Shown here in pieces: positions 1 to 47,610 of a stretch of DNA of 47,610 nt. Both the position numbers and the translations under genes were made by a program. The DNA lies in the IMG/VR virus record IMGVR_UViG_3300025898_000013, positions 1 through 47,610 of that record, one strand, 5' to 3'. The DNA is from a virus. The notes below the pieces were generated by a model, which ran no database searches, had not been told where the DNA came from, and saw only the letters and a program-made list of their open reading frames with translations. The first letter of the stretch is position 1. Each line of letters starts with the position of its first letter.

Positions 1-381
1 CCGGGGCATATCTGGCAGTACACCGATCCGGCCACCAAGGTCGGTGTGCTTGAATATTCAGGCGACGCACTGAAGTCGCAGTCCGACAACGCCGCAGATC
101 TGAAGCAGAAGCTTCAGGAGGCGCTCGCCGTCGTCCTGCTCACCCACGATGACGTCAAAGTCGTGAACATGAGCGGCAAGGCGCTGGAAGCGTTGAAGCA
201 GCGGCAGCTCGACCGATGTAGCAAGCATCGGACGGATCTCGAAGCCAACCTGCTACTGCCGAGCCTCAACATGCAGCTCCGCATCACCGCAAAACTCGGC
301 GCTCGGCTCCGAGTTTCTGGCGCCGCGAAGGTGGCCCAGATTCTGAAAAAATTCGAGGTATCCGATGTGGCTGGCGCCTAG
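1..381 (+). CDS. Phage portal protein, 3' part of gene (5' end outside window)
   Basis: The frame is open from base 1 and ends at TAG 379-381. The visible 126 residues include the portal-like stretch MSGKALEALKQRQLDRC followed by a helical LLPSLNMQLRI segment, which matches the late stem/crown helices of phage portal proteins that form the dodecameric DNA channel. Immediately after LKK the frame loses the expected continuation. The typical next portal element (W-L-A-P-S-L-T-V-K-W-G-P-Y-F) lies in the overlapping frame that starts at 365. A run of six A at 346-351 is the likely point of frame change. The position just upstream of a Mu F-like gene fits a portal. The family is inferred from pattern only. 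Confidence 0.65.
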   Translation, partial: PGHIWQYTDPATKVGVLEYSGDALKSQSDNAADLKQKLQEALAVVLLTHDDVKVVNMSGKALEALKQRQLDRCSKHRTDLEANLLLPSLNMQLRITAKLGARLRVSGAAKVAQILKKFEVSDVAGA

Positions 382-787
382 CCTCACCGTGAAGTGGGGC
401 CCGTACTTTCGCAGTGACCCGGCTGAGCAAAAGGCAACGATCGAGATGGCGCAAGCCGCCCGCGGTAAAGGCCCGGGGCTAGTCGGCGCGCAGCCGCTCA
501 TCACAAGGCGCCAAGCGATTGAGATCATCGCCCCGGTCGTTGGCATTGAGAACATCGACGCCGCGATGGAAGCACTTGAGCAGGAAGACGCCGAGGCCGA
601 ACAGAAGGCAGCCGACGCGCAAGCGACGGAGGCCGACCAACTCACTCACCTCCACAAGCTTGCAAGCACGCTGACCGATGGAGAACCGCCGAAGCAAACA
701 GGAGCTGGCGGAGCAGGCGGAAAAGACACGAAAGCGGCTAGCTCTGACAACGGCGGCGGCGCTGCTGCTGCTTCGAAAGAAGCGTAA
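365..787 (+). CDS. Portal protein C-terminal segment in shifted frame
   Basis: This 140-residue frame opens with an ATG inside the end of the upstream portal frame (17-bp overlap). It begins MWLAPSLTVKWGPYF, then has a helical segment ending in LITRRQAIEIIAPVVGIEN and an acidic, Ala/Gly-rich tail. That order (aromatic WxPYF strand, then a helix with RxxAxxxxAPxxG) is how many portal proteins end, so this is probably the natural continuation of the 1-381 frame. Removing one A from the 346-351 run would join the two frames through LKNSRYPMWLAPS. It may be a sequencing indel, a decayed gene, or a programmed +1 or -2 shift. Separate initiation at the ATG is also possible. Confidence 0.6.
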   Translation: MWLAPSLTVKWGPYFRSDPAEQKATIEMAQAARGKGPGLVGAQPLITRRQAIEIIAPVVGIENIDAAMEALEQEDAEAEQKAADAQATEADQLTHLHKLASTLTDGEPPKQTGAGGAGGKDTKAASSDNGGGAAAASKEA

Positions 788-1406
788 CGCTGTAGTCGCG
801 TCGGGACTCCACGCGGGCCTTCCGGTCTCGATGATCGCCCACAAGCTCCGGCGCAGCGTTGCTGTCTCGGTAGCCGAGGCTCGGGTGTTTGCTCGGGATG
901 CTGGGTTCAAGCGGCTACGAGCGGAAGCTCTCACGGCCGACATCGACATCCGCGTTTCTCGAGCGGTAGCCCATTCGGAAGCCGTTCAAGATCTCGTTCA
1001 GGGCCGCATCGCTGCCGACAAGTATGCCAAGCGCTGGGAACTCAAAGCGGTCGGCGAAACGGTTGAAGAAGCCGCCGAGGCCGCGAATGAGGACACCGAC
1101 GGCAGGCTGAAGCAGATCGCGGTCACGGAGAGTGCTGAGGCGTTCAACGAAACGCGGCTCTACGAGGCGCGCGCTGCTGCGGCTGCTGATCCGGATCTGA
1201 ATCTCTATCGACGATGGGACGCGAAGGCCGATGCCTGTCCCGAGTGCGCTGACTTGGACGGCACCATCGTGGGGATCGAAGAGGACTTTCCGGGAGGAGA
1301 GCCGGGGTCGATTCACGCCAGCTGCCAATGTGATTTTGAACTTCTGACTGCTGAAGAGGCCGGCGAAAGCCCGCGCTTCAACCCCGACAACGACGAGGGC
1401 GAATAG
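678..1406 (+). CDS. Mu gpF / SPP1 gp7-like minor head (head morphogenesis) protein
   Basis: The product has 242 residues. The N-terminal half is basic and helical. The C-terminus carries the signature of the Mu gpF/SPP1 gp7 family: C187-P-E-C190 followed by a DG turn, then a Pro-rich loop and H213-A-S-C216-Q-C218. These minor head proteins sit inside or at the neck of the procapsid, next to the portal, and influence DNA ejection. The ATG at 678 overlaps the portal C-terminal frame by 110 bp, which is long. A later internal start is possible, but no better-spaced ribosome site is obvious. The order portal then gpF-like is the canonical one. Confidence 0.8.
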   Translation: MENRRSKQELAEQAEKTRKRLALTTAAALLLLRKKRNAVVASGLHAGLPVSMIAHKLRRSVAVSVAEARVFARDAGFKRLRAEALTADIDIRVSRAVAHSEAVQDLVQGRIAADKYAKRWELKAVGETVEEAAEAANEDTDGRLKQIAVTESAEAFNETRLYEARAAAAADPDLNLYRRWDAKADACPECADLDGTIVGIEEDFPGGEPGSIHASCQCDFELLTAEEAGESPRFNPDNDEGE

Positions 1407-1410
1407 CCAA

Positions 1411-1623
1411 ATGCTCAACTGCGAAATCTGCCATACCCAATCGCCTGACGGCGCGGTGACGTGTCCTGCGTGCGGCGAAGCGTCGTGGCATGAGCCGCCT
1501 GCCGCTGCACCCGCTGTCGTCGAACCGGTTGCACCAGCGCCTGCGGCTGAATCCGGCACAGAGACCGAGCCGCCTGCCGCTGCACCCGCTGGGCGTCGTA
1601 GCCAGAAGCCCGCGAGCTCCTAA
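1411..1623 (+). CDS. Small zinc-ribbon protein with Pro/Ala-rich tail
   Basis: The product has 70 residues. Two CxxC pairs (C4/C7 and C18/C21) make a compact zinc-ribbon at the N-terminus, followed by a low-complexity Pro/Ala/Glu tail and a basic end. The gene begins 4 bp after the minor head gene and its stop shares a base with the next start (TAATG), so it is part of the head operon. I do not recognise a specific family. Small zinc ribbons of this type often act by nucleic-acid or protein binding, but no role is visible here. Confidence 0.6.
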   Translation: MLNCEICHTQSPDGAVTCPACGEASWHEPPAAAPAVVEPVAPAPAAESGTETEPPAAAPAGRRSQKPASS

Positions 1624-1901
1624 TGGCTGTCCCGCGGCATGCACAGCGACTCACCACTGATTCGTTCAACAGCGCCGTTGCTGTCGATCTCTCAGCAGCT
1701 GATGTCGTGCTCACTGACCCGTGCCGTGGCTTTTACGTCGGCGCAGGCGGCGCTGTCGCTTGCCGCCTGACGGCGGACTCTGGCGCGAGTGGCACTGACG
1801 TGACTTTCACCGGCATGACGACCGGCAAGGTCTATTGGATTCGCGTTGCGATCTTCCGGAAGACCGGGACGGCCGCAACCGGGATTGTGGCGTTGTACTG
1901 A
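1623..1901 (+). CDS. Small structural protein resembling spike-base (RCAP_Rcc01079-type) proteins
   Basis: The product has 92 residues and is all beta in appearance. The pattern is a strand with RGFYVGAGGAVACRL, then DVTFTGM, a hydrophobic strand and a C-terminal TGTAATGIVALY. This closely follows a short phage and gene-transfer-agent family annotated as spike-base protein, which ends in an A-T/S-GIVALY motif. In related phages such genes sit in the head or tail-spike region. Here the gene is between the minor head and capsid genes, so a head-spike or decoration role is as likely as a tail one. Start and stop overlap neighbours (TAATG and TGATG). Confidence 0.55.
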   Translation: MAVPRHAQRLTTDSFNSAVAVDLSAADVVLTDPCRGFYVGAGGAVACRLTADSGASGTDVTFTGMTTGKVYWIRVAIFRKTGTAATGIVALY

Positions 1902-2332
1902 TGGGCCAAGGATTTCAATTCTCGCCAGCAGGCGTTATCCCGATCGTCGAACAGCTTGGCGTCGACGCGACCGCGATGCACGGCGCTGGCGTATCCGCTG
2001 AGCCTCAGCCTTACGACCCAGAGGCAATCCCGGAAGAGCCTGTCGCTCGCATCGTGCCGGTAGCTGGCCCGAATGGCGCCATCGTCGCTGCTCGCGATAG
2101 ACGCTCAGGTGCGGGAATCACCGCAGCCCTGATGCCGCCCGCGCTAGTGGGGAGTGCAATCACTCCGCGCACCGTCATCAAGGCCGCCAGGGAACGCCTG
2201 AAAGAAATCAAGGCCGAGCTCCGCCGCCATGAAGCTCTGAAGAAAGAGCGCTCGCAGCTTGAGCGAATGCTCGCTGCCACCAAGAAGCCTCTCGCGTCTC
2301 TGACGCCTATCAACTCGCGCCGCGTCGGTTAG
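1901..2332 (+). CDS. Unrecognised head-operon protein with C-terminal coiled coil
   Basis: The ATG at 1901 overlaps the previous TGA, giving 143 residues. The N-terminal two thirds is Pro/Ala/Gly-rich with no recognisable domain. Residues about 90-130 form a charged heptad helix (KAARERLKEIKAELRRHEAL) typical of a coiled coil. The tail is basic. Its place between the minor head and capsid genes suggests a minor capsid, scaffold-associated or DNA-contacting protein, but this is inference from context only. Confidence 0.55.
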   Translation: MGQGFQFSPAGVIPIVEQLGVDATAMHGAGVSAEPQPYDPEAIPEEPVARIVPVAGPNGAIVAARDRRSGAGITAALMPPALVGSAITPRTVIKAARERLKEIKAELRRHEALKKERSQLERMLAATKKPLASLTPINSRRVG

Positions 2333-2398
2333 TCGCGCGCCTCAATCTCGTCGTCGTTCCGGCTAGCTGCCGAGTCGACGCCCAATCGGAGCATAATC

Positions 2399-2791
2399 AT
2401 GACTGTTCAAGCAGGCACCATCACGGGCGTTTCTCTTCTGGTCGGCAACCCGGGCGGTAACGGCCTGATGCGCGGCTATCTGTTGTCCGTCAACTTTCCG
2501 GCGTACACCGGATCGACCGACACGTTCACGATCGCTGGCGTCGGCGCTGCAATCGCTGCGAAGACCCACAAGGCTGGAACCAACACCATGAAGAGCGATT
2601 GCGTTCCGGTGTGCTGCGGCCCAGGCCTCGATACGAATGGTCAGCTCGTCTACGCGGGCGCCATGACGATCTCGACCGACGCGCTGAACGGCAACCTCAC
2701 GACCGACGGCGCCGGCACCGAGATCACCACGTCGACGGCATGCACCGGCGTGCAGATCTTTGTGCCCGTGTTCCAGTCGCAAACTCCGTGA
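2399..2791 (+). CDS. Putative head accessory/decoration protein
   Basis: The product has 130 residues, rich in Thr/Gly/Ala/Val and beta in character, with no charged clusters. Three Cys occur near residues 67-72 and another near 115. The compact, low-charge beta composition and position two genes before the scaffold are typical of head decoration or fibre-like proteins, but I do not recognise the family. It follows a 66-bp gap after the coiled-coil gene and precedes the GroES-like gene by 15 bp. Confidence 0.5.
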   Translation: MTVQAGTITGVSLLVGNPGGNGLMRGYLLSVNFPAYTGSTDTFTIAGVGAAIAAKTHKAGTNTMKSDCVPVCCGPGLDTNGQLVYAGAMTISTDALNGNLTTDGAGTEITTSTACTGVQIFVPVFQSQTP

Positions 2792-2806
2792 TCTGAGACC
2801 ACCCCC

Positions 2807-3112
2807 ATGGCCCTCGATATCAAGCCCGTCGAGGGCATGGTCGCGCTTCAGATCTTGGATGATCCGAAGGCGAAGGACGACGATTCGTCAGCCGGCATGC
2901 TGAGCGCTTCGAACTCGCTCAGCTCGGCGAGCGACGACTCGTACAACACGGCGCTGACAGCGATCGTGATCGGCATTGGCCCCAAGGGGCCGGCCGGTGT
3001 GAAGAAGGGCAGCATTGTTCTCTGTCGCGGGTACGCCCGGGACGGTTTGAAGATCGACGATGACGTTGTCCTCACGGACAGCTACTGCATCGCCGGTATC
3101 GTGCAGCAGTAA
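2807..3112 (+). CDS. GroES-like co-chaperonin (Cpn10 fold)
   Basis: The product has 101 residues, the length of GroES (about 97). The order of elements matches: an N-terminal I-K-P-V-x-x-x-V-x-L-Q-I strand (compare IRPLxDRVxV), a mobile-loop-like region rich in D/S/G at about residues 25-45, then a T-A-I-V-I-G-I-G-P strand (compare GEVLAVGNG). These are followed by V-K-K-G-S-I-V-L (compare VKVGDIVIF), a Tyr, and a final I-D-D-D-V-V-L-T-D-S-Y-C-I-A-G-I-V strand (compare EVLIMSESDILAIVE). Phage co-chaperonins such as T4 gp31 replace GroES to fold large capsid proteins. Location one gene before the scaffold and capsid genes supports this. Confidence 0.65.
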   Translation: MALDIKPVEGMVALQILDDPKAKDDDSSAGMLSASNSLSSASDDSYNTALTAIVIGIGPKGPAGVKKGSIVLCRGYARDGLKIDDDVVLTDSYCIAGIVQQ

Positions 3113-3180
3113 GCAGAAAAGCAGGGAAACCTGCTCTCCAAATACGCGACGCCGGCGGTAACTGGGCGAAGGAGAGAGAC

Positions 3181-4020
3181 ATGTTCGGACGAAAGCATTT
3201 CGCCCCTGAGGGCGAAGGTGCAGGCGGCGGTGCGCCTCCTGCGGTTGTTGCGGCTCCAGTTGCGGCACCTGCCCCCGTGGCGGCTCCGCCCGTCGCAGCG
3301 CCTCCAGTTGCTGCTGCTCAGGCCCCAGTGATTCCAGTCATCGCAGCGCCAGCGCCGCCCGTCGCAGCTCCTGCTGCGGCTCCTGCGCCGGTAGTCGATC
3401 CCGCTGCAGATCCGGTATGGATCAAGGCGCGGCTCGAGCGCGAAGCGGTAGCGACGCGCAACAGGACCTTGGCAGAGCTCGGTGTGACCGATGTCGCCGC
3501 AGCGAAGGCAGCAATTGCCAGCGCCGCAGCCGCAGCAGACGCGACCAAGTCAGCTGAGCAGCGCGCGCTGGAAGCACAAGGTCGCTACACCGCTGCACAG
3601 GCCGAGAACGAGCGGCTGGCAAGCATCACCCGCGAGCATGCTGGGCGCATGCTGGGCGTCCTGACGGCTGAGCAGCAAGCAGCTGTCCGAGCCCTTGCAG
3701 CAGATACCGATCCCGCGGGTCAATTGCACGCTATCGGCGTCCTTGGCCCGACCTGGGCCGCTTCGCAAGCGGCGATCGAGAAGGCCCAGGCTGACGCGGC
3801 CGCGGCGCTCGCTGCTGCGACGCCGCCTCCAGCTGTCGTTTCTCCCGTTGCAGCCCCTCCCGCCACGACGGCGCCTGGTGCAACCGCGCCCGCTGGCGGT
3901 CCAACGGAATCCCCACCCGATCACAAGTCCGTCTATGCGGCGACTCGTTCGAAGAATCCCTTCGCCGCAGCCGCCTACGGACTCGCAAACCCCAGCGAAG
4001 TCTACAGGCCGAAAGCCTGA
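3181..4020 (+). CDS. Putative capsid scaffolding protein
   Basis: The product has 279 residues. Residues about 12-75 are a low-complexity Pro/Ala/Val tract, the middle (80-210) is a long Ala/Glu/Gln-rich alpha-helical and probably coiled-coil segment, and the C-terminus is again Pro/Ala-rich, ending in a basic YRPKA. It lies directly upstream of the major capsid gene. Highly helical, charge-rich proteins at this position are normally internal scaffolds. A GAAGGAGAG ribosome-binding stretch sits 7-15 bp before ATG 3181. No protease domain is visible, so processing would need a host or other protease. Confidence 0.65.
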   Translation: MFGRKHFAPEGEGAGGGAPPAVVAAPVAAPAPVAAPPVAAPPVAAAQAPVIPVIAAPAPPVAAPAAAPAPVVDPAADPVWIKARLEREAVATRNRTLAELGVTDVAAAKAAIASAAAAADATKSAEQRALEAQGRYTAAQAENERLASITREHAGRMLGVLTAEQQAAVRALAADTDPAGQLHAIGVLGPTWAASQAAIEKAQADAAAALAAATPPPAVVSPVAAPPATTAPGATAPAGGPTESPPDHKSVYAATRSKNPFAAAAYGLANPSEVYRPKA

Positions 4021-4045
4021 AGCAAGTCTCTAACTCCGATGGGTG

Positions 4046-4065
4046 AACAACCCCTCGGTTGTTTT
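4046..4065 (+). terminator. Hairpin in scaffold-capsid intergenic region
   Basis: A perfect 7-bp stem (AACAACC / GGTTGTT) with a 4-nt loop is followed by TT. It lies 25 bp after the scaffold stop and 24 bp before the capsid start. The T tract is short, so it may be a weak attenuator or an RNA end-protecting or processing element that helps set the capsid:scaffold ratio. Confidence 0.4.
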
Positions 4066-4088
4066 GACAATCAATAAGGAAACACCCC

Positions 4089-5177
4089 ATGCCGTCATAC
4101 AGCCGAGCAACTTTGCCGGAAGAGTTCTACGACAAGACCAGCGACATGCTCCTGGTCCAACCCGAGCCGCAGTACCTGTACGCGATGCTCTATCTCCAGT
4201 CGCTCAAGGCGAGCTTGGAGATCCCGGCAGAACTCGGCCTTCCCTTCCGTCCGATCGGCGGGGTAGGCGCGAACTACACGCAGGCCGAGAAGGATCGCCT
4301 GATGCTGTCGAATCCGATGTTCAGCGACCTGATCGCTGCGAACGTCGACTTCAACGCGGCACCTGGCAACACCATCCGCATCAACCGTCCGCAGTTCGCG
4401 AACACGACCTACACGCTGGCTTCCCGCCAAATCGGCACGGGCGCAAGCATCTCGACGGTCGCTACCGCGGTGGCTTCGCAGCAGACCAACCTGACGTTGT
4501 TCCGCTTCGGTGGTCCGTACGACCAGACCAACTCCCGCGTCGCTCCGCTCGCCATCGAGGCGTTCGACGCGAACATGGGCGTGCACAAGGCGGCGCAAAT
4601 CAATGGCACCACGCTCAAGCGTGACTGCCATCGGTTCATCGACGCGGTGAACGTGGTCCTGCTGGATAACGCCAGCACCGTGGTCTACCCAGAAGGCATG
4701 ACCGCGGACAACGACGCGACTGCCGTCGGAACATTCCCGTTCACGCTCGAGCAGCTCAATCGCACCGAGCAGCTGATGGACGATGCGAACCTGCCGACGT
4801 TCGCCGACGGCTTCCGCGTACTCGTGCTCGCGCCGACTCAGCTGAAGCAGCTGAAGGACGACCGCCAGTACAAGGACGCTTCGGTGTTCTTCCCGGAATA
4901 CAACATCCTGTTCCCGCAATACGTGGGCAGCATCGGCAAATTCCACATCTTCACGAACACCACGCTGACCTCGACGAACAACTCGAGCTCGGTCGCGATC
5001 AAGTACGGCCACGCCATTGCCCCGGGCGCTTTGCTCGCCGGCATGGGCCGCCCTCTCCACGTCGCGCCGAGCACGGACGACAACTACGGCGAGACCGCGA
5101 AGGTCATCTGGATCGGCGATCTGGCCTTCGGCCTGGCGGACAACACGTTCTGCTACTCGGTTCGCAGCTCCGCGTAA
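4089..5177 (+). CDS. Major capsid protein
   Basis: The product has 362 residues. It starts with a good ribosome site (AAGGA, 8-nt spacing). The N-terminus is an acidic helical arm, followed by a beta-rich body with NTIRINRPQF and a long spine-type helix near residues 215-260 (LNRTEQLMDDANLPT, then RVLVLAPTQLKQLKDD). The late region has an FHIFTNTTLT strand and a C-terminal IGDLAFGLADN segment. Length, fold pattern and position after scaffold and before connector genes fit an HK97-fold coat protein. A palindrome starts 4 bp after its stop codon. Confidence 0.85.
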   Translation: MPSYSRATLPEEFYDKTSDMLLVQPEPQYLYAMLYLQSLKASLEIPAELGLPFRPIGGVGANYTQAEKDRLMLSNPMFSDLIAANVDFNAAPGNTIRINRPQFANTTYTLASRQIGTGASISTVATAVASQQTNLTLFRFGGPYDQTNSRVAPLAIEAFDANMGVHKAAQINGTTLKRDCHRFIDAVNVVLLDNASTVVYPEGMTADNDATAVGTFPFTLEQLNRTEQLMDDANLPTFADGFRVLVLAPTQLKQLKDDRQYKDASVFFPEYNILFPQYVGSIGKFHIFTNTTLTSTNNSSSVAIKYGHAIAPGALLAGMGRPLHVAPSTDDNYGETAKVIWIGDLAFGLADNTFCYSVRSSA

Positions 5178-5180
5178 TCG

Positions 5181-5196
5181 GTGGTCAGTTGACCAC
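5181..5196 (+). promoter_or_regulatory. Dispersed palindrome copy 1 (GTGGTCAGTTGACCAC)
   Basis: The 16-bp inverted repeat GTGGTCA-GT-TGACCAC is extended by one G/C pair on each side. It lies immediately after the capsid stop codon. It is one of five copies in the window (others at 33332, 39295, 47125 and 47593), all in intergenic DNA. No T tract follows, so it is more like a protein-binding operator than a terminator. Confidence 0.6.
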
Positions 5197-5205
5197 CTAA
5201 GTGTC

Positions 5206-5237
5206 CCGCGCGAGTCGCGTCTTCGATCGTCGCGCGG
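5206..5237 (+). repeat. 8-bp inverted repeat downstream of capsid gene
   Basis: CCGCGCGA (5206-5213) and TCGCGCGG (5230-5237) can pair across a 16-nt loop. Together with the palindrome at 5181 it makes the 153-bp gap between capsid and the next gene (5178-5330) unusually structured. No clear T tract follows, and I see no small gene in the gap. Confidence 0.4.
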
Positions 5238-5330
5238 TGACGCTGCCTTAGGGCGGCGAGCACTCCCCATCACTCGAGACTGCCCGGCGCAAGCACGTCG
5301 TCGGGCGGACTTCCATTCAAGGACTCCATC

Positions 5331-5753
5331 ATGGCAATTCGCAGCTTCGTCAGTGCCTCCAACGGCACGCTCAACACTCTCGTCGCCGGCTCGGTCGTCA
5401 ATGGCACCACGGTATTCGTGGGCCAGGCATACAACAAGATCCGCGCCATCTCCGCTCGCGTCCAGCTGACTGCTGCGACTTCCACGCTCACCATGGCCAC
5501 AAAGTGGCAGGTGTCGGTCGACGGAACGAACTTCTTCGACGTCGCCAACGGCCCGCAGAACGCTGCATCCGTGGTCATTACGACCGGCACCGCTGCCATC
5601 AAGAAGGTGGTCATCCCGGCGCCCGAGCTCATTTACTCCTACCAGTACTGCCGGCTCTGCATCGTCACCGGTGTGGCGACGGGAGCGGCAGGCGACCTCT
5701 ACGTCATCGACTACACTTACCGCCAACTGACCGCGTCCGACAACGCGGCTTGA
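5331..5753 (+). CDS. Putative capsid decoration/head-associated protein
   Basis: The product has 140 residues and is beta-rich: repeated short strands such as TTVFVGQAYNKIRAISARV, WQVSVDGTNFFDV and LYVIDYTYRQL. No enzymatic motif is seen. It has its own 153-bp upstream region and an AAGGA ribosome site before ATG 5331. A freestanding small beta protein right after the major capsid gene is most often a head decoration protein, but I do not recognise the family. Confidence 0.55.
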   Translation: MAIRSFVSASNGTLNTLVAGSVVNGTTVFVGQAYNKIRAISARVQLTAATSTLTMATKWQVSVDGTNFFDVANGPQNAASVVITTGTAAIKKVVIPAPELIYSYQYCRLCIVTGVATGAAGDLYVIDYTYRQLTASDNAA

Positions 5754-5756
5754 TCC

Positions 5757-6362
5757 ATGGCCCTGTTGCCGGGCGAGATTGCGCGCTTGAAAGTCGAGTG
5801 TGGTTTCAACATACTCAACTTAGGCGCCGAGCCGTACATCGGCATTTCCCAATTGTGGGAGTTGGTGATTGTGCCGAACCTCACGTCCGGCATTGTCACG
5901 ACATCGTCGACCGGTGTCAGCGCGTCAGCGCCGCCTGCGCTCGCCACGCTGACACTCGGGAGCGCCACCGGCTTCGTCGCGGGCGCTCGCGTCGTGGTGG
6001 ATATCGATGCGCGACAGGAAACGGTCAGCATCGAATCCGTCTCTGGGAGCACCATCTCGGCGCTCCTGGGCAAGGACCATTCTGGGGTATACGGCGTGAC
6101 TGTCGAAGGCCCGGAGTCGATCATTCGCGAATACCTCACACGTATCCGCGACATCAAAGACCGCATGGCCAAGAGCTTCGGCACCGGCGCGCTGAAGAAG
6201 GTCGATGAGGTCGAATTCTACGAGCTGGTCAAGGGTCAAACGGTCTTCGGAGCGCTTGGCGATCAGCTGATGTATTGGCGGGACGAGCTCTGTTCCGCTT
6301 TAGGCATCGTCAACCTGTGGCAGCGTAAGCGCAGCGGCGCGCAGACGCTTTCGGTCTACTGA
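5757..6362 (+). CDS. Putative head-tail connector protein
   Basis: The product has 201 residues. The N-terminus is helical with an EPYIGISQLWELVIVPNLTSG segment. The middle is a small beta domain (ATLTLGSATGFVAGARVVVDI then QETVSIESVSG), and the C-terminus is helical (EYLTRIRDIKDRMAKSFGTGALKKV). The gene follows the decoration-like gene by 3 bp and its stop overlaps the next start (TGATG). In contractile-tail phages, this slot between capsid and neck genes holds connector or adaptor proteins. The assignment is by position, as no family is recognised. Confidence 0.5.
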   Translation: MALLPGEIARLKVECGFNILNLGAEPYIGISQLWELVIVPNLTSGIVTTSSTGVSASAPPALATLTLGSATGFVAGARVVVDIDARQETVSIESVSGSTISALLGKDHSGVYGVTVEGPESIIREYLTRIRDIKDRMAKSFGTGALKKVDEVEFYELVKGQTVFGALGDQLMYWRDELCSALGIVNLWQRKRSGAQTLSVY

Positions 6363-6742
6363 TGCGCCTCCTAGTCGCAGGCGTCCCGCGCGCGGGCAAG
6401 ACGACGCTCGCGATGAAGCTGGCGGCGGAGCGTAACTTCATCGTCCGGCACACGGATTCACTGATGGGCCTCGAGTGGTCGGAGGCTTCGGCCGCCGCAG
6501 CTCTCTGGCTCAACGATGCCGGCCCTTGGATAATCGAAGGTGTCGCTGTCCCGCGAGCTCTACGCAAGTGGCTCGCGGCCAACACTGGCGCTCCCTGCGA
6601 CGTCGTCTACTGGATGCCCGCCGCCCGAGTTCCTCTGACGACCGGTCAGCGAAGCATGGCCGGCGGCTGCATCACGGTTTGGGCTGAGGTGCTGCCTCAG
6701 CTTCTAGCCCGTGGCGTCGAAGTCTTACCGGGAGATGGCTGA
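6362..6742 (+). CDS. P-loop NTPase/kinase-like protein in the connector region
   Basis: The product has 126 residues. The N-terminus has a clean Walker A motif, G7-V-P-R-A-G12-K13-T14-T, after a hydrophobic strand. A likely metal or substrate Asp (D32 in RHTDSLMG) follows, then W-I-I-E-G-V, as in small nucleotide-kinase-like AAA_17/AAA_18 proteins. It lacks an obvious LID domain and is shorter than true adenylate or thymidylate kinases. Translational coupling on both sides (TGATG at start and end) places it firmly in the head-tail operon. Its role is unknown: nucleotide metabolism, an assembly ATPase or a regulator are all possible. Confidence 0.65.
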   Translation: MRLLVAGVPRAGKTTLAMKLAAERNFIVRHTDSLMGLEWSEASAAAALWLNDAGPWIIEGVAVPRALRKWLAANTGAPCDVVYWMPAARVPLTTGQRSMAGGCITVWAEVLPQLLARGVEVLPGDG

Positions 6743-7191
6743 TGTCCGGCTTCGCCGAAGACCTGAAGGCGCTGGTCTATGATGTTAGATCGATTCCGGG
6801 TGAGATGGGGTTGCGCGTGTATCAGGCCTGGATCGTTGTCGGCACGTGGAACGGCGACAACACCGGGCGCGGCGCGCGCGCGCAGGACCTGATTCCGATC
6901 CTTGAAGGCAACGGGCAGTCCCCAAAGATTCGCGTGATGAATACCGAGGAGCTCGCGCTGAGCGGGCTCGGCAAGGGATCGATGAAGATCGGCCCCATCA
7001 CTGCGCCTTTCGCTGGTGGCGGCAACCCCTGGGCGGCGGCGAAAGCCACAGTCGAATCGGGTCAGACGCTGCACATCAAGGTTGTCGGACCGGACCTGCC
7101 GAACGGCGCGCTGTTCCTGGTCAAGTCATGGAACGCCGATCATGCGCTCCATGAAACGCTCGTCATCTCGCCCGTAGCTGAGGCCACATGA
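6742..7191 (+). CDS. Unrecognised neck/head-completion-type protein
   Basis: The product has 149 residues. It alternates hydrophobic strands (LRVYQAWIVVGTWNG) with an MKIGPITAPFAGGG glycine-rich loop, and ends with a beta segment (HIKVVGPDLPNGALFLVKSW). The start shares a base with the preceding stop and the end overlaps the next start by 4 bp. Position suggests a head-completion or neck component. No signature motif was identified. Confidence 0.5.
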   Translation: MSGFAEDLKALVYDVRSIPGEMGLRVYQAWIVVGTWNGDNTGRGARAQDLIPILEGNGQSPKIRVMNTEELALSGLGKGSMKIGPITAPFAGGGNPWAAAKATVESGQTLHIKVVGPDLPNGALFLVKSWNADHALHETLVISPVAEAT

Positions 7192-7916
7192 GCACCTCGC
7201 TCGACAACACATGGGGAGCGCTAACGTTCCCTATCCCGGTTGGCACCGATGGCTCGTTTTCTGCGCTAGACCCTGCCCGCGACATTCTTTTGGGCCTCTT
7301 GTCAGCAGCTATCAGTTTCGAGCTCGGTAGCGCCTGGCCGGCGGCATGCGCAGACACCAATCTCGATACCCCGATTGGTAGCACGCTGCCAGGTCTCGAT
7401 GATCTGGATACGATGCGGCAACGCGGGGCGAAGTTTCCGCTGCTCTCCGTTTCGAGAAGCTCAGATCCGCAGACCGGCGACGAATTCACCCTCTGGCAGA
7501 ACCGCATCACGAGCAAGTGGACGATCGACTACGTCCTTGGTCCGCTTGAGGTCGGTGACCAGCTGAAGCTCGCGGACGTGCTCACGGCCGTTGCTAAAAT
7601 CTGCTCGGCAACCATCAATAACGGCGGGCACAAGGCGTATGCCACTAGCGCTGGGCCCGACGGAACGGTCACTGCCAAGCAGGTACTAGGCAAGGGCGGC
7701 TGTGAATTCTCTCTTCTATGGATCAGCTCGTTCATTCAAGGAGCGGCTGCTTTCTCTCAGGGTGGCCCGAAATATCACGCGATGACGATGACGCTCACGA
7801 CCCATGAGCTGGACTCGATCGCTGACGAGGGTGTTGCCTATCGGGGCGCCGCGGCCAGCATCGACGGTGGACCAGTGCTCGGCATCAATACCGCGGTTCC
7901 GTTTCAGCCCGGCTAG
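7188..7916 (+). CDS. Unrecognised structural protein of head-tail junction
   Basis: The product has 242 residues of mixed alpha/beta composition with several Cys. A central LTAVAKICSATINNGG segment is followed by a strand-rich C-terminal half ending near AMTMTLTTHELDSI. The start overlaps the previous stop (ATGA). In related myoviruses this slot carries tail-completion or tail-terminator proteins, which cap the tube and dock on the neck, but the length is larger than usual and I cannot assign a family. Confidence 0.45.
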   Translation: MSTSLDNTWGALTFPIPVGTDGSFSALDPARDILLGLLSAAISFELGSAWPAACADTNLDTPIGSTLPGLDDLDTMRQRGAKFPLLSVSRSSDPQTGDEFTLWQNRITSKWTIDYVLGPLEVGDQLKLADVLTAVAKICSATINNGGHKAYATSAGPDGTVTAKQVLGKGGCEFSLLWISSFIQGAAAFSQGGPKYHAMTMTLTTHELDSIADEGVAYRGAAASIDGGPVLGINTAVPFQPG

Positions 7917-7939
7917 CCAACAGCCCAGATAGGCCGCGC

Positions 7940-8392
7940 ATGATCATCACGAACTTCGACGAGATCAAGCGCGGCCATGAGCACTTCCTAGCTGGCAACG
8001 AACGGCTGCTGGGGCAGGCCGAGGACATGGCTGGTCGCTTCGCACTCAGCTACGTCCAGCAGCATTCCGAGTTCAAGCGACGAACCGGCCAACTTCAGGA
8101 CAGGACAGCCTATCGGCTCGTCAAGACTGCGGGCGGCAGGATCCTGCGCATCGTCAATCCGATGCCTTATGCGAAGGCGATCGATACTGGCTCGAAGGCG
8201 CACGAGATTGTCGCGAAGAACGGCGGCGTACTCGCCTTCATGGGCCGAGCCGGCGTGATGGTCTTCCGCCGCCGCGTCTGGCACCCGGGCACTCGCCCCT
8301 ACAAGTTTCTCCACAACGCTGCTGACGCTGCCTACCGCGTACTTGGTCATGAACTGAGACGCGGCATGGAAGATCTCGCAAAGCGTTTCTAA
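7940..8392 (+). CDS. HK97 gp10-like head-tail joining/tail completion protein
   Basis: The product has 150 residues. An N-terminal helix is followed by RRTGQLQDRTAYRLV, then a strand with a central Y-A-K-A-I-D-T-G-S motif, a hydrophobic VLAFM strand, a basic FRRRVWHPGTRPYKFL stretch and a C-terminal helix. That order (TGxLxxS/R..., YAxxxExG, HPGTxPxxFL) is the pattern of the HK97-gp10 minor tail or neck family. It starts 23 bp after the preceding gene. Confidence 0.7.
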   Translation: MIITNFDEIKRGHEHFLAGNERLLGQAEDMAGRFALSYVQQHSEFKRRTGQLQDRTAYRLVKTAGGRILRIVNPMPYAKAIDTGSKAHEIVAKNGGVLAFMGRAGVMVFRRRVWHPGTRPYKFLHNAADAAYRVLGHELRRGMEDLAKRF

Positions 8393-8480
8393 ATCTTCGT
8401 TCGCTACCCGTCGAGAGAAGCGCTCTCTTGCGCGGGCGGGCCTTTCACTGCGGCGCATAGCGTACGCGAGGGATTCATCC

Positions 8481-8855
8481 ATGAAGCTCAAGTTTTTTGC
8501 TCGCGACGGTCACGTCGTGCACTTCCCGGGACCGAAGATGGCTGGGCAAATCCACAACTACGTGGGCCGCCAGTTCGTGCTCGAGCCTGACGACAAGCTC
8601 GCTCAGTCCTCGCGTGTCATGGGCAAAAACATCGCTCTCAAGGATGGCTTCGAGATCGACTCGGAGACTTCGGAGGGTCGCGACATGATGCATGAGGCGC
8701 GTTGCGGCGGGCTCTGGCCGGCCAACGCGGAAACCGCTGCCGCGTGTGGCTGCGCGTTCGTGGCGGTCAAATACGACGATCAAGCTCTGGAATTCGTGCC
8801 CGGCGTCGCATCACTCGCGACGCCGTCGAAGCCGTCGCCATCCAAGTCGGAGTAA
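8481..8855 (+). CDS. Unrecognised protein preceding the tail sheath
   Basis: The product has 124 residues: a small beta-rich N-terminal half (MKLKFFARDGHVVHFPG), a middle with a conserved-looking RCGGLWPANAETAAACGC segment, and a low-complexity Ser/Pro/Lys tail. The 88-bp upstream gap contains short inverted repeats, and GAGGG lies 11-15 bp before the ATG. It is co-directional with and 6 bp from the sheath gene. No family is recognised. Confidence 0.5.
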   Translation: MKLKFFARDGHVVHFPGPKMAGQIHNYVGRQFVLEPDDKLAQSSRVMGKNIALKDGFEIDSETSEGRDMMHEARCGGLWPANAETAAACGCAFVAVKYDDQALEFVPGVASLATPSKPSPSKSE

Positions 8856-8861
8856 TCCTGA

Positions 8862-10424
8862 ATGACTAATTTCGTCGGCTACCCGAGCAGCTACCGCGCG
8901 CCGTTCACTGCCATGCAGTTGCTCTTCGGCCAAGGGCCGAGCAACGCCCCGGCTGGGCCGCGCTCTGCGATGTACATGGGTCCCAAGACCGCCGCGGGCA
9001 CCGCGAACGTCAATCAGGCTTACACGATCACCAGCGAAGCCGACGCTATCACGCTGTTCGGAGTCGGCTCACCGGTACACCGCGCGCTACGCAGACACCT
9101 GCTCGCGAGTACGCTCGGCACGCTCATCGGTATTTGCTATGCCCCGAGCTCGGGCGGCAGTCCGGTGGCTGCGGCCGGCACAATCACCATCACATTCACC
9201 TCCGGATCGAACCCGACCGCGACCGGCCAGGTAACGACCTACGTCGCCGGCGAAGTCATCACCACCGGCTTCAACACCGCTGATACGGCGACCACGATCG
9301 CCGCAAACATCGTCCTAGGCATCAACGCGAAGGTCTGGCTGCCGGTCACCGCGACCAGCTCAGTCGGCGTTGTGACCATCACGGCCAAGATCGCTGGCGC
9401 ATCGCAGGGCGATGGCACGGTGGGCGTGATTCGTCTGCGTACCATTGCCGACGCTGGCAAGAACGTCATCTCCACTGCCTCTGGCGCAGCACTGGGTCTG
9501 GGCACGGGCACTGTCGGAGTCGACGGGACCACCACCGAGCTGGTCAACATGACGGGCGCGCTCTCGACGCTCACGAATACTCGCTACTACTACAACGGCT
9601 TCACGATGTGGTCGGCGGCGGCCCTTGCCGTCATCGCAACGCACGTCAGCGCCAAGAGCCAGGCGAACCCCGGGCTTCGCTGCCGCGCTTTCACCGCGTA
9701 CACCGGTACCGGCTCGGCCGTCTCGGCGCTCGCCATCGCGGTCAACTTCGAGCGTCAACACATCGTCCACCAGACGAATAGCGAATGGGACACGGCCGAC
9801 CTAGTCGGCAATGCCATCGCGATCCATCAGAGCCAGGAAGCAGGGACGGGCGACTTTGTCCCAGACAACTACCGCGGCAAGGATTGGATGTGCCCGGCTG
9901 CTTACTCGAATGCGGACTGGCCTACATCGACGCAAATCAATCAAGCCGTCACCGACGGTGTGATCGAAGTTGCGTCCGATCAATACGGCTCCTTCATGGT
10001 GATGTCCGTCACTACGCGCTCGCGCGATTCGGGCGGAACGATTTCGGACTTCCGAGCTACCGAAACGCATCGGATTAGCTTCCTCGACGCTGTTGGCGAT
10101 CGTTGGCTGATTCGCGATGCCGTGCAATATGGCGTCGGTTTCAAGCTGACTCCGGATCAGTTGATGCCGGACGGGTCGATCAACTTCAACCAGAAAGTCC
10201 CGCCCTTCACGCTGACGCCGTCGCTCTACAAGCCGTTCGCGGCCGCGCAGATCCAGGAGGCCGCGGACAACGGCGAGATCCAGGGCGCGTCGACGTGGCT
10301 CAACTCGCTCATCTGCTCGATTGACCCGAACAACATCAGTCGACTCGTCGTCACTGCCAGCGGCAGGACTATCGATATCCGACATCAGACCGGGATCCAG
10401 CTGTCCGAGACAACACCAGGCTGA
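8862..10424 (+). CDS. Tail sheath protein
   Basis: The product has 520 residues, the usual size of Mu gpL-type sheaths. It opens with the typical SYRAPFTAMQLLFGQGPS strand and has an early SEADAITLFGVGSPVHRAL segment that occurs in sheath proteins. A variable beta-sandwich insert spans about residues 100-230. The C-terminal core contains DFRATETHRISFLDAVGDRW and a final I-D-I-R-H-Q-T-G strand. The protein polymerises around the tube and contracts on infection. Next to the tube gene, this establishes a contractile tail. Confidence 0.85.
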   Translation: MTNFVGYPSSYRAPFTAMQLLFGQGPSNAPAGPRSAMYMGPKTAAGTANVNQAYTITSEADAITLFGVGSPVHRALRRHLLASTLGTLIGICYAPSSGGSPVAAAGTITITFTSGSNPTATGQVTTYVAGEVITTGFNTADTATTIAANIVLGINAKVWLPVTATSSVGVVTITAKIAGASQGDGTVGVIRLRTIADAGKNVISTASGAALGLGTGTVGVDGTTTELVNMTGALSTLTNTRYYYNGFTMWSAAALAVIATHVSAKSQANPGLRCRAFTAYTGTGSAVSALAIAVNFERQHIVHQTNSEWDTADLVGNAIAIHQSQEAGTGDFVPDNYRGKDWMCPAAYSNADWPTSTQINQAVTDGVIEVASDQYGSFMVMSVTTRSRDSGGTISDFRATETHRISFLDAVGDRWLIRDAVQYGVGFKLTPDQLMPDGSINFNQKVPPFTLTPSLYKPFAAAQIQEAADNGEIQGASTWLNSLICSIDPNNISRLVVTASGRTIDIRHQTGIQLSETTPG

Positions 10425-10497
10425 GCGATCCGCCCGCCGTCTACTCGCCCCCTAGCAGGTCATTGTCGCCAAGGCGGCATAGCGAAAGTGTACGCCA

Positions 10498-10869
10498 ATT
10501 CCGCAACTGTCCGACCATCTGAGACTCAAGCTCCTGATCGACGGCGTCTTCCAAGTGAAGCCATCATCGATCCAAGTAGCGCTCGACTCGCAAGCCCAAG
10601 TCGTCGACACGCTCGAAGGCCTAGCGGGCAAGACACCAGGCTCTGGTCAGTGCAAGATCACTGGCACCTGCGCCGTCCCGCTTGGTGGCCCTGAGTTCGA
10701 CTTCTTCACTGCCTGCCAAGAGGGTTCTTACCACTCGATGCAGGTGCCCTTCGGCGTGAAGTCGTACATCGGCAATGGCTGGTTCCAGACCGCTGACATC
10801 GGGCAGTCCACGAACCAATCCACTGAGTTCAAGTTCGATTGGATCGGCGAATTCTCGAAACCGAAATGA
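10498..10869 (+). CDS. Tail tube protein (start codon non-canonical, probably ATT)
   Basis: The C-terminal 104 residues read as a typical tail tube protein, with a beta-barrel-like GQCKITGTCAVPLGGPEF and FKFDWIGEF at the end. The first canonical codon in frame is GTG 10555, but it lies inside what should be the first long strand (LRLKLLIDGVFQVKPSS). The frame is open back to a stop at 10480-10482. The residue sequence I-P-Q-L-S-D-H-L from ATT 10498 looks like a normal protein start with Met replaced by Ile. An ATG-to-ATT change, genuine ATT initiation, or a start at CTG 10507 are alternatives. Two terminator-like hairpins follow. Confidence 0.6.
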   Translation: MPQLSDHLRLKLLIDGVFQVKPSSIQVALDSQAQVVDTLEGLAGKTPGSGQCKITGTCAVPLGGPEFDFFTACQEGSYHSMQVPFGVKSYIGNGWFQTADIGQSTNQSTEFKFDWIGEFSKPK

Positions 10870-10874
10870 CCTAA

Positions 10875-10912
10875 GCGGGCTGGTCCCGCTGACTGTGAGC
10901 AGCCCGCGTTTT
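10875..10912 (+). terminator. Terminator-like hairpin after tube gene
   Basis: A perfect 8-bp GC-rich stem, GCGGGCTG (10875-10882) with CAGCCCGC (10900-10907), is followed by GTTTT. It starts 6 bp after the tube stop codon. It is the first of two consecutive stem-loops here. Confidence 0.65.
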
Positions 10913-10944
10913 GAGGCGGACCGGGTTGCGAACTGACTTTGACC

Positions 10945-10989
10945 AAGCCTCCGATCTCCCGTGTGGGGAGCGGAGGCTTTCGCCGTTTT
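10945..10989 (+). terminator. Second terminator-like hairpin before tail chaperone gene
   Basis: AAGCCTCCG (10945-10953) pairs perfectly with CGGAGGCTT (10971-10979). An inner CTCCC/GGGGAG pairing lengthens the stem, and T-rich CGCCGTTTTC follows. With the hairpin at 10875 it separates highly expressed sheath/tube genes from the chaperone and tape measure. Confidence 0.65.
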
Positions 10990-11000
10990 CTGAGGGTGAC

Positions 11001-11753
11001 ATGAGGGAAATTCCGGCATCGGAGCTGATTCGATCGCTGCTCGACGGCGTGCCGAGCAAGGTCTTCGACTTCGTCCGCATCCAAGAGGGCGGCGAGAAAA
11101 CCGTCTCGAAGATTCGGGTCAAGCTGCTGCGGTTGGAGGAGAACGACAGCGTTCTCGCCGACTCGCAGGCGCACGCGAAGCACCGCAAAGAGTCCGAGCA
11201 ATACACGGACATCTACCGCGAGGCGCAGGCAGTCGAGCTGCTGACCCGGGCGCTTTGTCACGTCGACAAGCACACTCGACCGGACGGCACCAGCTACTAC
11301 CCGCCGCTGTTCACGGACTCGCGCCAAGTACGCGCGTCGTTCACGGCCACCGAGCTCTCTGTCCTGCTGAACTGCTTCCAGATCGTCAAGAGCGAGTACG
11401 GAACGCTCGAAACGCTCGACGAACATGACGCCGACATGTGGACTGAGAGGTTTTCAGATCCTCTCAAGGCCCCTTTTTGGTTGTCGCAATTGGATTGCAA
11501 TCACTACCCGGGGGCAATCCTATTGCTGGCAGCACAGGTTCGGGATCTTCGTACGGAGGTCGGGCGTCCGCTATCGACCTCGCCAGATTCTTCGGAGTTC
11601 AACCCCGAGATCTCTACCTCGGACACTGGCATCTCTATCGAGCAGCCTGTCGCATCTTCGGAAAATGATCCAGAGCCGATCAAGGCCGGCGAGCTGATGA
11701 CGCAAGACGAAGCGCGGAAGCGCGTGACCCGAGTGACGAAGCCGAAGAAATAA
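11001..11753 (+). CDS. Putative tail assembly chaperone (zero-frame product)
   Basis: The ATG at 11001 follows GAGGG at 10992-10996. The product has 250 residues. The N-terminal domain is charged and helical (LLRLEENDSVLADSQAHAK, then EAQAVELLTRALCHVD), and FTATELSVLLNCFQIVKSEYG follows. The C-terminal third is Ser/Asp/Glu-rich and probably disordered. Position between tube and tape measure is that of tail-assembly chaperones (lambda G/GT analogues), which coat the tape measure and recruit tube subunits. A slippery heptamer at 11471-11477 would divert a fraction of ribosomes into the -1 frame. The family call is by position, size and frameshift signal. Confidence 0.6.
   Translation: MREIPASELIRSLLDGVPSKVFDFVRIQEGGEKTVSKIRVKLLRLEENDSVLADSQAHAKHRKESEQYTDIYREAQAVELLTRALCHVDKHTRPDGTSYYPPLFTDSRQVRASFTATELSVLLNCFQIVKSEYGTLETLDEHDADMWTERFSDPLKAPFWLSQLDCNHYPGAILLLAAQVRDLRTEVGRPLSTSPDSSEFNPEISTSDTGISIEQPVASSENDPEPIKAGELMTQDEARKRVTRVTKPKK
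11444..11668 (+). other. Candidate programmed -1 frameshift site and extension frame of tail chaperone
   Basis: In the chaperone reading frame, bases 11471-11477 read C_CCT_TTT, a perfect X_XXY_YYZ heptamer. It is bracketed by two stems. Upstream is TGAGAGG/CCTCTCA (11444-11450 with 11460-11466). Downstream is GGATTGC/GCAATCC (11492-11498 with 11514-11520). A -1 slip yields 63 further residues ending at TGA 11666-11668. That tail is compact and protein-like (AIDLARFFGVQPRDLYLGHW, then YRAACRIFGK). The product would be about 222 residues, shorter than the 250-residue zero-frame product, which is unusual. Confidence 0.5.
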
Positions 11754-11767
11754 GGCAAACTGCGGCA

Positions 11768-12261
11768 ATGGCCGAGATAACGCTGAGCCGGGGCATGGTC
11801 ACGATCGTGGATGATGTCGACTACGAGTGGCTTTCAAGGTTCAAGTGGTGCGTGAAACCAGGTAAGCGGACCTGGTACGCTCAGCGAAGCTTACCGCGTG
11901 ATGGCGCATCGCGCTCGTCGGTCGTCGGTCGTCGGTCGTCATGCATCGCTTCTTGCTTGGAAGCGCATGTGACGGCTTCGAAGTGGATCATTGGGACGGC
12001 AACGGGCTCAACAACCGCCGTCTAAATATACGGGTCGCATCGCGTAGACAGAACATCCAGAATCTCGTTCACACGCGCAAGCACAGCTCGCGCTTCAAGG
12101 GCGTCACCTGGGACAAGGAGAATCGCAAATGGCGTGTGACGATTCAGGTCGATGGCGTCCCGTTGCGCCTAGGGCGTTTTGAGAACGAGGAAGAGTCAGC
12201 CGCAGCGTACGACGCGGCCGCGCGCAAACACTTCGGCGAATTTGCCCACTTGAACCTCTAG
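11768..12261 (+). pseudogene. AP2-domain HNH homing endonuclease, frame broken by a 7-bp repeat expansion
   Basis: Two overlapping frames make one recognisable protein. The first (from ATG 11768) gives the usual N-terminus: ITLSRGMVTIVDDVDYEWLS, then KWCV and TWYAQRS. The second, from about 11941, gives MHRFLLG, the HNH core FEVDHWDGNGLNNRRLNIR and a C-terminal AP2 DNA-binding domain (SSRFKGVTWDKENRKWR through AARKHFGEFAHLNL). The break falls in the tandem TCGTCGG repeat at 11915-11940. Removing two repeat units joins them cleanly as ASRSSVVMHRFLLG, the normal family spacing. It lies between chaperone and tape measure genes, a typical site for a homing endonuclease insertion. Confidence 0.8.
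11915..11940 (+). repeat. 7-bp tandem repeat (TCGTCGG x3 plus TCGTC) inside homing endonuclease gene
   Basis: Three complete TCGTCGG units (11915-11921, 11922-11928, 11929-11935) and a partial copy run up to the ATGCATCGC that restores the endonuclease frame. Seven is not a multiple of three, so each unit gained or lost changes the frame. One or four full units would give an intact gene; three units break it. Confidence 0.85.
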
Positions 12262-12274
12262 TCAATCCCCAAAA

Positions 12275-14368
12275 ATGGCCAACCTCCAATACGACATCAC
12301 GGTAGTAGGGGCGAATCAGATCCGCTCCGTCATCCGCGGCGTTGAGGCGGAGATTCTTGCCAGCAACAAGAGGATGACGGCCGGCATTCGCGGCACGTCG
12401 GGCGCTGGCGCTGGGCGGCCCAAGCTTGGTACAGGGAACGCTGGTAGCGGAGCAGCTGAGGCCAAGGCGCTCTCTCGGGTGCGCATCACCGAGGAAGAGA
12501 AGGTTGCGCGGGCTAGAGAGCGGCTACACGCGCGCTTCGTCGCTTTCGAAGGAACCGAGATCGAGCGCATCACGCGCCAGCGGCTAGCAGCGCTCGATAA
12601 GGAGCGAGCTGCGCGCACGAGGCTTGCTGAGTCAATGGCGAAGGGCGTTGGCACTGCGGTCCACAACACGGCGCGCACGGCAATGATGGGCGCCACTGTG
12701 ATAGGCGGGGCACTCATTGCCTCTGCGCTACACGATCAGATCGGTATTCAGGCGGGCGCGAGCCGTGTCGCCAACCAGGGCATGCGCCCTGACCTGAAAA
12801 ATCAGATCGCGAAAGAGTCCCAGAACCAACGCGGATTCACTGGCGAAGAATCGATCAACGCGCTGGATCAATTCGTCCAGAAAAGCTCCGACGTAGAGGG
12901 GGCGCTTTCGCAGTGGAAGATGCTTGGCGTACTCGCTAACGCGACGAGCACCAGCTTCGAGGATATGGGCAACGCGGGCGGCCGCGTGTGGCGATTGCTC
13001 TCCGAGAGCGTTAAGGATCCACTCGAACGCGCTAAGCAATTCAAAGACGTGATGACGACCATTGCCGTTCAAGGCAATATGGAAACGGTAGAGGCCCGCG
13101 ACCTGGCTCCTGTGCTCGGCAAGGTTACCTCTGCAACGCGCCGATACGGGGGCGACCCGATTCAGAGCCTGAAAGAACTTCTGGCCCTGGGCCAGCTCTC
13201 TGTCAGTAAGGGCGGCGCCACTGATGCCGCTGAGGAGACGACTTCGCTCGGTCGCTTCACTGACGACATGATCAAAGACGCCAGCGGAAAGAAGGGGAAG
13301 AAGAACAAGGGCTTCAACCCGTTCACCGATGACACGCAGTCCGCGCTAAAGAGCCCGGTTGCGATGGCGCTTGATATCATGGATAGAACGCACGGAGATC
13401 TTACTAAGATCTCCGGATATGCTGGCGTCCGTGGCCAGCGGGTGGTCTCTGGCATTCAGTCGACCTACATGGGCGCATACCGCGAGGCTGAGAAAATCAA
13501 GAAGGGATCCGGAGAAGCCGCCGGGCACGCGGCGGTTATGGCCAGCGTCAAACCACTGATCAACGCGACCAAAGACATCAACGCCGCTGATGACCTTCGA
13601 AACGCAGACCCGGATAAGCAATTCATCGAGGCGACCAAGCAATTCAACCGCGCGATCGGCGAGCAATTACTGCCTGCCGTCACGAAACTGATCCCGAAGT
13701 TCGTCGAACTCGTGCCGGCGGCGACCTACCTCACCGGAGAGCTGGTCAAGTTCGTCAACGCGCTGGCGGACAATCCGATCGAGGGGATCGGCGTTTTGAT
13801 TCTGGGCAAGATCACAGCCGACATTGCGGCCGCTGGCATTGGCAAGGGGCTCTCCTTTCTCCTGACCGGCATCATCAAGAGCGCGATACCTGGCGCCACC
13901 GGAGGGCTTGTGGGCCCAGCGGCAGGGCTGGCTGGCGCTGGCGTTGGACTAGCCGCGCGCGGCATCACAGGCGCCGCCACCGGTGTGACGAGTGCACTGG
14001 GTGTCGCTGGCGCCGCCGGTGGCGTTGCGCTGGGCGCCGCCGCGGGTCTCGCTGCTGCCGGCGTCGGTGCAGCTGCGTACGAAGGGAAGCAGCTCTACAA
14101 CGTGACCCAGGGCTTCACCGATTGGGGCACCGATGTGGCCAAGGCCGGCACGCCCGAAGATTACGACGCGATGATGAAGAAGGCCGGTCTCAGCGGCGGC
14201 GGGCAGGGTGGTGCCGAGGCCAATGCGGCGACGACTGCAGCCGCGGCTGCCCAGACTGACGCGGCCAAGGAAATGAAGAGCGCGGCCGCTGATCTCCGCG
14301 TTGCGTCTGCCAACATCCGCACTGCAGACCCGAACCGCACCAAGCCAATCGTAGCCCGCGCGCCGTGA
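12275..14368 (+). CDS. Tape measure protein
   Basis: The product has 697 residues. The N-terminal 130 residues are charged and helical. A hydrophobic Ala/Gly segment at about 133-155 (TAMMGATVIGGALIASAL) is followed by a TP901-type region (FTGEESINALDQFV through GQLSVSKGG). A second long Ala/Gly-rich hydrophobic stretch lies near 510-610 and an Ala-rich helical tail follows. These features, the position after the chaperone and the large size are typical of tape measure proteins, which fill the tube lumen and set tail length. At about 700 residues the tail would be of moderate length. Confidence 0.8.
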   Translation: MANLQYDITVVGANQIRSVIRGVEAEILASNKRMTAGIRGTSGAGAGRPKLGTGNAGSGAAEAKALSRVRITEEEKVARARERLHARFVAFEGTEIERITRQRLAALDKERAARTRLAESMAKGVGTAVHNTARTAMMGATVIGGALIASALHDQIGIQAGASRVANQGMRPDLKNQIAKESQNQRGFTGEESINALDQFVQKSSDVEGALSQWKMLGVLANATSTSFEDMGNAGGRVWRLLSESVKDPLERAKQFKDVMTTIAVQGNMETVEARDLAPVLGKVTSATRRYGGDPIQSLKELLALGQLSVSKGGATDAAEETTSLGRFTDDMIKDASGKKGKKNKGFNPFTDDTQSALKSPVAMALDIMDRTHGDLTKISGYAGVRGQRVVSGIQSTYMGAYREAEKIKKGSGEAAGHAAVMASVKPLINATKDINAADDLRNADPDKQFIEATKQFNRAIGEQLLPAVTKLIPKFVELVPAATYLTGELVKFVNALADNPIEGIGVLILGKITADIAAAGIGKGLSFLLTGIIKSAIPGATGGLVGPAAGLAGAGVGLAARGITGAATGVTSALGVAGAAGGVALGAAAGLAAAGVGAAAYEGKQLYNVTQGFTDWGTDVAKAGTPEDYDAMMKKAGLSGGGQGGAEANAATTAAAAAQTDAAKEMKSAAADLRVASANIRTADPNRTKPIVARAP

Positions 14369-14372
14369 AGCC

Positions 14373-15293
14373 ATGACCGACGTTCTCGTACAAATGCAGC
14401 GCTGCGGCTGGCGCTTCATCGAGTTCCCGATCACGTCGCGTAAGTACGGATTCCAGCAGGAGCAGGCGAAGCACCGCTACATTTTCCGCGACCAGCAGCT
14501 CATTGAATCGCTCGGCGCGGAGAACCCGACCTACCGCTACACGATCCCTTTCCGTGAGGATATCTCCAAAGGCCCTTATCGGCACCTGTTCACTGAGGTC
14601 TATCCGGAATTCCTAAACGCTTGCCTTGACCGCACTCGCGGCATCCTTTCGGACCCAGTTCATGGCGACATCAATGTCAAGTGTGTCTCGCTCGCCGAGG
14701 ACCTGGACGTCAACAAGCGTGATGGCATTGACGTAGAGTGCGAGTGGATCGTCGCGCCGCTTGAGTCCGAGCTCGCGCAAGATCTCACCACGCAGATCAA
14801 GACGCTGCAAGGTGCAGCAGATGACGCCCGCCGCTTCGATGCGGACATCAAGAAGATCGACTGGAAGCAAGAGCCGCCGCCAAAAGCTACGGTTAGCCCG
14901 CTCGACTTCATCAGCGGGATCGGCGGCCAGCTGGAGGTGGCGGGCGGCAAAGTCACAAGCGCTCTCGCCGACTATTCATTCCGGCTCGAGAAGAGCGTCG
15001 CGACCATCGACCGTCTGAAAGACCCGAACCTCGCTCCAACGCGCCAACAAGCTCGCCGGCTGCAGGCCGCGGTGCTCGATCTCGAAGACCGCACGGACAT
15101 CACTGGCATTCACCCGATCAAGAAGACCACTACGGTGGTCAACCGTTCGTTCTCGGCGACGGCTGCGCTCCTGGGGATGTCGGTTCAGGAATTCGCGCGC
15201 CTCAACCCGCAGTTCGCTCGCGCCCCATTCATCAAAGCGGGTTCGATCCTGCGCTCGTTCTCCGACGCGCAGCCCCCGCCCAAGCGCCGCTGA
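14373..15293 (+). CDS. Mu gpN-like baseplate protein (DNA circularisation N-terminal domain family)
   Basis: The product has 306 residues. The N-terminus (WRFIEFPITSRKYGFQQEQ, then YIFRDQQLIESLGAENPTYRY) follows the DNA_circ_N pattern of Mu gpN-type proteins, now known as baseplate/tail-hub components despite the old name. The middle is helical. The C-terminus (FSATAALLGMSVQEFARLNP and IKAGSILRSF) resembles a LysM-like segment. It starts 4 bp after the tape measure stop and its stop overlaps the next ATG (TGATG). Confidence 0.7.
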   Translation: MTDVLVQMQRCGWRFIEFPITSRKYGFQQEQAKHRYIFRDQQLIESLGAENPTYRYTIPFREDISKGPYRHLFTEVYPEFLNACLDRTRGILSDPVHGDINVKCVSLAEDLDVNKRDGIDVECEWIVAPLESELAQDLTTQIKTLQGAADDARRFDADIKKIDWKQEPPPKATVSPLDFISGIGGQLEVAGGKVTSALADYSFRLEKSVATIDRLKDPNLAPTRQQARRLQAAVLDLEDRTDITGIHPIKKTTTVVNRSFSATAALLGMSVQEFARLNPQFARAPFIKAGSILRSFSDAQPPPKRR

Positions 15294-16519
15294 TGCCCGT
15301 TGTTGACCCCGACGAACAGAGACTCACGGTAACCCTGGAGTCGACCGGCGAGATCATCACCGATAACATCCAAGAATACCGCATCGACACCTCGTATCTG
15401 ACGCCGACGGATTCCTGGTCGTTCACGGTTTACAACGACGACGATCCGTCAAGCCTCCGCACCAAGTTTCGTCCCTGGCAGCCGATCCGACTTTCGATTG
15501 CGGGCCAGACGCAGCTCGTCGGGCGAATAGAGAAGATCCGCGGCACCGGCGAGAGCGGCGCGGCGCTTGAGGTTTCTGGATACGATTACCTCTACGACTC
15601 CGTCGCAGGCACCGTCGACCCGTCGCTCCAAATCAAAAAGGAGATGGATCTGGGGCAAGCGCTACTCGCCATCTTCGAGCCGTTTGGGATCAAGACCGTC
15701 TACGCCGACTTCGGCCTGACGCGAAACATCCTCAGCGGGCGCGTCACGTCCGCCAAGGGCAAGCCGGCGCGCGAGTTCAAGAAGGCTCACCCAGACGAAC
15801 TCCGCCCCAAGGACAACCAAGGCGCTTTCGAATTCGCGGAGACCATCTGCCACCGGATGGGCTTCTGTCTGCAGTCAGCCAATCTGCGCGACGGCATCAT
15901 CTGTTGCGTACCGCACGATCTGGTTGACCCGATGGGTCGGCTAGCCCGCCCCGGCAACATCATGAAGGGCTCGGCGACTCGAGACTGGTCGAGCGTTCCA
16001 ACGGTGACATTGGCCCGTGGCCGAGGTGGGGATCCTAACGTTGCCGTCGCGGGAACGCGCCATGAGTTCTCGACGTTCAACAGTCAGACGGTGAACCCTA
16101 TCGCGAAGATCCCGGAGATCCAGCGCATCATCACCTCTGACGACAACATCCTGATCACCCGCGAGCAGCGGTACGACCCAAAAAAGAAGGATCATACGAT
16201 CTATGGCTATGGGCAGCCGGTCTACCGTCCGCTCTTCTACCAGGACAAGGACTCGAAGAACCAAGAGCAGCTAGAGTACGGCGTCAGTAAGATGGTTGCT
16301 GAACACCTGAAAAAGACCCTCGAATATGAGTGCACGGTTCGAGGGCATGTCGACCCAAACACTGGCGCGATCTGGAGCATTGACAGTGTTGTCGACGTCT
16401 TCGACTTCATTGAGCAAGTCGATGAGCGCCTCTGGCTCTATGAGAACTCGAAGTTCAACGACGGCGCTGGGCCAATGACCACGATGAAGTTCGTCAGGCC
16501 CGACTCCTACATTCTGTGA
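15293..16519 (+). CDS. Baseplate hub protein, Mu gpP-like
   Basis: The product has 408 residues. An N-terminal beta domain (QRLTVTLESTGEIITDNIQE, then SWSFTVYNDDD) is followed by an IRLSIAGQTQLVGRIEKI barrel strand and a DYLYDSVAGTVDPS segment. The C-terminal half includes HEFSTFNSQTVN and a REQRYD motif. This layout fits the gp27/gpD-type hub trimer that closes the tube and holds the spike. It lies between gpN-like and spike genes, as in Mu. Confidence 0.75.
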   Translation: MPVVDPDEQRLTVTLESTGEIITDNIQEYRIDTSYLTPTDSWSFTVYNDDDPSSLRTKFRPWQPIRLSIAGQTQLVGRIEKIRGTGESGAALEVSGYDYLYDSVAGTVDPSLQIKKEMDLGQALLAIFEPFGIKTVYADFGLTRNILSGRVTSAKGKPAREFKKAHPDELRPKDNQGAFEFAETICHRMGFCLQSANLRDGIICCVPHDLVDPMGRLARPGNIMKGSATRDWSSVPTVTLARGRGGDPNVAVAGTRHEFSTFNSQTVNPIAKIPEIQRIITSDDNILITREQRYDPKKKDHTIYGYGQPVYRPLFYQDKDSKNQEQLEYGVSKMVAEHLKKTLEYECTVRGHVDPNTGAIWSIDSVVDVFDFIEQVDERLWLYENSKFNDGAGPMTTMKFVRPDSYIL

Positions 16520-16528
16520 TGCGTATCG

Positions 16529-16849
16529 ATGAGCAACTGCAGCTTCAACCTACCGGGGATTTCGCTTCCGGGGTTGAGCCTTGCGCTACCATCGCTGCCG
16601 AGCATCCCGTTCCCAGTCGTCGAGCTCCCGGGGTTCAGCCTCAGCCTTGAGCTGCCAAGCATCTCGCTCCCGTCGCTGAGTCTTTCGCTCCCGTCGCTGC
16701 CCGGTATCCCCTTCCCGACCGTCGAGCTGCCCGGGTTCAACCTGTCGCTGCAGCTGCCCGGCATCACACTGCCCTCTCTCAGTCTCTCGCTACCATCGTT
16801 GCCGGGGTTGCCCGTCATCGTTCTCCAGTGCCCATTGGACGCCGCATGA
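16529..16849 (+). CDS. Leu/Pro/Ser repeat protein of the baseplate region
   Basis: The product has 106 residues, composed almost entirely of Leu, Pro, Ser, Gly, Ile and Phe, with only four acidic residues and no Lys, Arg or His. Three tandem units of about 34 residues are visible: LPGISLPGLSLALPSLP..., LPSISLPSLSLSLPSLPGIP... and LPGITLPSLSLSLPSLPGLP.... Units one and two end in a shared VELPGF segment. Cys occurs only near the ends (C4 and about C101). It overlaps the following gene by ATGA and is bracketed by hub and spike genes. It could form an extended beta or polyproline-like fibre at the spike. No function can be stated. Confidence 0.6.
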   Translation: MSNCSFNLPGISLPGLSLALPSLPSIPFPVVELPGFSLSLELPSISLPSLSLSLPSLPGIPFPTVELPGFNLSLQLPGITLPSLSLSLPSLPGLPVIVLQCPLDAA

Positions 16850-17016
16850 AGAAGCTCGAATACGACATCACGACGGTTACGACCGAACGAACCGTGATCG
16901 AAGCCTTCGGCTGTCGCGTTACCGTTGGGCCGTTCGGCGAGATCAAGCTGTACGCACCGAATGGAATCAATCTCGGCGGCCGCAAGCCGGAGCCGCCCAA
17001 GGCAGAGCAACAATGA
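16846..17016 (+). CDS. Small baseplate-operon protein
   Basis: The product has 56 residues from ATG 16846, which overlaps the previous stop. Two or three short strands (KLEYDITTVTTERTVIEAFG and CRVTVGPFGEIKLYAP) are followed by a charged Pro/Lys tail. Its stop overlaps the next ATG. The strong coupling between two structural genes suggests a structural or chaperone role in spike assembly. No family is recognised. Confidence 0.55.
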   Translation: MKKLEYDITTVTTERTVIEAFGCRVTVGPFGEIKLYAPNGINLGGRKPEPPKAEQQ

Positions 17017-17645
17017 CCGACCTAGTTGATCTTGGAACAGCTCGTCTCGACCCGAAGACGAACGTTCTGCTCGTGCAGGCAAAGACCACGCGAGTCGGTG
17101 AAGATCCAGACGACGCGCCAGACGCTGGCGACGCGCCGATGATGGGCGCTCTAGGGGTCACGTCGTTTCCGTATCCGCGCAACGACAACGGTCACGCGCA
17201 AGGCATCAAGGCGGATGTCCCAGGCACCGCCGGCGGGGTCATCATTGCCGCCCGAGACACGCGGACTGCTGGCGTCACAGCCGAGCTCGGCGCCGGTGAA
17301 ACCTGCGTTCACTCGACAGGACCCGACTTCGACTCGAGGCTCTTCCTCAAAGACAAGAGCGCATCCATCGTCGTCGGCGATAGCATGGCGATCGTAGTGG
17401 ACGAGAAGAACAAGAAGATCACGATCTCCTGCTTCGGCGGCCACTTCGAAATCAGCCAAGAGCACGGATGCTTCATGGCGCACGGTGGCGGGATGATTCA
17501 GGTCAAGGATGGCATGTGTATCCTGACCGGGCAGGTCATCCTCGGTGGTCGCACGCCGCTCGGACCGGTGCAATTCGGTCCTGCCCCGGTAATCGGGACA
17601 GCTGGAGCATCGGCGCCGGCGGCGGGCGTGTTCGTTGGTGGCTAG
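17013..17645 (+). CDS. Baseplate spike protein, Mu gp45 / gpV-like
   Basis: The product has 210 residues. It reads as an OB-like N-terminal part (LVDLGTARLDPKTNVLLVQA) with GALGVTSFPYPRNDNGHAQ, as in the Mu gp45 family. A run of regular short beta strands follows (SASIVVGDSMAIVVDEKNKK, ITISCFGGHFEIS, GMIQVKDGMCILTGQVILGG). That is the repeating pattern of a triple-stranded beta-helix needle. It ends in a Gly/Ala-rich tip. The spike sits under the hub and pierces the host envelope. Confidence 0.75.
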   Translation: MTDLVDLGTARLDPKTNVLLVQAKTTRVGEDPDDAPDAGDAPMMGALGVTSFPYPRNDNGHAQGIKADVPGTAGGVIIAARDTRTAGVTAELGAGETCVHSTGPDFDSRLFLKDKSASIVVGDSMAIVVDEKNKKITISCFGGHFEISQEHGCFMAHGGGMIQVKDGMCILTGQVILGGRTPLGPVQFGPAPVIGTAGASAPAAGVFVGG

Positions 17646-18482
17646 CTAGGGCGCGATCGAGAACGTCGCGCCATCGACGCCAGTCACTGGGAAGTCCACG
17701 GCCACGTGAACCGTTTGGTTCGCTGTGACAGTCATTGTGAATGTGACGGCTGGATCCATCGCATAGTTTGGCGATGTGTGGGTCTGGTCCACCCATGTCC
17801 ATGCGCGTTCTAGGCGGGTCATGAAACTCAATTCGGTATCAGCCGGCACCTGCTTTTGGGCATCGACGTTCCCGCAGGCGAGGAAGACGCCGCTGTCGCG
17901 CGGCTTTCCCGGAAGCCCATAGGCGAGAACCACCTTACTCCCGTCGCCGCCTGGTCCCCATTGGTTGTACGATGTACACGTCCCCGGGTTCAGCGTGCTG
18001 TATTGCAGGCCGCCGACAGTCGCTGTTACGACGATGGTCCCAAAACTAGCTGCTGACGCGCCGGCCGAACCGCTCGATCCGCCCACGCCGCTTGAACCCG
18101 CAGATGATCCGCCCGCGGCGGACGCCGCAGAACCAGATTGACCGCCAAGTGCGGGCACGGCGCCAGCAGAACCGGCGACCCCACCCCCGCCATTCGGCGC
18201 ACCGCCGGGCACATCCGCGACAGCGCTTCCCGCGCTCCCCGGCGAGCCGCCTTGCGTAACGGGCATGGACGGCGCCCCTCCTTGCCCCGCCACTGCCTCC
18301 AGAGCGCTGCCAGCGCCAGCGACGGCCGCCATTGTGACAGCCTGTGCCCCGGCCTCACCTTCGCCGGGCCCCGCCTCGGTTGGCACAGGTTGAGCGTCGG
18401 GCTCCGTTGACGCGCCCTGAGCGCCTCCACAGCCGCAGGCAGCGAGCAACACGAGGACTGGCAGCAGATTTCGAGTGACCAT
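17646..18482 (-). CDS. Secreted lipoprotein with Gly/Ser/Ala-rich linker (moron)
   Basis: The gene is read on the minus strand inside the plus-strand baseplate operon, with its stop next to the spike gene's stop. The start taken is ATG 18482; a TTG two codons earlier is possible. The product has 278 residues. A type II signal peptide has a lipobox L-A-A-C with C16. Residues about 20-150 are a low-complexity Gly/Ser/Ala/Val spacer. The C-terminal 130 residues form a compact beta domain with two Cys (C-T-S-Y-N-Q-W and VFLACGNVDA). The architecture resembles myxobacterial lipoproteins. Opposite orientation and an own upstream region mark it as a moron. A surface role such as superinfection exclusion is an inference. 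Confidence 0.75.
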   Translation of the reverse strand: MVTRNLLPVLVLLAACGCGGAQGASTEPDAQPVPTEAGPGEGEAGAQAVTMAAVAGAGSALEAVAGQGGAPSMPVTQGGSPGSAGSAVADVPGGAPNGGGGVAGSAGAVPALGGQSGSAASAAGGSSAGSSGVGGSSGSAGASAASFGTIVVTATVGGLQYSTLNPGTCTSYNQWGPGGDGSKVVLAYGLPGKPRDSGVFLACGNVDAQKQVPADTELSFMTRLERAWTWVDQTHTSPNYAMDPAVTFTMTVTANQTVHVAVDFPVTGVDGATFSIAP

Positions 18483-18543
18483 ACCCAATGATAACGGCCC
18501 ATCACCGGCCAGCGCTACTGAACGTCTGAATTAAATTCGAAAT

Positions 18544-18984
18544 ATGTCTGGACTAGGCCAAGCACCCGTGGGTTTCGGGACCCCTTTCGGCATCGGGACG
18601 CCTGACGAGGCGGCTGCTCCGCCAACCATTGCCCCCCAAGCGGCCCGGTTTCTGGACCCGCTTACCAGAGACTACACCGTCGGCAGCGATGGCGAGTACC
18701 TGCGGATGCCGTCGTTACGACAGCGCGTGGAGCTCGCGCTCGGCACGCTGAAGGCAAGCTCAAGCGTACAGCCGACTGCGGGGCTGACGCTGCCCGACAA
18801 GATTGATGGCAACTATGAGCGGCGCGTTCGGTTCGCGGTCAACAGCGCGCTGGCTTTCTTGGTTAAGAGCGGGGAGCTGCGAATCGACGCCGTTACCTTG
18901 CTCGAGTCACGACCAGGGCGAAGCGACATCAGGGTCGCATTCACCGATCTGCTCACCGGCGACAACCACGACAGCACGCTGTAA
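18544..18984 (+). CDS. Baseplate wedge protein, gp25 / Mu gp46-like
   Basis: The product has 146 residues. The core DYTVGSDGEYLRMPSLRQRV, the following helix with LGTLKASSSVQP, and the NSALAFLVKSGELRIDAVTL strand-helix order are characteristic of the gp25/gp46 wedge family. The protein joins the wedge to hub and sheath. The N-terminal 35 residues are a Gly/Pro/Ala-rich extension. It starts 61 bp from the divergent lipoprotein gene and precedes the gp47-like gene by 3 bp. Confidence 0.75.
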   Translation: MSGLGQAPVGFGTPFGIGTPDEAAAPPTIAPQAARFLDPLTRDYTVGSDGEYLRMPSLRQRVELALGTLKASSSVQPTAGLTLPDKIDGNYERRVRFAVNSALAFLVKSGELRIDAVTLLESRPGRSDIRVAFTDLLTGDNHDSTL

Positions 18985-18987
18985 TCC

Positions 18988-20505
18988 ATGACGCTTCAAG
19001 CAGGACAACTTTTCATCCCGGGCAGTGCCGAGGAAATTCGCGACGATCTGCTTGCGGACTTTCGGCTTGAGGCCGTGAAGTACTCGGTGATCGCGCCCGC
19101 GGTTACGCCGGGCACTGACAACTGGTTCTTCTTCACGGCGGTAGCGAACGCCGGGCTTCTCCAATACTCGAACATCGCTACCATTCGCCCAGCGATCACA
19201 CCACTCAATGCGACAGGCGAAGATCTAGAAGAATACCGAATCGCGCTTGGGTTGCCCGTCGTCCAAGCATCGCCTGCAGCGGGGAAGCTCACCGTCACCG
19301 TTTCCGGCGTGGGCTCGGTCACGTTCTCGGATGGGCTGCAGTTCCTTTACCCGAGCGGCCTCCGCGGCAAAGTCAGCGGGACGCAGCTCAATGTGTTCGA
19401 CGAGCAGGACGTTAACGTCGTGGCCATCGACACGGGCGGCGGAACAAATCTCGAGAGCGGCATGGCGGTTAGGTGGGTAAATCCACCATTCAACGTCGCA
19501 ACGCAGGCGCGCGTTTCAATCAACGGCCCGCTCACCGGCGGATTCGACAGCGAGACCGAAGATCGAAAACGCGACCGCGTCCTGAACCGCTTTCAAAACA
19601 CGCCAGGAGGCGGCAACTGGGGGCAGCTGCGCGAAATCGCGTTCAACACGCTACCGAGCGTCAAGGACGCTTACGTCTACCCAGCGCTGGGAGGGTCGTC
19701 GTCGGACAAGCTCACCATACTCAAGGGGTTCGATCGCGCGCGCAACGACTACCATCGATCCTTCCAGCTCGGGGCCATTGCGCTGGTGCGGGACGCTATC
19801 CATTCCCAGCTCTCGACTGGCGACGAACATGTAGTCGGCACGGGAGACGAGCTAGCTTGCGACGTCACCCTGCTGCTTGAGCTCCCGAGTTCGGCGCTCG
19901 CTGGTGGCAATGGGCTCGGCTGGCTCGACCAGTACCCCTGGCCGCCGAATGGATCCGGCACGCCGGTGACCGTCTCGGCTACGAGCGGAGCGCTGAACGT
20001 CACGGTACACGCAACGACGGTTGTGTCGCCGCTTCCTGGGCAAACGCACATCATGTGGTGGTCGCGCTATGACATGAAAATGCGGACGTCGTTGGTCACG
20101 ACAGTCGACCCATCGAGCACCAGCGGGAGCTGGATCCTCACTGTCGATGCGCCGTTTGTCGACAGTCTTGGGAATGTCGTAGCGGTCGGCGACTTTATTT
20201 CGCCTGCGGCGACGAACGCCGAGAAGTATGGCGGAACGTTTATCGACCTGATGGAGTCGCTCGGCGCCGGTGAGAACACGTTCGACGCACAGCGTCTTCC
20301 GCGCTCGGCGCGCCACCCGTTCGTTGGTGACGGGGCGGACCTCAGTATTACCAACAAGTTCCTGACTGATTTTCTGGCGCAACATGGCGAGATCACGGAT
20401 GCCGCTCTCGGCTATTTACCGACGCCGTCACCAACTACTCCTTCCACGGTCGCCGCGAATCCGCGCGTTCTCGTTCCTCACCACTTCGGGATCCAGGTGT
20501 TCTGA
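18988..20505 (+). CDS. Baseplate J protein, Mu gp47-like
   Basis: The product has 505 residues, with the baseplate-J order. An N-terminal helical part is followed by a strand domain GKLTVTVSGVGSVTFSDGLQ. Then come the core GGFDSETEDRKRDRVLNRFQ (the conserved G-x-D-x-E-xx-xx-R-x-R pattern) and N-x-x-Q-L-R-E-I-A. An insert of about 120 residues (about 295-420) makes it longer than Mu gp47 (about 360). It is the main wedge protein linking inner and outer baseplate. It is coupled to the next gene by TGATG. Confidence 0.8.
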   Translation: MTLQAGQLFIPGSAEEIRDDLLADFRLEAVKYSVIAPAVTPGTDNWFFFTAVANAGLLQYSNIATIRPAITPLNATGEDLEEYRIALGLPVVQASPAAGKLTVTVSGVGSVTFSDGLQFLYPSGLRGKVSGTQLNVFDEQDVNVVAIDTGGGTNLESGMAVRWVNPPFNVATQARVSINGPLTGGFDSETEDRKRDRVLNRFQNTPGGGNWGQLREIAFNTLPSVKDAYVYPALGGSSSDKLTILKGFDRARNDYHRSFQLGAIALVRDAIHSQLSTGDEHVVGTGDELACDVTLLLELPSSALAGGNGLGWLDQYPWPPNGSGTPVTVSATSGALNVTVHATTVVSPLPGQTHIMWWSRYDMKMRTSLVTTVDPSSTSGSWILTVDAPFVDSLGNVVAVGDFISPAATNAEKYGGTFIDLMESLGAGENTFDAQRLPRSARHPFVGDGADLSITNKFLTDFLAQHGEITDAALGYLPTPSPTTPSTVAANPRVLVPHHFGIQVF

Positions 20506-21083
20506 TGACGACTCCCACCGGCCTCCCGGCTTGGACACGCTCCGCCGACTATATCCAATATGGGGGAGATCCGAGCAAGGCTAACTACCAGTCGCAAGGC
20601 GTCGTCAATCCGCGCACCGACGTTGGTGCTGAAGGCTTCTCGCGACTGGTCGCGGATGCTGCGTCAGTCGTGCGCACAGCCGAGTTTGCTTCGATGCAGA
20701 TCCTCTGCGTTGATGGCGGGTCGAACACGCCAATCGTCGAGAACTGCCGACTCATGGTCGGAGTCACCGTTATCCCCTACGCCGGCACAGCGCCGCCCGG
20801 AGGCGTGGCTCCAATAACCCTACTCCCCTTGCTGTTCCCGATTGTGACCCGCGTCAGTAACGGCTCCGTTCAGGTCACATTCCCGGCCTCATACATCGAC
20901 GAATATGGCGTGGCGGGCGCTTTCATTGTGAAGGAGCCGATCGCTAATTTCGTCGGGGCGGGCGGCGGTGTCGCCGTGCCAGAAATCGTGAGCGCGACGG
21001 TTGTCAACGTGCGGGTTTTCGATCTCACTGGCGTCGCGATCAGCGGCGCTCGCTTCACGCTTTCAGTCGGCAGCGGGACCTGA
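20505..21083 (+). CDS. Unrecognised baseplate-associated protein
   Basis: The product has 192 residues. It starts with PTGLPAWTRSADYIQYGGD, an opening seen in several phage tail proteins placed next to gp47/gp48-like genes. The remainder is beta-rich (SMQILCVDGGSNTPIVENCR and VTVIPYAG), with a C-terminal fibronectin-like FDLTGVAISGARFTLSVGSG strand. It is translationally coupled to the gp47-like gene. Probably a peripheral baseplate or fibre-attachment component. Confidence 0.5.
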   Translation: MTTPTGLPAWTRSADYIQYGGDPSKANYQSQGVVNPRTDVGAEGFSRLVADAASVVRTAEFASMQILCVDGGSNTPIVENCRLMVGVTVIPYAGTAPPGGVAPITLLPLLFPIVTRVSNGSVQVTFPASYIDEYGVAGAFIVKEPIANFVGAGGGVAVPEIVSATVVNVRVFDLTGVAISGARFTLSVGSGT

Positions 21084-21084
21084 A

Positions 21085-22290
21085 ATGTTTGGCGGCTTCG
21101 GCGGACTGCTGCCCATTCGCCTAGGCGGCAATGCTCAGCTTGGCTGGACAGCCATGCAACACGCCCGGTTGGCGGCGGACATGGCGGCCGTATCGCGTAC
21201 CGCGCCGCTCGCGAGTCTCACGGTCAGCGCCGGTGCGGTCACGAGCTACCACGGACGCAACGGCTCTGGCCTTGCCTTCGCGCCTGCGGTGCAGGTGGTT
21301 TCGACCGGACTGCTGAAGCTGACTTGGAGCACGACATACGCCTCCGAGCTCTTCCGCAACGGACTCGCCGTCCCATTCCCGTGGGTGATTCGGACCGCGA
21401 ACGCCTCCGGGCATTGGAACGCCAATCCAGTCGTCGCGTCGTTCACGCAGATCAGCGCGACGGTCGTGCAGGTCGAGACGCGCAAGTGGAACGGTAGCGC
21501 CTGGGCATTGTCGACCGAGACGGTTTCGCTCCGCGTGTTCGGCGATTGGCTGCCTGAGGCGCGCATCGGCGACTATGACGGCGCAACTGACAAGGTCGAC
21601 TGCGGTACTGAAACCGAGCCCTACGCCTGGCTTTGGTATCAGGAATACACGGCCATGCTCGGGTCTGGCTTCTCAAGCCTGCAGAGCGGCATCGTTCACG
21701 CAAAAAAACTCACGCTGGCTCGATTCGAAGCGGGCAAGACGCGTGCGGCCGAACGAGCTCGCTGCAATGCCATCCCATCAACTGCGGACGACTGCCTTGG
21801 ATTGTGGGTGCAGGCACTCGCTATTCCGTATCGCGATTCCGATCAGCGCTGGCAAATCCGACAACGTTGCGCAGCAAAGTACAAGGGCGCTCTCGGACCC
21901 ACGCAGGCGAACATCGACGCCGCGCTAGCTGAGCTATTGGGTGCTCGATATACATCCATCGCGACGCCGATCGGCACCGATCTTGACCATCCGCCTGCCC
22001 TCACGTTCTGGCCGGGAATCAACCCGGGACCGGCAGCGCTGGATCTCGGTGGCGGCTGTTGGTCGAGCGAGCGAGCGCACCTGACCGTGCTGCTCGTGAA
22101 GCCGCCACCGACGCAGCTCAGTGAATTTCTCTACCAGGCAAACGTCGCCATGTTCCAACAACTCGATCGCATGCTTCCCGCAAAAATGACGTTTAATTGG
22201 GCTACCGGAATTTCCGGCTTCCTTTTGGATGGAGTGGCACATGCAGACGGTACGATCTCCCAACTAGACTTCGATGCACTAACGCCGTGA
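21085..22290 (+). CDS. Baseplate protein, Mu gp48-like (P2 gpI analogue)
   Basis: The product has 401 residues from ATG 21085. The N-terminal half is a beta-rich domain with MFGGFGGLLPIRLGG at the start. The C-terminal half holds the gp48-type signature: a helix ending in CNAIPSTADDCLGLWVQALAI, then YRDSDQRWQIRQRCAAKYKG and an IDAALAELLGARY segment. The protein connects wedge to tail fibres. The extra 200-residue N-terminal domain is larger than in Mu gp48 (about 180 residues total). Its last 12 bp overlap the convergent HNH-type gene. Confidence 0.65.
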   Translation: MFGGFGGLLPIRLGGNAQLGWTAMQHARLAADMAAVSRTAPLASLTVSAGAVTSYHGRNGSGLAFAPAVQVVSTGLLKLTWSTTYASELFRNGLAVPFPWVIRTANASGHWNANPVVASFTQISATVVQVETRKWNGSAWALSTETVSLRVFGDWLPEARIGDYDGATDKVDCGTETEPYAWLWYQEYTAMLGSGFSSLQSGIVHAKKLTLARFEAGKTRAAERARCNAIPSTADDCLGLWVQALAIPYRDSDQRWQIRQRCAAKYKGALGPTQANIDAALAELLGARYTSIATPIGTDLDHPPALTFWPGINPGPAALDLGGGCWSSERAHLTVLLVKPPPTQLSEFLYQANVAMFQQLDRMLPAKMTFNWATGISGFLLDGVAHADGTISQLDFDALTP

Positions 22291-22941
22291 CGGCGGCCGG
22301 CCAATCTTGCCGCGAGGCACGGTAAGCGCGCGCAGCAGATCCCAGCCTATACGGATCCGACCGTTCACCACTTTAGGGTTAGCCCCGTACTTCTCGGCCC
22401 ACTCGACTAGCGTCATGGTTTCCGAACCCAATGTGAGCAGGTGATTAGTTCTGCGATTCCTGGATTGCTCCTTGACCGTTGCCCATCGGCAGTTGCCGGG
22501 TTCGTAGTTTCCGTCGTTGTCCGGAAACCGGTCGATGCTATGGGCCCGACTGGGAGGGTCTCCCATATCAGCAAAGAAGTTTTCGAACGTTTGCCATCGT
22601 TCGCAGATGGATATTCCTCGGCCGCCGTAGTTTCCGTAGCTGGCATTGTAGTCCTTCTCGCAACGCTCGCGCATCATCGACCAGACCTTAAACGCCTTCG
22701 AATGCGTCATGCTGTGAGTTGTGTTTCTGCGTCGTGCGTTCTCGGCGGCGATCAGACTCTGGATACACCCGCACGACACCGTATTGCCGGACTTCAGGTT
22801 GCCGCTAGTGACCGTTGCCTTGCCGCCGCAAGAGCACTGGCAGACCCAACTGTAGCTGCCTCGCACGGGATGACGCGGGCCGCGCTCACACACGGTCAGA
22901 CATCCGAACCTTTGCCCCGTCAGTTCAAGCGCTTTACCCAT
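22279..22941 (-). CDS. Phage HNH-type homing endonuclease/DNA-binding protein
   Basis: The product has 220 residues, on the minus strand between two plus-strand tail genes. Features in order: an N-terminal LTGQRFGCLTV strand and a CxC...CGC zinc knuckle (WVCQCSCGG then VSCGCIQS). Then come MMRERCEKDYNASYGNYGGR, ISICERWQTFENFFADMG and SIDRFPDNDGNYEPGNCRWA, the last containing the catalytic-type D-x-N-G-N-Y-E-P-x-N-C-R-W-A-T core. A C-terminal helix-turn-helix (TMTLVEWAEKYGANPKVVNG) follows. This is a widespread mobile phage family related to HNH endonucleases. Convergent overlap by 12 bp with the gp48-like gene suggests a late insertion. Confidence 0.75.
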   Translation of the reverse strand: MGKALELTGQRFGCLTVCERGPRHPVRGSYSWVCQCSCGGKATVTSGNLKSGNTVSCGCIQSLIAAENARRRNTTHSMTHSKAFKVWSMMRERCEKDYNASYGNYGGRGISICERWQTFENFFADMGDPPSRAHSIDRFPDNDGNYEPGNCRWATVKEQSRNRRTNHLLTLGSETMTLVEWAEKYGANPKVVNGRIRIGWDLLRALTVPRGKIGRPPSRR

Positions 22942-22974
22942 GCAGACACCTTGTCACGAAAATTCGACGTAGTC

Positions 22975-23256
22975 ATGAACGAAACCTATTCGAGCACCAA
23001 GGCGCTCAGCGTGTTCAACGTGCTGGCGCTGTCGCGGCAAGACTTGCCTCGCGAAGCCATCGATCAGTTTCTGCGCTCATCGTTCGACCAGAATCTCCCT
23101 GAGGATTACGTGGATCAAGGCGTCGAATATCTGGTAGGCGAGCGCCTGGCGGTTGAGGAGGCTGGCGTGCTCAAGATTCAACGCCTAGCCGACGGGCGCG
23201 CGAAGCCTGTTGTGCGGTCGGGTGACGGCCGCGCGCTGGTACGAGGGGCTTACTGA
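22975..23256 (+). CDS. Small unrecognised tail-operon protein
   Basis: The product has 93 residues from ATG 22975. It is helical with LPREAIDQFLRSSFDQNLPE, DYVDQGVEYLVGERLAVEEA and a basic C-terminus. The pattern of helices and a VLKIQRLADGR strand could be a winged-helix or small adaptor fold. Its stop overlaps the next ATG (TGATGG). It lies just downstream of the minus-strand HNH-type gene. No function is assigned. Confidence 0.45.
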   Translation: MNETYSSTKALSVFNVLALSRQDLPREAIDQFLRSSFDQNLPEDYVDQGVEYLVGERLAVEEAGVLKIQRLADGRAKPVVRSGDGRALVRGAY

Positions 23257-24089
23257 TGGCCAACTTTGCTCCTTTGCGTGCAGGCGGCTGGGCTTTTGGA
23301 GAGATCCTGACATCTGCCCAGATGAACGCCCTCAATACGGATTTTCCGTTCGCGGTAAACGGTCGCGACGGTGGCGCGTACACGCCATCCGACAACCTGA
23401 GCTTTCAGACGCCATCCGGAAAGCTACTCGGGTTCAATGGGCTAACGCTGGCTAGCGCTGCAGACGGCGGCGCAGCGAGCTTCGCGCACGACCTTACTCT
23501 CGGCGGCACGCTCGTCACCTTTGGGGTCACAGCAAGCGGCAACGTTTCTGCCAACACGATTAACACTGGCATTATAGCCACGGGCGACGCCATCGTCGCA
23601 GGCACGGCCAGCGTAGGCACCACGCTCAGTGTTGGCGGGGCACTATCCGTAGGCGGCGCCACGAACGTGACGGGCTTGCTGTCAGCAACCAGCGGGCTCC
23701 AAGTCGGCGGCACTTTTGGCCTCTCTGTGCTCGGGCCAGTGACCGCGACCGGATCCGTAAGCGCTAGTGGCGGGTTAGTTGCACGGCCAGTCATCGGACT
23801 CGACACGCCAGGTACGCATCTCTATCGGGCCGCTTCATACGATTGTGTGATCGCTTCAGCGAATACTGGCGACCGCATATATCAGCTCGATGATACCGGC
23901 CTCGCGCCGTTTGAAAGCCGCACGATGTGGTTTGTGAACTACGGCGGACACGCCTTGACCGTTAAAGATCCCACTGGCGGGTCACTGTTTAGCTATTTGA
24001 TTACCGGCGGCTTCACCGGGGCGTTCGCTGCCATCATGTTTATGAGGATTGGCGGGACCTGGTCATTCGTGCTCGGCGTCAAGGTGTAA
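23256..24089 (+). CDS. Tail fibre/appendage protein with beta-repeat region
   Basis: The product has 277 residues. The N-terminus (ANFAPLRAGGWAFGEILTSA, then MNALNTDFPFAVNG) has the look of a virion-attachment segment. Residues about 70-185 consist of short Thr/Val/Gly/Ala beta repeats (TASGNVSANTINTGI, AGTASVGTTLSVGGALSVGG), as in trimeric beta-helical fibres. The C-terminal domain (HLYRAASYDCVIASANTGDR through WSFVLGVKV) looks like a small tip domain. It is coupled to both neighbours. Confidence 0.65.
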   Translation: MANFAPLRAGGWAFGEILTSAQMNALNTDFPFAVNGRDGGAYTPSDNLSFQTPSGKLLGFNGLTLASAADGGAASFAHDLTLGGTLVTFGVTASGNVSANTINTGIIATGDAIVAGTASVGTTLSVGGALSVGGATNVTGLLSATSGLQVGGTFGLSVLGPVTATGSVSASGGLVARPVIGLDTPGTHLYRAASYDCVIASANTGDRIYQLDDTGLAPFESRTMWFVNYGGHALTVKDPTGGSLFSYLITGGFTGAFAAIMFMRIGGTWSFVLGVKV

Positions 24090-25193
24090 ATGTCCGTAGC
24101 TCTCGCGTCGTCAATCGCTGTTGCGGTTGCGAAGAAACCGTTGCGCCTAACGTTCACCGCGAGCGCAGGCAATTTCGTGCGCGTGTGGTGCACCGCGGCG
24201 CCGGCAGGCTCGAAGCTGCGGGGAAAACTCGACGAGAACAACGCCGCGCGGGTTCATGCTTTCGACACCGATTCGGCCCGAGCGATCGAATATACGTTCG
24301 ACGTCTCGGGCGCGTACCAGTTCGCGGCGGCTGAGTTCATCAAGGGCGCCGCGCCCTACGGCGGCGGATATCAGGACGCGCCCAACTCGGCACCTGCGGA
24401 AACGTCGCTCGGCGAAACACCGCTCACCTTCTACGTCGCGAGCAAACTCAAAGCCACGCTCGGCTTTGGAGCCGATGTCGCCGATCTCGTCCTCTACGCC
24501 GCGAACACGGTGATTCAATCCACCTCGCTCGCCGTTCAGGGACTGGCAACACCGACGGTCCAGAAGCCAAAAACGGACAAGGCGACCACTGCGGCGGAGA
24601 ACGCAGCGCTGCTGACGGCTGTCGCAGCGCTGGCGGGTTCAACCGCCGCTCTCGCTCTCGGCGATATCGGTGCATTGGTTACTGACTTCATCATCGACTT
24701 CAACGCGCACATTGCCGACGCGGCGTTTCACGATACGGCCGACAGTAGCGCCAATCGGATCTCGTCGGAGTACCGGAACCCGACGACACCAGACGCGCTG
24801 AAGCAATCGATCGCGCAAATTCTGAAAGCGCTCAGCGCGCATATTCGAAACGATTCAGCGACAACGCCGACCGGTACCGGCTCGAGCGGATGGCACCAAA
24901 TAAACGGCGCTGGTGTTGTCGATTGGGCGAGTCTGCCCCTATTTGCAAGCACTGGGACGATCTCCGAGCATGTGCGCGGCTTAGCCGACGCGCAGCGCTG
25001 CTTCGAGTCCCACCGCGTCTCTTCTGCGCATCTGGCGCCTGACACCGTGCACGCCCTCGACCCGGTGCCGAAGCTCCTGACTGTTCACTCTCTCTTCCTC
25101 GCGCAGCTCGCGGCCATCAGCCCGCCCGCGCCCGTGACGGACAACTCAGCGAAGACTGTGCTCGTACACGGCGCCGGGTTCGAAGAAATCTGA
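24090..25193 (+). CDS. Unrecognised tail/fibre-associated protein
   Basis: The product has 367 residues and starts at the base after the previous stop. The N-terminal 150 residues look like a beta-sandwich (LRLTFTASAGNFVRVWCTAA and EYTFDVSGAYQFAAAEF). The C-terminal half is helical and His-rich, with FNAHIADAAFHDTADSSANR, LSAHIRNDSA and RVSSAHLAPDTVHALD. Repeated hydrophobic-x-x-H-x-x-x-A helices recall intramolecular repeats that bind metal or form trimers. The position between two fibre genes implies a fibre or adaptor role. Confidence 0.5.
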   Translation: MSVALASSIAVAVAKKPLRLTFTASAGNFVRVWCTAAPAGSKLRGKLDENNAARVHAFDTDSARAIEYTFDVSGAYQFAAAEFIKGAAPYGGGYQDAPNSAPAETSLGETPLTFYVASKLKATLGFGADVADLVLYAANTVIQSTSLAVQGLATPTVQKPKTDKATTAAENAALLTAVAALAGSTAALALGDIGALVTDFIIDFNAHIADAAFHDTADSSANRISSEYRNPTTPDALKQSIAQILKALSAHIRNDSATTPTGTGSSGWHQINGAGVVDWASLPLFASTGTISEHVRGLADAQRCFESHRVSSAHLAPDTVHALDPVPKLLTVHSLFLAQLAAISPPAPVTDNSAKTVLVHGAGFEEI

Positions 25194-25194
25194 C

Positions 25195-26847
25195 ATGGCA
25201 TCACCCAATTTTACGATCAACACCTCGGCGTGCCCGCCAGAGAAGGCGGTCGCCTACGGCGCTGCGCTCACGTTCGCTCTGCTGAGCACTTCCGGCGTGA
25301 GTACCGTCGCTTGGTCGTTTACGGGCACCGATGCGCCCACGACTGTCCCGCCAGCCATTACGCTCGGCGGCTCGCCGCTGGGCGCCACGGCGACGGCGAC
25401 GATGGTCGCGGACCCCGGCACGGGTCGCGGCGTTTCGTTGATCATCAAATGCGTGGTCAACGGTGGGCGTGACTCTGCGGGTCAGGTCGACCCATTGCTG
25501 ACCAAGACCGCGCTCGTCGGTGTCGCGAACTCGGTTGGCATCGTGCCTTTCGCGGTCGGCGAGGAGCTCGAGCGGGACGCAAACTTCGGCTGGACTGGCC
25601 CGCTCAACAATGCGCTGACCGGTTCTGGCAGCGGCGGCGTCACGGTTCACGCGAACCTGACCGGGCTCGCGGCGGACGATCACCCGCAATACCTGCGCAC
25701 GGACGGCACGCGCGTTCTCACCGGCAACATGTCGGCGGGTAGCAACAAGATCACGAGCCTTGCGCCGCCGACGACGTCAACCGACGCAGCAACTAAGGGG
25801 TACGTCGATGGGATCGTCGCGGCCCCAGCCGGCGCTGTTCTAGCCAACGGCACGGTGCCCTTCACTGCCAATCAGTCGATGGGCAGCCACAAACTCACCA
25901 GCGTTTCCGTTCCGACGGTGAGCTCCGACGCGGCAACGAAGGGCTATGTTGACGCGCAGATCATCCCGGCCGGCACGAACCCGTTCACTGGTAACCAGTC
26001 GATGGGCGGCTTCAAGCTTACGAATGTGGCGACGCCTACGGCCTCGACGGATGCGTGCACCAAAGGTTATGCGGACGCCATGGCTGGCAGCGCCCCCGTA
26101 GCTCGCCTCGCAACGGCAACGGCGCTGCCGACGAACACGCGCACCAGCAACGTACTCACTGCATCGGCCAACGGCGCGCTGACCATAGATGGCACCGCGG
26201 TAGCGTTGGGCGACGTGCTGCTCGTGAAGAACGAAGCCACCGGCGCTAACAACGGGCTGTTCAGCGTGACCGATACTGGAAACGGCGGAGCGCCGTTCGT
26301 CCTCACCCGCACGAGCAATCTGCTGTTCTCCGGGATGGCCGTGGCGATCGTCACGGGCACAGCCAATGGCGGCAAGTTTGCGCTGCTCAAGACCGAGGGC
26401 GCCATCGCCGTCAACACGACCGCGCTCGACTTCCAGATTGCGACCGGCGCAGCTGGCACTAACGGCACGAACGGCACGAACGGCACGAACGGAACCAATG
26501 GGACCAATGGCGTAGACGCCTTCAACGTCATCCCAGGCCCGACGCCGCTCACCGGTGGAAACCAAACGATTGCGCCTGGCATCACCGGGCTGCTGTTCAC
26601 GCTCCCCGCAGCGGCGCAGTCAGCAAACGCCACGCTCACGATTGTCGGCGGCACAGGCATCGTCGTCGGGGACGTCGTGTTTATCCAGGTCTTCGACGTC
26701 AGCGCGTGGACGTACACGATGCGAAACGGCGGCGCCACCCCTGCTGACATGCGCGTCAAACCCGCTTCTCCGGGCGCGAAGCGTATCTACTCCTACCAGT
26801 GGGACGGCGCCGACTTCTTCCCCTGCAACTCCGTAGCGGTGCTCTGA
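25195..26847 (+). CDS. Tail fibre protein with collagen-like repeat
   Basis: The product has 550 residues. Classic fibre motifs are present: DDHPQYLRTDGTRVLTGNM near residue 160, then three copies of a K-I/L-T-S/N-x-x-x-P-T-x-S-x-D-A-x-T-K-G-Y motif about 40 residues apart. An LTxxANGALTIDGxAVxxGD segment is followed by a GTN repeat (five GTNs plus NGV), a collagen-like triple-helix-forming tract. A C-terminal beta head ends in YSYQWDGADFFPC. The N-terminal 140 residues probably anchor to the baseplate. Confidence 0.8.
   Translation: MASPNFTINTSACPPEKAVAYGAALTFALLSTSGVSTVAWSFTGTDAPTTVPPAITLGGSPLGATATATMVADPGTGRGVSLIIKCVVNGGRDSAGQVDPLLTKTALVGVANSVGIVPFAVGEELERDANFGWTGPLNNALTGSGSGGVTVHANLTGLAADDHPQYLRTDGTRVLTGNMSAGSNKITSLAPPTTSTDAATKGYVDGIVAAPAGAVLANGTVPFTANQSMGSHKLTSVSVPTVSSDAATKGYVDAQIIPAGTNPFTGNQSMGGFKLTNVATPTASTDACTKGYADAMAGSAPVARLATATALPTNTRTSNVLTASANGALTIDGTAVALGDVLLVKNEATGANNGLFSVTDTGNGGAPFVLTRTSNLLFSGMAVAIVTGTANGGKFALLKTEGAIAVNTTALDFQIATGAAGTNGTNGTNGTNGTNGTNGVDAFNVIPGPTPLTGGNQTIAPGITGLLFTLPAAAQSANATLTIVGGTGIVVGDVVFIQVFDVSAWTYTMRNGGATPADMRVKPASPGAKRIYSYQWDGADFFPCNSVAVL
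26461..26505 (+). repeat. 9-bp tandem repeat coding the collagen-like GTN tract
   Basis: Three identical AACGGCACG units are followed by two diverged copies (AACGGAACC, AATGGGACC). The period is a multiple of three, so copy-number changes alter tract length without breaking the frame. Confidence 0.8.
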
Positions 26848-26849
26848 AA

Positions 26850-27209
26850 ATGGATTTCTCGATGCTAGCCGCTGCGGTGCGTACAGAGGTATCCTACTGG
26901 GGAGTAAGTACGACGCCGCTCAGCACGGAGGCTTTTATCGAAGGCCTCGGCGCGCATCAAATCACGTACGCGCACGCAGCCGTAACGTTCACCGTAAACG
27001 CATCAGGCGCGAACAAGATCTACTTCGGTAGGCCAGGGCACTTCGGTGCAACCATCTTCAGTGTCGGCGGGTTCGTGGGCGGCTTCATTCTGTTCGCATC
27101 CGGTATCAGCGTGACCAACACGCTCGGCATCGTCCTGCCGTACAACCTCTACGAGTCGGTATCGGCTGGACTCGGCGTCACGACCGTGACCGCTTCGTCA
27201 GCTCCGTAA
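26850..27209 (+). CDS. Small beta-rich fibre-region protein
   Basis: The product has 119 residues from ATG 26850. It alternates hydrophobic and small residues, with VTFTVNASGANKIYFGRPGH and FGATIFSVGGFVGGFILFAS. The latter is very hydrophobic, but its Gly spacing and the Thr-rich surroundings fit a beta domain better than a membrane helix. It starts 2 bp after the upstream fibre stop and 2 bp separates it from the next fibre gene. It could be a fibre chaperone or tip protein. Confidence 0.45.
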   Translation: MDFSMLAAAVRTEVSYWGVSTTPLSTEAFIEGLGAHQITYAHAAVTFTVNASGANKIYFGRPGHFGATIFSVGGFVGGFILFASGISVTNTLGIVLPYNLYESVSAGLGVTTVTASSAP

Positions 27210-27211
27210 TT

Positions 27212-29029
27212 ATGGCGGTCACGCAGCCCGGCGACGTTACGGTCATCGCACCGATCGCCGTCCAAAATGACGCTAACTACGCGATGCGCGCGGAGTCGAT
27301 CCTTGGTGGGTTCGTCGCCCTTGCGTCCGGAAGTGGTCCGCCGACTGCGGCCAAGATCCCGCTGATCGTCCGGCGCGTCGGAACGCTCGCGTACACGCCT
27401 ACGGACGGCAAGTGGTGGCAGCTCGTCGGCGGAACGGCCGACGCTAACTGGGTCGAGCGGTCGATGGTCGCCGCGGTGCTCAGCGTCTTCGGTCGAGTGG
27501 GCGCGGTAGTGGCGGCTGCCGGCGACTACACGAGTTCGCAGATCACGAATGCCTCCGCGGTAACCGGGGCAACGGTGACAGCGGCGCTCAACACGCTGAA
27601 CTCGGCCCTGGCAACGGCTGGCCCGGTGTCATCGGTGTTCGGGCGCACGGGTGCCGTCGTGGCGGTGCTCAACGACTACACGAGCTCGCTGATCCAAAAC
27701 CTGGCCACGGTCACTGGCGGCGGATCGACGGTCACTTCGGCGCTGAACGCGCTGCAGGCTCAGATTTCCGCCGCTGTTACCGGCGTATCGAGCTGGAACT
27801 CGCGGACCGGAGCGGTGGTGCCCGCAAGCGGCGACTATGCAGCAAGCCAGGTCGCCAACGACTCGACGGTCACTGGCACGGGCGTCGCCGCGGCGTTGAA
27901 CACGCTCAAGACATCGATCACCGCGCTCGTCACTGGTGTATCTAGTGTCTACGGACGAGCGGGCGCTGTGGTGGCAACGACTGGTGATTATACCAGTACG
28001 CAGATCACGAACAGCTCTGGAGTGACTGGGACGGGAGTGACTGGAGCGCTGAATACGCTAAACTCTGCGATCACAAGTGCGACCCTCACGGCTGATGAGA
28101 CAAGCGCTCACATTGCCAGCCAGGTTATCAGTGTTAAGAATGGCGGAATCACCGACACCAAGGTTGCGACCACGGCAGCGATTGCAGGGACCAAAATCAG
28201 TCCCGATTTCGGGGCTCAGAACGTAGTCACAACGGGCTATATTCAAGCCCCACAGATCGGTGACGGGACGGGCAACATTGAGGTTCACGCGACCAGTTTT
28301 CAAACGACTTGCATCGGTAATTTCATCGGTCTCGGGCAGAGTTTTGCTGGGCTAAATAACGGAGATTCAACGGCCTCAGGCAGTTTGCCCTCTCTAACAA
28401 TCAGCGCGTCAAGCGGTAGCGGGAGCGCTACGCACACCGCGGGTCTCCTGATCTTGTCTGGCGGATCAACCACCAGTCCAAGCGGAACAGGGGGCGATCT
28501 CTTCTTGTCTGGGGGGAGTGGCCCGTCCAACACGAAAAACGGCAACATCGCACTCAATCTGTTCCCTGTGAGCTGGCAATCAATGGAACACGGCGTATAC
28601 ATCGCCGAGGCAAGTGCGACCCCAACAGGTAATCCGACTAGCGGATTCTTTCTCTACGTAGATCCTGTCGATCATGAGCTAAAGGTGCGCGGCCCGTCCG
28701 GGACCGCCGTCCTCGCCCCGAGCTCGCCCCTGTGGGTTCCGACCTCCGTCAAGACCTCCGCGTACAATGCCCAGCCCGGTGAGTTCGTCAAATACAGCGT
28801 CGCGGGCGGCGGTTTTACGATCACGCTCCCTGACCCGACGACGTTTCTGGCGGGAGCCTCGGTCAAAATCAAGAATACCACTAGCAGTGCTAACTCGCTC
28901 ACCGTGCAGTCGGCCGGAGGGGCCACCATCGACGGCTTCTCATCCTTCATCCAGAACCACGCCAACATGTGCGCCGAGTACACGTCGGACGGCGCGAACT
29001 GGTGGGCCACGACCGCGTACAGAGAGTGA
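27212..29029 (+). CDS. Tail fibre protein with four FGR-GAVV-GDY repeats
   Basis: The product has 605 residues. Residues 1-85 form an N-terminal domain shared with the next gene (TQPGDVTVIAP, GGFVALASGSGPP, RRVGTLAYTP). Residues about 90-290 hold four repeats of S-V-F/Y-G-R-x-G-A-V-V-x-x-x-G-D-Y-T-S-S-Q-I followed by a T-A-A-L-N-T-L-N-S helix, a well-known fibre shaft repeat. The distal part contains TAGLLILSGGSTTSPSGTGG repeats and a terminal lectin-like domain ending in EYTSDGANWWATTAYRE. Confidence 0.8.
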   Translation: MAVTQPGDVTVIAPIAVQNDANYAMRAESILGGFVALASGSGPPTAAKIPLIVRRVGTLAYTPTDGKWWQLVGGTADANWVERSMVAAVLSVFGRVGAVVAAAGDYTSSQITNASAVTGATVTAALNTLNSALATAGPVSSVFGRTGAVVAVLNDYTSSLIQNLATVTGGGSTVTSALNALQAQISAAVTGVSSWNSRTGAVVPASGDYAASQVANDSTVTGTGVAAALNTLKTSITALVTGVSSVYGRAGAVVATTGDYTSTQITNSSGVTGTGVTGALNTLNSAITSATLTADETSAHIASQVISVKNGGITDTKVATTAAIAGTKISPDFGAQNVVTTGYIQAPQIGDGTGNIEVHATSFQTTCIGNFIGLGQSFAGLNNGDSTASGSLPSLTISASSGSGSATHTAGLLILSGGSTTSPSGTGGDLFLSGGSGPSNTKNGNIALNLFPVSWQSMEHGVYIAEASATPTGNPTSGFFLYVDPVDHELKVRGPSGTAVLAPSSPLWVPTSVKTSAYNAQPGEFVKYSVAGGGFTITLPDPTTFLAGASVKIKNTTSSANSLTVQSAGGATIDGFSSFIQNHANMCAEYTSDGANWWATTAYRE

Positions 29030-29042
29030 CACCGCTGTCTAA

Positions 29043-31505
29043 ATGATCACCCAACCAGGCGATGTCACAATCGTCGCGCCCCTCTCCATTCCGAGCGACG
29101 CGAACTTCGTCGTCCGCTCCGAGTCGGTGCAGGGAGGCTTCGTTGCCCTGCCATCGGGGAGCGGTCCACCGACGACGACGAACCTGCCCGCGGTGATGCG
29201 GCGCGTGGGCACGCTCGCCTTCACTCCAGCCGACAGCAAGCTCTGGCAGCTGCTGGGTGGCACCGCGGACATCAATTGGGCCCCGTGCTCGCTCGGGCTC
29301 GGGCCAGACTTCGGGGCGCTGGATTTGAAGACGACGGGATCGCTGTCTCTCGGGACGAATCCGGCCGGCGTAGGCTCCTTGAGGCTGCCATATTCGACGG
29401 GGCTGATCACGTCGCGTAACTCCGGCAATTCTGCGGATTTAGTGGTCTATGAGACGGGCGGGACCGGCGGAAATACTGACGAACAAGTATTCGGATCTCT
29501 CAGCAACAGTTTCACTACTATTCGCAGCAGCAGCGGGGGGATTCAGTTTATTGGTGCGGCGGCCATTTTGGGCAGCATCAGCACAGCCAATGGTTTTCTG
29601 CTCCGCGTTAACGCTCAATTCAGTGTCAACGTCGGTAGCCCGACGCTGACTCACCAAGCTAGCGCTTTCGTGGGTGGTACTGGCGGGACATTAACTATCG
29701 CAGCTCAGACGATGAGCGGCGCCGGTTCCACTGGTGGTATTCTTGCTCTGAATGGCGGAAGCGCTACGGGCGCAAGTGGTACCCGCGTGGGCGGCGACGT
29801 CGTTGTCACGCCGGGGACAGGCGCAACAGCTAACGGAAAGTTCGTCGCTGGTTCGTTCCTCTCTCTGGGAGGCTTCTCCAGTGACTTTTTGTCTCTTGGT
29901 TCCAGCCCCGCCTCCGCCGGGGTTTTGCGTCTCGCAAGCAGTGCGGCAGTGAATGGGAGATCATTCTCCAACACGATAGACTATTCTCTTCTAAACTGGG
30001 GCGCTGCCGCGAACGCTCTATTTGTAGGAGACGCAAACAATACGGCTACTCTTATTTATGGGGGCTCTATCAGCCTTTATCCATCAAGCGTTAACACGTT
30101 TGACGTTTCACCAGGTTTGGTCGAGATCGTTTCATCAAGTGCAGCTGAATTCCGTTTTCGGGTGCAGTGCCTTAGTCCGCTTATTACACACGGAGTCGCC
30201 ACCGGCACAGGTGTGTGCCAAACACTCACGGTTTTGGCGCAGGGCTCCTCCGGGAGTGGCGCCACGGGCGGGAAGCTAGCCCTACAAGGAGGAGTTGCTT
30301 CGGGTGCTTCGGGCACAGGTGGGGACGTTGAAATCACTCCAGGAACCGGAGTAACAGCCAACGGGCTCCTCTCCGTCAAGATTGGGGCTACTCAAGTTCT
30401 TTCACTTGGGAAAGTAAGCGGAGATTTCCTCGCTTTAGGTGCAGCCCCCGCAAGTGCTGGTACTATCCGCACTAGCCATGGCTGGACTCTTAAGACGAGG
30501 AATTCAACAAATTCGATAAACTTCTCAATCTTAGATGTAGGGAGCGCTCCCGACTCACTGCTCATCGGTGATGCGCTACTATCTACGACTTCAATTGCCG
30601 GCGGGGGCATTTACCTCAATTCAAATACTGTCAATCTTGGTCTTGCTGGGGCATCTTCGCTCCTGTTTAACCAGGGCTCAGTGGCCACTATCGGGCAATT
30701 TCCCGGTGGGTCAACGACCAGTTCCGCTTTTACAGTCGCTGCTCAGGACAACGTAAACGTAGCCGGTGTGGCCGGCGACATGCTTGTTCGGGCGGGGAAC
30801 GCAACGGCAGGCACGGGCACGTCTTCGGGTGGGTCCATAACCATAGCGGGCGGCAGTGCTTCCGGGCCTAGTGGGACACGTACCGGGGGTAACGTCCTCA
30901 TCAAGGCTGGGAATGGCGCCAGTGCAGGTGGCGGGATTTACTTATATGGATTGGGGGGTAGCCAATCCATTGCACAGTTTAACGTGTCAACTGCCCAATG
31001 CGCATTTACGCTGATCCCGCCGGCTTCAGGCGTTGGGATCATGCAGTTCAGCGGGGACTCTGGCACCTCCTGCACGTTGCAGATCAACGCGCCAACCGTG
31101 TCGACGAACGGAATGCCGTTCGTTCTCGCTGGGCAGTCTGCCTCGGCAGATAACGGCGGCTTACTGGCTCTAGCTAGCGGGAATGGTGGCTCTGCCAAAA
31201 AGCAGGGGGCCGTTCAGTTGTCATTGGGCGGCTACCGCGACGGCGCTGCTTTTGGGACGAAGATCATACTGGCTGAACTGTCCAACTTAGGAACGGTCGC
31301 CTCTCCCGCGTCGGTGCTAGCGCTCTGTTACAACGCCGCAGTCTCCACGACACAAGTCCCCACGGGAGACAAAGTAATTTTCATTGGGGAGGCGGGCACT
31401 GTTCCGAGCTCGAACCCAGTAGGCGGCGGCATCATCTACGTCCAGTCGGGCGCTTTGAAATACAGAGGCACAAGCGGGACGGTCACTACTCTCGCTGCGG
31501 CCTGA
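29043..31505 (+). CDS. Large tail fibre protein, paralogous N-terminus
   Basis: The product has 820 residues. The first 85 residues closely match the previous fibre protein, so both probably dock on the same baseplate site. The shaft has repeated modules of about 170 residues: GGDVxxTPGTGxTANG, LSLGxxSxDFLxLGxxPASA, then a stretch with LLxxGxAxxxLxxGD. Further TGG-rich beta turns and a final domain ending in YVQSGALKYRGTSG, common at fibre C-termini, follow. By eye the base composition from about 29.4 to 31.2 kb is less GC-rich than the flanks, suggesting a different history for the shaft. Confidence 0.75.
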   Translation: MITQPGDVTIVAPLSIPSDANFVVRSESVQGGFVALPSGSGPPTTTNLPAVMRRVGTLAFTPADSKLWQLLGGTADINWAPCSLGLGPDFGALDLKTTGSLSLGTNPAGVGSLRLPYSTGLITSRNSGNSADLVVYETGGTGGNTDEQVFGSLSNSFTTIRSSSGGIQFIGAAAILGSISTANGFLLRVNAQFSVNVGSPTLTHQASAFVGGTGGTLTIAAQTMSGAGSTGGILALNGGSATGASGTRVGGDVVVTPGTGATANGKFVAGSFLSLGGFSSDFLSLGSSPASAGVLRLASSAAVNGRSFSNTIDYSLLNWGAAANALFVGDANNTATLIYGGSISLYPSSVNTFDVSPGLVEIVSSSAAEFRFRVQCLSPLITHGVATGTGVCQTLTVLAQGSSGSGATGGKLALQGGVASGASGTGGDVEITPGTGVTANGLLSVKIGATQVLSLGKVSGDFLALGAAPASAGTIRTSHGWTLKTRNSTNSINFSILDVGSAPDSLLIGDALLSTTSIAGGGIYLNSNTVNLGLAGASSLLFNQGSVATIGQFPGGSTTSSAFTVAAQDNVNVAGVAGDMLVRAGNATAGTGTSSGGSITIAGGSASGPSGTRTGGNVLIKAGNGASAGGGIYLYGLGGSQSIAQFNVSTAQCAFTLIPPASGVGIMQFSGDSGTSCTLQINAPTVSTNGMPFVLAGQSASADNGGLLALASGNGGSAKKQGAVQLSLGGYRDGAAFGTKIILAELSNLGTVASPASVLALCYNAAVSTTQVPTGDKVIFIGEAGTVPSSNPVGGGIIYVQSGALKYRGTSGTVTTLAAA

Positions 31506-31517
31506 GGAAAATCACGA

Positions 31518-31802
31518 ATGGCAACATGGGCAAAGCACGTCCTGTCGGTGGTCACGGTCCCCGAGGGCATCGCGGACAAGCGCATCACGACCTATTTCTC
31601 GGACGCGGCCGCGAACCCTCCGAATGACATGCGCATTCAGATCACCGGCGTCGACTCAGCCGGTACCCCATACACTTTCGATTGCTCGCTATCCGAGCTG
31701 GCGATCACACCAGAACAGAAGGCGACGCTGATTGGAGCTGGTGAGGCCGCTCTCGCACAGCTGCTCGCACTTCAGGGTTTCGCGTCAACTGAGGGACAGT
31801 AA
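31518..31802 (+). CDS. Small unrecognised protein downstream of fibres
   Basis: The product has 94 residues: an N-terminal strand (VLSVVTVPEGIADKRITTYF), a central MRIQITGVDSAGTPYTFDCS segment and a C-terminal Ala-rich helix. An AGGAAA ribosome site lies before ATG 31518. The stop is directly followed by the next start. A small alpha/beta protein of unknown role in the fibre cluster, possibly a fibre assembly factor. Confidence 0.5.
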   Translation: MATWAKHVLSVVTVPEGIADKRITTYFSDAAANPPNDMRIQITGVDSAGTPYTFDCSLSELAITPEQKATLIGAGEAALAQLLALQGFASTEGQ

Positions 31803-32159
31803 ATGAGAACGTTCACCATTCCGAAAGCGCAGCGAGTGCCGGCTACCTCGCTCAATGAACAAGGGCAATCGGTAGCGACCGAGCGTGACTATTCGTTCAA
31901 GGATTTCTTGGACCAATTCGTCTGGCCGTCGGCCGCTTGGCGCGCAACGGCCGAGTCTTCGGATGCCTGGTACACGGCGATGGAGCTGCTCGATGGGGCT
32001 GAAGAGGGCGCGGCTGTTACGTTCGATGATGTCACGTGGGCGGTGTTCAAGACCATCGCTACGTTGCAAGGCAAAGATCTCCCTGGCCTCCCGACACAGC
32101 TGTCGCGGCTGATGCGGCCGATTCTGCAGGCCCGCCAAGTCGCCAAAGAAGACCTGTAG
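31803..32159 (+). CDS. Small unrecognised protein, last gene of fibre cluster
   Basis: The product has 118 residues, mostly helical (RDYSFKDFLDQFVWPSAAWR, AWYTAMELLDGAEE, WAVFKTIATLQG and QLSRLMRPILQAR). It starts at the base after the previous stop and is followed by 136 bp of hairpin-rich DNA. The two small genes 31518 and 31803 look like a coupled pair. No motif identifies them. Confidence 0.5.
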   Translation: MRTFTIPKAQRVPATSLNEQGQSVATERDYSFKDFLDQFVWPSAAWRATAESSDAWYTAMELLDGAEEGAAVTFDDVTWAVFKTIATLQGKDLPGLPTQLSRLMRPILQARQVAKEDL

Positions 32160-32170
32160 CCGCTACGCGA

Positions 32171-32262
32171 CTCGCTGAGCAGCGAGCAACAAATCGCGGA
32201 CCTCACTCCGCGCAAAGACCAACCGCAGCCTCCGCGCTGCATGGGCCGAGCTCTTTGCTCGG
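32171..32262 (+). other. Cluster of four short hairpins in leader of the 32296 gene
   Basis: Four perfect inverted repeats stand in a row: CTCGCTG/CAGCGAG (32171-32186), CGCGGA/TCCGCG (32195-32212), GCAGC/GCTGC (32225-32240) and CCGAGC/GCTCGG (32246-32262). No T tracts follow. They may insulate or stabilise the downstream transcript, or form a structured leader. Confidence 0.5.
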
Positions 32263-32295
32263 TGCACTCAAGTTCCAACCTAGGAGTTACAGACT

Positions 32296-32745
32296 ATGTC
32301 CAAATACACCGCTGCCGGGTTCATCGCGGCCGCTGCCACCAAGACGCCGCTCATCCTCTCCGGTACCGCTGCTCAGCGCGGCTGGATCTCGTACTTCCGC
32401 CTGTCGGCGACCGGTACGCCGGCCACCGACGTGAACGCGGAAGTCCAGGTTCGTCGTTCGACGGCCGCTGGTACCTCGACCGCTTACACGCCCGTTGCGA
32501 TCGACCTCGCAGATCCGGCCGCGGTCATCATCGCTGGCGTCAACGCGACGATCGAGCCCACCTACTCGGCGGGTTTCATCGACGACGTGTTCTTCAACCC
32601 GCGCGCGGTGGTGCCTTGGTCCGCATACGACCAGGCGAGCGAACTCGTGATCCCGGCAACGGCTAACGCCGGCATCGGGTTCCAGTGCGCTGCGGCTGGC
32701 GGTATCGGCACGAACGTGAACGCCGCGGTTCAGTTCCACCAGTGA
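32296..32745 (+). CDS. Putative abundant structural (decoration/fibre-type) protein, free-standing
   Basis: The product has 149 residues, beta-rich and low in charge, with a Lys/Thr/Ala N-terminus (KYTAAGFIAAAATKTPLILS), an AEVQVRRSTAAGTSTAYTPV strand pair and a C-terminal VNAAVQFHQ. It has a strong AGGAG ribosome site at 9-nt spacing, its own structured leader and a terminator-like stem with nine T downstream. It is therefore likely transcribed or stabilised as a single, highly expressed unit. Composition resembles the 130- and 140-residue beta proteins near the capsid gene, so a virion-surface role is plausible. Confidence 0.55.
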   Translation: MSKYTAAGFIAAAATKTPLILSGTAAQRGWISYFRLSATGTPATDVNAEVQVRRSTAAGTSTAYTPVAIDLADPAAVIIAGVNATIEPTYSAGFIDDVFFNPRAVVPWSAYDQASELVIPATANAGIGFQCAAAGGIGTNVNAAVQFHQ

Positions 32746-32778
32746 CCTGAGACGGGGGTCCACAGACCGCTGTCTGCG

Positions 32779-32842
32779 CCAGACGAATCGGGTCTTCGGC
32801 AATGTGCTGCGGGCCCGAGGCGTTTTGGACAGCTTTTTTTTT
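32779..32842 (+). terminator. Rho-independent terminator candidate with T9 tract
   Basis: A two-part stem (CCAGACG with CGTTTTGG, and TCGGGTC with GGCCCGA, including wobble pairs and one bulge) is followed after ACAGC by nine consecutive T (32834-32842). A smaller perfect hairpin, CAGAC/GTCTG, lies just upstream (32763-32776). This is the longest T run in the window and closes the structural region. Confidence 0.55.
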
Positions 32843-32856
32843 GAGGGGCGACTGAT

Positions 32857-33327
32857 ATGCGACGAGATCAGCTAGCGCTGGAGAGCGGGGCACTACAGCG
32901 CGTCATCCAGTGGATTTTGGACATCCCTTTCGAGCGCTGGCCACAACAGCATCGCCTCGCTGACGGGCTCGTGCGACCAGCAATGGTCACCGACCTCGGC
33001 TGGGAATCGTTCGGGGATGTGACGGCGGAGCTTGTACAGAACGCGACACCGATCTCGATGAAGCAACTTCGAGAGCGCAATCGATTGCTTTCCGTTGTGA
33101 TGCCTGGCGCGGTCATTGACCCGCATACAGACGAGCTCGGCGGCGATTGGTGCACACGGATCCATGTCCCGCTGCTCTCTAACCCAGACGCGATGTTCAT
33201 CTCGGGTGACGTCGTTCACCGTTTGGAAGTCGGCTTCGCCTACGAAATAAACACACGAGAGAGACACGCCGTGTGGAACGCAGGCGCGACGCCGCGCGTT
33301 CACCTGATGTTCGATCTTCACGAGTAA
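32857..33327 (+). CDS. 2-oxoglutarate/Fe(II)-dependent hydroxylase, aspartyl/asparaginyl hydroxylase-like
   Basis: The product has 156 residues; GAGGGG lies 8 bp before ATG 32857. The catalytic pattern of the jelly-roll dioxygenases is complete. H90-T-D92 are the first two iron ligands, and a strand with R-I-H-V-P-L follows. A loop G-x-A-Y-E-I-N then leads to R-H137-A-V-W-N (third ligand), and R147-V-H-L-M-F-D supplies the 2-oxoglutarate-binding Arg. The HAVxN...RxHLxFD ending is typical of the aspartyl/asparaginyl beta-hydroxylase family. The substrate is unknown: a virion protein or a host protein are both possible. A palindrome starts 5 bp after the stop. Confidence 0.75.
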   Translation: MRRDQLALESGALQRVIQWILDIPFERWPQQHRLADGLVRPAMVTDLGWESFGDVTAELVQNATPISMKQLRERNRLLSVVMPGAVIDPHTDELGGDWCTRIHVPLLSNPDAMFISGDVVHRLEVGFAYEINTRERHAVWNAGATPRVHLMFDLHE

Positions 33328-33331
33328 TTCG

Positions 33332-33347
33332 GCGGTCATGTGACCGC
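33332..33347 (+). promoter_or_regulatory. Dispersed palindrome copy 2 (GCGGTCATGTGACCGC)
   Basis: A perfect 16-bp palindrome, GCGGTCA-TG-TGACCGC, extended by G/C on both sides. It lies between the hydroxylase stop and the AGAGGG ribosome site of the next small gene. Compared with copies at 5181 and 47125 both arms carry a compensating T-to-C/A-to-G change at the second position, which preserves symmetry. Confidence 0.6.
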
Positions 33348-33363
33348 CAAGAGGGCAGGCGCG

Positions 33364-33486
33364 ATGGATGTCATTCTCATCGGTTGGTCGATCATGGGGA
33401 TTGTTGTGGGCGCGTTCGGGCTGTTCTTCGCAGAGCGCGAACGAAGCGGGCGCTATTGGCCGAGCGGTAAGCGCCGAAAATTCTGA
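33364..33486 (+). CDS. 40-residue single-pass membrane protein
   Basis: ATG 33364 follows AGAGGG. Residues 3-23 (VILIGWSIMGIVVGAFGLFF) form one membrane helix, followed by a short basic cytoplasmic-type tail (ERERSGRYWPSGKRRKF). It lies 16 bp after the palindrome and 18 bp before a zinc-ribbon gene. No known family; tiny membrane proteins recur in this genome. Confidence 0.55.
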   Translation: MDVILIGWSIMGIVVGAFGLFFAERERSGRYWPSGKRRKF

Positions 33487-33504
33487 GCGAATAACGAGGG
33501 AACG

Positions 33505-33789
33505 ATGCAACGAGCTCTTGGATACATTCAGCACATCGGACCTGAAAGCACGGTCCAATACGAGACCTTCACGTGCGGTCACTGCAACAGCATCGTCCGC
33601 ATGCAGAAGGACGTCTCGTTGCAGTCGCTCGATCTTGCGATCCGGCGCGGCAAAGAGACGCGCGACATTCGGCGCTGCAACGGCTGCGACCGTCTGACCT
33701 GCCCGAAGTGCCAGAAGGCACCGAGCTGCACGCCGTTCGAACGTGTACTTGAGGCAATCGAGCGAAGCGCACGACTCCGGGCTCTGTGA
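33505..33789 (+). CDS. Small zinc-ribbon protein
   Basis: The product has 94 residues. Zinc-binding pairs are C24-G-H-C27, C58-x-x-C61 and C66-P-K-C69, with C75 in a PSCTPFERVLEAIE tail. The layout FTCGHCNSIVRMQ, long helix, then RRCNGCDRLTCPKCQ is the pattern of a small conserved phage protein with an unknown role. It is 6 bp from the SGNH hydrolase gene and may belong to the same transcript. Confidence 0.65.
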   Translation: MQRALGYIQHIGPESTVQYETFTCGHCNSIVRMQKDVSLQSLDLAIRRGKETRDIRRCNGCDRLTCPKCQKAPSCTPFERVLEAIERSARLRAL

Positions 33790-33795
33790 TTCGCG

Positions 33796-34500
33796 ATGCC
33801 GATTGAGTTCATGACATTGCCGCCCCAACCGTTGGCGCGGCGCAACGCCAGAGTGTCGCATCTGTACGCGATGGCCGTTGGTGATTCACTCACCAACGGC
33901 AACGGCGATACGCAAGCGGTAAACGATGGCGGCTGGCGCAAATCGCTCGGCGCCTGGATGCTGACGGCGCCACTCGGTTGCACAATAGATCTGCTGGGGC
34001 CGAACGATAACGGCTTCCCCAATGGCAAGCACGACGGCGTTTCGGGCGTTACTTGCCAGTATCACATCGACAATTTGCCTGGGTTGCTGACCGGATCTGC
34101 GTCAGCGACGCAGTTCATTTTGCTGATGATCGGCACGAATGACTGTCTATTTCAGGCCAACGTAATCAGCACAGCGCTCTCTCAACAGGCCGCGGTGTTG
34201 GCGACTATTCGCACGACGAAACCCGGTATCCCGGTTCTGATGTCGACGCTGACAGACTCGTCTGACGCTGGGTTTCACGCGAACATTGTTGGCGTAAACG
34301 CAGGCATGCCAGCGATGGTCGCGGCTGAAAACGCGCTCGGCGGCAAGGTCACATTGTGGGACGGCTTCTCAGCTGTCGGCAGCTACGCGACGAACCCGGG
34401 CGCTTACTACGACGGTCTGCACTTCACCGCGGGCGGCGGCTACTCGCTCTATTACGCGGCGATCAAAAACCAAGTCTACAACCAGATCACGTTGTTCTGA
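33796..34500 (+). CDS. SGNH/GDSL-type hydrolase
   Basis: The product has 234 residues. Block I is V-G-D30-S31-L-T-N-G (nucleophile Ser31), block III is M-I-G-T-N115-D, and block V is Y-D206-G-L-H209-F-T with catalytic Asp and His. A Gly of block II is likely in the GPNDNGFPNGKHDG region. Such enzymes remove acetyl or acyl groups. In phages they are often tail-borne deacetylases that alter capsular or surface polysaccharide. There is no signal peptide. The location just before a giant repeat protein and near fibres supports a virion-associated role, which is an inference. Confidence 0.75.
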   Translation: MPIEFMTLPPQPLARRNARVSHLYAMAVGDSLTNGNGDTQAVNDGGWRKSLGAWMLTAPLGCTIDLLGPNDNGFPNGKHDGVSGVTCQYHIDNLPGLLTGSASATQFILLMIGTNDCLFQANVISTALSQQAAVLATIRTTKPGIPVLMSTLTDSSDAGFHANIVGVNAGMPAMVAAENALGGKVTLWDGFSAVGSYATNPGAYYDGLHFTAGGGYSLYYAAIKNQVYNQITLF

Positions 34501-34506
34501 GCATAA

Positions 34507-37500
34507 ATGGCAATCACGCTAATCGGCAGTAATTGGGGAGAGCGCCCAACGTTCGGCGGAGCTCCATTTACCGTCCCGAGCGCGCTCAGCAACTCTGCCG
34601 CGATCCAAGCAGGCGATCTGATCCTGCTTGCGATGAATACGGACGATGACACGCCGGTCAGCGTCTCTGGCGCTTTCACCAAGCTCTATCAAAACGGAAA
34701 CAACGCAGACGCATTTTTCGCGCGCGTTGCAACTGGTGCCGAGACCGCCGGTTGGGACTTTACCGTCACTGGTACAGCGGTAAACGAAGCCTGGGCATTT
34801 GTCGTCTATCGCGGTGCGACGATCGAAGGAACCCCGGGCGGAACGGGCGCATTCGATTATCCGTGGGCATCTGCCTCGCAGACCTCTGTTGCGGCAGAGC
34901 TCGCGGTGTTGCTCCGCACCAATCATAGCAATATCCAAGATGCGACGATGTCTGCCCCTGCGGGCATGACAGAGCAGGTTTTTTCGACTGTCACGAATCG
35001 CGATCCGCGCGTTCAGCAGATCGATATCTGGGATCAGACTATCTCGCCGGGAGCCAGCGTTAGCTACTCCGGAACGATGGCATTCAACGCCGGTTACTAC
35101 GGCACCACGCTGGTGTTGTTGGTGCCGTCTGGTGGTGGTGGCGGCGGGCCGAGCACTGACCAGGTTCCGCTTGATGCAGCAGCTAGCACCAAAGCGCCTG
35201 CTGTCTCCGCGCGCCGATTGGTAGAGGTCGTGGCGCCGGTTGGCGCGCTACTAGCTGCCGGAGCGCTGACTTCGATCGCATGGGGCGCCTCACCCGCGCT
35301 GCCCGCGCGCGCGCAGCAGCTAAATCCGCCCACCATTCAGGCGATTGCCCCAATCGGCACGGGCACGTTCCGCCTGCCCGCGTCACCGCAGAACTATTCC
35401 GTTCCGCAAGGACCAATCACACCGATCGTCGCTCAGCGTGTACTGCCAAGTGAGCCGATCGGCACTCGGATCACTACGGCGGCGCTCAGCTCGATTGCAT
35501 GGGCGAATCCCACGCCATTGCCCGCCCGAGCGCTGGGCACCAATCGCCCTGTCGAATCGGCAGTGGCGCCAGTGGGAACTGGTACGTTCCGACTCTCGGC
35601 GCTTCCCAATTCGGGATTTGCGGCTCAAGATCCACGGGCTCCAACAACCGCCCGCTCAGCTATTGAGCCGACGCAACCGCTTGGGCAGCTCGCGGTAACG
35701 CTGTCGTCAATCGGTTGGCTGCAGATCGATACAGCTGCGCCACGCTCAAGCACCCGGCTGACGGTCGTGTACATCGCAGGAGATGAGTCTCCTGGGCTGT
35801 CGCTTCCGTGGTTCGATTCGTATCTTGAGACGAGACCGAGCAGCTTTGCAAGGCAACCGCTTGATGTCTCCAACCCGTTCGGGGCGGCGGCGCAGGCGTC
35901 CGCATTGTCAACGCTTGGGTGGCAGTCCTACGAGCAGCTCCGCTCACGAGCGACCGTCTCCGCCTCGCTGCAGCCGTCGTCGCCAGTAGGAGCTCTTCTT
36001 CCGGGCGCGCTCACTAGCCTGGGCTGGCTCGGCGTGGAGCCGCGTACGGCAGCGCTCCCCGCGCCGCGCGCGCCTCAGGCGTCCGCCCCTACCGGGCCCC
36101 TTACACCGTTTCTCTCCGTCAGCACCGGGTTCTTCGGCTCGAGCTCCGCTTCGCCCGTCCTGCCCGCGCCACGCGCGCAAGAGGCACAACAGCCGACTGG
36201 CCCGCTGCGACCGTTCGTCTCGGCAAGCTCCGGTTTCCAGACCGTAGACGCCAAAGCGCCGCCAGCGCTCGCCCCGCGAGTTCAGGAAGCGTCGCAACCG
36301 ACAGGCCCGCTCGCTCCGTTCGTCTCGCGTTCCAGCGGTTGGGACTCGCCGGTCACCGCGCGCCAGTCCACCTTCAGCGCTCGAGCGGAGGCCTCGGCGC
36401 CCGTCGGCAGCCTCATTCAATCGCTCACCAGCCTCGGCTGGATGGGCGCAGACACGCGGGCACCGGTGCTGCCAGCGCCGCGCGCCCAGGACGCTCAGCA
36501 ACCAAGCGGCCCTCTCCGACCATTCCTATCGCCGAGCACCGGCTGGTTCTCGTCGGAGCTGATCCTCGATCAGCCGCTCGTCTACCGTCAGGTTTCGGAG
36601 AGCTCCCCCAACGGCACGCTGCTCACGCCGCAGCCGTTTGGGTGGAACTCGGCCATCGACCAGGCGCGCCCGGCCGCGGTAGTTTCCCGTCGAGTCGAAC
36701 CCGCTGCTCCGATCGGGACAGCGTTTGCCATTGCTCTGCCGTCAAACGGTTGGCTCGCAACTGACAACCCGCGCACCCCGCTCACGCTGGGCAAGTCGAC
36801 ACCGCAAGATCCGGTCGGCAACCTGCTCGTTCTGCCGCCGCTGCCGAATCTGACGTGGCTCACGACCGAGAACCCACGGACGCCGTACAGCGTCACTCGC
36901 GCCGTAATCGTCGATCCTGTCGGCTCCAAGTTCTTCGTCCCGCCAGCGCTCGGGCCCTATTGGTTCATTGACCAGCCCCGTACACCAGCGGTCCGGACTT
37001 CGGTCGCTGACACCGTCGCGCCGGTCGGGACGCTGTTCGCGACCCTGACTTCGGTCGGCTGGCTATCACCCTTTGAAGCGCCGCGCTCGCCGCTCGTCGC
37101 CCAACGGGTGCAGCCAGTCGATCTGCTGCGCGGGCTGCAATTTGGTGGCGCGCCGTGGTCTACGGTCGACGTCCAGCCGGGTCGCGCTGCCGTCGCTCGA
37201 GCTCCTGAGGTTGCGCAACCGACAGGCCCACTCGCTCCGTTCGTCTCGACGTCCATCGGGTGGCAATCCGCTAGCCTGCAACAGCAACCGTCCGCCCTGG
37301 CGCGCCGCTTCGACGCCAGCGCTCCGATTGGAGCTCTGATCCAGAGCGGTGCCCTCACGAGTCTCGGGTGGCAGCTCACGGACCAGCCGCGGACGAGGAT
37401 TTTCGTTGGCGCACCGGTCGACACGACCTTGCCCATCGGCGCTCTGCTGACCCAAGGGCTATCCAGTATCGGTTGGTATTGGTCGGACACGGCAGCTCGA

Positions 37501-38067
37501 CCGACTATCGTCAGCCAGAGGCAGCAGGAGAGCGTCTCACCCGTCAGCGCCCTCACGCCATTCGTGTCGCTATCGAGCGGCTGGCAGACGACAGAACAGC
37601 AACGCACGCGCCAGTCAACGGGCTCGACGCTGCAGCCAGTTCAGGCGCACAGCGCGCTTGCGTTCGGTGGAGCACCTTGGGCAAGCGTCGACCCAGCGCA
37701 GCCGCGCGCATTGGCTGCTCGTGGCCAAGAGTCCGCCGTTCCAATCGGGGTTGCATTCTCGCAGTCGTTGGCAAATCTCGGCTGGCTCACGACGGAGACG
37801 ATCGCGCCGCGCCTCGTCTTCCCGCGCGTCAACCCGATCGAACCGGTCGGTCTCTTCATGCCGCCGCCTGTCCTACCTGGGATGGGTTGGAACTACGTCA
37901 TGGAGCTGCCGCCGCGTTGGAGCTTCGTCGCTCGTCCGGTTCCATCTGAGCCGGTCGGGTCGTCCTTCGCGCTCGGGTTCTCGGTCGCCCCAATACGCCG
38001 CTGCTCACCAGTGTTCGATCTGACCGGAGTCGGTCGCCTGTCTCCAATCTTCGACGAAACCCGATGA
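34507..38067 (+). CDS. Giant repeat protein with about 27 degenerate P-x-G...GW units
   Basis: The product has 1186 residues. Residues 1-205 form a beta-sandwich-like N-terminal domain (MAITLIGSNWGERPTFGG through TLVLLVPS), and a six-Gly hinge (209-214) follows. The remaining 970 residues are about 27 imperfect repeats of 32-38 residues with the pattern [A/L]-x-x-R-x-x-x-[A/S]-x-P-[V/I/T]-G-x-L, then a short hydrophobic strand [L/F]-[S/T]-S-x-G-[W/F]-x-x-x-[D/E]-x-x-x-P-R. The best units include PVGALLPGALTSLGWLGVEP, PIGALIQSGALTSLGWQLTD and PTGPLAPFVSRSSGWDSP. The repeats lack Cys. A long fibrous or solenoid virion protein is likely. Its function is unknown. Confidence 0.7.
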   Translation: MAITLIGSNWGERPTFGGAPFTVPSALSNSAAIQAGDLILLAMNTDDDTPVSVSGAFTKLYQNGNNADAFFARVATGAETAGWDFTVTGTAVNEAWAFVVYRGATIEGTPGGTGAFDYPWASASQTSVAAELAVLLRTNHSNIQDATMSAPAGMTEQVFSTVTNRDPRVQQIDIWDQTISPGASVSYSGTMAFNAGYYGTTLVLLVPSGGGGGGPSTDQVPLDAAASTKAPAVSARRLVEVVAPVGALLAAGALTSIAWGASPALPARAQQLNPPTIQAIAPIGTGTFRLPASPQNYSVPQGPITPIVAQRVLPSEPIGTRITTAALSSIAWANPTPLPARALGTNRPVESAVAPVGTGTFRLSALPNSGFAAQDPRAPTTARSAIEPTQPLGQLAVTLSSIGWLQIDTAAPRSSTRLTVVYIAGDESPGLSLPWFDSYLETRPSSFARQPLDVSNPFGAAAQASALSTLGWQSYEQLRSRATVSASLQPSSPVGALLPGALTSLGWLGVEPRTAALPAPRAPQASAPTGPLTPFLSVSTGFFGSSSASPVLPAPRAQEAQQPTGPLRPFVSASSGFQTVDAKAPPALAPRVQEASQPTGPLAPFVSRSSGWDSPVTARQSTFSARAEASAPVGSLIQSLTSLGWMGADTRAPVLPAPRAQDAQQPSGPLRPFLSPSTGWFSSELILDQPLVYRQVSESSPNGTLLTPQPFGWNSAIDQARPAAVVSRRVEPAAPIGTAFAIALPSNGWLATDNPRTPLTLGKSTPQDPVGNLLVLPPLPNLTWLTTENPRTPYSVTRAVIVDPVGSKFFVPPALGPYWFIDQPRTPAVRTSVADTVAPVGTLFATLTSVGWLSPFEAPRSPLVAQRVQPVDLLRGLQFGGAPWSTVDVQPGRAAVARAPEVAQPTGPLAPFVSTSIGWQSASLQQQPSALARRFDASAPIGALIQSGALTSLGWQLTDQPRTRIFVGAPVDTTLPIGALLTQGLSSIGWYWSDTAARPTIVSQRQQESVSPVSALTPFVSLSSGWQTTEQQRTRQSTGSTLQPVQAHSALAFGGAPWASVDPAQPRALAARGQESAVPIGVAFSQSLANLGWLTTETIAPRLVFPRVNPIEPVGLFMPPPVLPGMGWNYVMELPPRWSFVARPVPSEPVGSSFALGFSVAPIRRCSPVFDLTGVGRLSPIFDETR

Positions 38068-38399
38068 TATACCCGTATTTCGCCGAAACTTTCGATCCTC
38101 AAGATCAGAAAGAGTTTACCTATAGATTTCGCATCTTGCCCGGGGAGAACATCGTCACCGCACAGCTCGATCAGGTCGATGCAACGTCAACGAATCTCAT
38201 CACGCCGGCAACGCTGACGCTTGGCCCGAAGAGCATCGGCGTGATCTCGGGTCAAGTTTGGGGAGTGACGCAATGGCTGCTCCCAATGACCGACGGTGGC
38301 TTCGTCGCTTACTTGCGCTGCAAGATCACGACGGACTACGCCGGGCCCATTCCGCACGTTTACACGCGGACGATGAGGCTCACGGTCGGTCAGCTCTGA
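38064..38399 (+). CDS. Small beta protein resembling phage fibre-tail adaptor
   Basis: The product has 111 residues; ATG 38064 overlaps the giant repeat protein's stop. It starts with FDPQDQKEFTYRFRILPGEN and then has TNLITPATLTLGP, VWGVTQWLLPMTDGGFVAYL and a final TRTMRLTVGQL. This reads as an immunoglobulin-like domain with the ending common in small phage proteins annotated as fibre-tail adaptors. Coupling to the repeat protein suggests it attaches or caps that fibre. Confidence 0.55.
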   Translation: MIYPYFAETFDPQDQKEFTYRFRILPGENIVTAQLDQVDATSTNLITPATLTLGPKSIGVISGQVWGVTQWLLPMTDGGFVAYLRCKITTDYAGPIPHVYTRTMRLTVGQL

Positions 38400-38406
38400 T
38401 TGATGT

Positions 38407-38535
38407 TCAGTGTCTCCGGCTGGTAGCGACCGAATACACCGCAAGCATCAGGACGGCTCCCCATGTCCAAGCGATGAAGCAGAGGTACGAGTTGGCTTCG
38501 TGGAGTTCGCGTAGTATCTGAGCGTCAACACTCAT
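38407..38535 (-). CDS. 42-residue membrane protein, minus-strand operon
   Basis: On the minus strand the start ATG (38535-38533) overlaps the stop of the upstream 228-residue gene as ATGA. The product has an amphipathic N-terminus (MSVDAQILRELHEANS), then one membrane helix (YLCFIAWTWGAVLMLAVYSV) and a short basic end. Tight coupling argues that it is translated with, and works with, the upstream coiled-coil protein. Holin-like or inhibitory functions are possible but unproved. Confidence 0.5.
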   Translation of the reverse strand: MSVDAQILRELHEANSYLCFIAWTWGAVLMLAVYSVATSRRH

Positions 38536-39218
38536 GCGACACCAAGGCAAGCTAGGTGAAAGAGCGTCCACGCTCCAGTCTCAGGATGCTTCCACCGCTC
38601 GATCTCATCAACGGGGTCAACGATGCTTTCCCATCCAGCCGCACGCAGTTCGGCTTTCTTGATCTCAGTCACGACCAGTTCGTAAGCGGACTCCAGAGTG
38701 TGCCACTTCGCTCCGTTTTCCCAGCACACGCGGATGTTTTGGCTTTCGATATCGTCGTGACACCTCCAGCCGTTGGCGAGGAGGAACTCGCGTTTTTGGA
38801 TCTCGTTGAGACGCAAGGTAGGTTCGACAACCGGTGCGGTGACGTGCTGTGTGGCCTCGAACGGCAGGCTTGATGCTTCAGCTTGTGGCGCAGCGAGCAT
38901 TGGCGGCACTTCGCCGCGGTGATGACGGAGCTCACCTTCGAGCTGTTTGACGCGCTCGGACAGGTCGAGGTGCTTCTTGCGGTGCGCCGCGCCGTACGGG
39001 CTCGCGTCGTGGACCGACTGGATGATGTCGGCGTCGATATGGGTGCCGAGTTGATGGGCCAGGGCGTCAATGCCTGCGTGGTAGGCCGCGGCATCACCAG
39101 TTCGCTTCGCGAGATCCTCGGAACGTCGCTGGTCTCCCTGCTTGGATCGCAGGGCTTCGACCTCCGCCTCAAGCTGAATAACTCGAGCCTCAAGAGCTCG
39201 CTCTAAAACAGTACTCAT
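38532..39218 (-). CDS. Coiled-coil protein with two C-terminal GW repeats
   Basis: The product has 228 residues, minus strand, with GAGAGG 8 bp before the ATG. Residues 5-28 (LERALEARVIQLEAEVEALR) and 84-100 form coiled coils. The C-terminus contains two related modules, about 143-182 and 190-228, each with L-x-x-x-G-W, then a charged segment, W-x-(H/N)-x-x-(T/A)-G-x-x, and a closing helix. The orientation is opposite to the surrounding late genes. The start faces the lysis-module promoter region containing palindrome copy 3, so it may be transcribed from that region. No family is recognised. Confidence 0.6.
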   Translation of the reverse strand: MSTVLERALEARVIQLEAEVEALRSKQGDQRRSEDLAKRTGDAAAYHAGIDALAHQLGTHIDADIIQSVHDASPYGAAHRKKHLDLSERVKQLEGELRHHRGEVPPMLAAPQAEASSLPFEATQHVTAPVVEPTLRLNEIQKREFLLANGWRCHDDIESQNIRVCWENGAKWHTLESAYELVVTEIKKAELRAAGWESIVDPVDEIERWKHPETGAWTLFHLACLGVA

Positions 39219-39294
39219 TCGCTGAACCTCTCAAGTGGGTTTGGCCGCGCGCGGGTCGCTAGTAACGGCGCCGCGCGAACTATTCCTAGCACCG

Positions 39295-39310
39295 GTGGTC
39301 ACTTGACCGC
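39295..39310 (+). promoter_or_regulatory. Dispersed palindrome copy 3 (GTGGTCACTTGACCGC)
   Basis: A near-perfect 16-bp palindrome with one arm mismatch, nested within outer CTAGC/GCTAG arms (39287-39291 and 39309-39313). It lies in the divergent 235-bp region between the minus-strand operon (start 39218) and the plus-strand membrane/lysis genes (start 39454), a natural operator position. Confidence 0.6.
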
Positions 39311-39329
39311 TAGTGCATCACCAATCTCT

Positions 39330-39412
39330 CTGAAGCGCAGCCGGAGATCCCCGGGTCTTTGTGTGTATCCCCTCCGCGCAATGGCCGGTGCGGGTTTTCG
39401 ACTGCGCTTCAG
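39330..39412 (+). repeat. 11-bp inverted repeat with 61-nt loop upstream of lysis genes
   Basis: CTGAAGCGCAG (39330-39340) and CTGCGCTTCAG (39402-39412) are perfect reverse complements. They lie within the leader or promoter region 42 bp before the membrane-protein start. The rest of the 235-bp gap (39219-39453) holds palindrome copy 3 and no gene that I can support. Confidence 0.55.
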
Positions 39413-39453
39413 TGGGATCGGTGCCTGAAAAACAACCTGAAGAGGGAAACCCC

Positions 39454-40179
39454 ATGCAACACGCATTGAACATCGTTCAAATCGTCGCCTTCCTGGCGTC
39501 ATTCTGCGCGCTAGCGTCACGTCTTTTCGTGGCCTCGCGCCCGTTTTGGAGCCGCTTGCCCGCGTTCTACCAAGCGTTCCTGCCCGCACTTGTGCCCGCG
39601 CTTGCCACGCTCACGCAAGGCCTCACCGGCGTGAAGAGCTGGGGCGACCTGTCGGTGCAATTCATGGTCTGCGCCGCGATGCTGCTGCCTGGCCTGCCAT
39701 CGAATCGGTCCGCAGCTCCGCTGCAAGCTGGCAAGGAGGCTGTCCGTGAGCCGTCTGCTGGCGATCAAGCTGTCGCTGCAGCCGTTGCCAAGAAAGCATC
39801 CGTTCCGCCACCGAGCGACAAAACTCCCCCGTGGGGCGGACCGGCTTCTGGCATCGCGGCGCTGCTGCTCGCGGTTTGCTTCGCGCATTACGTGACCGCC
39901 TGCGCACTGTTCGGTGCACACGGATCGTTCTGGCCGAAAGTCGAGCATTGCGCGCCTAGCCCCGCCCATCTGTTGAGCCAAGTGACAGACATCCTGCTGG
40001 CCGGCGGCGACTACGAGAAATCACTGGAGGACCTGGCGCTCATTGACTCGGCCGAAGCCGTTGAATGCGCCATCAAGGCGGCGGTCGACTCGCTGGCTTC
40101 CAAGGTCGGAGCGAGCCCGGAGGACGGCTCGGCGCTCGCGCGTGGCAAGGCGTTCCTTGCTGAGCACCCCGTCAAATGA
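39454..40179 (+). CDS. Multi-spanning membrane protein of putative lysis module
   Basis: The product has 241 residues from ATG 39454 with AGAGGGA upstream. Hydrophobic segments lie at about 5-27 (LNIVQIVAFLASFCALASRL), 41-58, 68-82 and 132-153 (GIAALLLAVCFAHYVTACAL). A Lys/Pro linker separates the first and last groups, and an acidic soluble C-terminus follows (160-241). It is the first gene of a tightly overlapped set with a peptidase, a lipoprotein and an anchored coiled coil. A holin or envelope-associated function is inferred from context. No holin family is recognised. Confidence 0.5.
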   Translation: MQHALNIVQIVAFLASFCALASRLFVASRPFWSRLPAFYQAFLPALVPALATLTQGLTGVKSWGDLSVQFMVCAAMLLPGLPSNRSAAPLQAGKEAVREPSAGDQAVAAAVAKKASVPPPSDKTPPWGGPASGIAALLLAVCFAHYVTACALFGAHGSFWPKVEHCAPSPAHLLSQVTDILLAGGDYEKSLEDLALIDSAEAVECAIKAAVDSLASKVGASPEDGSALARGKAFLAEHPVK

Positions 40180-40493
40180 CCGCATGTAATCATTGCAAGC
40201 GCTGTAAGGAAGGCTGTACTGACGTGTGCGCTTGCTGCGGTATATGCAACGCTTGCGGGTTGCAAACTCGTCCAGCCGTCGCTGCGCCAGCGCCAATCTT
40301 TGTACCAGTCCCGTACGCGCCAAACTGGGCGCAGCCGTGGCAGCCGTTCCCGAACACGGTTGAAATTACATGCGGCGCCAACGCGGCTGGCTGCGCGATG
40401 CCGTTTCTCGGCGAGTGCCAGACGGTTACGCTTACCGGTGAATCGCAGGCAAGAAACTTCGCGGTGTTCGGCACGCATGGAGCGGCATCATGA
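40176..40493 (+). CDS. Small protein with N-terminal cysteine cluster
   Basis: The product has 105 residues; ATG overlaps the previous stop. Nine Cys occur in the first 27 residues (C4, C7, C10, C14, C18, C20, C21, C24, C27), a spacing suited to binding two or more metal ions. A Pro-rich linker is followed by a C-terminal part with three more Cys (ITCGANAAGCAMPFLGECQT). The protein lies between the membrane protein and the peptidase genes and is coupled to both. No family is recognised. Confidence 0.6.
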   Translation: MTACNHCKRCKEGCTDVCACCGICNACGLQTRPAVAAPAPIFVPVPYAPNWAQPWQPFPNTVEITCGANAAGCAMPFLGECQTVTLTGESQARNFAVFGTHGAAS

Positions 40494-41341
40494 GCCGCTT
40501 CTGCCGGGGTCACATCCCCAACACCGGCACGCATCCAGACGCGCACAAGCTGCTGGCTGCGCATGTCGCGGCATCCGCTCTGCCCCCGTTGCCTACGCCC
40601 GATCTGCGCAGCTTCGATGGGCCAATCGCCGACCAAGGGCAGGCCGGCTCATGCGGTGCATTCGGATTTGGTCGCCAGCTCGCGCTCTTCTTCCGCGCAA
40701 ACGAGATGACCAAGAACTGGCTGTTCGCCGATCCGTTGCTCATGTACGCGCTCGCGCGCTTGCAAGAGTGGGCTGGACAGGTGCCGAGCATCATTCCCCC
40801 GTTGATGGACACCGGTGTGCAGCCAGCGCTGCTGTTAAAGGCCGCACAGGCATGTGGATTCATGCTCTGGAACGACGATCCGTCGTACACCTACCCGACC
40901 GATTTCGAGACGCTGAGCAATCCGAAGAAGATGGCGGCGATCGTCAACCGACCAATCCCGCCAGAGGCCGCAATGCGCGCGTTCGACCAAAGCGCGCTGC
41001 AGTATGGTCTCTACCAGGGAGATCCAACGAAGGTTGGAGACTGGGTCGAGCAGTGCCTGCGCAACCGAATGCCGGTGACATTCGGTATGCAGGTGGATGA
41101 GGCGTACGAGCAAAACTCGGGCGAACTCGTCACCGGCATCGACCTGGCAAACAGCCTCGGCGGTCACGATCAATGCATCGTAGCCGTGGACGAACACGGT
41201 AACTTCATCGTCGACGGCAGTTGGGGCTATGCGGGCGGCAATGCCGGGGTCTTTACCATCGCTCGCAGCGTGATCAATAACCCGCGGATCTGCGACGACT
41301 TCCAGATCGTCAAAGCAGCTCCGCTCCCGGAGGGAACGTGA
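40490..41341 (+). CDS. Papain-like (C1-type) cysteine peptidase with altered Asn position
   Basis: The product has 283 residues. PIADQ49GQAGSC55GAF reproduces the papain oxyanion Gln and nucleophile Cys with exact six-residue spacing. L-G-G-H226-D-Q-C-I-V-A-V-D is the catalytic His region. The third site, normally N-S-W-G, reads V-D242-G243-S-W-G, so the Asn is replaced by Gly with an Asp just before it. There is no signal peptide or obvious propeptide. Within a membrane/lipoprotein cluster it may cut peptidoglycan peptides, act on virion or host proteins, or be a non-catalytic binder. Confidence 0.75.
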   Translation: MSRFCRGHIPNTGTHPDAHKLLAAHVAASALPPLPTPDLRSFDGPIADQGQAGSCGAFGFGRQLALFFRANEMTKNWLFADPLLMYALARLQEWAGQVPSIIPPLMDTGVQPALLLKAAQACGFMLWNDDPSYTYPTDFETLSNPKKMAAIVNRPIPPEAAMRAFDQSALQYGLYQGDPTKVGDWVEQCLRNRMPVTFGMQVDEAYEQNSGELVTGIDLANSLGGHDQCIVAVDEHGNFIVDGSWGYAGGNAGVFTIARSVINNPRICDDFQIVKAAPLPEGT

Positions 41342-41658
41342 AATTCATCCTCGCAGCGCTCCTGCTTTCAACCTGTCAAACGGGTCCTTTCCCGCCTCAG
41401 CCGGTTGACCCCGTCCCATTCCCGCCTGAGCCTTACGACTCGGGTCCGACTCCAGTCCCGGCCCCGTCGTTAGACGACGCATGCGGCAAAGCAGAAGCTA
41501 ACGCGCAAGCCCACAGCTGCACGCTGCCAAGCACCGCCAAGGGAGCAACCTGGGCGACTGTCTGTCGTGCCTACATGGCTAGCGGAGTTGATATGCACGC
41601 TGACTGCGTAGCGGCAGCGACCGATTGTCAAGCGGTGGCTGCGTGCCTGAGCCGCTGA
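41338..41658 (+). CDS. Short Pro-rich lipoprotein/secreted protein (o-spanin-like)
   Basis: The product has 106 residues with a GTG start overlapping the peptidase stop (GTGA). The N-terminus MKFILAALLLSTC13Q has a lipobox-like L-S-T-C; Thr before Cys is not ideal. A Pro-rich extended region (PFPPQPVDPVPFPPEPYDSG) is followed by a Cys-containing helical C-terminus. A short outer-membrane lipoprotein next to an inner-membrane coiled coil (41658) resembles a two-component spanin, although here the lipoprotein gene comes first. Confidence 0.5.
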   Translation: MKFILAALLLSTCQTGPFPPQPVDPVPFPPEPYDSGPTPVPAPSLDDACGKAEANAQAHSCTLPSTAKGATWATVCRAYMASGVDMHADCVAAATDCQAVAACLSR

Positions 41659-42053
41659 TGTCACCCAAAACACTACTCGCCTTGGCCGTGGGCTTCTTCC
41701 TGCTCCCTGCGGCCGAACTCGCCTGCATCTTTTTGCTATCCCGAAAGGTCACTCAAATGTCCGAACAATTCCAAAAGCTCTCCGCAGACGTCGCCGAAGC
41801 TGCCAAAGAACTCGCCTCCAATCGCGCCGAGCTCATCGCTCTGAAGACCGCCAACGCTCAGCTCGAAGCCGACAAGGCGGCGCTTGTGGCACAGGTCACC
41901 GACCTGGAAGCGCAGCTCACCACGGCGAAGGCGGCAGCTGGTACGCCAGACGCCGAGCTCGCGGCCCTCGATGCGGTCATCGCTCCAGCGCTCGAACCGG
42001 CAGCACCCGCTCCGGAACCAGCCCCCGAAGCCCCGCCGGCGGCTACACCGTAG
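41658..42053 (+). CDS. Membrane-anchored coiled-coil protein (i-spanin-like)
   Basis: The product has 131 residues from ATG 41658 (TGATG with the previous gene). An N-terminal membrane helix (TLLALAVGFFLLPAAELACI) is followed by a long coiled coil at about 33-97 (LSADVAEAAKELASNRAELI, then LKTANAQLEADKAALVAQVT) and a Pro/Ala/Glu tail. This is the N-in, C-out topology of Rz-type inner-membrane spanins. A second start, MSEQFQKL at 41758, would give a soluble form. Function rests on topology and context. Confidence 0.55.
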   Translation: MSPKTLLALAVGFFLLPAAELACIFLLSRKVTQMSEQFQKLSADVAEAAKELASNRAELIALKTANAQLEADKAALVAQVTDLEAQLTTAKAAAGTPDAELAALDAVIAPALEPAAPAPEPAPEAPPAATP

Positions 42054-42132
42054 TCGGTGACTTCACGGCAAATGCGACCAGGCCTTCCGTAACACTAACT
42101 GGCCGGTTGTCGCGGGCTTTACTATGAAGTCA

Positions 42133-42161
42133 TTGCCGCAACATATACACTTAGCTACTGT
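42133..42161 (+). promoter_or_regulatory. Candidate sigma-70-type promoter in 217-bp gap
   Basis: TTGCCG (42133-42138), a 17-bp spacer, then TACTGT (42156-42161), 110 bp before ATG 42271. The match is partial (4/6 and 4/6). The gap 42054-42270 has no supportable gene and is AT-richer than its surroundings, so it is the best place for a promoter driving the sigma-factor cluster. Confidence 0.3.
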
Positions 42162-42270
42162 CTTCGTGCTCATCTGGAACTAATCCTTCCTGTGGGCCAC
42201 GCGGTCGGGTTGTTACAAGCAACGCCGGCCGCGCTTCGTTTGTAGCACAATTAAGGACTTCAATCGCCTC

Positions 42271-42462
42271 ATGATTACGCTCATTGTCGCTCTGCTCCTC
42301 GCCGGTCTTCTGCTTTGGGCGATCTCACAAATCCCGCTCGACCCGTGGATTTTGAACCTGATCCGCGTCGTCGTCGTGATTGCTTGCGTGCTCTACGTTC
42401 TGAGCGCGTTCGGCATGATCGATGGCGTAGCAATCCCGCGCGGGCATATCCGCCTGCCATGA
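42271..42462 (+). CDS. Two-helix membrane protein, Thivi_2564-like
   Basis: The product has 63 residues. Two hydrophobic helices, ITLIVALLLAGLLLWAISQI and IRVVVVIACVLYVLSAFG, are joined by the short loop PLDPWILNL. This closely follows a small membrane-protein family (Thivi_2564-type) found in bacteria and phages whose function is unknown. AAGGA lies 13 bp upstream. Its stop overlaps the start of a 25-residue membrane peptide (ATGA). A holin-like role is possible. Confidence 0.65.
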   Translation: MITLIVALLLAGLLLWAISQIPLDPWILNLIRVVVVIACVLYVLSAFGMIDGVAIPRGHIRLP

Positions 42463-42536
42463 CGGTTGGACTCGCCTGGCTTTGTCTCACGTTCGTGGTG
42501 GTCGCGATGTTTGCGGAGCTCGTGCGAAGTAAGTAG
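42459..42536 (+). CDS. 25-residue membrane peptide
   Basis: ATG 42459 overlaps the preceding stop. The product is essentially one membrane helix (VGLAWLCLTFVVVAMFAELV) with a basic RSK end. Its strict ATGA coupling to the two-helix protein and placement between two genes support it being real despite its size. Confidence 0.45.
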   Translation: MTVGLAWLCLTFVVVAMFAELVRSK

Positions 42537-42566
42537 GCCCTGCATTCGTGGGACTTAGCGTGCACT

Positions 42567-43208
42567 TTGAAAAAGCAAAACACGGCTGCACTCGCCGTCT
42601 TTGAACGACACAGGCCGCTAGCCGAGCGTATCTCCAAAAAGTTCCGCCGACGCTTTCACGGAAACGTTCTTCCGGAAGAAGTGTCGGCGGCTGCATTGGT
42701 TGGACTCTGGCAGGCGGCGTCTACTCAGCATCAGCTACCGTCCGAGCAATTCGAGGCGTTCGCTTCGGTGAGGATTCGCGGAGCAATCATCGACGAGATC
42801 CGCGCGCACGACCCGCTACCGCGACGGGCGCGGAAGACGCTTGGTCCTATCGTGATCCTCAGCCTCGACGCATACGACAGGGCCGCGCACGAGCATGAAC
42901 GGCTGCTGGCGCTGTTCGCGGTCGATCCCGACGTGGAAGACAAGATTTTCACCCAGGAGCGGCTTGCACTGATAGCGCCTGCCATTGCCCAGCTCCGCCG
43001 GCGGGAGAAGGACATCCTTTCCCGGTTGATGCGGCGGCGCTCTGGAGAGGTGGCGGCCGACTTAGGGGTCTCCGAAGCACGCATCAGCCAAATCTGGGCC
43101 CGGATCGTCGGGAAGCTCCAGTGCTCTCTCGGGCAGGTTCCCGCTCGAACACTGGCGGCTCGCGACTGGCGAGCTCTCAAGATGAAGGCCAAGGCCACGA
43201 AGCCGTGA
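42567..43208 (+). CDS. RNA polymerase sigma factor, FliA (sigma-28)-like
   Basis: The product has 213 residues with a likely TTG start at 42567 (no ATG/GTG is available before region 2). Region 2 (about 12-90) carries RHRPLAERI, the helix LPEEVSAAALVGLWQA, then FEAFASVRIRGAIIDEIRAH and DPLPRRARK, nearly the FliA/WhiG consensus. Region 3 is reduced. Region 4 (about 140-185) has LRRREKDILSRLM and the helix-turn-helix SGEVAADLGVSEARISQIWA. It should direct host polymerase to a specific promoter set, probably phage late genes. It is followed by a gene overlapping its stop. Confidence 0.85.
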   Translation: MKKQNTAALAVFERHRPLAERISKKFRRRFHGNVLPEEVSAAALVGLWQAASTQHQLPSEQFEAFASVRIRGAIIDEIRAHDPLPRRARKTLGPIVILSLDAYDRAAHEHERLLALFAVDPDVEDKIFTQERLALIAPAIAQLRRREKDILSRLMRRRSGEVAADLGVSEARISQIWARIVGKLQCSLGQVPARTLAARDWRALKMKAKATKP

Positions 43209-43384
43209 AGACCACGAGTCAGTTTCCACCTGATGAGCGCCCAACCGAGTCCAACGATCCAGCGATACAGGCGGCGCAGCTCGTTCGCGATTGGCGCGCT
43301 TGCCCTCTTGGCTACCGGCGAATGCTGCTCCGCTTGGCAGCGCGCGGAGCGAAGCTTCCGAAGACACCCCAGGAACTAAAATGA
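43205..43384 (+). CDS. Small basic protein coupled to sigma factor
   Basis: GTG 43205 overlaps the sigma stop (GTGA) and gives 59 residues. The N-terminus is polar (KTTSQFPPDERPTESN), followed by a helical segment AIQAAQLVRDWRACPLGYRR and a basic end (LLRLAARGAKLPKTPQ). Its stop overlaps the next ATG. Close coupling raises the possibility of an anti-sigma or accessory role, but no motif shows it. Confidence 0.45.
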   Translation: MKTTSQFPPDERPTESNDPAIQAAQLVRDWRACPLGYRRMLLRLAARGAKLPKTPQELK

Positions 43385-43503
43385 AGCAATTCGCACTCGG
43401 TCTGCTCGTTTACACGGTTGGGCCAGCAATCGGCGGACTCTGGCTTGCTGGCTATGTTGCGATGCGCGTGGGGCGACGCGCCGTCAGGGAGTTCGTCGGT
43501 TGA
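43381..43503 (+). CDS. 40-residue single-pass membrane protein
   Basis: ATG 43381 overlaps the previous stop. Residues 3-27 (QFALGLLVYTVGPAIGGLWL) form one membrane helix and the end is basic (RVGRRAVREFVG). No known family. An 85-bp gap with no supportable gene follows. Confidence 0.5.
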   Translation: MKQFALGLLVYTVGPAIGGLWLAGYVAMRVGRRAVREFVG

Positions 43504-43588
43504 GACGCTAGCCAAGGCGAGTGAACTAAATTAGGAGCCCGTTTCGCCCGTTCTGCGCGGCAAAGCAGCCGCGGAAAGCGAGCATCGA

Positions 43589-43843
43589 ATGGAACGAGAA
43601 CTCAAGATCGGCGACAGCATCGTCTACATCGACGCGCACCGTGAAGCGCACCCTGCCCTCGTGACGAAAGTCTGGCCAGGATGTGGCGGCGGAGCGATTC
43701 CGGGGTGCAACCTCGTGATCGTGTCAGGCGACGAAACTAAGACGGATCCGTATGGGCAGCAGCTCGAACGCTTCACTTCGGTGGTGCACAAGAGCAGCAA
43801 TCCAGCGGGCGCATGGTGCTGGCGCTGGGCTGACGAGGTCTGA
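43589..43843 (+). CDS. Small conserved phage-type beta protein
   Basis: The product has 84 residues. IGDSIVYIDAHREAHPALVT is followed by VWPG, CNLVIVSGDETKTDPYG, then FTSVVHKSS and a Trp-rich end, PAGAWCWRWADE. It reads as an SH3-like small barrel. The YxDxxxxxHxALVTxVW and DxYGxQxxRxTSVVH pattern recurs in phage hypothetical proteins of unknown function. It is followed by a 90-bp gap with no gene. Confidence 0.6.
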   Translation: MERELKIGDSIVYIDAHREAHPALVTKVWPGCGGGAIPGCNLVIVSGDETKTDPYGQQLERFTSVVHKSSNPAGAWCWRWADEV

Positions 43844-43933
43844 ATCCTGAGAGCTCTGGTCGGTACCGATGAGGCGCCAACGATCCGAGCTTCGATGCCG
43901 CGCAGAGCGGGCGACAAAACCGGAGACGCAATC

Positions 43934-44239
43934 ATGATTGGCAGACGTTTACCGCTTGGTACTTGGCCCGAGCTGCCCGGTGACTACATGGGCCCAATCA
44001 CTGGTTACACCGGCGAGCTGCCGGCCGTGTTCTTCCTCAAGCCAAATGCTCGTGACCCGGGCGCACCGCCGACAGCGCGGGCGATCCAACATGTTGTGTC
44101 GCCGCCGCATACGTTTCGCGAATGCGCGGACGGTAGCCTGGAGATCCGTAACTCGCTGGGTGACATGCATCCCGGCGGAAGCGACGGGTGGCACGGATTC
44201 TTGAATTCGGGGCACGAGTGGAGTCTGGAACCGCGATGA
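43934..44239 (+). CDS. Unrecognised small protein
   Basis: The product has 101 residues from ATG 43934; an in-frame ATG at 43895 would add 13 residues. It contains WPELPGDYMGPITGYTG, AVFFLKPNARDPGAPPTARA, VSPPHTFRECADGSLEIRNS and a C-terminal GGSDGWHGFLNSGHEW. The PPHTFxExxDGSLxIxxS piece suggests a small beta domain. Its stop overlaps the next start (ATGA), which groups it with the DUF6527-like gene. Confidence 0.5.
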   Translation: MIGRRLPLGTWPELPGDYMGPITGYTGELPAVFFLKPNARDPGAPPTARAIQHVVSPPHTFRECADGSLEIRNSLGDMHPGGSDGWHGFLNSGHEWSLEPR

Positions 44240-44526
44240 CCATGCCTGCTTTCACCCGCGGAGAATGGGTCGACATCGGCGGCGGGAACAAGATCCGCCG
44301 CGTCTTTCGTGACGGCGTCCTGGAGGCTCTCGACTGGGACCATAGCTGCTCAAATCCTGCTGAGGACTACATCCCGCTGCGGCATGGTCCGAGCGACGGC
44401 AGCGTCTGGTCGAATCACGCTTGGGAGATCCAGAGCGAAGAGCCGCTGACGATCTCGCCATCATTGCTGTGCACCGCATGCAAGAAGCACGGGTTCATCA
44501 GGGGCGGGGCTTGGGTAGAGGCTTGA
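44236..44526 (+). CDS. DUF6527-like small protein
   Basis: The product has 96 residues from ATG 44236. The C-terminus has W-E-I-Q-S, LTISPSLLCTACKKHGFIRG and GAWVEA. The P-x-L/I-x-P-S-(L/I)...C..C...H-x-F-I-x-x-G pattern is that of the DUF6527 family, a small phage and plasmid protein of unknown function, often near ThiF/E2-like or phage genes. One CxxC pair could bind zinc with the His. It is coupled at both ends. Confidence 0.55.
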   Translation: MTMPAFTRGEWVDIGGGNKIRRVFRDGVLEALDWDHSCSNPAEDYIPLRHGPSDGSVWSNHAWEIQSEEPLTISPSLLCTACKKHGFIRGGAWVEA

Positions 44527-44714
44527 AACCACTCACCGCTGCCGAAGTGCGAGCAGAGGTCGCTCGCCTGCCCGCTGAATTCAGAGCCAATGCGCTAATG
44601 CTCCTAGCCTCTGCATGGGATGACGGCCTCAGCGCCGGCCTTGCGCGAATGGCGCGCAATACGAATCCCTTTCTGATCAAGCCGGCAGAGAAGCCGAAAG
44701 GAAAAACTCGATGA
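44523..44714 (+). CDS. Small helical protein coupled to endolysin gene
   Basis: TTG 44523 overlaps the previous stop (TTGA) and gives 63 residues. A helical segment (TAAEVRAEVARLPAEFRANA, then LLASAWDDGLSAGLARMA) is followed by a basic Lys-rich tail. The end overlaps the next ATG by 4 bp. No domain is recognised. It could be an RNA- or protein-binding accessory factor. Confidence 0.45.
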   Translation: MKPLTAAEVRAEVARLPAEFRANALMLLASAWDDGLSAGLARMARNTNPFLIKPAEKPKGKTR

Positions 44715-45409
44715 TCGCTACTTTCACGGAAGACGTTCTCACGCCGTTCAGCTTCGAAGAAGCAGATGAGGCCATGACAGCCGCGCTGCCGAAGGGCTCG
44801 TCCATTGAAGTTCGCGCGCTGGCGTTGGCTAAGACCGCGCTCGAGACTGGCCGCTGGAAGAAGATTCATTGCTCGAATTGGGGGAATGTGAAAGCTGGCG
44901 ACAACTACGTAGGCATGTTCACAGCGTTCGCCTGCGGCGAGGAACTGAAAGAGGGCTCCTGCTGGTTCGAGCCAGATGGCACGATCAAGAACCTGACTCA
45001 CGGTACGGTCACGAAGCCCGTCGCTTACGACGTGCCGCCTGGTCACCCGATGACGCGGTTCCGCGCTTACGCCAATAGATTCGATGGCGCTTTCGAGTAC
45101 GTCGATTTCGTGCGGAACGGCTACTACGCGCAGGCGTGGCTCGCTCTCCTTGCCGGAGATGCCGTGGGCTACGTCCACCAGCTCAAACTGAAAGGCTACT
45201 TCACAGCCGCTGAAGGACCTTATGCCGCGGGCGTAGTCTCGATGCAAAAAGAGTTCGTCGGTAGGCTGCGCGGCGAACTTCAAGAACCGGCAGACGTCGA
45301 CTGGGGGCGCATCCAGGCCTGCGCTCCGCTGAACAAGCTCACCTCCGATGCCCTCGCCTCTATCGATCTTCGCGCCGATCACGACGCCCCTGACTTTGGA
45401 GCCGCCTAG
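44711..45409 (+). CDS. FlgJ/GH73-type glucosaminidase-like enzyme (probable endolysin)
   Basis: The product has 232 residues. The N-terminal half has R-A-L-A-L-A-K-T-A-L-E45-T-G, placing a catalytic Glu as in FlgJ-type enzymes (AxxxALESG), then N-W-G-N-V-K-A-G (compare NLFGIK). The distal region follows the FlgJ order: F-R-A-Y-A-N-R-F-D-G, YVDFVRNGYYAQAWLAL, and Y-V-H-Q-L-K-L-K-G-Y-F-T-A (compare LxxxGYATD). These enzymes cut the glycan strand of peptidoglycan. There is no signal peptide, so release would need a holin. It lies apart from the peptidase/spanin-like cluster. Confidence 0.7.
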   Translation: MIATFTEDVLTPFSFEEADEAMTAALPKGSSIEVRALALAKTALETGRWKKIHCSNWGNVKAGDNYVGMFTAFACGEELKEGSCWFEPDGTIKNLTHGTVTKPVAYDVPPGHPMTRFRAYANRFDGAFEYVDFVRNGYYAQAWLALLAGDAVGYVHQLKLKGYFTAAEGPYAAGVVSMQKEFVGRLRGELQEPADVDWGRIQACAPLNKLTSDALASIDLRADHDAPDFGAA

Positions 45410-45411
45410 CC

Positions 45412-46005
45412 GTGTCTGCCGCAGAGCGTTTGAAGGACGACCGCGCGCTCCAGATTCAACCCGATCGCCAACTAGGAAACATACGCCTCATCATGACAGA
45501 CGATCGAGAATTGCCGACTAACCCAGATAATCTGCGCCCGAGCGAGGTACCGCCGATGGTCGCGATGCCGCCGAGCGCGAGGCTACCAGCGCTGCGTCCG
45601 AATCCGGACAGCTACGCCGAATGGGCACTATCGCAGCTGCTTGCCCGAGTGCGTGGACTGGAGTCCGACCGCGGCGCGATGACCATGGCCGATTTCGAGG
45701 CCGCTCTGGATCGTAACACGCAGCGCATCTTGCACGAGACGAGCGCGGACATTGGCCTGATCCGGTCGAGTATCACAGGACTTCAGCAATCCGTCGATGC
45801 TTTGGTAACACGCATCGGAAACACCGAGACGGCGCTGGATGCCGGCACGAAGCGTTTCGCCGCGATCGATGACGAACTCGCGGCAATGCGTTCGCAAATG
45901 TCTAGGCTCGAGCAGCTTCGCCCGCATCTGGAGCGTCTCGAGGCGGCGATCGAAAAGATGAAACTTGAGGGAACCCATGGAGCCGCCGAAACGAAAGCCG
46001 AGTAG
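45412..46005 (+). CDS. Coiled-coil protein of unknown function
   Basis: The product has 197 residues from GTG 45412 (GGAG upstream); an ATG at 45493 would give a shorter form. The N-terminal 65 residues are Pro/Arg-rich, and the remainder is a long helix series (MADFEAALDRNTQRILHETS, LQQSVDALVTRIGNTETALD and MSRLEQLRPHLERLEAAIEK) forming coiled coils. There is no membrane segment. It overlaps the following membrane-anchored coiled-coil gene by 29 bp, so the two may interact. Confidence 0.55.
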   Translation: MSAAERLKDDRALQIQPDRQLGNIRLIMTDDRELPTNPDNLRPSEVPPMVAMPPSARLPALRPNPDSYAEWALSQLLARVRGLESDRGAMTMADFEAALDRNTQRILHETSADIGLIRSSITGLQQSVDALVTRIGNTETALDAGTKRFAAIDDELAAMRSQMSRLEQLRPHLERLEAAIEKMKLEGTHGAAETKAE

Positions 46006-46777
46006 CACGCTCATCATCCGTGAAGAACTCGCCGCCGGTGCAGTCCACGAGCTACGTCCAATCCAGCCGATAACCGAACGGCAGACGGCTCGGCCCCCAC
46101 CCATCCCGTATGACCCGAAGCCATCGCCTATCGCTCGCCCGGTACCGCGGACGCAGACGGCAGTTGGGATGCCCGCGCCGCCGAGTGATCCGCCACCCAT
46201 GCGCCCTAAACTCGACTCTCAGGAGATACGGACGGACATTCTCCTGGCCGAAATCGCAGCGAAGGGTCAGGAGGCTAGAGAAGCAGAGGCAGAAGCCGCT
46301 GCTCTCCGCCGTCAGCTACGGGAACTGGATCACTCAAACCACGTCCCGCGTGTAGAAGTGGTGCCCGCAAGTTCACCGCCGCCGAAGCGCGGCGACTGGC
46401 TCAAGGCCCTCTTTGGACTTCTGGGAGCGATCACGTTGTTCCTCGGCGGACTCGGCACCTACCTTGGTGCTCGAGCTGCGGCGAAGGAAAACAAAGTGGA
46501 CAACGTTGCGGCCAAGCAAGCTCAACAGCAGGCCGTAACTGACCCACTCCAGGAAAAGGTCACCGCGACGGACCGATACAACCGGCTGATGGCGGCAGCA
46601 TTGTCTTGTCGGCTCCGACACGTGCGCGCTGCGCTTGAGCGTGACGGGATGTCGCTTGATTCCTTGCCGTCAGGCGCCGTAGATTGGCGCTCACGCTACC
46701 TACCGGGGCGCTCCGTGCGCGCCTCTCCGGAATGGGTGATGGGCGACGACTGCCCAGAGATGCCCGCTCCGCCATAG
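45977..46777 (+). CDS. Membrane-anchored protein with coiled coil and Pro-rich N-terminus
   Basis: The product has 266 residues from ATG 45977. Residues 1-78 are Pro/Arg-rich and disordered, 80-118 form a coiled coil (EIRTDILLAEIAAKGQEARE), 144-166 form one membrane helix (ALFGLLGAITLFLGGLGTYL), and 170-266 form a soluble helical C-terminus with two Cys. The layout parallels that of inner-membrane spanins or phage-encoded envelope scaffolds, with a large cytoplasmic part. It is the last gene before terminators, so it ends this operon. Confidence 0.55.
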   Translation: MEPPKRKPSSTLIIREELAAGAVHELRPIQPITERQTARPPPIPYDPKPSPIARPVPRTQTAVGMPAPPSDPPPMRPKLDSQEIRTDILLAEIAAKGQEAREAEAEAAALRRQLRELDHSNHVPRVEVVPASSPPPKRGDWLKALFGLLGAITLFLGGLGTYLGARAAAKENKVDNVAAKQAQQQAVTDPLQEKVTATDRYNRLMAAALSCRLRHVRAALERDGMSLDSLPSGAVDWRSRYLPGRSVRASPEWVMGDDCPEMPAPP

Positions 46778-46813
46778 ACTCTGCGCGCGGTACGCCGCCC
46801 GCATCAACAACGA

Positions 46814-46850
46814 GAAAGCCCGTCGTCCCAGAAATGGGCGGCGGGCTTTC
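46814..46850 (+). terminator. Stem-loop terminator of the late/lysis operon
   Basis: GAAAGCCCG (46814-46822) pairs perfectly with CGGGCTTTC (46842-46850). Inner wobble-containing pairs extend the stem around loop CAGAAAT. It lies 37 bp after the last coiled-coil gene. The A-rich left and T-rich right flanks suggest a bidirectional terminator. Confidence 0.6.
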
Positions 46851-46886
46851 AGCCATTGGCACCCAGAAAACTTTCGTACTGACACC

Positions 46887-47045
46887 ATGCATTTAGTTCT
46901 GGACAATCAGCGCGCACAGGTTCACCTTCATCAAGCCATGACACGCACGCACTTGCTCCTAGCCACCAGCTGGAATCGCGAAAGCGATTCAAAGCCCGGC
47001 TATGCGCAATTCGCAGTCATTTCGCAGGAGCCGGGCACGAGTTAG
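46887..47045 (+). CDS. Possible 52-residue protein
   Basis: An open frame from ATG 46887 to TAG 47045 reads MHLVLDNQRAQVHLHQAMTR and onward to AVISQEPGTS. It lies between two terminators and has no clear ribosome site. The same bases form strong hairpins. It may be non-coding; it is kept only as a low-confidence candidate. Confidence 0.2.
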   Translation: MHLVLDNQRAQVHLHQAMTRTHLLLATSWNRESDSKPGYAQFAVISQEPGTS

Positions 47046-47059
47046 ATCCGGGCGTTTTT
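46973..47059 (+). ncRNA. Structured intergenic element with alternative pairings
   Basis: GAATCGC-GAAA-GCGATTC (46973-46990) is a perfect 7-bp hairpin with a GNRA tetraloop. Three bases later GCCCGGCT (46994-47001) can pair with AGCCGGGC (47029-47036), enclosing a TGCG/CGCA mini-hairpin. GCCCGG can alternatively pair with CCGGGC at 47048-47053, directly before TTTTT (47055-47059). This looks like a small RNA or attenuator. No known family is recognised. Confidence 0.35.
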
Positions 47060-47074
47060 CCACTGTTTCCAAGT

Positions 47075-47106
47075 GAAAGGCGCCCGGGCAACCGAGGCGC
47101 CTTTTC
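47075..47106 (+). terminator. Rho-independent terminator before HNH gene
   Basis: GAAAGGCGCC (47075-47084) with GGCGCCTTTTC (47096-47106) makes an 8-10 bp GC-rich stem with an 11-nt loop, ending in a T run. It separates the lysis region from the terminal HNH gene. Confidence 0.7.
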
Positions 47107-47124
47107 TCGTTTCTGGGTCGTGTG

Positions 47125-47140
47125 GTGGTCACTTGACCAC
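47125..47140 (+). promoter_or_regulatory. Dispersed palindrome copy 4 (GTGGTCACTTGACCAC)
   Basis: GTGGTCA-CT-TGACCAC, perfect arms, lying 27 bp upstream of the HNH start (47168) and just after the terminator. Copy 5 lies 5 bp after the same gene's stop, so the HNH gene is bracketed by two copies. Confidence 0.6.
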
Positions 47141-47167
47141 TGCATCCCAAAGACTAGATCAGTTTTC

Positions 47168-47587
47168 ATGAGACCAGATCGAGAGAAGCACCTACGTCAG
47201 ATGCGTGATGCCGTGAACCGGCAAAAGGAATCACGGAAGCGTGAAGCTACGGAGAAGCTAGGCGGTAAGTGCAAGCATTGTGGATCGTGTGACCGGTTGG
47301 AGTTTGATCATATAGATCGGGACAATAAAACTGCGTCGATTGCGTCTCTCTGGAGAGCCACGGACGAAGCATTCTGGGCAGAAATCGAAAAGTGCCAGTT
47401 GCTCTGCTACAGCTGCCATAAAAATAAAACGAAACGCGAAGCGATGGCGACTCCAGTCAAACACGGGACAATATCAGGCGTACGCCGATGCGGTCCGCCG
47501 GTATGTGCCGAGTGTCGGGCAGCGGTAAATGAATACAAGAAGGCATGGCGAGAGCAGAGAGTTGGTTTGGGTCTCGTCCCGACGTAA
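47168..47587 (+). CDS. HNH endonuclease
   Basis: The product has 139 residues from ATG 47168; a GTG at 47120 would run through the palindrome and is less likely. A basic N-terminal helix is followed by K-C35-K-H-C38, R-L-E-F-D47-H48-I-D (the HNH metal centre), a helix, and C80-Y-S-C83-H84-K-N-K-T-K-R. The C-terminus has a second CxxC-type knuckle (R-R-C-G-P-P-V-C-A-E-C). This is the small phage HNH family with a zinc-bound core, found as free-standing mobile genes or in packaging modules. Flanking palindromes suggest a cassette. Confidence 0.8.
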   Translation: MRPDREKHLRQMRDAVNRQKESRKREATEKLGGKCKHCGSCDRLEFDHIDRDNKTASIASLWRATDEAFWAEIEKCQLLCYSCHKNKTKREAMATPVKHGTISGVRRCGPPVCAECRAAVNEYKKAWREQRVGLGLVPT

Positions 47588-47592
47588 TAAAA

Positions 47593-47608
47593 GTGGTCAA
47601 CTGACCGC
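47593..47608 (+). promoter_or_regulatory. Dispersed palindrome copy 5 (GTGGTCAACTGACCGC)
   Basis: One mismatch between arms. It lies 5 bp after the HNH stop and 2 bp from the window end, so any downstream context is not visible. Like copies 1 and 2 it directly follows a stop codon. Confidence 0.55.
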
Positions 47609-47610
47609 GC

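Follow-up and report, generated by a model that had tools for sequence, protein, structure and literature searches.

A repeat-array protein at the end of a contractile-tailed phage's fibre region, a candidate modular fibre with a small partner gene

The repeat-array gene and its surroundings

The window, by which we mean the whole 47.6-kb stretch of DNA analysed here, is an IMG/VR virus record from a contractile-tailed phage (a myovirus record in IMG/VR). It encodes a major head protein (4089-5177), a sheath (8862-10424), a tape measure (12275-14368), a baseplate J protein (18988-20505) and hub proteins; beyond about 25 kb lie several fibre genes. At the end of this tail and fibre region, after the baseplate and fibre genes and with sheath, hub and baseplate J upstream, lies the longest open reading frame of the window (3.6 kb; 34507..38067, + strand). 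It encodes a protein of 1186 aa, P0001, which from its position is a probable tail fibre.

P0001 begins with an N-terminal head of ~215 residues (aa 1-215; 34507..35151, +) that has no database match and no recognised binding fold. Within its last residues a hinge of six glycines (aa 209-214; 35131..35148, +) can be read directly. The array that follows consists of 27 units with a mean length of 35 aa (aa 226-1167; 35182..38007, +) and the pattern R-x-x-x-E-x-x-x-P-[VIT]-G-x-L ... L-x-S-x-G-W, and the protein closes with a 29-residue C-terminal tail, FSVAPIRRCSPVFDLTGVGRLSPIFDETR (37978..38064, +). The end of the gene overlaps by 4 nt (ATGA) the start of a gene for a small protein of 111 aa, P0002 (38064..38399, +), which is probably all-beta, as in its low-confidence AlphaFold model, and which we propose to be an adaptor. 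Directly upstream, at a distance of 6 nt, is an SGNH/GDSL hydrolase gene (33796..34500, +; PF13472, E=2.9e-10). The initial annotation had described the largest gene of this DNA, a Gly hinge after the head, coupling to a small adaptor-like gene and a neighbouring SGNH hydrolase, and all four observations hold, the adaptor role being a proposal.

The autocorrelation of the array peaks at lag 35 (z=10.1 vs shuffles), followed by lags 68-70. Cutting it at each P-x-G anchor yields units of 31-38 aa in which the P (26/27), the G two residues later (24/27) and an aromatic W, F or Y (26/27) are near-invariant and R is frequent. With leave-one-out HMMs, 23 of the 27 units score above all 300 of their own shuffles; those at aa 264, 408, 683 and 1027 are weak. 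Thus the earlier description of about 27 P-x-G...G-W units stands, with a period of 35, while the stated unit length of 32-38 residues has to be widened and the closing P-R belongs to many units, not all.

Two relatives with different parts in common

Two metagenomic relatives were found. One of them, a 67-kb record (IMGVR_UViG_3300046791_000269; hereafter G005), encodes an 881-aa protein with the sole further P-x-G array that came to light; it was recovered with a degenerate pattern for P-x-G-P-L-x-P-F-x-S-x-S-x-G. The two arrays match at E=2.4e-80, with 58% identity over aa 643-909 of P0001 (267 residues). Several of the 17 units in G005 are one-to-one reciprocal matches to units of P0001, in the same order, so that units 15-17 of P0001 correspond to units 10-12 of G005. 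The likeness extends to neighbouring genes upstream. In contrast, the head in G005 is LamG-style (a weak PF13385 match, E=0.32), a GH16 enzyme (E=1.2e-18) replaces the SGNH hydrolase, and the C-terminal tail and small gene differ. Compared with the tail of P0001, 1383/5000 shuffles did as well as the G005 tail, and 2798/5000 did so in the comparison with the tail of P0006, the G001 protein described below. The small protein of G005, P0010, is not homologous to P0002; it matches phrog_1084 (function unknown) at 6e-13 and the LtfC-like family PF23926 at E=1.5e-4 (22.7 bits, below the cut-off of 27). The backbone differs as well, and tblastn with the head, sheath, tape and baseplate genes tested from the window found none of them in G005. 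Among isolated phages, neither the G005 array protein nor P0010 has a match.

The second relative shares the backbone. G001 (IMGVR_UViG_3300049929_000026; 137.6 kb) was found through its sheath, which is 97% identical to that of the window; the hub proteins are 91-97% and baseplate J 88% identical. At the place of P0001 the gene order is an SGNH hydrolase, a 715-aa array protein, P0006 (L005:4899-7046, - strand), and then P0007, a homologue of P0002 (29% identity, E 2e-10; 0/2000 shuffles as good). The head and array of P0006 are unrelated to those of P0001, the P-x-G array being replaced by 20-residue Gly/Ala/Thr repeats (a Gly/Ala/Thr/Leu period). Despite the different array, the C-terminal tail is common to both proteins, with 12/26 residues identical (blastp E=3e-4; 0/5000 shuffles as good). 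Searching IMG/VR with a P0002 and P0007 alignment returned G001 only, as did a pattern search for the C-tail motif. P0006 has no match among isolated phages.

The three loci thus present three combinations. The window has head A, array X, tail 1 and small gene 1; G001 has head B, array Y, tail 1 and small gene 1; and G005 has head C, array X, tail 2 and small gene 2. In all three, the array gene and the small gene overlap (ATGA, TGATG and GTGA, in the order window, G001, G005). The three genomes show that the C-terminal tail and the small gene change together, and that head and array are swapped separately. They also show an array of variable unit number, with 27 units here and 17 in G005. The place upstream of the array gene is held by the hydrolase in the window, by another SGNH hydrolase in G001 and by GH16 in G005, and this comparison of relatives shows the enzyme to be a further separately exchangeable part.

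Upstream of the hydrolase, three small genes (32296-33789) are common to the window and G005. They encode a protein of 149 aa (32296..32745, +; 87% identical in G005), an Asp/Asn beta-hydroxylase-like 2OG-dioxygenase (32857..33327, +; PF05118, E=1.2e-12; 74% identical) and a small CxxC protein (33505..33789, +; 62% identical). Because the block is shared with G005 although the backbone genes are not, it is a cassette that moves between phages. The dioxygenase, whose gene lies 1.2 kb upstream of P0001, could in principle modify the Pro-rich P-x-G array, giving a fibre hydroxylated in the manner of collagen, but we consider this very improbable. The enzyme occurs in both array-bearing phages (the window and G005), was not found in G001 or in 26 other records searched, and the array of G001 is Pro-poor. 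This co-occurrence may be linkage only, because the enzyme travels in the same DNA block.

Family, age and fold of the array

Neither Pfam, NCBIfam nor PHROGs contains a family that matches the P0001 array at E<=0.01 (the sole hit, below the cut-off, was PF14067 with E=0.25), and PDB chains gave no sequence match up to E=10. Nothing was returned from IMG/VR with peptides of P0001 or P0002, and isolated phages gave no match to the window DNA, P0001 or P0002. Host genomes searched with the sheath alignment and with the array alignment yielded no relative. The more distant phages MW202476 and L010 lack a P-x-G array and have Gly-rich fibre genes. The searches of Pfam, NCBIfam, PHROGs and PDB bear out the view that the array belongs to no named repeat family. 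It is a new repeat family that probably forms the rod in a modular appendage of the phage, and the kind of appendage is one already known.

Synonymous sites among the units are saturated everywhere. Averaged over all pairs, units share 25% of their residues, with a mean pS of 0.69; even the closest pair (63% aa identity) has a pS of 0.76 and a pN of 0.23, and residues that are identical between units use the same codon in only 33% of cases. Between P0001 and G005, units 15-17 and their orthologues share 77% identity at a pN of 0.17 and a pS of 0.65, and units 13-18 as a whole give pS 0.69 and pN 0.25; in other words, dN is well below dS. Synonymous saturation, together with low pN in orthologous units, indicates that the array is old, has been under selection at the protein level and is not the product of a recent DNA expansion, as had been proposed from the units of P0001.

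The fold is harder to read. A solenoid or long fibre had been suggested; what is borne out is that P0001 is a long repeat protein encoded among the tail-fibre genes of a myovirus. The AlphaFold model of four units (from an alignment of six rows, all taken from the repeats of P0001) has a pLDDT of 57, a pTM of 0.12 and no secondary structure, and it neither proves nor excludes an ordered fibre, for example a trimeric one. One alternative sees in the array a Pro/Ala/Ser-rich tether, extended and for the most part disordered, an entropic spacer that would hold a binding head on a rope. Arguing for this are the model's lack of secondary structure and the composition of the array (13% Pro, and 18% in that of G005, with 0.4% Lys and hardly any Cys). 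Counter to this, P, G, W and the hydrophobic strand are conserved position by position across units, and the identity and low pN of the orthologous units are more than a plain tether needs; moreover, the model of the units was built without a real alignment. We regard such a tether as possible but doubtful, and it would be compatible with either orientation of the protein.

Attachment of the fibre and parallels in other phages

On balance we lean towards reading P0001 as a long thin adsorption fibre that a contractile-tailed phage holds by the C-terminal peptide: a small beta adaptor would be the anchor, the array a spacer and the N-terminal head the distal end. The C-terminal peptide would dock onto P0002, perhaps through strand donation, and P0002 would in turn fasten the fibre to the phage tail or its baseplate. 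The array would be a spacer rod of adjustable length, and the head would point outward and bind a surface glycan, which the hydrolase encoded upstream may trim. From the three genomes compared, we infer the polarity, N-terminus out, because the window and G001 have a common backbone, C-tail and adaptor but different heads.

A known counterpart for such docking is found in DT57C, a T5-type phage, in which LtfC, a small beta protein, receives terminal strands from the fibre protein LtfA (PMC10713586). In both systems a fibre would be tied to the tail via a small beta protein and a terminal peptide. However, LtfA docks by its N-terminus (PMC10713586), whereas P0001 is proposed to dock by its C-terminus. 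The adaptor of G005 matches the LtfC-like family PF23926, if below the cut-off, whereas P0002 does not match it. The Gp77 fibre-tail adaptor family, PF23148, is likewise not matched by P0002; it has no match in G000 or G001 and was hit, below the cut-off, only by the small gene of locus L022. PDB searches with P0002, P0007 and the L022 small gene gave no meaningful match.

A second parallel comes from a different group of arrays. Phages also carry repeats with S-F-G-W-F-x-P-L-S-E-P-V-R, which were the starting point for a pattern scan of IMG/VR. The scan gave 43 loci, 38 with open reading frames of W-x-x-L-S-E-P-V-R type (L012-L054). Many of these W-type loci have tandem units of 36-37 aa with W-[FY]-x-x-L-S-E-P-V-R behind unrelated heads; we found no family name for them, and they have no match among isolated phages. 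Like P0001, they combine tandem units bearing Trp and P..R with exchanged heads and a small gene directly downstream, which in many cases encodes a beta-type protein of 93-104 aa. A C-terminal strand motif, [VI]-[SA]-[IV], is present in 19/21 W-type arrays with that small gene and in 2/15 without (Fisher p=4e-6), against 3% of shuffles, although the motif was picked after inspection and related loci were counted without correction for kinship. The co-occurrence is partly shared ancestry. It is nevertheless in keeping with a general plan in which a terminal strand pairs with a small beta partner.

Homology between the two kinds of array is another matter. By hmmsearch, P0001 units match W-type arrays no better than shuffles do; hhalign of 44 units against the W-type family gave P=0.0077 at a probability of 5%, and the permuted-column controls shown gave P of at least 0.48. 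Homology of P0002 to the W-type small genes was sought and not found, and the P0001 head compared with the heads of W-type proteins did not rise above shuffles.

The main rival to an outward-pointing N-terminus is the ordinary polarity, in which the N-terminal head sits on the baseplate, the C-tail forms the distal tip and P0002 is an assembly chaperone or tip adhesin. Genes for Tfa and T4 gp38, which act as fibre-assembly chaperone or tip adhesin, typically lie downstream of the fibre gene. The position of P0002 is typical of them, and a chaperone or tip protein would account just as well for the co-variation of C-tail and small gene. What makes this arrangement unlikely, in our assessment, is that the heads are wholly different in two phages of near-identical sheath and hub while the C-tail and small gene are kept, and that small genes adjoining comparable arrays match LtfC-like and Gp77 attachment models, albeit below cut-off. 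That P0001 is instead a head or neck decoration, or a secreted protein, is improbable: W-type array genes often have, a few hundred bases downstream, one conserved gene of ~235 aa whose product resembles a connector protein, but P0001 stands at the end of the tail and fibre region, overlaps its proposed adaptor gene and follows an enzyme typical of fibre modules.

If P0001 is indeed a C-terminally anchored fibre, a rule suggests itself for such phage appendages: the C-terminal plug keeps its small partner gene, and rod and head are swapped. One phage's rod does occur in a phage of another backbone, and the plug rule would predict which end of a fibre is attached. P0001, with a repeat family absent from the libraries searched, would in this way connect unnamed repeat proteins of uncultured phages to known fibre-adaptor systems.

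Elsewhere in the fibre region, two large fibre genes (27212-29029 and 29043-31505) have a common N-terminal block (TQPGDVT.IAP...GGFVAL.SGSGPPT...RRVGTLA) that recurs at the start of the G001 protein P0009 and resembles an attachment domain of the conventional N-terminal kind. The first of these genes also encodes repeats of the form S-V-F-G-R-T-G-A-V-V-A-x-x-G-D-Y-T.
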